Source of the DNA: Sphingobacteriales bacterium | GTDB lineage: Bacteria; Bacteroidota; Bacteroidia; Chitinophagales; Chitinophagaceae | DNA: 44,443 nucleotides | Direction: 5' to 3' | Assembly (NCBI GenBank): GCA_026391525.1 | Contig: JAPLEF010000048.1 | Coordinates: 1 to 44,443, forward strand | Shown: positions 1-44,443 of the stretch, piece after piece | Layout of the letters: each line of letters starts with the position of its first letter | How positions within the stretch are numbered: the stretch's first letter is position 1 | Notes under the pieces: generated by a model | The model's input: the letters and a program-made list of their open reading frames with translations, nothing else | What the model was told of the DNA's origin: nothing | Database searches by the model: none | Made by a program: the position numbers and the translations under genes

Positions 1-2
1 CC

Positions 3-1625
3 GTTGCAACGGGAACGATTACAGTAACTGCTCCATTAGGAGCGGGTAACTCATATACCTTAGACGGAACAACAACCATAACATGGCCATCGGTGAGCTT
101 CTCAGCTGTGGCACCGGGTGTTCATACAATCAGTGTATCCAGCAGTTTTGGTTGTTTTGCAGCCGCTACAACAAGTGTAACAGTAGATCCACAACCATTC
201 ACACCGTCAGCACCGGTGGTAACGGGCTTAACGAATGTTTGTCCATTTGTTGGCACTGCCATAACGGTAACTTATACCGCAACATCAGCGGGAGCAACCA
301 GTTACAACTGGGTATTGCCACCGAATGTAACATTAGTGACCGGCGCAGGTACATCAACAATTACGGTTACGTTTGCAGCAGGCTTTACGGCACAGGCGAA
401 CAAACAAATCAAAGTATCGGCCTCTTCAGTTTGCGGAACAAGTGCTCAAACGATTTACTACCTGTTGGCGCAGTTCCCAAGTACACCGGGTGTGATCACC
501 GGCCCAACGGATGCTTGTCCGTTACTGGGTACCACCGCTACTTATTCCGTAGCACCGGTAGTAGGCGCATCGGGTTATATCTGGTCGGCACAGGCGGGTA
601 CAACGATTGTACCGGCAGGCCCCGGCACATTGGGTAATACGGTAACCATTACGTTCCCAACCACCTTCACTACAAGTGCAGTAACCGTACAAGCGGTGAA
701 TGCGTGCGGAACAAGCGGTACCCGTAGCCTTACGATAGTACGCAACAATCCATCGGTACCAAGTTTGATCAGTGGACCAACCAATGCCTGTGCACATATC
801 GCACCGGGCGGTACGTCAGCTACTTATACGATTCCGGCGGTTGAAGGAGTAAGTACTTACACCTGGACGGTACCAGCAGGCGCGATTGGCTTAACGGGTC
901 AGGGTACCAATACGATATCGTTTACCTATCCTTCGGGCTATACGAGCGGCACGGTTAGTGTAACGGTTACCAATGGTTGCGGAACCAGCGGACCGAGGTC
1001 GTTGACGATCGGCGTGCTTCAAGCTGCATCACCAGGAGTGATAGATGTGGCCGTAACCACGCCATGTCCGAACAGGGTGTACACGTACAGTTTGCCGGGC
1101 TTAACGGCGAATGCAACATCGATCTTGTGGACGGTAACCGGCGGTACGATCCTCACCGGTAATGGTACATCAAGTATTACGGTGAGCTATCCGTCAACAG
1201 CGGTGAATGGCTCGGTAACTGCACAGGCTATTAATAATTGTAGTGTAAGCACCATCCGTTCAACAGCGGTTAGATTACCTGCTTGTCCTCTAAATCCACC
1301 ACCACCTGTAGGTAAAAACAGTGGCAATTACAATACGGAAGAAGCCAAGGATAATACGGTAAAAACAACCTTGCCAACGGAAGCTTCAATGGAAGTGAAG
1401 ATATATCCGAACCCAACGGTAAGAGACTTTATCATGAAGGTGATAACCGCTTCCGGTGAAGAAATCAATGTGCGGGTGATAGACAATCAGGGAAGGTTGC
1501 ACAAGAGCTTTAGAGTGATGCCATACCAAACGATAGCGTTGGGAGCAGAACTTAAACCGGGTTCATATCTGGTAGAAGTAAGGCAAGGCACACAGGTGAA
1601 AACAACAAAAGTGATCAAGTTTTAG
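3..1625 (+). CDS. T9SS-sorted PKD-like repeat surface protein (3' part)
   Basis: The frame is open from the window edge, so the true start lies upstream; the GTG at 93 is only an internal codon. What is visible is four Ig/PKD-like repeats of about 90 residues. Each has a Cys near the start (VCP, ACP, ACA, PCP), a Y.W or I.W core, a G.GT..I.V.(F/Y) strand and, in most, a CGTS-type Cys near the end, suggesting one disulphide per repeat. A short Pro/Asn linker leads to a C-terminal domain of about 75 residues with YPNPT, a G.Y.V.V motif and a basic KVIKF end. This is the type A T9SS sorting domain. By family knowledge such proteins cross the outer membrane through T9SS and are released or anchored at the surface. 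The binding target is unknown. A strong terminator follows. Confidence 0.85.
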   Translation, partial: VATGTITVTAPLGAGNSYTLDGTTTITWPSVSFSAVAPGVHTISVSSSFGCFAAATTSVTVDPQPFTPSAPVVTGLTNVCPFVGTAITVTYTATSAGATSYNWVLPPNVTLVTGAGTSTITVTFAAGFTAQANKQIKVSASSVCGTSAQTIYYLLAQFPSTPGVITGPTDACPLLGTTATYSVAPVVGASGYIWSAQAGTTIVPAGPGTLGNTVTITFPTTFTTSAVTVQAVNACGTSGTRSLTIVRNNPSVPSLISGPTNACAHIAPGGTSATYTIPAVEGVSTYTWTVPAGAIGLTGQGTNTISFTYPSGYTSGTVSVTVTNGCGTSGPRSLTIGVLQAASPGVIDVAVTTPCPNRVYTYSLPGLTANATSILWTVTGGTILTGNGTSSITVSYPSTAVNGSVTAQAINNCSVSTIRSTAVRLPACPLNPPPPVGKNSGNYNTEEAKDNTVKTTLPTEASMEVKIYPNPTVRDFIMKVITASGEEINVRVIDNQGRLHKSFRVMPYQTIALGAELKPGSYLVEVRQGTQVKTTKVIKF

Positions 1626-1628
1626 TCA

Positions 1629-1644
1629 ATTGTCAATTGACAAT
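1629..1644. repeat. 16-bp perfect palindrome after the T9SS gene
   Basis: ATTGTCAATTGACAAT is its own reverse complement and sits 3 bases after the stop codon. It is followed by an imperfect ATAATTGATAATGATTG run. AT-rich variants like this are common in Bacteroidota intergenic DNA. It may be a transcript-end structure or a decayed repeat; no function can be assigned. Confidence 0.6.
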
Positions 1645-1666
1645 GGATAATTGATAATGATTGAAG

Positions 1667-1697
1667 AGCGCTCCGAATTAATTGGAGCGCTTTTTTT
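1667..1697 (+). terminator. Rho-independent terminator of the T9SS gene
   Basis: The stem AGCGCTCC (1667-1674) pairs perfectly with GGAGCGCT (1684-1691) around a 9-base loop and runs into seven T residues. It lies 41 bases after the stop codon of the T9SS gene, as expected for an intrinsic terminator on the plus strand. Confidence 0.9.
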
Positions 1698-1866
1698 AGT
1701 GTGGCAAGAAGGCTATCCTGCCGATGAAAATGGATTAAGGAGATGCTGATGCAGGGACAAAAATTTTGTGGCGATAATTTGTTCTACATAAACCATGTTG
1801 CAAATCATTAAATACTTACATTACAAATCATTTTCATAGTATTACAAAGCATAAATTATCCAATTA

Positions 1867-3795
1867 ATGATGCCCAAAATTTGCCGTTATATTGTACTAA
1901 ACCTTTCCTTCTTATTTTGCTTTTATTTAAAGGGATATTCCAGTGATATCGACAGCCTAAAAAGATTACTAAATACTTCAATGGCAGATAGTGTTAGAGT
2001 TGATGTATTGAACTCCCTGAGCATTCTTTATTTTAATGATAAACCCGACACTTCTATTGTAATTGCAGCTTCTGCCAGCGTAATGGCAGAAAAAATTAAT
2101 TTCAAACCCGGGCTGGCACTTGCCTATAAGAATATCGGGCGTGGCCACTACATGAAAGGAGAATATGTTGATGCCATAAAAAAATGGCAAATGGCATTAG
2201 ATGTGTACAAACAGATCAACGATAAGAAAGGTGTTGCAAACATGCTTAGTAATATGGGAGCAGTTTATTTCAATAAAGGGGATGATGCCAAATCGCTTGA
2301 ACTTCATCTGCAATCGCTCAAGATCGCCGAGGAGATCAGTGATACCCAGCGTATTGTAACTTCTCTTACCAATATTGGCGGTGTATATAGCAATAAAGCC
2401 ATTACCAACTCAAAAGCGGTAGATTATTTTCTTCGTTCTTATCAACTGAGCCATGTGATCAAAGATGATTACCTGATCGGCGTTTCTTCCGGGAACCTGG
2501 GTGAAATCTATTACAAAATGGATCAGGATTCGCTGGCATTGGTTTATTTATATGAATCTGCAAAAACATTCGAAGGTACTGAAGATATGCCTTATGCGGA
2601 TAACTATATTGGCCGTGTGTATACCCATCAAAAAGATTATGAAAAAGCCATCCAGAAGCATACCCAGGCTTATGAATTATCTAAAAAACTCGATACGAAA
2701 CTTGATATCATTCAATCTTTAATTGGTTTGGCGCAGGCTTATTATGCCAAAGGCGATAACAAACTTGCCATTGAATCGTATAAGCGTTCGCTCGGGTATG
2801 CCTTGCCGTTAAATGCTACTACAGAGATGAAGGATGCGTATGCGGGACTTACCGCTGCCTATAAAAAACAATCTGATTTTACCAGTGCATTCAGGTATCA
2901 GGAGCTTTTGCTGGCTGTAAAAGATACCATGTACAATATCGACACAGATAAGAAATTAGGTTCCTTAGAGTTCGCTTTTAATCTCGAAAAGAAAGAATCG
3001 CAGATACAGTTGCTGAATAAAGACAAAGAGATTCAAAGCAAAGTACTACAGCGGCAGAAGCTGGTACGAAACGGCTTCATCGGAGGGTTTTCAGTGGTAC
3101 TTCTTTTTGCCACTGTTTTCTTCATGCAGCGGAACAGGATCAGTAAGGAAAAAAAGCGCAGCGAAGAATTGCTATTAAACATCTTGCCGGAAGAAACAGC
3201 CGAAGAACTAAAAGCAACAGGTACTGCAAAGGCAAAGAGCTTTGATCTGGTATCAGTACTGTTCACCGATTTCAAGAACTTCACACAAGCCAGTGAAAAA
3301 CTTACACCGGAGGAATTGGTTGCCGAAATCAATTATTGTTACAGCGAGTTCGACCGCATCATAACCAAATACGGGATTGAAAAAATAAAAACCATCGGCG
3401 ACTCCTACATGTGTGCAAGCGGTTTGCCGGTAACCAATACCACGAATCCGGAAGACATCGTGAATGCAGGATTGGAAATGGTTGATTTCATTCACCGCAA
3501 TAAAATCGATCGGGAAGCAAAAGGGCAGCCTTATTTTGAATTGCGGCTGGGGATCAACTCAGGGCCTGTAGTTGCGGGAATTGTAGGCATCAAAAAATTC
3601 GCTTACGATATTTGGGGAGATACGGTAAATACGGCTTCAAGAATGGAAAGCAGTGGTGCGGTTGGCCGGGTTAACATCAGTGGTGCAACCTACGAACTGG
3701 TAAAAGAAAAATTCATTTGTTCTTACCGTGGAAAAATTGAAGCTAAAAATAAAGGAACTATCGATATGTATTTTGTAGATGGAGTTAAAAGCTAG
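1867..3795 (+). CDS. TPR-containing membrane adenylate/guanylate cyclase (class III)
   Basis: The 642-residue protein starts with a signal-like hydrophobic segment (about 8-25). TPR repeats fill roughly residues 55-350, a coiled region follows, then one membrane helix near 400-420 and a C-terminal class III cyclase domain. The periplasmic TPR part is therefore probably the sensor for a cytoplasmic cyclase. Catalytic features are intact: metal Asp468 in FTDFKNFT, metal Asp512 in KTIGDSYM, adenine-selecting Lys508 and Asp581 (YDIWGD), and Asn588/Arg592 (VNTASRM) for transition-state stabilisation. The Lys/Asp pair favours ATP over GTP, so the product is probably cAMP. It stands alone, with a 240-base gap before it and gldA convergent after it, so its input and effector are not visible. 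Confidence 0.88.
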   Translation: MMPKICRYIVLNLSFLFCFYLKGYSSDIDSLKRLLNTSMADSVRVDVLNSLSILYFNDKPDTSIVIAASASVMAEKINFKPGLALAYKNIGRGHYMKGEYVDAIKKWQMALDVYKQINDKKGVANMLSNMGAVYFNKGDDAKSLELHLQSLKIAEEISDTQRIVTSLTNIGGVYSNKAITNSKAVDYFLRSYQLSHVIKDDYLIGVSSGNLGEIYYKMDQDSLALVYLYESAKTFEGTEDMPYADNYIGRVYTHQKDYEKAIQKHTQAYELSKKLDTKLDIIQSLIGLAQAYYAKGDNKLAIESYKRSLGYALPLNATTEMKDAYAGLTAAYKKQSDFTSAFRYQELLLAVKDTMYNIDTDKKLGSLEFAFNLEKKESQIQLLNKDKEIQSKVLQRQKLVRNGFIGGFSVVLLFATVFFMQRNRISKEKKRSEELLLNILPEETAEELKATGTAKAKSFDLVSVLFTDFKNFTQASEKLTPEELVAEINYCYSEFDRIITKYGIEKIKTIGDSYMCASGLPVTNTTNPEDIVNAGLEMVDFIHRNKIDREAKGQPYFELRLGINSGPVVAGIVGIKKFAYDIWGDTVNTASRMESSGAVGRVNISGATYELVKEKFICSYRGKIEAKNKGTIDMYFVDGVKS

Positions 3796-3805
3796 AGCTT
3801 TAAAA

Positions 3806-4717
3806 TTATGACTTCCCAGTAAGTTCCCTGAAAACATCTTCCATCTGCTGGCTTTCTGTTTGCAATGAAATCAAATTGAGTTTTTTGTGGATGCTCAGCT
3901 GCATCAGTTGGGTACGAACACTTTCTTCCTGAGAAGTGGTTAAGTGGAAATGCCCGGCATTCTTCCTTGTAACTTCCGTAACATGCTTTAGTGCCGTTAA
4001 CCAGGCGGTATCGATATCTTCTTTAAACTGCACTACAATAACAGGCAGGTTATTTTTAGCCGAACGCAAACTGGCCATTGGGGCATCTGCAACCAATACG
4101 CCTTTGTTGATGATGATCACCCGATCGCAAACCGCTTCCACTTCCTGCATGATATGTGAAGAAAACAAGAGGGTCTTTTCTTTGCCCAACTGGCGGATCA
4201 CTTCCCGTATTTCTACAATCTGATTGGGGTCTAACCCGGAAGTAGGTTCATCTAATATCAAAACTTCCGGATCGTGAAGTATAGCTGCGGCTAACCCTAC
4301 CCGTTGTTTATAACCTTTACTGAGTTGTCCGTTTTTTTTATGCGCTTCCACTGTTAAGCCTACTCGCTGAATCACGTCTTCAATTTTATCCTTTTTGTTT
4401 TGAAGCCCGTGGATGCCTGCCATGAAATGGAGGTATTCCCTTACATACATATCAGGGTAAAGCGGATTGGCTTCGGGGAGATACCCGATTTTTTTCTTGG
4501 TTTCTATACCTTGTCCGTTTACTGCAATGCCACAAACTTTTATCTCGCCATTATCCGGCATCACATAGCCGGTGATCATTTTCATGCTGGTAGATTTTCC
4601 TGCTCCATTTGGCCCAAGAAATCCTGTAATTTCTCCTTTGCGAAGGGAAAATGAAATATCGTTTACCGCAGTTTGTGTGCCGTAGGTTTTTGTAAGATGG
4701 CTGACTTCAATAGACAC
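3806..4717 (-). CDS. gldA: GldA-like gliding-motility ABC transporter ATPase
   Basis: A 303-residue ABC ATPase. Walker A is GPNGAGKST (35-43), the signature is LSKGYKQ (132-138), Walker B is LILDEP (153-158) and the H-loop is His188. The N-terminus (MSIEVSHLTKTYG), the length near 300 and the C-terminal extension ending in QMEDVFRELTGKS match the GldA family, the ATPase of the Gld ABC complex needed for gliding in Flavobacterium. Partners GldF and GldG are not in the window, so its role here could be general ABC-2 type export. The start codon is GTG; the ATG just upstream is in another frame. It is transcribed after the ricT-like gene with a 41-base gap and is convergent with the cyclase. Confidence 0.85.
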   Translation of the reverse strand: MSIEVSHLTKTYGTQTAVNDISFSLRKGEITGFLGPNGAGKSTSMKMITGYVMPDNGEIKVCGIAVNGQGIETKKKIGYLPEANPLYPDMYVREYLHFMAGIHGLQNKKDKIEDVIQRVGLTVEAHKKNGQLSKGYKQRVGLAAAILHDPEVLILDEPTSGLDPNQIVEIREVIRQLGKEKTLLFSSHIMQEVEAVCDRVIIINKGVLVADAPMASLRSAKNNLPVIVVQFKEDIDTAWLTALKHVTEVTRKNAGHFHLTTSQEESVRTQLMQLSIHKKLNLISLQTESQQMEDVFRELTGKS

Positions 4718-4758
4718 GCTTCATGTTTTTTGCGTTAAGCATACCAAACCATGTTCAG

Positions 4759-6177
4759 TTAGGGTGCCGGATTTGGCGCATCGCCACCCGGACGGTTTCC
4801 TTGTTGCGGTGGCCTTTGTTGTTGTGGCCTGTCTTGCCTTGGCCCGCGTTGCTGAGGCGGTCGGTTATTATTTTGTGGTGGACGATTACCCTGTGCCGGA
4901 CGGTTGCCGGGTTGACCAAATTGTTTTTGTGGGTTATTTCCTCCCTGGTTTTGTTGAGGGCGTTGTTGATCGGGGCGTTGGTTTTGCCCGCGTGACTGAT
5001 TGGGTTGGCCGGATTGTCTTGGTGAATTGCCAGCCTGACGTTGTTGCTGTCCTTTTTCTTTTTCGCGGCGCTTGCGCGAATTTTTTTCTAAACTGCGAAG
5101 GCTGATCTGGCCAACGATATCGGCATATAAAGGTTCCACTTCTTTAGGCTTACCGGTTACCACTTCGGCTGTTTCCATTTCTTCGGGGCGGATTCCATCT
5201 CTGTTTTGCGCCTTTATCTTTTTTACGGTTTCGATAGCAAGCGGGTATTGCTTATTGCTTTCGGGCAAAGTGTACCACATCAGGTTGCGGAAAATATCTT
5301 TTTTCACCAGAAAGGCTCGGCCCTTGGCTACTTCCAGCATATCGCAGTCGGAAGGAAAAAACTGGAGGGCATCCAGGTATGTATCGAGTTCATAATTCAA
5401 ACAGCATTTCAAACGGCCACACTGACCGCTTAATTTGGTTTGATTGATGCTGAGGTTTTGATAACGTGCAGCATTGGTATTTACACTTTTAAAATCGGTA
5501 AGCCAGGTGCTGCAACATAATTCGCGGCCACAACTACCGATGCCACCCACTTTTCCTGCTTCCTGCCGGGCACCGATCTGCCTCATTTCTACCTTCACCT
5601 TGAATTCGGTGGCATAAACTTTAATCAGCTCACGGAAATCCACCCGGTCGTCGGCGATGTAAAAAAAAGTGGCTTTTCTGCCATCTGCCTGAATTTCCAC
5701 CTGGGCCATTTTCATATCCAGTTTCAATTGACGGGCAATGGCACGGCTGCGAATGAGCACTTCGGCTTCACGTGCTTTTTGTTCTTCCAGTTTCAACAAA
5801 TCGGATTCCGTAGCCCTGCGAAGTATTTTGCGGATATCCGGACTTTTTTCGTCAATATTATTTTTCTTCAGTTGTAAACGAACCAGTTCGCCGGTAAGGT
5901 TTACCATGCCCACATCAAAACCGCTGGTGCCTTCAACGGCTACCACTTCGCCTTTTTCGTAATAATGCAGGGTAGTGTTTTTGTAATAATCTTTACGGCT
6001 GCCATTGGCGAAACTGATTTCAACAATCCGGCAATTGCTTTCAGGGTCGCTGAAAGGTAAATTGGCGAGCCAATCGTGAACATTCATCCGGTTACAGCCT
6101 CCGCTTGCACAACTGCCATGGCTTTGACATCCACCCGGCGCACCATCTTTTGAGGTGCCGCAACTTCCACATCCCAT
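4759..6177 (-). CDS. ricT: PSP1-domain protein (RicT/YaaT family) with disordered Q/P/R/N tail
   Basis: I chose the ATG at 6177 (MGCGSCGTSKDG, 472 residues) because the upstream in-frame extension to 6279 lacks family character. The N-terminus is Cys-rich. The PSP1 core spans about residues 50-310 and holds the conserved Cys signature GSCGRELCC...SGQCGRLKCCLNYE. In Bacillus RicT (YaaT) works with RicA and RicF, carries Fe-S clusters and supports RNA processing; those partners are not seen here. Roughly the last 109 residues are almost only Gln, Pro, Arg, Asn and Gly with RG/RP spacing, so this tail is probably disordered and may bind RNA. It lies downstream of holB, the same order as holB-yaaT in Bacillus, which supports the call. 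Confidence 0.88.
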   Translation of the reverse strand: MGCGSCGTSKDGAPGGCQSHGSCASGGCNRMNVHDWLANLPFSDPESNCRIVEISFANGSRKDYYKNTTLHYYEKGEVVAVEGTSGFDVGMVNLTGELVRLQLKKNNIDEKSPDIRKILRRATESDLLKLEEQKAREAEVLIRSRAIARQLKLDMKMAQVEIQADGRKATFFYIADDRVDFRELIKVYATEFKVKVEMRQIGARQEAGKVGGIGSCGRELCCSTWLTDFKSVNTNAARYQNLSINQTKLSGQCGRLKCCLNYELDTYLDALQFFPSDCDMLEVAKGRAFLVKKDIFRNLMWYTLPESNKQYPLAIETVKKIKAQNRDGIRPEEMETAEVVTGKPKEVEPLYADIVGQISLRSLEKNSRKRREKEKGQQQRQAGNSPRQSGQPNQSRGQNQRPDQQRPQQNQGGNNPQKQFGQPGNRPAQGNRPPQNNNRPPQQRGPRQDRPQQQRPPQQGNRPGGDAPNPAP

Positions 6178-6332
6178 CAGTATAAATAATTTATGAATGA
6201 AAAATAATGTGGCTACTGTATGCCGAACATTGAACCGAAGTACAAGAGTGCGACGCCAATGAAGCTGAACAGGGAACAAAAGCCGGAAAAAAAACTATCC
6301 TATACTTTCAACCGCTGTAGCTACGGGTAACC

Positions 6333-7583
6333 TTATTGCATCAAAATTACTGAATTGTTACTTATAATATGGTATAATCTGATGGTGAGTGCATGAAAGA
6401 GGATTTTGGCATTGGCATTGCGTTCAATCTGGTAATAGGCCTGATCGAGTTCCCTGATGATGGCTTCCTGTTGCGAATGGTCGCATATTTTGTTGAGTTT
6501 GCCTGCAAAATCAACCTGAGTGGCTTGTATTTCAGCAGATTGGGGGTTTTCAAGGGCTCCTGAAATCCGTAGCCGGATAGCATGTTCCAGCACCTGAATA
6601 AAGTAGAGGAGGAACTGTTTTTGTTTTTCTCTGCCGATTTTACTGATGTCTTCAATCCATTTTACCTGAGTGGGCAATGCTGTTTTGACGATACAGTTAA
6701 GCCAGTTGCGCAGTAATAGTTCCCAATCGTCGTCGTTATGCAGCAGCAATTCGAGAGCTTCGTGATAATTGCCTTCACTGAGCAGGGCGATCTGTTCGGC
6801 TTTTTTTAGGGGCACTCCATTTCTCAATTCCAACGTAGCGGCGATATCCTGCATCGTTAATGGCGGGAGTTTTACCAATTGCAAACGCGAGAGCAGGGTA
6901 GGTAACAGGAGCGTGTCGTTTTCGGCAACAAGGATGAATAGTGTATCGGGTGGGGGCTCTTCGATGATTTTCAGCAATCTGTTTCCTTCCTTGCTAAGCA
7001 GTTCGGGCATCCAAAGCAGCATGATCTTGTAAATCGATTCAAAGCTTTTCAAACTGAGTTTGCGGATGATTTCATTGCATTCCTGAGCGTTGATATTACC
7101 TTGTTTGTTCTCAACACCGCTTACTTTATAGGTTTCACCGATGAACTGGATCCAATCGTATAAATTTCCGTAAGGTTGTTTCTCCTGAAAAATGCGCCAT
7201 TCCTTTGCATAATCATTGCTGACCGGTTTATCGCCGGGCTTTTTGCTGATTACCGGATAGATGAAATGAATATCGGGATGAACCAGCGCTTTTGCTTTCA
7301 TACAAGCAGGGCAGATGCCGCAGGAATCGGTTAAGGGAAGAGATGCGGCTGTTGCAGAATTATCGGGCAGTTCATCGAATAAAGAGCCGGGTTGTTGTGC
7401 TGATGGTTCTCTGCCGTTCACTTTTTCGCAAACCAGGTACTGGGCAAAAGCCCGCGCCATGGCCATTCCTCCGGTACCTTCTTTCCCTAGAAAAAGCAAT
7501 GCATGGCTGAGTCTGTTTTGTTGAAACAGGTTTACCAGTTGTTTTTTGATGGGGTTTTGGCCGATGACTTCCTTAAACTGCAC
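6333..7583 (-). CDS. holB: DNA polymerase III subunit delta'
   Basis: A 416-residue clamp-loader AAA+ protein starting at GTG (MQFKEVIGQNPIKKQL). The N-terminal HALLFLGKEGTGG is a degraded P-loop that lacks the catalytic Lys, as expected for delta', which does not hydrolyse ATP. A zinc-knuckle-like CGICPAC follows near residue 88. EEPPPDTLFIL and the SRLQ(L/V) sensor segment are typical of delta'. The long acidic insert between P-loop and zinc motif is common in Bacteroidota versions. It loads the sliding clamp as part of the gamma complex. The ricT-like gene is next downstream on the same strand. An AATTTGCAAC motif directly precedes the GTG. Confidence 0.88.
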   Translation of the reverse strand: MQFKEVIGQNPIKKQLVNLFQQNRLSHALLFLGKEGTGGMAMARAFAQYLVCEKVNGREPSAQQPGSLFDELPDNSATAASLPLTDSCGICPACMKAKALVHPDIHFIYPVISKKPGDKPVSNDYAKEWRIFQEKQPYGNLYDWIQFIGETYKVSGVENKQGNINAQECNEIIRKLSLKSFESIYKIMLLWMPELLSKEGNRLLKIIEEPPPDTLFILVAENDTLLLPTLLSRLQLVKLPPLTMQDIAATLELRNGVPLKKAEQIALLSEGNYHEALELLLHNDDDWELLLRNWLNCIVKTALPTQVKWIEDISKIGREKQKQFLLYFIQVLEHAIRLRISGALENPQSAEIQATQVDFAGKLNKICDHSQQEAIIRELDQAYYQIERNANAKILFHALTIRLYHIISNNSVILMQ

Positions 7584-7646
7584 GTTGCAAATTAAAACAA
7601 AAAACTGCCCTTATTCCGGCGGCTTTTTTAAAAAAGAAAGAATTTA

Positions 7647-8228
7647 TCAAAGCTTACCCACAATATCATTGCTCATGGGCTTCACGTTGCTGTCGAATTT
7701 ACTGATGAGTTTTCCGTTTTCATCTAATAGGAATTTGTTGAAATTCCATCCGATTTCGGCATCCATCACCTGGTTGAGGCTTTTATGGGTCAGCCAGTTA
7801 AAAATGGGGGCGATATCATCGCCTTTTACCGACACTTTAGCCGCCATGGGAAAAGTAACGCCATAATTTTTTTCGCAGAAGGATTTGATTTCGGTGTTAG
7901 AGCCGGGTTCTTGTCCACCGAAATTATTCGCCGGAAAACCTACCACCACCAATTTGTCTTTATACTTTTCCGCTAAAGCCTGTAAGTCTTTGTACTGAGG
8001 CGTATAACCACATTCCGATGCTGTATTCACCACCAGGATTTTTTTTCCTTTGAAATCGGCAAAATTGATGCTGCCACCATCGAGGGAGGCTACTTTGAAA
8101 TCATGGATACTTTTAATACTGTCGTTCATGGAGGTGGATGTTTGGGTGGGTTTAGCAACCTGAGTTTTATCCTTTTCAGGAGAAAAACAGGAGATCAATA
8201 ATGCAGAGATGGCAATAACTTTGTACAT
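7647..8228 (-). CDS. Glutathione peroxidase family lipoprotein (Cys type)
   Basis: I chose the ATG at 8228 over an upstream TTG because it gives a compact lipoprotein signal ending in LLISC (Cys14), so the enzyme is likely lipid-anchored facing the periplasm. The 193-residue protein has the GPx fold signatures: peroxidatic Cys73 in NTASECGYT, Gln106 in GFPANNFGGQEPG, and Trp161/Asn162 in WNFNKFL. Cys replaces selenocysteine. By family knowledge such Cys-GPx enzymes usually use thioredoxin rather than glutathione to reduce hydrogen or lipid peroxides. A second Cys in KSFCEKNYG is a candidate resolving residue. It is divergent from the truncated pstS gene. Confidence 0.9.
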   Translation of the reverse strand: MYKVIAISALLISCFSPEKDKTQVAKPTQTSTSMNDSIKSIHDFKVASLDGGSINFADFKGKKILVVNTASECGYTPQYKDLQALAEKYKDKLVVVGFPANNFGGQEPGSNTEIKSFCEKNYGVTFPMAAKVSVKGDDIAPIFNWLTHKSLNQVMDAEIGWNFNKFLLDENGKLISKFDSNVKPMSNDIVGKL

Positions 8229-8330
8229 GTTTTTATTTTGAAACAAAATTCAGGATGTTTTGTTGAAACTTAGTAATTATATTTAATATTTACATAACTT
8301 TTTGTGCTATCAAAGGAGATACTTTTGATC

Positions 8331-8690
8331 ATGCGATTGCTAACCTTTTTTTCAACCTTGTTATTATGGTCGTGTTCATTAAAAGATGACACCATAAAGA
8401 TTAAGGGTTCGGATACAGAAGTGAATTTAGCGGTAATTTTTGCAGAAGAATTTCATAAGCAGCATGATTCGTTGCTGGTTTCTGTTTCAGGTGGAGGATC
8501 AGGATTAGGGATTGCATCTTTGCTTAACGGGAATGCTCATATCGCCAATTCTTCGCGGGCCATCAAAGAGGAAGAAAAGGAGCTTTTTAACAAACAAGGC
8601 ATTGTTATCGATTCTTTTATATTTGCTTTGGATGCGATTGCTTTTGTGGTTTCTGAAAAATCAGCTTTAGATTCGATCAGTACCTGCTAA
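8331..8690 (+). pseudogene. Truncated PstS-like phosphate-binding lipoprotein
   Basis: The ATG at 8331 follows an AAAGGAGAT ribosome site at 8312-8320, which decides the start over the GTG at 8304. The 119 residues begin with a lipoprotein signal ending LLLWSC, then IKIKGSDTE, SVSGGGSGLGIASLLNG and IANSSRAI. These are the phosphate-contacting strands of the N-terminal lobe of PstS-type proteins. The frame ends after VSEKSALDSIST, where a full protein would cross to the second lobe (about 270-300 residues in total). The second lobe is absent downstream in any frame I can see. No pstCAB genes follow. I infer a deletion scar; a functional short phosphate binder is unlikely. Confidence 0.75.
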
Positions 8691-8978
8691 TCATCTTTTT
8701 AGTATTAATAGCAACTTTCTTATATTATATTTAGATTTAATATTATTTTTGAAAAAAGGCCATGGTTATTGTTACAATTATTGATTAGTGTATATATAAA
8801 GTAATGATTTACCTGCCGCAAAGGTATATCACGAGTAAAAGGGTCGAACCGGGGCGGTGGGTATCAAAAATATTTTTCGGATTGAAAATTGATACCAGGT
8901 TAATGTGGCATTAAAATAAGGGGAGCCTACAATTTTATAGAAGGTTACTATTGAAGATTTTTTTTGTAAATTTAGTAC
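8691..8978. other. AT-rich intergenic stretch with repeat scar
   Basis: These 288 bases separate the broken pstS from the DUF433 gene. Most is AT-rich with no convincing reading frame. The GC-rich island at 8844-8864 is nearly repeated at 9635-9655. A TAAATTTA -7-like box at 8967-8974 lies four bases before the DUF433 start codon. Confidence 0.5.
8844..8864 (+). repeat. 21-bp direct repeat, left copy
   Basis: The 21-base unit begins TCGAACC and ends GTAT. It matches 18 of 21 positions at 9635-9655 in the same orientation. The two copies bracket the DUF433/DUF5615 pair, about 790 bp apart. It may be the footprint of an insertion or a recurring intergenic unit of this genome. Confidence 0.5.
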
Positions 8979-9218
8979 ATGGATATTAGGGAACTCATCA
9001 CAATTGACAATGAAATACTCGGCGGGCAAACTGTTTTTAAAGGAACTCGTGTGCCTGTTGAATCTTTATTTGATCATCTTGAGGCTGGCATTTCTCTGGA
9101 CACATTTCTTGAAGACTTTCCCACTGTAACTAAAGATCAAGCAATCGCACTATTAGATTGGACAAACAAATTATTGAATTCGAAAAACTTAGACCAACTT
9201 TATGCGGCTCTTGCTTGA
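8979..9218 (+). CDS. DUF433 family antitoxin-like protein
   Basis: The 79-residue protein contains GGQTVFKGTRVPVESLFDHLEAG, LEDFPTVT and QAIALLDW, the standard DUF433 pattern of a small winged-helix-like DNA-binding protein. DUF433 genes are usually found directly upstream of a PIN-like DUF5615 gene and are regarded as antitoxins. That is the arrangement here: the next frame starts at 9202, overlapping the end by 17 bases, so the two are translationally coupled. It probably represses its own promoter. A TAAATTTA box lies four bases before the ATG, so the transcript may be nearly leaderless. Confidence 0.88.
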   Translation: MDIRELITIDNEILGGQTVFKGTRVPVESLFDHLEAGISLDTFLEDFPTVTKDQAIALLDWTNKLLNSKNLDQLYAALA

Positions 9219-9527
9219 TGAAAATCTACCAAAACGTCTCAAACTCGATTTTCCTGAGCAAGAAATTTATACAGTACGCGACAAAGAGTGGAATGGCATC
9301 AAAAATGGTGAGTTTTTAAAGCTTATGATCAAAAATAACTTTGACGCACTTTTAACTTTCGAAAAAACCTGCAGCATCAGCAAAATTTCGCAAAATATAC
9401 AATAGCTGTATTTGTTTTAGTAACAAAGATTAACAGCTATGAAGAGTTGACCAAACTAACTCCAAAGATTAAAGAATATTTGAATAATTCTCCACTTCCA
9501 ATTGCCGGAATTGTTATTGCTTCGTAA
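9202..9527 (+). pseudogene. DUF5615 PIN-like toxin, frameshifted
   Basis: The frame from 9202 gives MRLLLDENLP, VRDKEWNG and NNFDALLTFEK, the start of a DUF5615 (Mut7-C/PIN-like) protein with its first acidic residue in LLDEN. It then leaves the family sequence at an A6 run (9362-9367) and stops at 9405. Stepping to the -1 frame there restores ...NLQHQQNFAKY, TIAVFVLVTKINSYEEL and IAGIVIAS to a stop at 9527, which is the expected C-terminal half and a normal length of about 108 residues. One missing A explains the break. It may be an inactivating mutation, a read error, or slippage on the A run; I favour mutation or error. Confidence 0.8.
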
Positions 9528-9573
9528 TAATAGGTGGACATTTCCAACTTCTTTATTCAACTTCATTATTCAA

Positions 9574-9615
9574 CATTCCTTGTTCATCATTCCTTGTTCA
9601 TCATTCCATATTCAT
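9574..9615. repeat. Three tandem 14-bp repeats
   Basis: The unit CATTCCTTGTTCAT occurs at 9574-9587 and 9588-9601, and with two changes at 9602-9615. It lies just past the DUF5615 frame, in a TTC/CAT-rich filler typical of Bacteroidota intergenic DNA. No function is apparent. Confidence 0.75.
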
Positions 9616-9634
9616 CGAATGCGGTTCGTGAGCC

Positions 9635-9655
9635 TCGAACCCGGGCGGGGAGTAT
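9635..9655 (+). repeat. 21-bp direct repeat, right copy
   Basis: Second copy of the GC-rich unit at 8844-8864, with three mismatches. It ends 22 bases before the end of the convergent beta-helix gene. Confidence 0.5.
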
Positions 9656-9677
9656 GCGTAAAACTTACCACATTATT

Positions 9678-11090
9678 TTACTGCCGCTCATAACACCCCA
9701 AATCAGAAGCCAATCCTACCACTCTTGGTAAATCATCCAAATCGCGCGGTAAGCTGCTGTTGGTGCCCTGATCGATTACCGGTGAAAAAGGATTGTTATT
9801 GAAATGAAAATCGTAATAGCGGTTGCTGATATCAATACTATCGAAAAGCGGATCCTGATTTTTTATCACTGCCAGCAAGCTGCTATTGATAGGGTCGTTT
9901 ACCGCTTTATAAAGACAGTTTTCAAAGATTGCCGAGAATGTAGTATTTCCTTCACGGGTTACCAACACTTCATCATCAACAGTTCCCCCATCTCCCCAAA
10001 AAATGCAGTTGCGAAAAACAGCATCCAGATCGGTACTCAGCAACTGGCCATTTTGAAACAAGGCATTCGAAACCTGCAGTACCGGAAATTCATGAATGAA
10101 ATAGGTATTCGAATAGGAGGCAAGCGTGCAATGATCAAAACGGTATTTTCCGCCCAACTGGATGGCAACATTGTTGCCGCAATTGCTGATGAGGGAATTG
10201 CTCACCGATACATTACAATTTTGCGCCAGTAAACCATAATCACTCGCCTGACGGATAATGCATTGTTCCAGTACCAGCTTCGGATTGGTTTGAACCGCTA
10301 TATCTTCCGCCTGAATGGCACGGAAGGCATTGTTGATAACGGTAAAGGTTAACCGATTATTGGTACTGGTACTCCGGAAGTAAATTCCAGGCCAGCTTCC
10401 GGGCAGATCGCGATATCCTTCATCCAGCCGGTCGCCGGAGAAATGCACTTCGTTATTTTTTGTGCCATTGCACAACAGGCTTCCATCTACTAAAATGGTT
10501 GCTCCGGAATGGGCATAAATCCTGCATCCGCTTTCAATGGTAAGACTGATATTACTGTCTATCCGCAATCCGCCCAATATCACATAAGGCAGGTCATTCG
10601 TCCAAATGGTTGAAGATTGAATGGTTTGATTATTGAGAAAATGCGCATTTCGTCCGTAAGCTTCCAAAATCACTTTCCTGCTATTGTTGTTGTATTCAAT
10701 TTGGATGCTATCGCTTACAATAAATGGCAGTTGGCTGGTTGTAGGGTCGATGGTTACGGCTACGAATATGTATATGCTGTCGTTGGCCGCAATTTCAGTA
10801 TTATTGATTTCTGTTGCAGCAGTACCATTCACGTTCATCTTAAATGCACTGCCTGAACCGCCCATGAGTTTGATGGAACCGATCCTGAGTGCCTGATCGT
10901 TTTCATTGATCAGTTTGAATGAACGGGTTACCGAACCTGTTGTAGTAAAAACAGTGTCAAACTTTATACTGTCGGCAGTGATATTGAGCCTGGCTCCTGA
11001 ATCGGTGATGAAGCTTTCCTTCTTGCAGGAGCTTACTGCCAATAACAGGGCAATACAAATAAAAGCCATTATGGAAACGGTACGTTGCAT
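9678..11090 (-). CDS. Right-handed beta-helix lipoprotein
   Basis: I placed the start at 11090 (MQRTVSIMAF) because it puts a signal peptide ending VSSC directly at the N-terminus; the longer frame to 11192 adds residues that overlap comF. The 470-residue protein has an N-terminal Ig-like region of about 130 residues (FDTVFTTTGSVTRSFKLINEN, typical of secreted Bacteroidota proteins). A parallel beta-helix follows (VDGSLLCNG, VINNAFRAIQ, LEQCIIRQASDYGLLAQNC, SNSLISNCG), and the C-terminus is DLGCYERQ. Such proteins are surface or periplasmic, and some bind or cleave polysaccharide; no catalytic set can be assigned. It follows comF after 31 bases, so it probably shares the radA-comF transcript. 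Confidence 0.8.
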   Translation of the reverse strand: MQRTVSIMAFICIALLLAVSSCKKESFITDSGARLNITADSIKFDTVFTTTGSVTRSFKLINENDQALRIGSIKLMGGSGSAFKMNVNGTAATEINNTEIAANDSIYIFVAVTIDPTTSQLPFIVSDSIQIEYNNNSRKVILEAYGRNAHFLNNQTIQSSTIWTNDLPYVILGGLRIDSNISLTIESGCRIYAHSGATILVDGSLLCNGTKNNEVHFSGDRLDEGYRDLPGSWPGIYFRSTSTNNRLTFTVINNAFRAIQAEDIAVQTNPKLVLEQCIIRQASDYGLLAQNCNVSVSNSLISNCGNNVAIQLGGKYRFDHCTLASYSNTYFIHEFPVLQVSNALFQNGQLLSTDLDAVFRNCIFWGDGGTVDDEVLVTREGNTTFSAIFENCLYKAVNDPINSSLLAVIKNQDPLFDSIDISNRYYDFHFNNNPFSPVIDQGTNSSLPRDLDDLPRVVGLASDLGCYERQ

Positions 11091-11121
11091 AGCCAAAAGT
11101 AATTTTTTTTTGGCTATCCGC

Positions 11122-11823
11122 TCATTTAGTAGCGTAGGCAAGAGTAGCGATGCTGAGTTCAGTTCCTGCGATGCGAAGCAGATGCTGGCCACATGCTTCT
11201 AAGCTGGCGCCGGTAGTGAGCACATCATCCACCAGTAAAATCTTTTTTCCTGTAATTTTTTCTGGATGGATGATCGTAAAGCTTTCAGCAACATTCTTCC
11301 AGCGTTCGGCCCTTTGTTTACGGGTTTGGGTTTCGGTGGCTTCTTTTTTGATGAGGAGTTCCGTATTCACCGGTACTTGCATCACTTCTGAAATGCCTTC
11401 GCAAATTTTGGTCGCCTGATTGTAGCCGCGTTTGTATTCTTTTGATTTATGCATCGGCATGGGCATTATCAGGTCGAGCTGACTGAAACGGCTGCTGATC
11501 AACAGGCTCTCACCTAACAGGTTGCCCAGGAAGATGCCAACTTCCGGTTTGTTCTTGTACTTCAGTTGGTGCATGAGGCCCTGGATCAATTGCCCCTTTG
11601 AAAAATAATATTCACTGTGGGCGGCTTTGAGCTGTAGTCTCCCAAAAAAAATCGCTTCTGTAGTATTGTTATGTAAACCGGCAAAACCTGTACGGGGAAG
11701 TTCATGCAAACAATGCACGCATAAAAGTGCTGTTGTAACGGGCATATCCGCACCACACCCGGGGCAATGTTGCGGATAGAGCATATGGATTGCAGGCGCA
11801 AGAAAAGAACTGATCCATTTCAT
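11122..11823 (-). CDS. comF: ComF family phosphoribosyltransferase-like protein
   Basis: The 233-residue protein has an N-terminal double zinc knuckle (CPGC near residue 20 and CVHC near 35) and a C-terminal phosphoribosyltransferase fold. The PRPP-binding loop is KKILLVDDVLTTGAS, and RGYNQA is the conserved ComF motif. In naturally competent bacteria ComF works at the cytoplasmic side of DNA uptake with PriA and single-strand handling proteins. It is located 21 bases after radA, another recombination gene linked with transformation, so the pair may act together on incoming or damaged DNA. Confidence 0.9.
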   Translation of the reverse strand: MKWISSFLAPAIHMLYPQHCPGCGADMPVTTALLCVHCLHELPRTGFAGLHNNTTEAIFFGRLQLKAAHSEYYFSKGQLIQGLMHQLKYKNKPEVGIFLGNLLGESLLISSRFSQLDLIMPMPMHKSKEYKRGYNQATKICEGISEVMQVPVNTELLIKKEATETQTRKQRAERWKNVAESFTIIHPEKITGKKILLVDDVLTTGASLEACGQHLLRIAGTELSIATLAYATK

Positions 11824-11844
11824 TTATCGGGCTTTGCCCTCAAA

Positions 11845-13221
11845 TTAAAATAAATACTGGTAGAGTTCCTCTACTTTGCCTAAAGCAATCACTTGTATGG
11901 ATGAACTTTCTTTAGTTACCGCTTTTGCATTGTATTTGCTGACGATGATTTTTTCGAAGCCCAGTTTATTGGCTTCCGCAATGCGCTGATCGATTCGGTT
12001 GACGGCTCTTATTTCTCCGCTCAATCCTACTTCGCCCGCAAAACATATCTGTTGTGGAACAGGTACATCTTCATAACTGCTCAGCAAGGCACATACGATG
12101 GCAAGATCGATTGAAGGATCCTCCACTTTGATGCCACCTGCTATATTGATGAACACATCTTTGATGCCGAAATGAAAGCCTCCTCTTTTTTCCAGCACGG
12201 CCAATAAAAGTTGCAGGCGTCGCAAATCAAAACCACTGACGGTTCGTTGTGGTGTGCCATATACACTTTGCGTTACCAATGCCTGTGTTTCTATCAGTAG
12301 CGGACGCATACCTTCTATGGTTGCTGCAATGGCAATTCCGCTAAGCTGATCTTCTTTCTGGGTGATGAGAATTTCACTCGGATTGGTCACAGGCCTCATG
12401 CCAGCGCCTGTCATTTCATAGATGCCTATTTCTGCTGTTGAACCAAACCTGTTTTTTAAAGTGCGCAGGATACGGTAAGCATAATGACGGTCGCCTTCAA
12501 ACTGTAAAACCGTATCCACCATGTGTTCCAGTATCTTCGGACCAGCAATGGCGCCTTCTTTGGTGATGTGGCCAATCAGGAAAACAGGCGTATTGGTTTC
12601 TTTGGCAAATCGTTGCAACTCCGCAGCACATTCCCTGATCTGGCTGACACTTCCGGGAGAAGATTCCACAAATGGTGATTGCAGGGTTTGTACAGAATCA
12701 AGAATCACCACATCCGGTTTCAATTTCTTGATCTCTTTGAAAATCGTTTGCGTTTCTGTTTCGGTAAGCAGAAAAAACTGATCATTCTCTAATCCTAACC
12801 GATCGGCGCGCATCTTGATCTGCTGTTCACTTTCTTCTCCACTGATATAAAGTGTGCGGAGTTTTTTTAACATCAGTCCATTTTGTAAGAACAATGTCGA
12901 TTTGCCAATACCAGGTTCGCCGGCAACTAAGATGATACTGCCCGGTACGATGCCTCCTCCAAGCACCCTGTTGAGTTCTGCATCTTCAGTTACGATTCTT
13001 TTTTCTTCTGCACTGCTTACGTCTTGTAAAGCGATTGTTTTTGTTCTGGCTATGCCGTTGTAGTTTTCCCATTCGTCATGCTTCGCAGATTTGTCTGTTC
13101 CCTTATGTTTTACTTCTTCTACAAAACTATTCCACTCATTACAAGAAGGACACTTGCCTAACCATTTTGCACTTTCATACCCACAATGCTGACAAAAAAA
13201 AGCTGAACGTGTTTTACTCAT
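11845..13221 (-). CDS. radA: DNA repair protein RadA
   Basis: The 458-residue protein is complete. It has a C4 zinc finger at Cys10/13/24/27, a RecA-like ATPase with Walker A GEPGIGKST (101-109), the RadA-specific KNRFGS motif near residue 260, and a C-terminal Lon-like domain without protease activity (GGIKVEDPSIDLAIVCALLSS). RadA drives branch migration of recombination intermediates as a DnaB-like helicase. It is the first gene of a minus-strand set followed by comF and the beta-helix gene. The 431-base gap upstream is shared with the divergent TonB receptor gene. Confidence 0.95.
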   Translation of the reverse strand: MSKTRSAFFCQHCGYESAKWLGKCPSCNEWNSFVEEVKHKGTDKSAKHDEWENYNGIARTKTIALQDVSSAEEKRIVTEDAELNRVLGGGIVPGSIILVAGEPGIGKSTLFLQNGLMLKKLRTLYISGEESEQQIKMRADRLGLENDQFFLLTETETQTIFKEIKKLKPDVVILDSVQTLQSPFVESSPGSVSQIRECAAELQRFAKETNTPVFLIGHITKEGAIAGPKILEHMVDTVLQFEGDRHYAYRILRTLKNRFGSTAEIGIYEMTGAGMRPVTNPSEILITQKEDQLSGIAIAATIEGMRPLLIETQALVTQSVYGTPQRTVSGFDLRRLQLLLAVLEKRGGFHFGIKDVFINIAGGIKVEDPSIDLAIVCALLSSYEDVPVPQQICFAGEVGLSGEIRAVNRIDQRIAEANKLGFEKIIVSKYNAKAVTKESSSIQVIALGKVEELYQYLF

Positions 13222-13652
13222 GATGTAAATGTAAATTCAAATAAAGATTTGAAAAAAGAATTGATGACAGATGATGTTGTGCAGATCTTTTAAAGTTTGT
13301 ATCGAGAAAAAAAAGTGCAGATCAAAAAAACAAAAATGAGGAGTTCATACAAAGTAAAAGGGTCGGCATTTCTGCCAACCCTTTATACTTACTAACCCAT
13401 TAAATTCTGTTGCTAAATTACAAATTGCCGCCACATAAAAAAATTAATTTTCAAAAATGTGTATAAGTAAAAAGCCAAGGGGCTTCACTTTAAAAGTAGA
13501 TTTTAAATTCTATAAATAACAGATAATCAATACTTTAATTCATCTTTAATTACGATAAGAAAGGTCATTAGTTTGAAGATTATCCGAAATAAATAAAAAA
13601 ATAATATGGTTTACACAATAAACCTATTTATAATTGTGATAAATTTACCGAC
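13222..13652. other. Divergent radA/TonB-receptor intergenic region
   Basis: These 431 bases hold no convincing gene. Two structures stand out: the strong hairpin at 13357-13384 and a small AAGCC...GGCTT hairpin near 13473-13487. A TAAATTTA box (13640-13647) sits five bases before the TonB receptor ATG and may be its -7 element. Confidence 0.5.
13357..13384. terminator. Strong intergenic hairpin (bidirectional terminator or RNA element)
   Basis: AAAGGGTCGGCA pairs with TGCCAACCCTTT around a TTTC loop with a single mismatch, 12 positions in all. The A/T ends make it terminator-like on both strands, yet no gene ends beside it: radA and the TonB receptor both read away from it. It may end a small unrecognised transcript or act within a leader. 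Confidence 0.45.
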
Positions 13653-15914
13653 ATGAAATTTTGGCTGATTTTTATACTCATTCTTATCATGAAAGCAGGA
13701 GTTTCACAGGTCACTATTTCAGGAAAAGTGACCGATCAGAAGAACCGCCCTCTTTCTGGTGCGAGTGTAGTGATCAAAGATTCATATGATGGTGCCACAA
13801 CCGACAGTTTGGGAAATTTCAGCTTCCAAACCACCGAAACCGGCAATAAACTGTTAGAAATTACATTACTTGGGTACAGTTCTGCTCAAAAGGCTATAGA
13901 AATTGCGAAGGATAACATATTGGTAAATTTTAGCATAAAAGAGCAAATAACGGAAATGAATGCCGTGGTGATTACCGCGGGTGCCTTTGAAGCCAGTGAT
14001 AAGAAGAAAGGAACGGTACTTACTTCACTCGATATAGTTACAACAGCCAGTGCCGAGGGGGATATTACAGGAGCGCTCAAAACCCTTCCGGGTACCCAGC
14101 AGGTTGGCGAAACGGGTGGTTTGTTTGTTAGAGGGGGATCTGCGGCGGAAAGCAAGATCTATATGGATGGAAACCTCGTGAACAACTTTTTTTACTCGGC
14201 TGTACCCGGCATAGCATCAAGGGGTAGATTCAATCCTTTTCTTTTCAAAGGAACCATTTTCAGTACCGGAGGCTATTCGGCATTATATGGACAGGCACTT
14301 TCTTCAGCCTTGGTTTTAGAATCGAACGATTTGCCGGAACGAACAGAAGCCAGCTTATCTCTTTCTGTTGTTGGCCTGGGTGGCGGTATCCAAAAATTAT
14401 CAAAGGATAAAAAAGCTTCCTGGGGTTTTACTTATAACTATTCTAATCTTGCCCTTGCCTTTTCATTGATCAAACAGCAGCAGGATTATTTCAAATTCCC
14501 GGTATTTCATGAAACGGATGCCAATTTCAGAATCCGAACAAAATCTGGAGGAATGATTAAATACTATGGTTACCTGAGTACCGGCGATGTTGGCTTCAGA
14601 AGTGCAGATATCGACTCTTCCATTTTAAAAGATGCTTTCACGCTTCGCAATTTCAACACGTATCAGAATATCAACTGGAAAGAAAATTTGGGGAAGGGAT
14701 GGAAATTCTTCAGCGGCATCAGTTTCAGTACCAATCGGGATGACATCAGTAACGAATTAGAAAATGAAAGCGGCGAAAAAGTAGTCATTACCAATCCAAT
14801 CGGTTACGCTTTCAAGAATTATGAAGTAAAGGCTAAGTCTATTTATACGCAGGCTCGTTTTGTGCTTGAGAAAAAATTGAACGGCCTCAATATCATCCGC
14901 GGAGGTGCTGATTATTTTTACAGCCGCCAGCAAACAGATTTTACGGCTTACGACAGCAGTACTTACCAAACAACGGTTAAAGATAACCTGGTGGCAGTTT
15001 TTGGAGAAACAGATTTTTATCTTTCAAACGACCTTGCCGTAAAACTCGGTGCACGGCTGGAACATTCCAGTATAATGGATGAATGGAATCTTGCTCCTCG
15101 TGTTTCACTTGCTTACAAATTCCGTAACAAAAGTCAGGCATCTTTTGCATACGGCATTTTTTATCAGAATCCTGAAGTACAGTTGCTACCTGCCACCGGT
15201 CCGAAAATCGGATATGCGCAGGCTAGTCATTATATCCTTCAATATCAGAAAATCACCAGCCAGCGAACCTTCCGTACAGAAATATTTTATAAAGATTATC
15301 AAAGGCTACATAAAACAGATTTTGATGCATATGGCAGGCAAGTTGCCGACAATAATAACGGTAAAGGCTATGCTAAGGGAATGGAGTTTTTCTGGAGAGA
15401 TAAGAAAACACTGAAGAATGTGGATTATTGGATATCCTATTCTTTTCTCGATACCAAAAGAGACTATCTCAATTTCCCCATGCAAATGGAACCCAATTTC
15501 GCAGCCCGGCACACGGCTTCTTTTGTAGTGAAGAAATTCGTCTTGCCCTGGAAAACCGGTTTTAACGCCAGTTACAACTTTGCAACAGGAAGACCTTATT
15601 ACCAGATTGTTTACGATGAGGTTCAGAATAAGAATGTGATAACTGACAATGGCCGCACCATTAATTACAATAACCTGGGCTTTAGTGTGAATTACCTTCC
15701 TAATCTTGGTCGTAAAGATAAGAAGGCTTTCATCGTTTGGGTTTTGTCGATCAGTAATGTACTGGGCCAAAAACAGGTTTATAATTATACTTATGCCAGC
15801 ATGAGTACCCAAAAAATTCCCGTGGGTCCGCCATCAAAAAGATTTGTATTCATAGGATGCTTCATGAGTTTTGGAGTAGACCGGTCGCAAGATGCCATCA
15901 ACAACAATTTATAA
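13653..15914 (+). CDS. TonB-dependent receptor with CarboxypepD_reg-like N-terminus
   Basis: The 753-residue protein has a signal peptide (1-18), a carboxypeptidase-regulatory-like beta-sandwich (about 20-95: ISGKVTDQKNRPLSGASVVI), a plug domain (about 105-240: ALKTLPGTQQVGETGGLFVRGG, YMDG) and an outer-membrane barrel rich in alternating aromatic strands. The barrel ends in FGVDRSQDAINNNL rather than the usual terminal aromatic residue. This is an energy-dependent outer-membrane importer. No SusD partner follows, so it is not a classical SusCD polysaccharide system, and siderophore or small-molecule uptake is as likely. The next gene starts 23 bases later and probably belongs to the same transcript. 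Confidence 0.88.
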   Translation: MKFWLIFILILIMKAGVSQVTISGKVTDQKNRPLSGASVVIKDSYDGATTDSLGNFSFQTTETGNKLLEITLLGYSSAQKAIEIAKDNILVNFSIKEQITEMNAVVITAGAFEASDKKKGTVLTSLDIVTTASAEGDITGALKTLPGTQQVGETGGLFVRGGSAAESKIYMDGNLVNNFFYSAVPGIASRGRFNPFLFKGTIFSTGGYSALYGQALSSALVLESNDLPERTEASLSLSVVGLGGGIQKLSKDKKASWGFTYNYSNLALAFSLIKQQQDYFKFPVFHETDANFRIRTKSGGMIKYYGYLSTGDVGFRSADIDSSILKDAFTLRNFNTYQNINWKENLGKGWKFFSGISFSTNRDDISNELENESGEKVVITNPIGYAFKNYEVKAKSIYTQARFVLEKKLNGLNIIRGGADYFYSRQQTDFTAYDSSTYQTTVKDNLVAVFGETDFYLSNDLAVKLGARLEHSSIMDEWNLAPRVSLAYKFRNKSQASFAYGIFYQNPEVQLLPATGPKIGYAQASHYILQYQKITSQRTFRTEIFYKDYQRLHKTDFDAYGRQVADNNNGKGYAKGMEFFWRDKKTLKNVDYWISYSFLDTKRDYLNFPMQMEPNFAARHTASFVVKKFVLPWKTGFNASYNFATGRPYYQIVYDEVQNKNVITDNGRTINYNNLGFSVNYLPNLGRKDKKAFIVWVLSISNVLGQKQVYNYTYASMSTQKIPVGPPSKRFVFIGCFMSFGVDRSQDAINNNL

Positions 15915-15937
15915 TATCAACATTCAAAATCATCATC

Positions 15938-16588
15938 ATGAAAAAGTTACTGTTCGCCATCATCCTTTTTTGTTCAAGCACCGGCATGGTTCATGCCCAA
16001 TCTGAAAAATACCTGAATGCCATGAAAGGTAATCTTCAGGCGATCGATAGTGGTTTTAAGAATCCTGCCTATCTGTTAACCCTGGCCAATAATTTTGAAA
16101 GAATTGCCACTGCTGAAAAGACCCAATGGCTGCCTTATTATTACGCTGCTTTTTGTCAGGTACAACTGGCATTTATGGAGCAGGATAAGAACAAGATTGA
16201 TGGCATTGCCGATAAGGCTACTCAGCTCATCAATAAAGCAGATTCTCTGGAACCCAACAATTCTGAAGTGAGTTGTATCAAGAGTATGATTGCAAGCAGC
16301 CATATGATGGTAGATCCCATGCAGCGTTACATGCAGTATGGCCCTGAAAGCGAGAAGCAGCTTACGATGGCTTCAACCCAGGATCCAACAAATCCACGCC
16401 CTGATTTTCTTAAAGGCCAGGGTTTGAAATATACGCCCGAACAATTTGGAGGTGGTTGCAAAACAGCGAAAGTTGAATTCCAGAAAGCAATGGATAAATA
16501 CCTTGTTTATAAACCTGCATCAGAGCTTACTCCAAACTGGGGTATGGATATCACCAGGCAGATGTTAGAAGAATGTAATGCGAAATAA
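15938..16588 (+). CDS. Secreted TPR-like protein of unknown function
   Basis: I used the ATG at 15938 since it begins a clean signal peptide (MKKLLFAIILFCSS...VHAQ); the longer frame overlaps the receptor gene. The mature part of about 195 residues is alpha-helical with TPR-like spacing (NPAYLLTLANNFERIA, WLPYYYAAFCQVQLAF, INKADSLEPNNSEV) and ends MDITRQMLEECNAK. Homologous small periplasmic helical-repeat proteins are common next to TonB receptors in Bacteroidota but have no known activity. It lies 23 bases after the receptor and 30 bases before a membrane protein gene, so it is probably part of one operon. Confidence 0.75.
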   Translation: MKKLLFAIILFCSSTGMVHAQSEKYLNAMKGNLQAIDSGFKNPAYLLTLANNFERIATAEKTQWLPYYYAAFCQVQLAFMEQDKNKIDGIADKATQLINKADSLEPNNSEVSCIKSMIASSHMMVDPMQRYMQYGPESEKQLTMASTQDPTNPRPDFLKGQGLKYTPEQFGGGCKTAKVEFQKAMDKYLVYKPASELTPNWGMDITRQMLEECNAK

Positions 16589-16618
16589 GCCATATCTCTA
16601 AGCTTAATCTAACAAACT

Positions 16619-17290
16619 ATGCACGATAAAGAATTAAGTCATGAAGAAAGCCTAAAACTGATCAGCAGCATGATCGGGCAGGCAAAAGATGCCTACCATG
16701 ACACTGGAAGAGGTGCCATGTTGTGGGGTATTGTAATCGCTATCTGTTCAATAGTGAAGTTTACAGAAATTCATTTCAACTACCGGTTGCCTTTCGATAT
16801 TTTTCTGCTTACCATCGTAGCCATCATACCACAGATTATCATAAGCGCAAAGGAGCAGCGAAACAGAAACCGAAGCGTTAAAACTTATGATGAAGTATTC
16901 CTGAAATATATATGGATAGGTTTTGGAATAGCCATTTTCCTGCTGATATTTATCAATAATGCAGTGTTTCAATCCTGGCAACCCGTTGCAAAGGAATACA
17001 GGGAATTAACCGGAAATGCACCTGTATTCCAATTCAGTGAATTTGTTCCGGCTTATTTCCTTTTATTATATGGACTGCCTACTTTTATTACTGGAACGGC
17101 CTGCCATTTTAAACCTATGTTATGGGGAGGTATTTTTTGCTGGGTTTGTTGTTTGATCACACTTTACAGCAATACCGAAACAGATATGTTACTTACAGCA
17201 TTATCTGCTTTAGTAGCCTGGTTTTTCCCCGGATTACTCATGAAAAGAGAATACCAAAAAAGTAAACGCAAGGAGAGCGCTGATGTTTAA
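16619..17290 (+). CDS. Multi-pass membrane protein, regulator-linked
   Basis: The 223-residue protein has a short cytoplasmic helical N-terminus (ELSHEESLKLISSMIGQAK) and about five or six membrane helices: GAMLWGIVIAICSIV, IFLLTIVAIIPQIII, IWIGFGIAIFLLIFI, FVPAYFLLLYGLPTFI, MLWGGIFCWVCCLITL and LLTALSALVAWFFPGLL. The end is strongly basic (KREYQKSKRKES). I do not recognise a transport or enzyme family. The next gene, a winged-helix regulator, overlaps its last 8 bases, so the two are translationally coupled. That suggests a membrane protein whose level or state is tied to the regulator. Confidence 0.75.
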   Translation: MHDKELSHEESLKLISSMIGQAKDAYHDTGRGAMLWGIVIAICSIVKFTEIHFNYRLPFDIFLLTIVAIIPQIIISAKEQRNRNRSVKTYDEVFLKYIWIGFGIAIFLLIFINNAVFQSWQPVAKEYRELTGNAPVFQFSEFVPAYFLLLYGLPTFITGTACHFKPMLWGGIFCWVCCLITLYSNTETDMLLTALSALVAWFFPGLLMKREYQKSKRKESADV

Positions 17291-17576
17291 AGATCTGGAC
17301 CCCATATTGCATGCACAGCTTCGCCTTGCTGTTATGAGCCTGCTCATTGGAGTTAAAGAGGCGGAGTTCACTTTTTTAAAAGAGAAATCAAAAGCTAGTG
17401 CCGGAAATTTGAGCATACAACTCAACAAACTTAAGGAAGCGGGATATATTGAAATCAACAAACAGTTCCGAAACAATTATCCTCTCACCTTATGTAAAAT
17501 TACGCGTAAAGGAGTGGAAGCTTTTGAAGCCTATGTACTGGCCCTGCAGTCGTATACCCAAAACCCGGAATCATAG
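17283..17576 (+). CDS. Winged-helix transcriptional regulator
   Basis: The 97-residue protein is a single winged-helix DNA-binding domain: RLAVMSLLIGVKEAEFTFLKE is the first part, SAGNLSIQLNKLKEAGYI the recognition helix and KITRKGVEAFEAYV the wing and last helix. This layout fits the small MarR/PadR-like regulators of Bacteroidota (HTH_27 type). No ligand or metal site is visible, and dimerisation would use the terminal helices. It overlaps the membrane protein gene by 8 bases and ends 68 bases before an ABC transporter operon, which it may control. Confidence 0.85.
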   Translation: MFKDLDPILHAQLRLAVMSLLIGVKEAEFTFLKEKSKASAGNLSIQLNKLKEAGYIEINKQFRNNYPLTLCKITRKGVEAFEAYVLALQSYTQNPES

Positions 17577-17632
17577 GGACGGTTATTTTTGAATTCTTTG
17601 CATTACTTAAAACATTCCCCTGCAATTACTGT

Positions 17633-17640
17633 TAATTTTG
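17633..17640 (+). promoter_or_regulatory. TAATTTTG -7-like box before ABC operon
   Basis: TAATTTTG fits the Bacteroidota -7 consensus TAnnTTTG exactly and ends four bases before the ATG at 17645. No TTTG -33 box is found at the usual 19-base spacing. If active, the mRNA would be almost leaderless. Confidence 0.4.
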
Positions 17641-17644
17641 CAAG

Positions 17645-18574
17645 ATGAATGTTTTGCTGGAAGTTAACCATCTCACCAAACAATACCGGGATATCAAAGC
17701 TGTTGAAGATTTGTCGTTTTCCGTAATGGAAGGTGATATTTATGGTTTTTTAGGGCAAAACGGCGCCGGTAAATCAACCACGATCAGGATGTTGCTTACC
17801 CTCATTTCTCCAACAGCGGGGGAAATAAAAATTTTCGGTTTGCCACTTCATGAAAACCGGCATGAAATTCTTTCTCAAACCGGTTCCATCATTGAACGCC
17901 CCGATCTTTACCAATACCTCACGGCTTACGAAAACCTATCCCTTTTTGCGCGGATGAGCAAGATAAAAGTTTCGCGAAAGTTACTGATGAATCAATTGGA
18001 AATGGTTGGCCTGGCCGAACGCAGCCAAAGCAAAGTGCGAACTTTCAGCCAGGGCATGAAACAGCGTTTAGGCATTGCTGTTGCTTTGGTGCACGATCCA
18101 AAGTTGATCATATTAGATGAACCTACCAACGGGCTCGATCCGCAAGGTATTGCCGATATGCGAAACCTCATTTTAAGGCTAAGCAGGCAGATGGGCAAAA
18201 CGGTTATCGTATCCTCGCATTTGCTCAGTGAAATTGAAGTGATTGCCAGCCGGATGATTGTAATCCACAAAGGGAAAAAAATTGCAGAAGGCGTTGTTCA
18301 GGAAATGCTTGATCCCGCAAACACGCTTGTGCAAGTGGAAACCGCCAATAATATGAACGCATTAAAATGGTTGCAGGAAACCAGATGGGCAACCGCGGTT
18401 ATTCAGGGAAGACATTTGCAGTTGTCGATGAACCGGGAAGATATTCCTCAACTCATACGATACCTTGGTGAAAAAGGCACAGATATCGTTGCTGTTCAAC
18501 CCCGCCATAGCCTGGAAGCTTATTTTTTATCACTTACCAACAACGATACCCATGTGGAGCCTTTTGCAAATTGA
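17645..18574 (+). CDS. ABC transporter ATP-binding protein
   Basis: A 309-residue ABC ATPase of the ABC-2 export (CcmA/DRA) type. Walker A is GQNGAGKST (37-45), the signature is FSQGMKQRLG, Walker B with D-loop is LIILDEPTNGLD, and the H-loop is SSHLLSEIE. The C-terminal extension of about 80 residues is normal for this class. The permease gene overlaps its 3' end, so the two form one transporter. It resembles bacitracin or lantibiotic-resistance ATPases and Gld-like ATPases, but the substrate cannot be read from the sequence. It is separate from gldA at 3.8 kb. Confidence 0.9.
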   Translation: MNVLLEVNHLTKQYRDIKAVEDLSFSVMEGDIYGFLGQNGAGKSTTIRMLLTLISPTAGEIKIFGLPLHENRHEILSQTGSIIERPDLYQYLTAYENLSLFARMSKIKVSRKLLMNQLEMVGLAERSQSKVRTFSQGMKQRLGIAVALVHDPKLIILDEPTNGLDPQGIADMRNLILRLSRQMGKTVIVSSHLLSEIEVIASRMIVIHKGKKIAEGVVQEMLDPANTLVQVETANNMNALKWLQETRWATAVIQGRHLQLSMNREDIPQLIRYLGEKGTDIVAVQPRHSLEAYFLSLTNNDTHVEPFAN

Positions 18575-19445
18575 AATGTTTAAAATTTCCCGAAGGCCGC
18601 GTACGTATATCGCTTTTGCTGCCATCAGTGCTATTGTATTGATTTTTCAGTTTGCTTTTAAAGCAGACGGCTCGAGTTACATGAACCTCATGTTGCAAAG
18701 TGTACAAGACAGTTTTGAACTCGACCGCATCAAAGCCATCAATGGCTATTTCATGTGCTACATCATTCTTAACACCCTCCTGGTGCAGGTGCCCATACTG
18801 GTGGCACTCATAGCAGGAGATGCTATTTCAGGCGAGGCCAATATGGGCACGCTCAGGCTGCTCCTAACCAAACCTGTTAGCCGTACCCAATTGCTGCTTG
18901 TTAAGTTCATGGCGTCTTTCATTTTTACAGTAGCACTGCTACTATGGATGGCCGTTATGGCGCTCTTCCTCAGTATGGCCATTTTTGGTGTCGACGACAT
19001 GCTGATCTTTAGGGTGAGCGGCGAAGAATCACAGATCCTGCAGATTGGAGCAGATGATGTGCTGTGGCGCTATTTCGCTGCATTCGGTTATGCGGCAATC
19101 GCCCTTACCGTTATTGCAGCACTCGCATTGCTCTTATCTATCTATGCAGAAAATTCAATCGGCCCGATCATCGCTACGGTATGTATCGTAATTATTTGTA
19201 CCATCGTATCTAACATCGGCGTGCCGATTATCGACAAAAACGTAAAACCCTGGCTCTTCACCTCATACCTAGTAGGCTGGAAAGGTTTCTTTTATATCGG
19301 CACTAATGCAGACGGGCAGCCCATTCCGGGGAGCCTTGAAAACTGGCCTGCCATCCGCAAAAGCTTATTCATCCTCATTGCTCATATCGTCATCCTGCTG
19401 GGTATTTCGATTGCTGTGTTCAGAAAGAAAGATATTTTATCATAA
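18552..19445 (+). CDS. ABC-2 type transporter permease
   Basis: I set the start at the ATG at 18552 (MWSLLQIEMFK), overlapping the ATPase gene by 23 bases; the ATG at 18576 is an alternative. The 297-residue protein has six predicted membrane helices, including TYIAFAAISAIVLIFQFAF, YFMCYIILNTLLVQVPILVALIAG, FIFTVALLLWMAVMALFL, IALTVIAALALLLSIYA, IGPIIATVCIVIICTIVS and SLFILIAHIVILLGISIAVF. The ISGEANMGTLRLLLTKPVSR segment is the classic cytoplasmic loop of ABC-2 permeases. Together with the preceding ATPase it makes an exporter; the substrate is unknown. The LolA-like gene follows after 9 bases. Confidence 0.9.
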   Translation: MWSLLQIEMFKISRRPRTYIAFAAISAIVLIFQFAFKADGSSYMNLMLQSVQDSFELDRIKAINGYFMCYIILNTLLVQVPILVALIAGDAISGEANMGTLRLLLTKPVSRTQLLLVKFMASFIFTVALLLWMAVMALFLSMAIFGVDDMLIFRVSGEESQILQIGADDVLWRYFAAFGYAAIALTVIAALALLLSIYAENSIGPIIATVCIVIICTIVSNIGVPIIDKNVKPWLFTSYLVGWKGFFYIGTNADGQPIPGSLENWPAIRKSLFILIAHIVILLGISIAVFRKKDILS

Positions 19446-19454
19446 ACGAAACTT

Positions 19455-20144
19455 ATGTACCACTTCATAAAATTAGTAACGCTATTTCTTTTTTATTCCA
19501 TTGCTTCACCGGCACAGGATATAGAAACAATCCTTGAAAAAGCCAGAATTAAAATCAACCAGGTAAATGATTATCAGGCATCGGGCAAGATGAAAACCAA
19601 TGTGGCATTTCTGAAAGTTCCGGTAGCCAACATCACTGTTTATTTCAAGAAACCCAATAAGCTGAAATTGAAAAGCGAAAAAGGAGTTTCTTTCATACCT
19701 AAGGGTGCGGTTAGCATCAACATGAACAGTTTGCTGGAAAGCGATCGCTTTACTATAATCGATGCCGGCACAGAAAAAATTAACAATGTTATGATGCGGG
19801 TAGCCAAATTGCTTCCGCTGGATGATAACAGCGATGTAGTGCTTTCAACTGTTTATATCGATCCATCCAATTTCGTAATCTGTAAAGCCAAAACAACCAC
19901 CCGTGAAAATGGCACTTACGAATTGGTTATGACTTACGGGAAATATATTGCTTACGGACTTCCCGACAGGATTGTATTTTCCTTTAACACCCGCGATTAC
20001 AAATTGCCCAAAGGAGTTACTTTTGATTTTGATGATGGCAGCGAAAAGAAAAAGCCGGAAGACCTCAAAAATAAAAAAGGAAAAGCCGAAATTGATTTCA
20101 ATTCCTACATCATCAATAAAGGGGTTCAGGATAATATATTTTGA
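19455..20144 (+). CDS. LolA-like outer-membrane lipoprotein carrier/sorting protein
   Basis: The 229-residue protein has a signal peptide ending near PAQ and a LolA/LolB-like half-barrel: TILEKARIKINQVNDYQASGKM, TVYFKKPNKLKLKSEKG, STVYIDPSNFVICKAKTTT and TYGKYIAYGLPDRIVFSF. This fold binds acyl chains, and such proteins carry lipoproteins or related lipids across the periplasm. The charged end (EKKKPEDLKNKKGKAE) is unusual for LolA. Being 9 bases behind an ABC ATPase/permease pair suggests that the exporter hands a lipidic substrate to this protein, but that is inference. Confidence 0.65.
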   Translation: MYHFIKLVTLFLFYSIASPAQDIETILEKARIKINQVNDYQASGKMKTNVAFLKVPVANITVYFKKPNKLKLKSEKGVSFIPKGAVSINMNSLLESDRFTIIDAGTEKINNVMMRVAKLLPLDDNSDVVLSTVYIDPSNFVICKAKTTTRENGTYELVMTYGKYIAYGLPDRIVFSFNTRDYKLPKGVTFDFDDGSEKKKPEDLKNKKGKAEIDFNSYIINKGVQDNIF

Positions 20145-20186
20145 TGATGAGCAGCAAAAAGCTTACCTTATCACAAAATTTATTTT

Positions 20187-20390
20187 ATGTCAATTTTAAA
20201 AGTCATTGAAATTCTGGCCAACTCGCCAAAAGGATGGGAAGAAGCAACCCAAAACGCAGTTACTCACGCTGCAAAAAGCCTCCGGAATATCAAGAGTGTG
20301 AATGTAGCCAATCAAAGTGCACTGGTTGATAAAAAAGGAAAAATTACAGAATACAGGGTGAATGTAAGGATCAGTTTTGAAGTGGAATAG
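20187..20390 (+). CDS. Dodecin family flavin-binding protein
   Basis: The 67-residue protein is a full-length dodecin: IEILANSPKGWEEATQNAV with the flavin-stacking Trp17, then KSLRNIKSVNV and the C-terminal strand EYRVNVRISFEVE. Dodecins form hollow dodecamers that store or buffer flavins (FMN in most bacteria) and protect them from photo-reactions. It is monocistronic-looking, 42 bases after the LolA-like gene and convergent with pdxA with only 16 bases between them. Confidence 0.95.
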   Translation: MSILKVIEILANSPKGWEEATQNAVTHAAKSLRNIKSVNVANQSALVDKKGKITEYRVNVRISFEVE

Positions 20391-20406
20391 CTAAAGCAAT
20401 GTTCCC

Positions 20407-21501
20407 TTAATCTTCATTTATTTTTTCGTCAATAGCATTGGCTACAACCGATTTGCTGAGTTTTCGCAGCGGATTAGCGCGTTGATTGCTATACTCATTC
20501 CTGTTATGCAGGATGTCGATACAGCTGAATAATGCCTGACGCGTTGAAGTTTCATCAGCTAACCCTTTACCTGCAATATCGAATGCAGTACCATGGTCGG
20601 GTGATGTTCTCACCGCATTTAACCCTGCAGTGTAATTAACTCCTTCCCCGAGCGACAACGATTTAAAAGGAATCAGCCCCTGATCGTGGTAAAGTGCAAG
20701 TACCGCATCAAATTTTTCATACTGCCCTCTGGCGAAGAATGCATCAGCACTATAAGGACCAAAACAGAAAATATCTTTTTGTTTGGCTTCTTTGATGGCT
20801 GGTTTGATGATTTCAATTTCTTCTTTACCGATTAGCCCTTCATCACCGGAATGTGGGTTGAGGCCGAGTACTGCAATTTTTGGCTTAGTGATGAGGAAAT
20901 CTTTCTTCAACGATTGGTTGATTACCTGAAGTTTACTCAGGATGCTTTCTTTAGTGATGAATTGTGAAATATCTTTTACCGGCACATGTTCGGTTAGTAA
21001 GCCGATGCGCATGTTTTCAGCGATCATCAGCATCGCTACATCCTTGCCGCCAAATAGTTGTTTCAGGTAAGGGGTATGCCCCGAAAAATTGAAACTTGCA
21101 GATTGTATATTTTTTTTGTGAATGGGTGCGGTAACCAACCCGTGAATCAATCCTGATTTTAATGCTTCTGCAGCTTGCGTAAGGCTGATAACGGCATACT
21201 TGCCTCCGGTATCATTCATCTCCCCGGGTGTTATGGCTATTTCTTCCTCCCAACTTTGGAATAAGTTGATTTGTTTGTGATTCACCTTGCCAAGTTCTCG
21301 CACCTGTGCAAAGTTAATATTCACTTCCGGAAGCGTTTTCCGGTAAAAATTCAACACTTTGTTGTTGGCAAAAACCACAGGGGTGCAAAATTCCAGCACA
21401 CGGCTATCACTAAGTACTTTAAGAATCAGTTCGATGCCGATTCCATTGATATCTCCGCAACTGAAACCGATGATGGGTTTATGTTCGATCGAAACGCTCA
21501 T
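20407..21501 (-). CDS. pdxA: 4-hydroxythreonine-4-phosphate dehydrogenase
   Basis: The 364-residue protein carries the PdxA signatures: the GDINGIG loop near residue 17, SGHTPYL with His142 (substrate), and metal-binding His172 (TEHVPV), His217 (NPHSGD) and His272 (YHDQGLIPFK), followed by TSPDHGTAFDIAG. PdxA oxidises 4-phosphohydroxy-L-threonine in the DXP-independent-end branch of pyridoxal phosphate synthesis, acting as a cytoplasmic dimer. In many bacteria pdxA is next to rsmA (ksgA); here the two are neighbours but divergent, separated by a repeat block. The start ATG at 21501 matches the family N-terminus. Confidence 0.95.
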   Translation of the reverse strand: MSVSIEHKPIIGFSCGDINGIGIELILKVLSDSRVLEFCTPVVFANNKVLNFYRKTLPEVNINFAQVRELGKVNHKQINLFQSWEEEIAITPGEMNDTGGKYAVISLTQAAEALKSGLIHGLVTAPIHKKNIQSASFNFSGHTPYLKQLFGGKDVAMLMIAENMRIGLLTEHVPVKDISQFITKESILSKLQVINQSLKKDFLITKPKIAVLGLNPHSGDEGLIGKEEIEIIKPAIKEAKQKDIFCFGPYSADAFFARGQYEKFDAVLALYHDQGLIPFKSLSLGEGVNYTAGLNAVRTSPDHGTAFDIAGKGLADETSTRQALFSCIDILHNRNEYSNQRANPLRKLSKSVVANAIDEKINED

Positions 21502-21734
21502 ACCTGCCTGTTTAATTCCGGTAAAAGTACAACATCTTGCCTAAACTGTTTTATAGGAAAATACCGGCTTTTTTTAGCAGCTTCTGCACATTATTTCGCA
21601 GGATTACTACGTATAAAAATATTTTTTTATTTTTCTCAATTCATATAACTATCTCATTTACGATGTGCTGAGCAATGGGGAAAACTCCTTAACCTAAAGC
21701 AAGTTATCAGAAAAAAATTATCCTTCCTCTTACC

Positions 21735-21930
21735 TTATACCGATTGGACAAACAATATAGTCCAATATCGGCTATCGCCTCATTGTACTATTTGTTTGAT
21801 ACCATCGGCATTTATACCGATTGGACAAACAATATAGTCCAATATCGGCGCATTTATACCGATTGGACAAACAATGTAGTCCAATATCGGCTATCGCCTC
21901 ATTGAACTATTTGTTTAATACCATCGGCAT
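21735..21930. repeat. Palindromic repeat array (A-B'-A-A-B')
   Basis: Unit A (37 bp, TTATACCGATTGGAC...ATCGG) occurs at 21735-21771, 21812-21848 and 21854-21890, the third with one change. Each A holds an inverted repeat, CCGAT-TGGAC against GTCCA-AT-ATCGG. Unit B (40 bp) occurs at 21772-21811 and 21891-21930 with two differences and reads as a diverged reverse copy of A (ATTG.ACTAT...TTGTTT...ATCGG). A and B can therefore also fold together into a long hairpin. The array resembles REP/BIME or MITE sequences rather than CRISPR, since there are no unique spacers. Confidence 0.85.
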
Positions 21931-21977
21931 ATAAGATTTATAAAATATTGGCATATTATATAATTCACATTGGTATT
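21931..21977 (-). repeat. Dispersed hairpin element C, copy 1
   Basis: This 47-bp unit abuts the A/B array and matches the reverse complement of 39591-39637 at 45 of 47 positions. Its core (21935-21966) is a 14-bp imperfect stem around a TGGC loop. It ends with the reverse of TAATACCAATGTG, similar to the TTATACCGATTGG that opens the array, so the whole 21735-21977 block looks like it has related inverted ends. Confidence 0.85.
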
Positions 21978-22045
21978 AGTGCATGATTAGCATGATCTGT
22001 TAATTATCCAGGCTTATGCCCTTTGTTCTGCTTATTTTTGTGCAG

Positions 22046-22798
22046 ATGTATACGCTGAAAAAGTCGCTGGGCCAGCATTTTCTTAAAGATGATGCCATCA
22101 TTGCCAAAATCATGGATGCCTTACAGCACTATCCGGTAGAAAGGCTTTTGGAAGTTGGTCCTGGTGCAGGTGCGCTCACCTCCTCTCTGATAAAATTGCC
22201 AGGGGTATCCTTTTTAGCCGTTGAACTCGATAAGGAAAAAGTGGAATATCTCGAAAAAAAATACCCTGAACTTAAAGGAAAAATCATCACTGCAAGTATC
22301 CTCGATATTCAGCCGCCGTTTACAGAAAATTTCACCCTGATTGGAAATTTTCCTTACAATATTTCTTCTCAGATCCTTTTCAAAGTGCTGGATTGGAAAG
22401 AACAGGTACCTGTTGTGATCGGCATGTTTCAGAAAGAAGTGGCGGAAAGGGCTGCTTCAGCTCCCGGATCTAAAGCTTATGGAGTGCTCAGTGCGTTGGT
22501 GCAGGCTTATTACGATGTTACCTATTTATTTGAAGTGCCGCCGGAAGCATTCAACCCTCCCCCAAAAGTAATGAGCGCTGTAATCCGGTTAACCAGGCGT
22601 AAAACCCCTTTAGCGGTTAAATCGGAACGGGCATATTGGGTATTGGTAAAAACGGCATTCAATCAACGGAGGAAAACATTGCGCAATGCATTAAAGGCAC
22701 AGTTTGAACCGGCAGTACTCGAAGAAGCCATGTTCAGTAAAAGAGCAGAGCAACTTAGTATTGACGAATTTGCCGCACTCACTTACCGGATGAAGTAA
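22046..22798 (+). CDS. rsmA: 16S rRNA (adenine1518-N6/adenine1519-N6)-dimethyltransferase
   Basis: I chose the ATG at 22046 (MYTLKKSLGQHFLKD), which is the family N-terminus; the frame extends upstream to 22016 without support. The 250-residue protein has the SAM-binding motif LEVGPGAGALT (35-45), the acidic VELD (59-62), the catalytic NFPY (101-104) and the Pro-rich FNPPPKVMSAVIRL typical of RsmA/KsgA. It dimethylates two adjacent adenines in helix 45 of 16S rRNA late in 30S assembly. It is divergent from pdxA. Confidence 0.95.
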   Translation: MYTLKKSLGQHFLKDDAIIAKIMDALQHYPVERLLEVGPGAGALTSSLIKLPGVSFLAVELDKEKVEYLEKKYPELKGKIITASILDIQPPFTENFTLIGNFPYNISSQILFKVLDWKEQVPVVIGMFQKEVAERAASAPGSKAYGVLSALVQAYYDVTYLFEVPPEAFNPPPKVMSAVIRLTRRKTPLAVKSERAYWVLVKTAFNQRRKTLRNALKAQFEPAVLEEAMFSKRAEQLSIDEFAALTYRMK

Positions 22799-22835
22799 AC
22801 AGCTCTTTAAGCAGACAGTTTTAATCCCTATATCG

Positions 22836-22843
22836 TAATTTTG
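22836..22843 (+). promoter_or_regulatory. Possible -7 element upstream of icmF
   Basis: TAATTTTG matches TAnnTTTG exactly, 71 bases before the icmF ATG. The position where a TTTG -33 box is expected reads AGAC, so support is partial. A second candidate, TAAATTTT at 22900-22907 with TTG 19 bases before it, lies almost on the start codon. Confidence 0.35.
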
Positions 22844-22914
22844 CAAAACGGCTCTATGGTAAACAGTAGCATGTTTCTTGCCGTTGGTATCTCACCGATT
22901 AAATTTTGAGTAAA

Positions 22915-25900
22915 ATGAGTTTTTCGCCAAAACAAAAAGTTAGGATCGTAACAGCAGCAGCATTATTCGACGGACATGATGCAGCTATCAATATCATGCG
23001 CAGGATCTTGCAGAGCAAAGGTGCAGAAATCATCCATCTAGGGCACAACAGGAGTGTGGCGGAAATTGTGGAATGCGCTATTGAGGAAGATGTACAGGGT
23101 ATTGCCATCACCAGTTATCAGGGAGGACATGTGGAATTTTTCAAGTACATGAAAGATCTTTTAGAAGAAAATGGTTGCGGGCATATCCGGATTTTTGGCG
23201 GCGGAGGTGGAACCATCCTTCCATCTGAAATTGAAGAACTGCATGCTTATGGCATTACCAGGATCTACTCACCTGATGATGGCCGTAAGATGGGGCTGGA
23301 AGGAATGATTGAAGATGTAATCAAACAATGCGATTTCAATCTTAATGGCAACGGCGATTATCCGTACCCGATGACGCTTGGTGAAGCAAAAGATATCCGT
23401 AAAATTGCCCGTCTCATCACTAACGCAGAAAATGGAATTCAAATCACTGCCCATATTGATGATAATATCACTACAACACCAGTCGTTGGCATTACCGGTA
23501 CAGGTGGCGCAGGAAAATCTTCGGTAACCGATGAATTGGTACGGCGTTTTCTGAATACCTATACCGATAAAACCATCGCTGTCATTTCAGTAGATCCATC
23601 CAAAAAGAAAACCGGTGGAGCGTTGCTTGGAGATAGGATCCGCATGAATGCCATTTCATCAAACAGGGCTTACATGCGTAGCCTGGCAACCCGTGAAAGT
23701 GATAAAGCCCTCAGCCGCTATGTGAAAGAGGCACTTGAAATATGTTGCCATGCAGGTTACGACCTTGTGATTCTTGAAAGTGCAGGCGTTGGGCAGAGCG
23801 ATGCATCCATCCTCGATTATTGCAACCTCAGCATGTATGTGATGACGCCGGAATACGGTGCCCCTTCACAACTGGAAAAAATAAATATGCTCGATTATGC
23901 AGATCTGGTTTGCGTAAATAAATTTGATAAAGCTGGTGCTTTGGATGCCTTGCATGATGTTCGTAAACAATACAAGCGCAACCACGGGTTATGGGATGCC
24001 AAAGATGAAGATTTGCCTGTGGTAGGTACTATAGCCTCTCAGTTTAACGACACCGGAGTGAACGAGCTTTTTGAAAGACTGATGGAAAAACTGCTTGAAA
24101 AAACAGGAGTCAGTTTCAAAGGCCCGATTGAACATCATCCACATCTGAAAGATACCAGCAGCCAGTCTACCATCATTCCGCCATCACGGGTACGTTATCT
24201 TGCAGAAATTGCTGAAACCCTTTCTGGTTACGACAGCTGGGCAAAATCGCAGGCTGATCTTGCTTCTAAACTTTTTCAACTTGAGGGGGTGATTTCAATC
24301 CTTGGTGATTCCGGTGATGCTGACCAATCTGTGATTCAAACGCTGCAAATTGAAAAAGAAAATATCAAACAACAGATCGATAGGCACAACCTGCAATTGA
24401 TAGCAGGATGGGCGTTGATGCGTGAACGTTACCTGCAGCCAAATTATGTTTTCGAAGTGAGAGGCAAGGAAATTCGCCAACCGCTTACCTATAAAAGTTT
24501 ATCCGGAACCATTGTTCCAAAAGTTGTATTGCCAAAGTATAAGGACTGGGGCGATATCCTGCTCTGGCAGTTGCAAGAGAATGTTCCCGGTTCATTTCCA
24601 TTTGCGGCAGGTGTTTTCCCATTAAAAAGAGAAGGCGAAGACCCCACCAGGATGTTTGCCGGTGAAGGCGGGCCCGAACGCACGAATCGCAGGTTCCATT
24701 ATGTTAGTCTTGGCCAGCCGGCAAAAAGATTGAGTACCGCTTTCGACAGTGTTACTTTATATGGAGAAGATCCTGCTCATCGGCCTGATATTTATGGAAA
24801 AGTGGGCAATAGTGGGGTGAGTATCGCTACGGTAGATGATGCCAAAAAATTGTACAGCGGGTTTGATCTTTGTGATCCCAAAACATCGGTGAGCATGACC
24901 ATCAATGGTCCGGCGCCTATTTTACTCGCCTTTTTTATGAATGCGGCTATCGACCAACAATGTGAGAAGTACATTCTGGAGCATGGGCTGAATGAAGAAG
25001 TGAACAAACGTATTGAATCTAAATATGCAATAGATCAATTGCCTAATTATACCGGGATGGATGGAAGCCCGGTTTGGGCAAGGCAGGGCACTATGCAGGG
25101 GAGCTTGCCTGAAGGTAATGATGGCTTAGGCTTACGATTGCTTGGTTTGAGCGGCGATGATGTATTGCCTCCTGATGTTTATGCCAGCATCAGGGCCAAA
25201 GCTTTAAGTACGGTGAGAGGTACTGTACAGGCGGATATCTTAAAAGAGGATCAGGCTCAGAATACCTGCATCTTTTCAACAGAATTCGCACTAAAACTGA
25301 TGGGTGATGTGCAACAGTATTTTATCGATCATGAAGTGCAGAATTTTTACAGCGTAAGCATCAGTGGTTATCATATTGCTGAGGCAGGGGCAAACCCCAT
25401 CACCCAATTGGCGTTCACCTTAGCCAATGGCTTTACCTATGTAGAGTATTATCTAAGCAGGGGGATGAAGATTGATGATTTCGCACCAAACCTTTCTTTC
25501 TTCTTCAGCAACGGCATGGATCCGGAGTACAGTGTGATAGGCCGTGTTGCCCGTCGCATCTGGGCAAAAGCGATGAAACATAAGTATAAGGCCAATAGCC
25601 GTAGCCAGAAACTGAAATATCATATCCAAACCAGTGGCAGAAGTTTACATGCCCAGGAAATCGACTTCAACGATATCCGCACCAGTTTACAGGCACTGTA
25701 TGCCATATACGACAATTGTAATTCACTGCATACTAACGCTTACGATGAGGCGATAACCACACCCACAGAGGAAAGTGTTCGAAGGGCCATGGCCATCCAA
25801 CTGATCATCAACAGGGAACTGGGTACGGCAAAGAACGAGAACCCTAATCAGGGTTCATTTCTCATTGAAGAACTTACCGACCTGGTAGAACAGGCAGTGA

Positions 25901-26316
25901 TGACTGAATTCAACCGGATTACGGAAAGAGGAGGAGTATTGGGTGCTATGGAAAGGATGTATCAACGCAACAAGATCCAGGAGGAAAGTCTCTATTACGA
26001 AACACTGAAACATACCGGCGAATATCCGATTGTAGGCGTGAATACTTTCTTAAGCAAGCAAGGTTCGCCTACGGTATTGCCTTCTGAAGTGATTCGTTCA
26101 ACCGGTGATGAAAAAGAAAAACAGATTGATGCATTGCTCGCTTTCAAAAAAAGGCATGCAGCACAATCCGCTGAAAGGCTTAAAAAGCTTCAACAGGTTG
26201 CCATAGCTAACGGAAATCTTTTTGAGGAATTGATGGAAACCGTAAAATATTGCAGTCTGGGCGAAATCACCAATGCCCTTTACCAGGTGGGTGGCCAATA
26301 CCGCAGGAATATGTAA
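22915..26316 (+). CDS. icmF: Fused isobutyryl-CoA mutase-type B12 enzyme (IcmF)
   Basis: I use the ATG at 22915 rather than the TTG at 22906. The 1133-residue protein is a three-part fusion: a B12-binding domain (about 5-140, [26 protein letters not shown]), a MeaI/MeaB-type G-protein chaperone (about 190-410, [13 protein letters not shown]-loop, NKFD), and the mutase barrel (about 520-1130, with YHIAEAGAN carrying the catalytic His). IcmF interconverts isobutyryl-CoA and butyryl-CoA using adenosylcobalamin while its GTPase gates cofactor loading. Gln782 (in AQNTCIF) stands where methylmalonyl-CoA mutase has Arg207, which fits a non-carboxylated substrate. Leu570 (VFPLKRE) may replace the Phe of Geobacillus IcmF. 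An insert of about 65 residues ([12 protein letters not shown] to LSGDDVLPP) lengthens it compared with Geobacillus. Confidence 0.93.
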
Positions 26317-26703
26317 GAGGGTATTACCAAATGGTTAAACTGTTTGTATTTTGGGATTCATTTTTAGAATTTTTTCAATAAACCGTCAAAAAATTAGTTT
26401 GCTTATATAGTACAATACATCAAACTTCTTATCTTTACTCCGGTTTTTCATAGGATATTGGATTTTAAAGCGGGACTAGATTTCTATCTTGGTCCCTTTT
26501 TTATGCCACTTACTATCCGAACTGTACTTTTTAAAATGGCTTGAGTTTTTTTCGAATAAGTATATCCGTTAGTTTTATTTTGTTATATAGCAGCACATGT
26601 ACATAACTGGTGGAAAACTGGGAGCTTAGGGAATTGATAATTTGTAATAATGGTTTTATATTGCCACGTAATTCCCGCTTTAACTGATCCAAGTTCCATT
26701 CAA
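26317..26703. other. Intergenic region after icmF
   Basis: The region holds the icmF terminator (26472-26502) and an AT-rich stretch before the amidase gene. The ATG at 26650 begins an in-frame extension of the amidase that is probably not used. I see no other gene. Confidence 0.5.
26472..26502 (+). terminator. Rho-independent terminator after icmF
   Basis: GGGACTA (26472-26478) pairs with TGGTCCC (26490-26496), including one G-T pair, and runs into six T residues. It lies 155 bases after the icmF stop codon, so the transcript would carry a long 3' tail. Confidence 0.75.
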
Positions 26704-27573
26704 ATGCCGAATCTTTCCCTCAAGGGATTCAGGGTAATCTTGTCTGCAAGTTCCTTAACAAGATGTGGTTTCGTTTTTCTACTGCTTTTTCTTTATTCCT
26801 GCGCTTCGCAACCATACCGATACAGCAATAAACAATATCGCAAACAGGCACACGCGCTGGCGAAATCGTTGGAAGTTCAGCCCGATACAGGAATAACTTC
26901 TGATTCTATACGGCAGCCCGACAGATGGATCGGTACCGTCAATTTCGGATTACGGAAGCCCAATTTTGTAGTCATCCATCATACGGCCCAACAATCCTGT
27001 GAGAAAACGCTTCAAACCTTTACCGAGTCGCCACGTGAGGTTAGTGCTCATTATGTGATCTGTGCCGATGGAACTTTATATCATATGCTGCACGATCAGT
27101 TACGTGCCTGGCATGCAGGGGCGGGTAAATGGGGACAGGTAACAGATGTGAACTCCGTATCAATCGGTATCGAGCTCGATAATGATGGATTAGCTCCATA
27201 TCGGGAAGCTCAGCTACAAGTGTTGCTTACATTACTGGATACCTTGAAACAACGTTACCGTATACCTTCAGCAAATTTTATCGGACATGCAGATATCGCA
27301 CCCGGAAGGAAAGTGGATCCGGGAATTAACTTTTCATGGGAACGGCTGGCTAAAAAAGGTTTCGGTTTATGGTATGGCGATACGCTTTCACTCATTTTAC
27401 CCGAATCATTTGATGCTCGCACGGCCCTGAAGATTATCGGTTACGATGTACATGACCAAACCGCAGCTATACAGTCCTTCCGTCTGCATTTCATGGCTTC
27501 TCAACGTAAGGGGGAATTGTTGCCCGAAGAGAAAAAAATCCTTTATGCGTTACAGTTAAAAAGCATGGAGTAG
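26704..27573 (+). CDS. AmiD-like N-acetylmuramoyl-L-alanine amidase lipoprotein
   Basis: The 289-residue form from 26704 has a signal segment ending in LLFLYSC (Cys33), so the enzyme is lipid-anchored. An Amidase_2 domain follows: FVVIHHTAQ with the first zinc His, SAHYVICADGTLYHML, RAWHAGAGKW, and FIGHADIAPGRKVDPG with the second zinc His, the catalytic Lys and the third ligand Asp. The C-terminal 50 residues (ALKIIGYDV, IQSFRLHFM, LLPEEKKILYAL) match the peptidoglycan-binding domain of Escherichia coli AmiD. It cuts the amide between N-acetylmuramic (or 1,6-anhydro) acid and L-Ala during wall turnover. The start could also be 26650. Confidence 0.88.
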   Translation: MPNLSLKGFRVILSASSLTRCGFVFLLLFLYSCASQPYRYSNKQYRKQAHALAKSLEVQPDTGITSDSIRQPDRWIGTVNFGLRKPNFVVIHHTAQQSCEKTLQTFTESPREVSAHYVICADGTLYHMLHDQLRAWHAGAGKWGQVTDVNSVSIGIELDNDGLAPYREAQLQVLLTLLDTLKQRYRIPSANFIGHADIAPGRKVDPGINFSWERLAKKGFGLWYGDTLSLILPESFDARTALKIIGYDVHDQTAAIQSFRLHFMASQRKGELLPEEKKILYALQLKSME

Positions 27574-27601
27574 TTGGAAAGGGAAGGAATCATTTTTGTA
27601 A

Positions 27602-29125
27602 TTACCGACCAGCTTTTTTATAGAATCTTGCAAGGGCTGGTATGCGCGACAGTTCCCTCGCTTCTATTTTTCCTACAAACCAGATGAAAAAGAAAAGGAT
27701 CATTACACCTATGAGTATTGAAAACCAAAGCTGCCCTGAAATAATAGCTACTAAACCCAAATGCAAGCCGTAAAGCAGGATGACCAATACCAGGTATGCA
27801 GTAAGTTTTTTTACCGCATAGGGTACGGGATAAAATTTTTGTCCGAGTTTATAACTGCTCACCATCATGAAGAAATAGCAAAAGAAAGTGGCAAATGCGG
27901 CACCTGCATAGTGAAACCGCGGAATCAGCAAAATATTCAATACAATCGTGATTACTGCTCCTGCTATGGTGATCAGTGCGCCATATTTATTCTTATCGGT
28001 GAGTTTATACCACACACTGAGGTTGTAATAGATGCCCAGGAAAATATTTCCAAGCGCAAGTAAAGGCACCACTTCTAACCCTTCCGCCCAACGCGGATTG
28101 GCAAAATGAATGAAAATCCATTTGAATACATCTAAAAATACACCCACGCATAAAAACATGAAGCAGCAGGCGATCACAAAAAATTTCATCACACGGGCAT
28201 AGGTTTTCTGGGCATTTTCAGATTTGCTTTGGTTGAAGAAAAAGGGTTCCGCTGCCATGCGGAAAGCCTGAATCATGATGGTGATCAGCAATGCCAGCCT
28301 GAAAATATTGGCGAATATGCCTAACTCATGATCAGCCTGTTGTGGAGGAAGATCTACCACATGACGATAGATCAACCTGCTCAGCACATCATTCACCATG
28401 CCGCCAAGGCCAACAATGAGCAGCGGTGCACTATAACGCATCACTTCTTTCCATAGCGGCAGACTGAAATTCCATTTGATGGCCCTGAGTTCTTTCGATA
28501 AGATGAGCAGTGTAAAAAGGCTTCCACATAGATTGCCGATCAGATAATAACCGATGCCCAAATCGGGAGTATAAAAATTTGAAAAGAAGCTATCCGGATT
28601 CTTCTTAAGGTAGGCAGGTAATATCCCAATGAATAAAATCACTGTAAAAAGATTTACCAGGATGCCTGCTATACGGGCAAAGGCATATTTTTTCGGTCTG
28701 TTTTCCTGACGAAGCCGGGCAAAAGGAAGGGTGTTCAGGTTATCAATAGCAATGATGGCAATCATCCAGTTCAGGTATTCAGGATGCTTGCCCAGATCCA
28801 CAGCGCCAACAAGCGGTTCTTTTACCAACCATAAAATCGCACTGAACAATAGGGTACTGCAAATCAGTGAAACAGATAAAGTGTTATAAAGCTTCTCCCG
28901 GTCATTGTTTTGAGAAAAACGGAAATAAGCAGTTTCCATCCCATAGGAAAAAAGCACATTAAAAAAAGGAATCAACGTGTAAACCTGAACCAGGTCAGCG
29001 GTTTTTTCCGGAAGCGCAATAAAAAAAGGAAGCGCCATATTCATCAGATAACCTAAAAAGCGGCTGGCAATGGTGGGTATGCCATACCATAGGGTTTGTC
29101 CGACCAGTTTTTTTATTCCACTCAA
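27602..29125 (-). CDS. MOP-superfamily polysaccharide/lipid flippase
   Basis: The 507-residue protein has 12-14 membrane helices. It starts with the Wzx-like pattern LVGQTLWYGIPTIASRFLGYLMNMALPFFI and has GMETAYFRFS in the first loop and YNLSVWYKLTDKNKYGALITIAGAVITIVLNI in the second half. This is the oligosaccharide/O-antigen flippase family (MATE relatives), which moves lipid-linked sugars across the inner membrane. No glycosyltransferase cluster surrounds it, so its substrate is unclear; isolated copies like this are common in Bacteroidota. It is convergent with the amidase gene. Confidence 0.88.
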   Translation of the reverse strand: MSGIKKLVGQTLWYGIPTIASRFLGYLMNMALPFFIALPEKTADLVQVYTLIPFFNVLFSYGMETAYFRFSQNNDREKLYNTLSVSLICSTLLFSAILWLVKEPLVGAVDLGKHPEYLNWMIAIIAIDNLNTLPFARLRQENRPKKYAFARIAGILVNLFTVILFIGILPAYLKKNPDSFFSNFYTPDLGIGYYLIGNLCGSLFTLLILSKELRAIKWNFSLPLWKEVMRYSAPLLIVGLGGMVNDVLSRLIYRHVVDLPPQQADHELGIFANIFRLALLITIMIQAFRMAAEPFFFNQSKSENAQKTYARVMKFFVIACCFMFLCVGVFLDVFKWIFIHFANPRWAEGLEVVPLLALGNIFLGIYYNLSVWYKLTDKNKYGALITIAGAVITIVLNILLIPRFHYAGAAFATFFCYFFMMVSSYKLGQKFYPVPYAVKKLTAYLVLVILLYGLHLGLVAIISGQLWFSILIGVMILFFFIWFVGKIEARELSRIPALARFYKKAGR

Positions 29126-29225
29126 GCTTGGGGGTTTTATGCGTAATTTACTGGTATAATTTTAATTTCGTTTCGTATTTAATAATGGATTTGCTTTGCA
29201 TATCACCCAAACAAAAGAGAAATAC

Positions 29226-29861
29226 ATGAAACCCCTATTTTTTTTATTCATTTTATGCATCGGTTGTTTCGGCACAATGGCACAACCTGTTGCCACGATG
29301 CTCGATTTTAAACAAGGCAAACGGGAAGCCATCATGATGGATCTGCCTTACAGCAGCAGCGTGATTGAACAGGCGCTGATAGACACCATGCGCAAACAGG
29401 GGTACATCGGTAAAACTTCAGGCGACTACCTTATTTTCAAAGCGGTGCAGTTTGATGCCATCGCGGCGGTGCCATTAGACTGGTACATCAAGATAGACCG
29501 TAAAAGCAGGAAAGAGAAAGATTTATCAACGGTTACGATGCTGATTGGTAAAGATATCAATGAATATGTTTCATCCGGCAGCGACCCGGCCATATTTACT
29601 AACGCTATGGCATACATGAATGGATGGAGGAAAACGGTATCTTCCTACGATCTGCAATTACAAATCAACGATCAGGCAGAAATCATCCGCGATCAGGAAA
29701 GGAAAATCAAGAATCTTTCAGAGGAGGCTGATGACCTTGCCAAAAGAAAAAAAGAGCTTGAAGAAGAAATTATATTGAACCAGAAGAATCGCGATGCACT
29801 GCTGCTTGAAAAAGAAGCGCAGATCTCGGTATTGGAAAAATTGAAATCCCGAAAAAATTGA
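29226..29861 (+). CDS. Secreted coiled-coil protein of unknown function
   Basis: I chose the ATG at 29226, which opens a signal peptide (MKPLFFLFILCIGCFGTMAQ). The 211-residue protein has a mixed alpha/beta middle part (VIEQALIDTMRKQGYIGK, DWYIKIDRKSRKEKDL) and a charged C-terminal coiled coil of about 65 residues (IRDQERKIKNLSEEADDLAKR...). I recognise no family. The layout suggests a periplasmic structural or scaffolding protein. It is divergent from the flippase gene and convergent with the di-haem peroxidase gene (11-base gap). Confidence 0.7.
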   Translation: MKPLFFLFILCIGCFGTMAQPVATMLDFKQGKREAIMMDLPYSSSVIEQALIDTMRKQGYIGKTSGDYLIFKAVQFDAIAAVPLDWYIKIDRKSRKEKDLSTVTMLIGKDINEYVSSGSDPAIFTNAMAYMNGWRKTVSSYDLQLQINDQAEIIRDQERKIKNLSEEADDLAKRKKELEEEIILNQKNRDALLLEKEAQISVLEKLKSRKN

Positions 29862-29872
29862 GGGGAGAATAG

Positions 29873-30937
29873 TTATGGCAGATGATGCTCCGCCTTAGCA
29901 GGCTTCAATTCGCCCGGACCAAACCTTGGGTTTTTTAAAAAACTGCTGTCGGTTAAGGTATACAGAAAATAAACAAGATCGTTTTTCTCTTTGTTGCTCA
30001 TGCTGATGCGGTTTCTGAGTGAACTATCCAATGTAGCCTGTTCGGTATGAATGCCATTGCGGTAATGATCAATCACCTGAAACAAAGAATAAATGCTTCC
30101 GTCGTGCATGTATGGATAAGTCAATTGTACATTTCTTAAACCCGGAACTTTGAATTTCAAGGAATCATCAGGATTATTGCTGATTTGCTGCCGGCCGATA
30201 TCTTTAAACCGGTTCAGTGGCAGTCCGTTGTTTCGGAAGCTATTATCGGTAAACAAAGGCTCACGGTGACACCCGGAGCAATTGGCTTTAAATAAGGCAT
30301 ATCCCCGTTTTTCATATTCAGTGAATGGCAACTCTCCCCTCATCATTTTATCGTATTTACTATTCGCTGAAATCAGGCTGCCGGTAAATTGTGCAAGTGC
30401 TTTTAACATGCCCTGGCTGCTGATGCCGGCATTGCCAAACGCATTTTTGAACATTCGCCGGTATTCGGGATCCTTTTTCAATTTAAGCATCACCGAATCG
30501 AGGTTTTCACCCATTTCATTCGGAGCAGTGAGCGGTGCTAGAGGTTGAACTTCCAGGTGATTGATAGCGCCATCCCAATGCATCTCTTGCATCCAGGCGA
30601 GATTTACCAGAGCCGGGGCATTCCTGGTGGTGAACCCGTCATTCACGCCATGGCTCAGGTCGTGGTCGAAAGTTACAAAACCTGCAAATTGCTGGTGACA
30701 ACTGGCACAACTGATTTCGCCGTTCTTGCTCAGCCTTGCGTCGTAAAATAATTTTTTTCCAAGTTGAAATCCTTGCTCAGTAAGTTGGTTTTTTTCAAAG
30801 AGGTTTTTTTCCGGCTTAGGCCAGCCCATCGGGATTTCCAGTTTCAATGGTTCAGGTTGATCCTGTTCGTTGCGGGTAAGGCTCTGCATGAAGATGCCCA
30901 AAAAGACAATGAAACATATGGTGCAGGCTTTTTTCAG
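29873..30937 (-). CDS. MbnH/MauG-like di-haem c-type cytochrome (peroxidase family)
   Basis: The mature protein has two CxxCH haem sites: CASCH (Cys77-His81 from the CTG start) and CSGCH (Cys220-His224). Other family motifs are LGKKLFYDARLSKNGEISC, TRNAPALVN, and YPYMHDGS near the second haem. This is the bacterial cytochrome c peroxidase/MauG family. The gene overlaps the preceding MbnP-like gene in a CTGA tetramer. The signal peptide (KKACTICFIVFLGIFMQSL) can only be translated from the CTG at 30937, because an in-frame stop lies upstream; the TTG at 30901 or a later ATG would cut off or lose it. The di-haem enzyme paired with MbnP (MbnH) oxidises a Trp of MbnP, so I infer the same here; plain peroxidase activity is the alternative. 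Confidence 0.85.
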   Translation of the reverse strand: MKKACTICFIVFLGIFMQSLTRNEQDQPEPLKLEIPMGWPKPEKNLFEKNQLTEQGFQLGKKLFYDARLSKNGEISCASCHQQFAGFVTFDHDLSHGVNDGFTTRNAPALVNLAWMQEMHWDGAINHLEVQPLAPLTAPNEMGENLDSVMLKLKKDPEYRRMFKNAFGNAGISSQGMLKALAQFTGSLISANSKYDKMMRGELPFTEYEKRGYALFKANCSGCHREPLFTDNSFRNNGLPLNRFKDIGRQQISNNPDDSLKFKVPGLRNVQLTYPYMHDGSIYSLFQVIDHYRNGIHTEQATLDSSLRNRISMSNKEKNDLVYFLYTLTDSSFLKNPRFGPGELKPAKAEHHLP

Positions 30938-31689
30938 GGTACTACGTTTAAAGTGAACAATGCTTCAAAGTTAGCAGCCATTTTTTGGGCCAGCAAACCC
31001 GGTTGCATGCAAACAGGAATTTCTGCAATTCGGATGGGGTTTACCGCATCCCAGTAACGGTCGAGGTTAAGCGAAATAGTAAGCCGGGTTATTTTTTGAT
31101 TGGATATTTCAACACTTGAATCTCCATCTACATGAAGCCTTATGATTCTGGCCACATTGTTGCCCGCTTTATACCCTCCGATATGGTGCTCTATCCGTTG
31201 TAAATCTGCTGATGAGGATGAAGAACGGCCTTCCAACTTAAAAAAAACATAGCCACTGTTCCAGGTCCAGAACATATCGTTCAGTGCATCTAAAGCGCCT
31301 GATTGGGCACCGCTGCAATTGGAAACACTATCTATGCCCAGTAAAAAAGAAATGCCCTTGTATTTTCCGGGAGGTAATTTCAAATTTATTTCGTTTGTAC
31401 CTGCTGCATTAATGAGATAATAGGGTAATGCATTGATTGGCTGATCAAGGCCCTCTACTTTTATTTGACCGATATAATATTTCAATTTATAGATATTGTA
31501 ATTTTCTCCAAATGCATTTTGGTAAGTGCTGTCTCTAAATACGATAGGTTCGCCATTAGCGCTATGGGTAAAACTGATTTGCAATTCGCCATCCTGTGCC
31601 ATAGCCACTTGATCTAACAGTGAACATGGCATGATTAAAACCATTGCTTTCATCAGCAATAAAGACATGAAGTGTGGCCTTTTATTCAT
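30934..31689 (-). CDS. MbnP family (copper-binding) periplasmic protein
   Basis: The 251-residue protein has a signal sequence ending near AMAQ, then QISFTHSANGEPIVF, NAFGENYNIYKLKYYIG, LPPGKYKGISFLLGID and MFWTWNSGYVFFKLEG. This last motif, with Trp141 and Trp143, is the hallmark of the MbnP family. An HH pair (EHHIGGY) and HVDG are candidate metal ligands. In methanotrophs MbnP binds copper after a Trp is converted to kynurenine by MbnH, and the same operon makes methanobactin; here the partner gene follows with a 4-base overlap but no methanobactin genes are seen. It overlaps the upstream arfB gene by 8 bases. Confidence 0.88.
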   Translation of the reverse strand: MNKRPHFMSLLLMKAMVLIMPCSLLDQVAMAQDGELQISFTHSANGEPIVFRDSTYQNAFGENYNIYKLKYYIGQIKVEGLDQPINALPYYLINAAGTNEINLKLPPGKYKGISFLLGIDSVSNCSGAQSGALDALNDMFWTWNSGYVFFKLEGRSSSSSADLQRIEHHIGGYKAGNNVARIIRLHVDGDSSVEISNQKITRLTISLNLDRYWDAVNPIRIAEIPVCMQPGLLAQKMAANFEALFTLNVVP

Positions 31690-32119
31690 CTGAACTGATT
31701 TTCTTTCTACCTGCTTTTATGGTGGAAACCATTTTTTTAGATTCTAGTCTTTTTTCCTTCACCGCTGCAGGTAATTTCGTAGGTTTTCTTTTTTTGGGCA
31801 CTTGTAAGGCTTTGTAAACAAGCTGGTTCAATTTTTTTATAAGAAGGGCCTTGTTTTCTAACTGAGTACGGGCTGAAGAACAACTTGAAACCAGGAATCC
31901 TGTTGAGTTGATCTTTGATGATAATTTTTCTGATAAGCGTTGTTTTTCATCATCACTGAAAAGGGCAGACGAAAGTACATGCCATTTGCCGGAAACCATC
32001 GTTTCTACTTTGTTTACATGCTGACCTCCTTTACCACCACTTCTGGCCGTTTTAAACTTTAATTCTGTCGAGATATCGGTCATATTCACAAATTTACCAA
32101 TTTTACCTGCCTTTTTCAT
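31682..32119 (-). CDS. arfB: Alternative ribosome-rescue factor ArfB (peptidyl-tRNA hydrolase)
   Basis: The 145-residue protein has the GGQ catalytic motif in SGGKGGQHVNKVET (Gly31-Gly32-Gln33) and a basic C-terminal tail (KKRKPTKLPAAVKEKRLESKK). That is the ArfB (YaeJ/ICT1) plan: the tail probes an empty mRNA channel and the GGQ loop frees the nascent chain from a stalled ribosome. The length fits the family (about 140). The ATG at 32083 (MTDISTELKFK) gives a more usual N-terminus of 133 residues and may be the true start. It is the first gene of the overlapping arfB-MbnP-MbnH set. Confidence 0.9.
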   Translation of the reverse strand: MKKAGKIGKFVNMTDISTELKFKTARSGGKGGQHVNKVETMVSGKWHVLSSALFSDDEKQRLSEKLSSKINSTGFLVSSCSSARTQLENKALLIKKLNQLVYKALQVPKKRKPTKLPAAVKEKRLESKKMVSTIKAGRKKISSDE

Positions 32120-32192
32120 AACAAGACAATGATTGTAAAGGTTAATATTTCGGTAAGAGCAAAAAAATGTACATTTTTGTAGAAACGTTTGG

Positions 32193-32960
32193 ATGGCTAT
32201 GCAGCAGGGAATCTATCATTCACTTACTGAACACAAAAGGCAGCACAGGAAATCTTTTGCCGTGCTGGTAGACCCCGATAAGGTGAATGATCATCATATG
32301 GGAGAACTGGTTAACCTTGCTGTTGAGGCCGGGGTAGACTATTTTTTTGTTGGTGGCAGTTTGGTGATCTCCAATTACCTTGATGAATGTGTGCAGTTCA
32401 TTAAAAAAACTTGTGCTATTCCGGTGATTCTTTTTCCGGGCAGCCCATCGCAGGTAAGCAAATATGCCGATGCACTTTTATATCTCTCGCTCATTAGTGG
32501 CCGCAATCCGGAATTACTTATAGGGCAGCATGTGGTATCTGCCCCGATTGTAAAACAAAGCGGACTGGAAATCATGCCAACCGGTTATATGGTTATAGAT
32601 GGTGGAGCACCAACCACCGTTTCGTATATCAGCAATGCCAGTCCATTACCTTCCGATAAGAATGAAATCGCCATGTGTACCGCAATGGCAGGAGAAATGC
32701 TGGGAATGAAACTGATTTACATGGATTCAGGCAGCGGGGCAAAAAGGGCTATCTCTACATCAATGATCGAAAAAGTTTCTTCCTGTATTGAAGTACCGCT
32801 GATTGTTGGAGGAGGGATCACGGATGCTGAAAAAGCTTATCTCAATTGTAAATCGGGCGCCGATGTGATAGTGGTGGGTAATGCCATAGAGAAAGATGCT
32901 ACACTGATCAGGGAGATGGCAGCAGCAATCCATAGCGTGCCGGTAAAGATAAGATTGTAA
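32193..32960 (+). CDS. Geranylgeranylglyceryl/heptaprenylglyceryl phosphate synthase
   Basis: The 255-residue TIM-barrel protein has FAVLVDPDKV near residue 22, DYFFVGGSLVIS, VILFPGSPSQVSKYADALLYLSLISGRNPELLIGQH, YMDSGSGAKRAIS and the phosphate-binding VPLIVGGGITDAEKA with GADVIVVGNAIE. This is the GGGPS/PcrB family. The enzyme joins sn-glycerol-1-phosphate to a prenyl diphosphate, the first step of archaeal-type ether lipids; bacterial members exist in Bacteroidota and Firmicutes. The longer Bacteroidota group resembles the archaeal enzyme. No glycerol-1-phosphate dehydrogenase or geranylgeranyl synthase is in the window. It is divergent from arfB. Confidence 0.92.
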   Translation: MAMQQGIYHSLTEHKRQHRKSFAVLVDPDKVNDHHMGELVNLAVEAGVDYFFVGGSLVISNYLDECVQFIKKTCAIPVILFPGSPSQVSKYADALLYLSLISGRNPELLIGQHVVSAPIVKQSGLEIMPTGYMVIDGGAPTTVSYISNASPLPSDKNEIAMCTAMAGEMLGMKLIYMDSGSGAKRAISTSMIEKVSSCIEVPLIVGGGITDAEKAYLNCKSGADVIVVGNAIEKDATLIREMAAAIHSVPVKIRL

Positions 32961-32975
32961 TTGTTTTCAATAGCC

Positions 32976-33704
32976 TTATAAGCTCATCATCTCTTTAAAT
33001 TTAACGGCCTGCCTGCGGCTTACTTCAATTTTTTCGCCTGCTTTGAGGTCGAGCAACAAACCACCATTGAAATAAGGTTCCACTTTATCAATCATTCTGA
33101 AGTTGACGATATGCTTCCTGTTGGCGCGGAAAAAAGTTCTTTCATCAAGCCGTTCTTCTAATGCATTAAGCGATTTCAAGATCAAAGGCTTGTTGGTACC
33201 GAAATATACTTTTGCATAATTTCCCACGCTTTCAAACAGCCTTACCTCAGCTAGTTTTACAAACCAGCACCTTTCTCCGTCTTTCACAAAAACCTGGTCG
33301 TTCTCGGTGAGCATACTGCGGTTAAAACCTGCCAGCGTGGCCATTTCTTTCTCTTCCGCCTGATGCAGTTTATGTATGGCATCGGCGAGCCGCTTGGGTT
33401 CTATCGGTTTCATGAGATAATCGAGCGCATTAACCTCAAAGGCTTTCAAGGCGAATTCGTCGTAAGCGGTTGTAAAAATCACATGTGGTGCTCTATCGAG
33501 TTCCGCCAGCATATCGAATCCGGTTTTCCCGGGCATTTGTATATCAAGAAAAATAAGGTCGGGCTGCAATTCTTCAATTTTATCAATGCCCTCTTTAGCA
33601 TTGGCAGCTTCGCCAACCACTTCTATCTCTCCGAAATCGAGCAAAAGCTTTTTTAATTCGGCCCTGGCCAATCTTTCGTCGTCGATAATGATCGCTTTTT
33701 GCAT
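32976..33704 (-). CDS. LytTR-family response regulator
   Basis: The 242-residue protein has a receiver domain (DDERLARAELK at the acidic pocket, phospho-acceptor Asp54 in LIFLDIQMPG, conserved Thr in FTTAYDEFAL and Lys in YLMKPI) and a C-terminal LytTR DNA-binding domain (NYAKVYFGTNKPLILKSLNALEERL, FFRANRKHIVNFRMI). It acts with the histidine kinase encoded 16 bases upstream. Such pairs in Bacteroidota often regulate envelope or carbohydrate functions; the target genes are not known. Confidence 0.93.
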   Translation of the reverse strand: MQKAIIIDDERLARAELKKLLLDFGEIEVVGEAANAKEGIDKIEELQPDLIFLDIQMPGKTGFDMLAELDRAPHVIFTTAYDEFALKAFEVNALDYLMKPIEPKRLADAIHKLHQAEEKEMATLAGFNRSMLTENDQVFVKDGERCWFVKLAEVRLFESVGNYAKVYFGTNKPLILKSLNALEERLDERTFFRANRKHIVNFRMIDKVEPYFNGGLLLDLKAGEKIEVSRRQAVKFKEMMSL

Positions 33705-33720
33705 CTGTTATAATTTTTCT

Positions 33721-34779
33721 TTATAAAATGTTCACTACTGGCATCGTGATTTTACATTCCACCATGTTTTCTCCCTCAATAGAAGTGATATTAAATTGGG
33801 CGTTGTTCTGGAAAAGCAAACCAAGTCGGTCTTTAGTGCTTTTGATGCCGAAGCCATCCGAATTTTGAGTGTGGCTATTGGTAAGTATTCCACTATTCTT
33901 AACCGTTAGTTCAAAATGGCCATTAAAATAAGCCGATGAAATGTTCACATACCCGCCATTGATCTGTTTACTGATGCCGTGCTTGATAGCGTTTTCCACC
34001 AGCGTTTGCAGCATCATGGGTGGGATGGGCTGGTTGAGGGTTTCTTCGTGGATGTTGAAATCTACTTTCAGCCTTTCTTCAAAACGGATATGTTCCAGAG
34101 CGAGGTAATCTCTTACGATATCCAGTTCCTGTTTCAAAGGCACTGTTTCCATTTTTTCTACCTGCAAACTGCTGCGCAGGATATTGCTCAGTTCGGTAAT
34201 GGCGGTTCTGGCACGTGCCGGGTTTTCATCTACCAAAGCACGGATGCTATTGAGCGAGTTGAAAATAAAATGCGGATTGATATGCGATTTGATGGTTTGT
34301 AATTCAAGTGATTTCACAATGGCTTCAAGCCTTAAGGTATCCAGTTGCTGGCGGCGGTTGCTTTCTACATAATGGTACAGGTAATAAATTAGGTTCCAGA
34401 TCAGGATCAACCAGAGTGAATTGAAGCTGCTTAGAAACAGCCTTTCTGCACGGGTATATTTTTGCAGCCGCTCGGGGTTGTAACCGATAAGGTAGTCGAT
34501 AGATTCTGATATCACCCCCAATACTATGGAAAAAGCAAAAGTCAACAGGATAAAGGAAAGGATCTGCTTCTTAACCGGCTTCTCCATCACCCTTAAATAG
34601 AAGATGCAATAGCGCATCACATGAGTAATGAATAAACCAAGCAAACAAGTGATGAACAAACTGGCGTAGTAAAGATTATCCGGCTTGCCAAAAGTAGAGA
34701 CAAAAAAAATGCTCAGGGCGATGTTTGCCGACCAGCCGATGAGCTGACACCACCAGTATGGAGAAATTTTTTTCATCAA
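33721..34779 (-). CDS. LytS-type sensor histidine kinase (His_kinase family)
   Basis: The 352-residue protein has four membrane helices in the first 130 residues (SANIALSIFFVSTF, SLFITCLLGLFITHVM, QILSFILLTFAFSIVLGVI, LFLSSFNSLWLILIWNLIYYLY). A coiled linker follows, then the His_kinase box with phospho-acceptor His in SHINPHFIFNSLNSIRAL, and an ATPase domain with MMLQTLVENAIKHG (N box) and GFGIKSTKDRL (G box). No extracytoplasmic sensor domain is visible, so the signal is probably sensed in the membrane. It pairs with the LytTR regulator immediately downstream. Confidence 0.93.
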   Translation of the reverse strand: MMKKISPYWWCQLIGWSANIALSIFFVSTFGKPDNLYYASLFITCLLGLFITHVMRYCIFYLRVMEKPVKKQILSFILLTFAFSIVLGVISESIDYLIGYNPERLQKYTRAERLFLSSFNSLWLILIWNLIYYLYHYVESNRRQQLDTLRLEAIVKSLELQTIKSHINPHFIFNSLNSIRALVDENPARARTAITELSNILRSSLQVEKMETVPLKQELDIVRDYLALEHIRFEERLKVDFNIHEETLNQPIPPMMLQTLVENAIKHGISKQINGGYVNISSAYFNGHFELTVKNSGILTNSHTQNSDGFGIKSTKDRLGLLFQNNAQFNITSIEGENMVECKITMPVVNIL

Positions 34780-34895
34780 ACAGTAAAGCTAATTCCTTTT
34801 AGCATTTTTTTGCCCGACCGTTGTGATTAATGGCATAATGCCTTTGTAAGAGGTTGAAATGCACCATTTGAGGCTATGCCGTGTTTTGAGCGCAA

Positions 34896-34926
34896 TTTGG
34901 CTGTTTTATCATTTATTGTATATTTA
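34896..34926 (+). promoter_or_regulatory. Bacteroidota-type promoter for the DUF937-OmpA gene
   Basis: A TTTG box (34896-34899) and TATATTTA (34919-34926) are separated by exactly 19 bases, matching the TTTG-N19-TAnnTTTG consensus with one mismatch in the last base. Transcription would start near 34933, giving a leader of about 30 bases before the ATG at 34964. This is the best-matching promoter in the window. Confidence 0.55.
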
Positions 34927-34963
34927 TGCCTATTGATATCATTTTCCATTAAAAAAAATCAAC

Positions 34964-36214
34964 ATGTCTTTCAATTTAGTAGATGCTGCCAATAGCCTCT
35001 TTACATCGGAACTGGCCGGGCAGGCAAGTGCCTTTTTAGGTGAAAACGAAAACGGAATCAGTAAAGCCGTAAGCGGTATGGTTCCTTCCTTATTGATGGG
35101 TTTGAGCGAACGGGCTTCCACAACTGATGGGGCACAAACGATTGCTAATCTGGCTCAGGACCAGTTTCAATCCGGTGTACTTCACAACCTTGGCGGTTAT
35201 TTTAACAGCAATAGCGGTTTATTGGAAAAAGGGGCAGGAATAGCGAGTCAGTTATTCGGACAAAAATCGAACAGTCTGGTTTCATTGGTAGGAAATTATG
35301 CAGGGATCAAAACTTCTTCTTCTTCAGCCCTGATGAGTATGGCGCTTCCCGTTATCCTTGGGCTGATCGGGCGGCATACCGGGAACAATTCCGGAACGGC
35401 TATCCGTGAATTAATTGGTTCAAAACAATCTTCATGGATGCAAGCTTTACCTCAGGGTTTACAACTGGGTGGCTTATTCGGATCAAATGAAGTGAAAGCT
35501 GAAAAACCTCATCAGCACCATCATACAACTGTTCACCAGGAAGAAAAGAAAAATGGCATGAGCATCTTGATTCCGATTATCATGTTGGCATTATTAGGTG
35601 CAGGGGCATGGTATCTTTTCGGGCATAAGGATAATGAAGTTCCACATGCAACAGTTGCACATAGTGAAACAAAAACAGTTACGCAAACCACCACAGCAGT
35701 AAAAGGAACAGTAGATAGTTTGGGCAATTATATTTACGATCCGGGTAAATTATCCAGTATTGAATTGCCGAACGGGTTAGGAAAACTAGAAGTAGGTGAA
35801 AACACTACAGAAGCGAGATTGATCCGTTTCCTGAACGATAAAACGGCAGTGCTTGATACGGTAAAAGGAAACTGGTTTGAATTTACGCAGGTGTTGTTCA
35901 ATTCTGGCAGTACAGTGTTACATGAATCATCAAAAAAGCAATTGGAAAGTCTGATCTTGATTTGCAAGGCATTTCCACAGGCAAAATTCAAGATTGGAGG
36001 TTATACCGATACCACCGGCAATACCACCGGTAACCTTATTTTGTCGCAGAAAAGAGCGGAAGTGGTATACTTAACCTTAAAAGAAATAGGTGCGGCACCG
36101 GGCACTTTTACGGGAGCACAGGGTTACGGGCCTGAATATCCGATTGCCGACAACGCAACAGCAGAAGGCCGTGCACAAAACAGGAGGGTTGCGGTTAATG
36201 TAAAGGCGAAGTGA
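34964..36214 (+). CDS. DUF937-OmpA fusion protein
   Basis: The 416-residue protein lacks a signal peptide. Residues 1-170 form a DUF937 domain (GLSERASTTDGAQTIANLA, MALPVILGLIGRHTG), followed by a His/Glu/Lys-rich linker, one membrane helix (about 200-218, ILIPIIMLALLGAGAWYLF) and a Thr-rich spacer. The C-terminal OmpA/MotB domain (about 300-416) has FNSGSTVLHESSKKQLESL, KIGGYTDTTGN, LSQKRAEVVY and GRAQNRRVAV. The OmpA domain should bind peptidoglycan, so the DUF937 part would be cytoplasmic and the protein would span the inner membrane. A promoter-like signal lies just upstream. Confidence 0.88.
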   Translation: MSFNLVDAANSLFTSELAGQASAFLGENENGISKAVSGMVPSLLMGLSERASTTDGAQTIANLAQDQFQSGVLHNLGGYFNSNSGLLEKGAGIASQLFGQKSNSLVSLVGNYAGIKTSSSSALMSMALPVILGLIGRHTGNNSGTAIRELIGSKQSSWMQALPQGLQLGGLFGSNEVKAEKPHQHHHTTVHQEEKKNGMSILIPIIMLALLGAGAWYLFGHKDNEVPHATVAHSETKTVTQTTTAVKGTVDSLGNYIYDPGKLSSIELPNGLGKLEVGENTTEARLIRFLNDKTAVLDTVKGNWFEFTQVLFNSGSTVLHESSKKQLESLILICKAFPQAKFKIGGYTDTTGNTTGNLILSQKRAEVVYLTLKEIGAAPGTFTGAQGYGPEYPIADNATAEGRAQNRRVAVNVKAK

Positions 36215-36451
36215 TAAGTAATGTAATTTTCACCAAAGGTTCGTGGCTGCAAATAAAATTTTGATGGTATTTTTCGGTTCATTAAATTGCCAATTTTTTA
36301 TAAAAAATGCTTAAAAAGATATCGCCTTCTCGTGCGGTTAAAAGTTTGGATTGTTTTGAATTCAAAACATAAATTCTTATTTATTTTTAAACGGCTTTTT
36401 AAGTTCATGGTAAACCAATAAAAAACCAGGCTTCGATTTAAATTTCTAGTT

Positions 36452-38200
36452 ATGAAGAGAATATTATTTTTCCTGAACATCGTTTTATTAATTTCCTGTG
36501 GTACAAAGAAATCAAATGATAAATCAGGGCAAGGAGCAACTATGTATTACAATGGTGATATTATCACAATGGAAGGTGATAGTGCTCAATATGCCGAAGC
36601 AGTAGTTGTGCAAGATGGCAAGATCTTGTTTGTGGGTTTGAAAGCGGAAGCTATGAAGCTGGCAGGCGAAGGCCACCAGATGGTAGACCTACAAGGAAAG
36701 ACAATGATTCCGGGATTCATAGATGCCCATGGGCATATGGTATATTTTGGAAAAAACTTGATGGATCAGTCGCTGACAGGTGTTAAAAACATTCCGGAAC
36801 TTGTAGAGCGCATGAAGGGGCATGTGCAAAATGTTTCAGGAGATGGTTGGATTGTAGGGATGGGGTATGCGCCTCTTAAAATGACTGAAAATCGTCACCC
36901 TACTGCTGATGAGTTGGATGCGATTTCAAAAGACAGGCCGGTACTTGTAGTGCATTCTTCGGGGCATGGCGGATCTATGAATCATGCAATGATGAAGTTG
37001 TTGGGCATTGATGAGCAAACCAAAGACCCTGAAGGAGGCGAATTTTTAAGGGTGAAAGGTTCAAAAATACCTTTAGGCCCAATGGAAGAAACGGCTCTCA
37101 TAGATGTTCGCAACAAACGACCTGCTTTCACAGGTGAAGCAGCTGATAAAGTTATCAGTGAAGCTGCAAAAGTATGGGCTTCAAATGGGCAAACTACCGC
37201 CATGGAATGCGGCCTGGGGTTGGGCGCTGATGATGTGTCTATTGTGGAGAATGCTATAAACAAAAATTTGCTTCCAATAGACCTTGTTGTTTTTTCAAAA
37301 GAAAGTGCAACCGATGATGTAATTAATAAGGCATATGGCATCACTGAATCATTTTCGCAGAAAGGTGGTTCAGGAGCGAAAAAACTTTTATCGGATCGAG
37401 CTGACCTTGACAAGCGATATATCAATCGTGTTAGGCTGGGGGGCATCAAATTATGGTTGGATGGTAATCCTGTTCTTGCCTGGATGTCGGAGCCATTTAC
37501 TGAGCCGCCTCCGGGACGAAAGGCAGGGTTTAAGGGGTATGGGCAGATTCCCGACAGTATTATATTTTCTTTTTATGACAAATTTTGGAAGAGCGATAGG
37601 CAGATTAATATGCACGTGATGGGTGATGAGGCTATTGAACAGGCATTAAGAGCCATTGAAGCAGCGGTTAAAAAGCACGGTATGTATGATCATCGTCCTG
37701 TATTTGTTCATTGCGGATATGCAAGGCCTGATCAAGTACTCAGAATGAAGGCTGTTGGAGGTATACCCAGTTTTCTTTCGGTTTCCTTAGCAGGCCAGGG
37801 AGATGAAATGGAACCGATGTGGGGTAGCGATAGGGCCAGTAATGCAAATGCAACAATGTGGATGTTAAAAGCCGGCATACCATTTACTATTTCGCATGAT
37901 GCCCCGATTTCACCGCCGGTGATTTTGCCGGGCTTGTCTGCCGCAGTTAACAGGATAACCCTCAGCGGAAAGGTACTGGGGCCCGATCAAAGAATTTCTC
38001 CATACGATGCATTACGCGCCGTAACCTCTATGGCTGCCTACCAGCTCAAAGAAGAAAAAACAAAAGGAACAATCACAAAAGGGAAACTGGCAGATATCGT
38101 AATTCTGGATAAGAATCCTTTGAAGGTAGATCCACTAACTATTAAGGATATCCGGGTTTTAGAGACAATTAAAGAAGGAAAAACGATATTTAAAAAATGA
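36452..38200 (+). CDS. Amidohydrolase family 3 lipoprotein (YtcJ-like)
   Basis: The 582-residue protein starts with a lipoprotein signal ending LLISC (Cys16), so it is exported and lipid-anchored, which is unusual because most amidohydrolases are cytoplasmic. The metal site is PGFIDAHGHM (His93/His95), with further ligand candidates in NMHVMGDEA, FVHCGYARPDQV and TISHDAPISPP, and the family C-terminus KGKLADIVILDKNPL. YtcJ/NfdA-like enzymes hydrolyse N-formyl, amide or aryl amide bonds; the true substrate cannot be read off. A DcaP-like porin gene overlaps its stop codon, so the two are co-translated and may form a small uptake-and-cleavage unit. Confidence 0.88.
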   Translation: MKRILFFLNIVLLISCGTKKSNDKSGQGATMYYNGDIITMEGDSAQYAEAVVVQDGKILFVGLKAEAMKLAGEGHQMVDLQGKTMIPGFIDAHGHMVYFGKNLMDQSLTGVKNIPELVERMKGHVQNVSGDGWIVGMGYAPLKMTENRHPTADELDAISKDRPVLVVHSSGHGGSMNHAMMKLLGIDEQTKDPEGGEFLRVKGSKIPLGPMEETALIDVRNKRPAFTGEAADKVISEAAKVWASNGQTTAMECGLGLGADDVSIVENAINKNLLPIDLVVFSKESATDDVINKAYGITESFSQKGGSGAKKLLSDRADLDKRYINRVRLGGIKLWLDGNPVLAWMSEPFTEPPPGRKAGFKGYGQIPDSIIFSFYDKFWKSDRQINMHVMGDEAIEQALRAIEAAVKKHGMYDHRPVFVHCGYARPDQVLRMKAVGGIPSFLSVSLAGQGDEMEPMWGSDRASNANATMWMLKAGIPFTISHDAPISPPVILPGLSAAVNRITLSGKVLGPDQRISPYDALRAVTSMAAYQLKEEKTKGTITKGKLADIVILDKNPLKVDPLTIKDIRVLETIKEGKTIFKK

Positions 38201-39399
38201 GCATTCGAAAATGGATTAGCCGGTCTTTTTGGCTGGCCGTATTATTTCCGGTTTCATTGTTGGCTCAGAAACCAATTTTGAGCCTGGCTGATAGTACCAT
38301 GAATATCTACTTCGGGGGTAAGATCAGAACAACAATGCTAATGAGTTCGAAATCAGTTTTCCCTACTTCGGGAACGGCATACTTACTACTTCCGGGTGGA
38401 GTTGCCGGCGAAGAAAATACATTCGATATTAATGCACGGGCAAGCTCCATCTACTTCAATTTCGATGGTCCCAAAGTTGGCAAGTTTAAGATGGGAGGTA
38501 TGATCTTTCTTTATTTAACGTCTAACCTTACTTCAGAAAATTATGGCTTGCTGCCATCCCTGCTTTATTTTGACTTGAAGAATGAGAATTGGAGATTTGC
38601 ATTTGGCCAACAGATGGACGTGTTCGCTGAACGTGTTCCTAATATGGTTGACGCCTATTTTGCGCTGGCTGTTTCAGGATGTGCAGGCAATAGTTCGCGA
38701 GGACAACTGCGGGCAGAAAGGTTTATACATTTACAAAAGGATGCAACACTTACAATCACATCTGCATTAACGGAGCCAATCACTTCTTATATATCACCAA
38801 CTTTCTCTAATAATACAGCTGATTTAGGTGTACCCAATTTTGAAGGAGCGGTAAGATTTAATAAAGGAAAATCTTCCGAGGCTTGGGTGCCGTTTGATAA
38901 GGTTGAATTGGGCGTTTCAGGTGTGGTAGGCAAGTACAGGGCCTTCAAAAATGATGCAAATGGTAATAACATTCGTGTTAATAAGCCCTTTGTTTGGGGG
39001 ATAGCAGGTGAATATGCTTTTCGATTTACAAATAAATTTGGCATTCAGGGAGAAGTTTATTCCGGTCAGGCATTGGGAAATTATCTGGGTTCGATATACC
39101 AGACTACCAAAGGAGATCTTGATACAGAGATCCGAAGTGCCGGCTGGTGGATTGAGGCTGCAATGTTTTGGCGAAAAAATTTGCAGTCAAGATTCGGTTA
39201 TGGTCAGGATAAATGTAATGAACAGGATTTAAATGGAGCCGGTGTTAGTAAAAACCAGACGTTTTTTGCTAATATCGTTTGGGATATCAATTCAACATTT
39301 CAAGTAAGCGCGGAGCCAACTTTTCGGCGCACATCATATGTTGGAATCAGTGGTAATTCGGGGGTAGGTATCATGTTCGCAGCTCAGTACAAGTTTTAA
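38197..39399 (+). CDS. DcaP-like outer-membrane porin
   Basis: The 400-residue protein has a signal peptide ending in LLAQ, then IYFGGKIRTTMLMSS, and a barrel of alternating aromatic/polar strands ending AQYKF, the typical terminal Phe of an outer-membrane barrel. RASSIYFNFDGPKVGKFKMGGMIFLYLTS and FAFGQQMDVFAERVPNMV resemble the DcaP family, trimeric channels that in Acinetobacter import dicarboxylates. Its ATG sits inside the stop codon of the amidohydrolase gene (ATGA), so translation is coupled. I infer that it admits the substrate or exports the product of that enzyme. An alternative is an uncharacterised specific porin. Confidence 0.7.
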   Translation: MSIRKWISRSFWLAVLFPVSLLAQKPILSLADSTMNIYFGGKIRTTMLMSSKSVFPTSGTAYLLLPGGVAGEENTFDINARASSIYFNFDGPKVGKFKMGGMIFLYLTSNLTSENYGLLPSLLYFDLKNENWRFAFGQQMDVFAERVPNMVDAYFALAVSGCAGNSSRGQLRAERFIHLQKDATLTITSALTEPITSYISPTFSNNTADLGVPNFEGAVRFNKGKSSEAWVPFDKVELGVSGVVGKYRAFKNDANGNNIRVNKPFVWGIAGEYAFRFTNKFGIQGEVYSGQALGNYLGSIYQTTKGDLDTEIRSAGWWIEAAMFWRKNLQSRFGYGQDKCNEQDLNGAGVSKNQTFFANIVWDINSTFQVSAEPTFRRTSYVGISGNSGVGIMFAAQYKF

Positions 39400-39590
39400 A
39401 TATCTTATCAGGAAGTAAATTACTGCACTTTTTTATTCTATTTCACACTATTGTGCTACTGAATTACAAACAACAACTACAGTTCGTTTGAACCAACCTG
39501 ATTAGTTAAGTTTGAATTACCATACAACAACTTTACTGATGAAAAGTAAAGAAAATAGTTTTGTAGAGGAGCCGTTATGATCACAGATCT

Positions 39591-39637
39591 TATACCAATG
39601 TGATTTATATAATATGCCAATATTTTATAAATCTTAT
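39591..39637 (+). repeat. Dispersed hairpin element C, copy 2
   Basis: This copy begins TATACCAATGTG and matches the reverse complement of 21931-21977 at 45 of 47 positions. Its core (39602-39633) folds as a 14-bp stem with one mismatch around a GCCA loop. Two copies 17.6 kb apart in opposite orientation point to a mobile or amplified intergenic element. Confidence 0.85.
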
Positions 39638-39653
39638 CCCGAATGCTTTCGGG
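39638..39653. repeat. Small perfect hairpin adjoining element C
   Basis: CCCGAA and TTCGGG flank a TGCT loop, a perfect 6-bp stem directly after element C. It is not followed by a T run, so it is not a standard terminator. Confidence 0.6.
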
Positions 39654-39782
39654 AGTAAATGTGATTTCGAATTTTTTATAAATAAAGCAAGCCTGAAAGC
39701 AGCAGTAGAATAGGTGTTGTTAAAGATCAACCCACTTCGAACACATTTGATAAGCCTGCCTAAGGCAAGTTGTTGCATTTAG

Positions 39783-39983
39783 GATCAGATAAAGCCACTG
39801 CGCCTGGTATACTTTTCGATACAAATAACAACAGAAGCTTTCTGTTATTCGATACTTCATGGAGTTGGCCGCAATGCAAAAGACGGTTCATATAAGAAAG
39901 GCGCTATTAAAGTGCATGCTAAGCTAAATGCCTTTAGCGGTTTTACAGAATTTCTGCGGGGGACAACAGGGATAGTTATCTAA
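39783..39983 (+). pseudogene. Degenerate IS4-like transposase fragment
   Basis: The frame open from 39783 to 39983 gives ILHGVGRNAKDGSYKKGAIKVHAKLNAFSGF. This resembles the segment after the first catalytic Asp in IS4-family DDE transposases (G.GRN.K.GK.KGGIKVH...). A stop (39780-39782) bounds the frame on the left, the sequence upstream only partly matches in other frames, and nothing of the C-terminal half follows. No inverted repeats of an intact IS are visible. It is a dead remnant; the family assignment is from memory of the motif. Confidence 0.5.
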
Positions 39984-40019
39984 TATAATAAACTGTTATC
40001 AATTTATTTTTGATATTGC

Positions 40020-41012
40020 TTAATCCTTTGTGCTCTTTTGAATCAGCGTAGGGAGTTCCTTGATTGTCAACATTTTTTTTACAAGAGCAGCATAATTAGG
40101 GTGTCCATTGTTTTTCAAATACTCGGCTTCATCTTTCTTCTGGTCATCAACATTAAAGTTTCCCTGCCCGTATTCGCTATATATTATTGAAACAAACTGA
40201 ACTGCTGAAGATGGTAAATTCCTGTTCCAGTACTCAGGGTTAAAGCGCATAATTTGTAACCCGATACCTTTCCCATTCACTTGTAGAATTCCATCATCAC
40301 TCGTATTATAGGCAGGGGCATTTAATTCATCTTCGCCCATATTATCAACCAAAGGCTTAATGAAGTTGTAAACTGATTTATCAGTTTCCTTATAATATTT
40401 GAGTTTGGCATCTACCACCTCTCTAACCGTTACTGTTAGCCAGTAGTTGGGCCTGTCTGGATTAAATACCACCAAACTGCCACATGTACGTGGTGCACAA
40501 TCATAGTACCGTACACCGGCAGATAACTCTTTTACCATTGGGAAAACCAGAAATAATTTTTTTAAGAATGAGCCTTCATTACCTTCATTCAACATGCCTC
40601 CATGCCCTGCTTCAGTATCATTAATATAGAACTCAAAATGCGGAGGTTCAACAGTCCATTTTTTTTCTTCTCCTTTTTCATCTTTAAGAAACAATTGGAA
40701 ATCAAAAGTAAGCTCACCCCTTAAGCCGTAATTAGACTGTTGATTAGTATAAGTTTCGCCCCCAATTCCGAATAGCGTTGCACTCAAATCGAATCCCTTA
40801 TTGGCTTTCATAACGGGGATGTTTTGATGGAAATAATCCGCCACGGTTTTAACATTATTACCAAATTTTAAATATTCCCGGCCTTCTGATGCAGTGTTGT
40901 TCCGGAAAGAATAACTTCCCTGCTTTTCAGTAAGATACACTACCTGCGAAAATAATGGTGTTAGCAAAGCACAGTAGCAAGCTGTAAATAGTAATGATTT
41001 ATTCAAGCTCAT
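40020..41012 (-). CDS. Secreted protein of unknown function
   Basis: The 330-residue protein has a signal peptide ending at LFSQ and no membrane helix or known motif. The middle is beta-rich (GLRGELTFDFQLFLKD, PPHFEFYINDTEAGHGGM, NYWLTVTVREVVD) and the C-terminus is helical (EAEYLKNNGHPNYAALVKKMLTIKEL). Two Cys in DCAPRTCGS may pair. I do not recognise a family. It is 70 bases downstream of the OmpA-family gene on the same strand, so the two could be co-transcribed. Confidence 0.7.
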   Translation of the reverse strand: MSLNKSLLFTACYCALLTPLFSQVVYLTEKQGSYSFRNNTASEGREYLKFGNNVKTVADYFHQNIPVMKANKGFDLSATLFGIGGETYTNQQSNYGLRGELTFDFQLFLKDEKGEEKKWTVEPPHFEFYINDTEAGHGGMLNEGNEGSFLKKLFLVFPMVKELSAGVRYYDCAPRTCGSLVVFNPDRPNYWLTVTVREVVDAKLKYYKETDKSVYNFIKPLVDNMGEDELNAPAYNTSDDGILQVNGKGIGLQIMRFNPEYWNRNLPSSAVQFVSIIYSEYGQGNFNVDDQKKDEAEYLKNNGHPNYAALVKKMLTIKELPTLIQKSTKD

Positions 41013-41082
41013 AGTTAAGTGTTATAATGCGTTGCGAAAAAGGAAAAACAGTTTGAATTTCTTTAGCATTCAACAATCATTC

Positions 41083-42150
41083 TTACAATTTGATAAACTC
41101 AACCCTGCGGTTTTTAGCTTTATTCAGTATATTATCGTTTGGTGCAAGGGGCACACTTTCGCCTTTTCCATCGGTTTCTAATCGTATGGTTTCAATACCG
41201 TAGGTTTTAATTAATTCGTTTTTTACGCTTATGGCCCTGCGCTTCGATAAATCCATATTTAATGCATCATCCCCATCACTATCGGTATGGCCTACTATTT
41301 TTATTTTAACTGCCGGATTTTCTTTTAATACCTGTGCAATCTCTTTTACAGTGGCATAAGATTCCGGTTTGATTTTATCGGAGTTTATATCAAACTGGAT
41401 GCCGTAGGAAATAATTTTTCCTTCTGTAAGTAACTTGTTTCTCATGTCGGGCAACCCTGCAGCAATTTTAAAATTGGTGATCATCGGGGTAATATCATCA
41501 TTGGTTTCTATCCTGAATATATTATACAAGTAGTCTTCAATCAGCCCCCGTGGTAAATCAAGTATTTTAGTTTCGTTGGCATACATGCGCAAACGTTGTT
41601 TTTGAATCCAGAACGCTATATGGTATTTTTCACCTGCTTTAAACATGAATGATGATCCTCCGCTATTTTTGTAGCCCCCGTCTTTCTCCGAGTAGTTAGT
41701 CCAGCTCACATTGTCGTATTCAGGAGAAATTTTTAAGCCTGCTTTTCCGGGTATAGCTCCGCCTTCATTGGGGTCTTTCATATTTCCTGATACAAGTAGG
41801 AACGTTAAACCGTATGAGTATTCTATATTACTCTTGTTTAAAGTAATAAAGTCAAAGTCGATGGTATAATTCTCAGTCATTTTTTCCCTTGCTTCAGGAA
41901 TATAAAAACCACCACCTTTCATTTGAAACCACCTCCCCGGATATTTTGCAATTGTTACAATTTCGCCGCTGCTGTTGGTATTCCATTGTACGGGGAAATC
42001 GCCTAAATTTTCTGTTGCAAAATCATCAAAGAAAATTATTTTTTCACCCGGAATAAAATCAAATTTCGAAACAATTTTGTCTTCTTCCTGTGCACATACC
42101 GGTAGGCTAAATAGCAACAGGATAAATACAGGCATTGATAATTTTTTCAT
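41083..42150 (-). CDS. OmpA-family outer-membrane protein with LamG-like domain
   Basis: The 355-residue protein has a signal peptide (MKKLSMPVFILLLFSLPVCAQ). A beta-sandwich domain of about 200 residues resembles the LamG/concanavalin fold often placed before OmpA domains in Bacteroidota (IIFFDDFATENLGDFPVQW, YTIDFDFITLN, YHIAFWIQKQRLRMYANETKILDLPRG). A C-terminal OmpA domain (about 250-355) has IQFDINSDKIKPESYATVKEIAQVL, IKIVGHTDSDGDDALNMDLSKRRA and KNRRVEFIKL, and binds peptidoglycan. This layout suggests a wall-anchored envelope protein that may bind a glycan or other ligand. Confidence 0.85.
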   Translation of the reverse strand: MKKLSMPVFILLLFSLPVCAQEEDKIVSKFDFIPGEKIIFFDDFATENLGDFPVQWNTNSSGEIVTIAKYPGRWFQMKGGGFYIPEAREKMTENYTIDFDFITLNKSNIEYSYGLTFLLVSGNMKDPNEGGAIPGKAGLKISPEYDNVSWTNYSEKDGGYKNSGGSSFMFKAGEKYHIAFWIQKQRLRMYANETKILDLPRGLIEDYLYNIFRIETNDDITPMITNFKIAAGLPDMRNKLLTEGKIISYGIQFDINSDKIKPESYATVKEIAQVLKENPAVKIKIVGHTDSDGDDALNMDLSKRRAISVKNELIKTYGIETIRLETDGKGESVPLAPNDNILNKAKNRRVEFIKL

Positions 42151-42513
42151 ATTGAAATATTTAGGTGTGAAGTTAACCGGCGCTAATAAAAAGGATAATG
42201 ATGGTAATCAGCTGCTGCCATGATATGGGTCAAATTCCATTTTTTGAAAGGGGATTAACCTTTGAGAAAATATGTTCCTATTGCTATAATAAGGCCTCTG
42301 TACCTTTGATAACAATACATGGCTTACCTCAAGAAATCATACAACAGTATTTGTAGAATGTTATACAGACATCGAATAGGTTTCAGAAATGAAAAAAGTA
42401 AACTCACAACATTAACATTTAGGCTCTTGCTTTTCGGTTACTCAACCGATTATTCAAGTATCTTTATAGCGTAATTTTTTAAGAAGTTCAAACCAATCAA
42501 GCGAACAAATAAT
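42151..42513. other. Divergent intergenic region
   Basis: These 363 AT-rich bases lie between the divergent OmpA-family gene and the WEAS-repeat gene. I see no gene and no strong hairpin. It must hold both promoters, but no well-spaced TTTG/TAnnTTTG pair stands out. Confidence 0.4.
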
Positions 42514-43086
42514 ATGAAAATGAAAAAAATCATTTATGCGATTATCATACCGTTGATTGTAATAAGCGGGCTGGTATTTGCAAATCGTGAAATTAAAGAT
42601 GAAACTGCTAAAAAGTCAATCCAAAAGCCGCTCTCTGCCGCTGAAAACAATGCTGAATTGAAGAAATGGGAAGCTTCCTCTGATGGTATAAAGTACAAAG
42701 AATGGGAAGCGTCTCCCGCAGGTAAAAAAGTGTATGCCGGTGAAGCTAAAATAAGGAAGTCTATTTTAGAATTTGCCGATATGGAAGGAGTAGTAACGTC
42801 TCTTTCACTTCCGCCAGGCTCAAGATTAGGTTTCGGAGTAATGGTAAGCATCAATGAAGTCGATTATATTCTTGCTTTCGGGCTGGAACAATCTGACAAT
42901 AACGGAATGAATATTAACAATGAATTTGAGCAATTATACAAACTGAGTGTAAACGACAAAATAATTATCAGAAGCCATAACGTATCGCATGCGCCCAAGT
43001 ATGCCTATCCCATAGTTGCAGGCGACTATGTAGCACACGATGGTAAGATAATTTATAAACGTGCATCTCGCAAAGGTGGTTGCTAA
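42514..43086 (+). CDS. Membrane-anchored or secreted protein with WEAS repeats
   Basis: The 190-residue protein has one N-terminal hydrophobic segment (IIYAIIIPLIVISGLVFA) that can be a signal peptide or anchor. Next come two short tandem repeats, KKWEASSDGIKY and KEWEASPAGKKV, spaced 12 residues apart. A beta-rich domain follows (VVTSLSLPPGSRLGFGVMVSI, YILAFGLEQSDNNG, LYKLSVNDKIIIRSHNVS), ending in basic RASRKGGC. I know no function for it. Its isolated position in the accessory tail suggests a lineage-specific gene. The start could be either ATG at 42514 or 42520. Confidence 0.65.
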   Translation: MKMKKIIYAIIIPLIVISGLVFANREIKDETAKKSIQKPLSAAENNAELKKWEASSDGIKYKEWEASPAGKKVYAGEAKIRKSILEFADMEGVVTSLSLPPGSRLGFGVMVSINEVDYILAFGLEQSDNNGMNINNEFEQLYKLSVNDKIIIRSHNVSHAPKYAYPIVAGDYVAHDGKIIYKRASRKGGC

Positions 43087-43492
43087 GTAAACAAATGATG
43101 AAATATATTCACCTATTTGCTTTGTTCACACTCCCATTTTGACGCAATAAACTATACCCGAAACCAAATTTTCAACATTCTGGCTAAAGATTATACAAAC
43201 TGCAACCAATATAGCATTTGTGCAATCGGGGGCAGGCATTGATATACTTAGCATTTTATCATTAGCGATGATGATTTTCGGTTGAACATTTTTATTTGCC
43301 GACAGTTTATTCCTACGCAATTAGTGCCAAGGCTGCAGTATCGTATCTTCAAAATGGCTATCTTTAATTTATAGGTTACCCGGCAAACGGAACATGAAAT
43401 TCCCATACTGCGGAAAGCAGCATCTTAGGGGCAAATAGCTAAGGCTCATTAACCATCCATCAATTCAGGAAAATGAAAAACAGAACAGAATA
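43087..43492. other. Intergenic stretch before the HNH gene
   Basis: These 406 bases contain no gene that I can support. A seven-codon frame at 43473-43493 (MKNRTE) ends in TAATG, whose ATG starts the HNH gene, so it may act as a tiny leader that couples translation. Confidence 0.35.
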
Positions 43493-43825
43493 ATGCGACA
43501 AATCCTTTTATTGGTGGCGCTACTTGCCATTAGTATTTCTTGTTTCTCTCAAAAACGCCATATCTCTGCAACAACAAAAAAAATGGTATATGCAAGAGAC
43601 GGTGGTATGTGCAAATGCTGTAGAAGCTCTTCAAATATAGAATATGACCATATCACGCCATACTCATGCGGCGGAAGTAGCAATGTTTCAAATGTTCAGT
43701 TACTTTGCCAAAGATGTAATCGAAGTAAGTCGAATAGTTGTATATGTAAACTGCATAATAGGAGAGTTGGCACTAATTGCTGTGAAAAAAAAGCAAGCAA
43801 AAGACGGTATAGAACTTCAAGCTAG
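43493..43825 (+). CDS. Secreted HNH endonuclease
   Basis: The 110-residue protein begins with a signal peptide (MRQILLLVALLAISISCFSQ), which is unusual for HNH nucleases. The domain follows: MVYARDGGMCKCC with zinc Cys40/Cys43, EYDHITPYSCGGSSNVSN with the metal-binding His53, and NVQLLCQRCNRSKSNS with zinc Cys72/Cys75 and Asn76. These are the standard positions of the beta-beta-alpha-metal fold. The ISISC could instead be a lipoprotein Cys. A basic, Cys-rich tail ends the protein. It may degrade external DNA for nutrients or competition, but no immunity gene is evident next to it. Confidence 0.8.
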   Translation: MRQILLLVALLAISISCFSQKRHISATTKKMVYARDGGMCKCCRSSSNIEYDHITPYSCGGSSNVSNVQLLCQRCNRSKSNSCICKLHNRRVGTNCCEKKASKRRYRTSS

Positions 43826-43926
43826 TGCACCGGAACAACAAGTAAAGTAAGTAGCTGCAAAAGCAAAACAACTCATTCAAATGGTTGATCTGAGCTACAC
43901 TGAATTTTATAAAAAAACTAACTCAA

Positions 43927-44172
43927 ATGGAAAATACCATCCTGTTCGCAATCGATCTCAAAACTGAAGAAATACTCGTTTCCACATCAGAGAAAGGAAG
44001 CCATAAAGTGAATTTTGTTGAACGAATTCAACGCAATAAGAATGAATTGCTATTTGATGCTGTTGCTACCTTAACTAAAATTTCAAATTCCGCCGATTTT
44101 GATATAGCCATTTTTAAGGCGATGGATAAAGTGTGCCAAATGGTCTATAAGAAGTATATCGAAAATCAATAG
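43927..44172 (+). CDS. Small hypothetical protein
   Basis: The 81-residue protein (MENTILFAIDLKTEEILVS...) has an N-terminal beta hairpin and a C-terminal helical part (ELLFDAVATLTKISNSADFDIAIFKAMDKVCQMVYKKY). It has no signal peptide and no recognised motif. It begins 101 bases after the HNH gene and its reading frame ends in a normal stop. The length and codon use are plausible for a real gene, but I cannot assign a function. Confidence 0.5.
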   Translation: MENTILFAIDLKTEEILVSTSEKGSHKVNFVERIQRNKNELLFDAVATLTKISNSADFDIAIFKAMDKVCQMVYKKYIENQ

Positions 44173-44364
44173 GCTCTTTTTAGCTATGTTCGCCAATGTT
44201 TGTGAAACACGAAACATACCTTGGTGATTTGATTTCAACTGCTGTTGTTTGTACATTTACAATTTATTGGTTGTAATCAGCAAAGGTTTAGCTATGTAAA
44301 ATGACTTAGGAGTATGTTTGAAAATAACAACCGGGATTAATTATAATAATTGAATGCTATTAAA

Positions 44365-44443
44365 ATGAAAGCATTTCTCAAAAAGCAGTTACACAGATAT
44401 AAATATCCGCAATATTTATTTGCAAAAAAAATTAATGAGCGTA
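44365..44443 (+). CDS. Possible start of a truncated gene at the window edge
   Basis: An ATG at 44365 opens a frame of 26 codons (MKAFLKKQLHRYKYPQYLFA...) that runs off the window. Its N-terminus is basic and helix-like. It is too short to identify. The preceding 190 bases are AT-rich with no gene. Confidence 0.35.
   Translation, partial: MKAFLKKQLHRYKYPQYLFAKKINER

Follow-up and report, generated by a model that had tools for sequence, protein, structure and literature searches.

A free-standing MbnP/MbnH-like gene pair downstream of arfB in a Sphingobacteriales bacterium and its counterparts across the Bacteroidia

Introduction

The closest described counterparts of the gene pair reported here are MbnP and MbnH of Methylosinus trichosporium. 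According to a PNAS study of Methylosinus MbnP, MbnH reportedly converts the first tryptophan of a WxW motif to kynurenine, and Cu(I) is said to be bound by a histidine, a methionine and solvent, with the kynurenine nearby; the MbnP is represented by PDB entry 7l6g, and the di-haem enzyme of entry 6e1c is, we presume, the MbnH of the same organism. In Methylocystis iwaonis (L157), the corresponding pair lies inside a methanobactin (mbn) operon, adjoining mbnB, mbnC and mbnM. Deinococcus radiodurans (L159) carries an MbnP and a cytochrome-c peroxidase as a free-standing pair, followed by one hypothetical gene and then by CopC and CopD. The CorA/CorB and MopE/SACCP systems of methanotrophs, in which a MauG-like enzyme accompanies a copper site with kynurenine formed from Trp, also resemble the module proposed below. 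In one report, the copper of CorA is held by two histidines and water with kynurenine close by, and a MauG-like partner is suggested as the oxidant of CorA (PMC3912023). A 2013 genome-mining study describes the MbnP–MbnH pair as conserved far beyond methanobactin producers and reports no marked sequence similarity of CorA and MopE to MbnP (PMC3621798).

Here we describe a pair encoded on a 44,443-nucleotide stretch of Sphingobacteriales DNA, hereafter the window. The pair is genuine and intact: an ordinary, free-standing representative of the Bacteroidota branch of MbnP/MbnH-like pairs. One further pair changes little; the interest lies in the breadth of its distribution and in its unstudied partners elsewhere.

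We consider it probable that the two genes form a copper-protein module of the periplasm, belonging to the Bacteroidota branch of MbnP, in which Trp141 would be converted to kynurenine at a Cu(I) site. The MbnP would be exported and would fold like its Methylosinus counterpart, while the MbnH-like enzyme, encoded directly downstream, would be loaded with haem in the periplasm and reach a high-valent state. This enzyme would oxidise Trp141, the first tryptophan of the WxW motif, to kynurenine, which would complete a mononuclear Cu(I) site together with His169 and Met139, and the MbnP could then hold copper for periplasmic or respiratory use. Family membership, predicted fold, conserved residues, linkage and co-occurrence come from the present analysis; the proposed chemistry, ligands and copper role are carried over from the Methylosinus pair; the physiological use of the copper is a guess.

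Results and Discussion

Organization of the locus

Three genes run in the order arfB, mbnP-like and di-haem mbnH-like on the minus strand:

31682..32119, minus strand: arfB, upstream and presumed to belong to the same operon; 108.1 bits against NF006718 (ArfB; cut-off 100)
30934..31689, minus strand: mbnP-like gene, encoding a PF20243 MbnP-family protein of 251 amino acids with an N-terminal segment resembling an export signal
29873..30937, minus strand: mbnH-like gene, di-haem MauG-type; likely CTG start at 30937 (TTG at 30901 by the ORF finder)
30934..30937, minus strand: CTGA, overlap of the mbnP stop and the proposed mbnH start, read from the sequence and compared with other paired loci

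A sequence-only reading of this DNA had placed the pair behind arfB and had its two genes overlap by four bases. The first point is borne out by the NF006718 match and by an eight-base overlap of arfB with mbnP, and the second holds given the CTG start, which is likely from the sequence. The mbnH-like frame remains open upstream of TTG 30901 as far as CTG 30937, giving an overlap of exactly four bases, and a start at the TTG would remove most of the hydrophobic, export-signal-like segment of the enzyme (judged by eye). In a close set of relatives, 12 of the 33 further paired loci have a start codon at the overlap position (ATG in five, TTG in seven, and none in the remaining 21), as do 19 of 82 paired loci in a wider set (ATG in 16, TTG in three). 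The Methylocystis pair resembles that of the window in gene order, in an identical four-base overlap and in its enzyme, which is 37% identical. The CTGA overlap would couple translation of mbnP and mbnH; arfB probably lies outside the mechanism.

No match to methanobactin biosynthesis, TonB-receptor or copper-regulator families was found among 32 Pfam-scanned window ORFs (35 ORFs reach at least 150 amino acids, the other three overlapping larger scanned ones), a scan that a short methanobactin precursor peptide would escape. The window thus differs from the Methylosinus and Methylocystis systems, and with the same reservation about a short precursor the earlier statement that no precursor, TonB importer or copper regulator is adjacent holds. 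One window ORF, at 13653–15914 and 15 kb away, has a CarboxypepD_reg domain. The MbnB family (PF05114) had no match in the 2.85-Mb genome (188 contigs, 99.94% complete), with matches in two of 14 control genomes. The window shows no copper gene next to the pair, and none was seen in the neighbour clusters identified in close relatives, namely those present in at least four loci, which tells against the proposed copper role; in its favour, CopC and CopD stand near the pair of Deinococcus radiodurans, a member of another phylum. Elsewhere in the window, positions 22906–26316 encode a 1136-amino-acid, IcmF-like protein in which B12-binding, MeaB GTPase and acyl-CoA mutase domains are fused.

The MbnP-like protein and its predicted copper site

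The residues of interest in the MbnP-like protein are as follows:

31249..31275, minus strand: MFWTWNSGY, residues 139–147, with Met139, Trp141 (predicted kynurenine) and Trp143
31183..31185, minus strand: His169 (HxGG), predicted copper ligand, aligned with a histidine of Methylocystis MbnP

Assignment to the MbnP family, as in the sequence-only reading, is confirmed by a score of 140.1 bits against PF20243 (curated cut-off 27). Against the equivalog model TIGR04052 (MbnP_like_WxW), the protein reaches 40.5 bits, below the cut-off of 140, a miss that counts against the proposed copper site. All four other Bacteroidota MbnPs tested fall short too (42 to 69.2 bits), as does that of Deinococcus radiodurans (85.2 bits), whereas Methylocystis MbnP passes with 264.4 bits. 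The four-cysteine motif, adopted as a mark of the TIGR04052 group from the molecule name of 7l6g, is absent; the window MbnP has two cysteines outside the signal-like segment, in contrast to the four-cysteine motif of the Methylosinus protein.

A PDB sequence search gave no match with the window MbnP (E up to 1) or with an MbnP profile (E up to 10). Its predicted fold matches 7l6g, with 15% identity over the aligned fold, and the link to 7l6g was made through this fold and via Methylocystis MbnP. CorA and MopE were not among the fold matches listed, which excludes nothing. The closest named relatives come from Ferruginibacter and other Chitinophagaceae MAGs.

In an alignment of 157 MbnP rows, Trp141 is present in 157, Trp143 in 155, Met139 in 154 and His169 in 150; the window is represented three times among these rows, which include three further duplicates, and their selection is biased towards the motif, L002–L042 having been found by patterns including NDMFWTWN and the rest by a profile containing it. 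All four columns are invariant in 11 MbnPs that include those of Deinococcus, Pseudoalteromonas and Methylocystis. The sequence of 7l6g reads M-A-W-N-W and contains a His-x-Gly, the same M-x-W-x-W and H-x-G as in the window protein, and we take the WxW, Met and His to be the MbnP site residues. Conservation of this motif and histidine as far as Methylocystis and 7l6g, together with the MbnP fold and the PF20243 and PF03150 family matches of the two proteins, supports a kynurenine–copper site. Three paired MbnPs with an intact WxW (L100, L110 and L128) have Asp at the His169 column, which argues against it.

Loss of the WxW had been expected in MbnPs without an adjacent enzyme, an idea that was rejected, the motif being kept at 23 of 24 such loci. 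Trp143 is missing from only two of the 157 rows, the unpaired L122 and the third tandem copy L078, both of which also lack His169. This joint loss is suggestive, the cases being too few for more, and these two copies are possibly inactive or repurposed.

The MbnH-like di-haem enzyme

Four sites of the enzyme were compared across 130 aligned rows:

30695..30709, minus strand: CASCH, first haem site; Cys and His in 130/130 rows
30575..30577, minus strand: Trp121 (HWDG); Trp in 119/130 rows, His in 7/130; invariant in a five-sequence alignment with MauG
30266..30280, minus strand: CSGCH, second haem site; Cys and His in 129/130 rows, with one gap
30062..30064, minus strand: Tyr292 (IDHY; residue 280 from the TTG start), haem-ligand column; Tyr in 125/130 rows

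The description of this protein as a di-haem MauG-like enzyme with two CxxCH sites, made from the sequence alone, agrees with its score of 177.2 bits against PF03150 (CCP_MauG), and the two sites are as found in the MauG/MbnH branch of that family. Its top NCBIfam match is TIGR04039 (MbnH family di-heme enzyme) at 226.8 bits. This falls below the cut-off of 362.85, a score passed in two of 295 genomes of the same class, and the shortfall again counts against the proposed chemistry. The top PDB match is 6e1c (E 7.5e-48), and the solved peroxidases 1iqc and 3o5c also align.

Glu141, like Trp121, is invariant in the five-sequence alignment, as in the MauG/MbnH branch; presumably, the Trp121 column corresponds to the tryptophan between the haems of MauG, and Glu141 to the distal glutamate. 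The counterpart of Tyr292 in peroxidase 3o5c is Met266 and in MauG 3l4m, going by where the aligned ranges end, residue 294; MauG and Methylocystis MbnH likewise have Tyr in this column. This replacement of the peroxidase Met by Tyr supports oxidation of the MbnP. Against it, some paired enzymes lack the inter-haem Trp (among them the seven rows with His, such as L066) or the Tyr: L028 has Phe at the ligand column and Leu in place of the Trp, and L087 has Phe in place of the Tyr.

Pairing and descent across the Bacteroidia

MbnP is present in 218 of 295 genomes of the same class (Bacteroidia) and in 72 of 98 of the same family. A gene of the MbnB/TglH/ChrH family occurs in only 27 of the 295, 22 of these being among the 218 with MbnP, so it is the rule for the pair to occur without a methanobactin operon. 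The sequence-only reading of a free-standing copper module therefore needs amendment on one point: the families, the pairing, the lack of any sign of a methanobactin operon and a Trp-oxidising module, as judged from homology, fold and conserved residues, all stand, but its implied rarity does not. If the enzyme truly makes kynurenine, Trp-to-kynurenine maturation of copper sites would be frequent in a large bacterial group, mostly without an MbnB-family gene.

An MbnH-like match was found in 214 of the 218 genomes with MbnP versus 28 of the 77 without (Fisher p 5.6e-31, ignoring shared ancestry), a match being a TIGR04039 hit at E 0.001, which includes general peroxidases (E. coli matches). 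The homologue search for MbnP–MbnH pairs proposed in the earlier reading gave 149 distinct MbnP loci (excluding L001, which is the window, and the duplicates L054, L095 and L103), examined with flanks of about 1.4 to 6 kb. The enzyme is directly downstream on the same strand at 118, nearby at two and not in view at 24, and five loci end at a contig edge. The wider loci among these are a non-random sample, comprising the best 30 matches (L043–L072, about 1.4 kb of flank) and 80 picked by hand from the matches listed (mostly about 2.4 kb).

In the close set, all three genomes that lack an adjacent enzyme (L019, L039 and L041) contain a candidate MbnH-like gene elsewhere, at 60, 53 and 45% identity, respectively; in that of L019, a TAA was counted inside the matched frame. 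Only one match to the window enzyme occurs in its genome. Two high TIGR04039 scorers, L153 and L154, offered no bridge to true MbnP, none appearing among their listed neighbour ORFs of at least 150 amino acids. Six Chitinophagaceae-type loci (L004, L005, L010, L020, L021 and L022) carry a second, distinct di-haem MauG-like group about 3–5 kb upstream of mbnP.

A FastTree tree was built from 116 adjacent enzymes, nine more enzymes of the same loci that are not adjacent, and six further sequences (Methylocystis, Pseudoalteromonas, Deinococcus, MauG, L153 and L154). Seven nested clades around the window enzyme, of 2 to 16 members and with supports of 0.44 to 0.95, contain adjacent enzymes only. 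Across 116 pairs (the 118 adjacent pairs minus those with an enzyme ORF of 280 amino acids or fewer), MbnP and MbnH tree distances correlate with r 0.67, the largest of 999 shuffles giving 0.14, though shared ancestry can also produce such a correlation. Linkage, co-occurrence, this correlation and the distant MbnH-like genes of the unpaired close-set genomes all support enzymatic maturation of the MbnP; the 24 loci with no enzyme in view, the chance that the distant MbnH-like genes serve another MbnP, the TAA counted in that of L019, the neglect of shared ancestry in the co-occurrence and tree statistics, and the inclusion of general peroxidases among the TIGR04039 matches weigh on the other side.

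These data bear on two alternatives. The enzyme could be a di-haem cytochrome c peroxidase of the ordinary, H2O2-removing kind, with MbnP as its unmodified metal-binding partner, as its place in the PF03150 peroxidase superfamily and its alignment with solved peroxidases would allow; we consider this unlikely in view of the Tyr at the position of the peroxidase Met and of the linkage with WxW proteins at most loci. Alternatively, the WxW could be modified in another way, by hydroxylation or by a tryptophan tryptophylquinone-like Trp–Trp cross-link, so that a redox cofactor and not a copper site would result. Conservation of both tryptophans fits this idea, as does a score of 193.3 bits, below the cut-off, against the MauG model TIGR03791. 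Its chances nevertheless appear slim: TIGR04039 outscores the MauG model, the fold match is to MbnP, and 7l6g has the same His and Met columns.

Gene neighbourhoods and candidate partners

In the close set, arfB lies directly upstream at 34 of 42 loci, and three of the other eight begin within mbnP; it was detected at none of 107 wider loci (L095 carries arfB but was left out as a duplicate of L015). The genes that recur around the pair in the close set, their clusters being matched by eye to window proteins, are a divergent PcrB-type gene (35 loci), a LytTR regulator (27) and a histidine kinase (20), surroundings that are a kept housekeeping block.

Other genomes of the class offer different company. 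A cluster of small Cys-rich proteins occurs near MbnP at 39 loci (e.g., L102:4257-4640 and L044:899-1279); these look exported, share a C...CxGxC pattern (CxGxC invariant in 24 aligned) and a C-terminal PP, and those that were scanned matched neither Pfam nor NCBIfam. A second cluster lies beside MbnP at 35 loci (e.g., L044:2057-3124), with a CxxC near the start and, in some members, many histidines; two cysteines are invariant in 18 aligned sequences, members scanned had no Pfam match, and the label "outer-membrane-type" that we give it is a guess. Further neighbours, with families named from one representative each, are a YHYH protein (26 loci), an ECF sigma factor (17) and a Metal_resist-like protein (12, below the Metal_resist cut-off), all seen only where the enzyme is adjacent (26/26, 17/17 and 12/12). 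L118, L137 and L142 share the order ECF sigma, Metal_resist-like, MbnP, MbnH and YHYH protein. Together, these partner genes suggest metal handling.

The window genome gave no match to the small Cys-rich profile (control genomes 3/3 positive) or, in searches run without a positive control, to the YHYH and outer-membrane-type profiles. The pair could instead ride along in the arfB operon as a fixed passenger of unrelated function, its copper role lost in this clade. This would account for the missing matches, for the frequent upstream arfB and for the lack of visible copper neighbours, but is highly improbable given the intact site residues and haem sites and the MbnH-like genes found elsewhere in three close-set genomes without an adjacent enzyme.

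Returning to a kynurenine–copper protein as the preferred reading, we hold tentatively, at just short of an even chance for the whole, that MbnH-type enzymes make such proteins in Bacteroidia at large, as a general periplasmic system and not as a speciality of methanotrophs. The genomic forms of this system would number three or more: arfB-mbnP-mbnH in the Chitinophagaceae-type set; the small Cys-rich and outer-membrane-type CxxC proteins with MbnP, with or without MbnH; and ECF sigma, a heavy-metal-resistance-like protein, MbnP, MbnH and YHYH protein. As part of the same tentative proposal, the partners in the second and third forms would be uncharacterised components of a copper pathway, and these conserved genes elsewhere in the class offer a route to the function of the system. 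The YHYH representative that was scanned (L119) has a T9SS tail.
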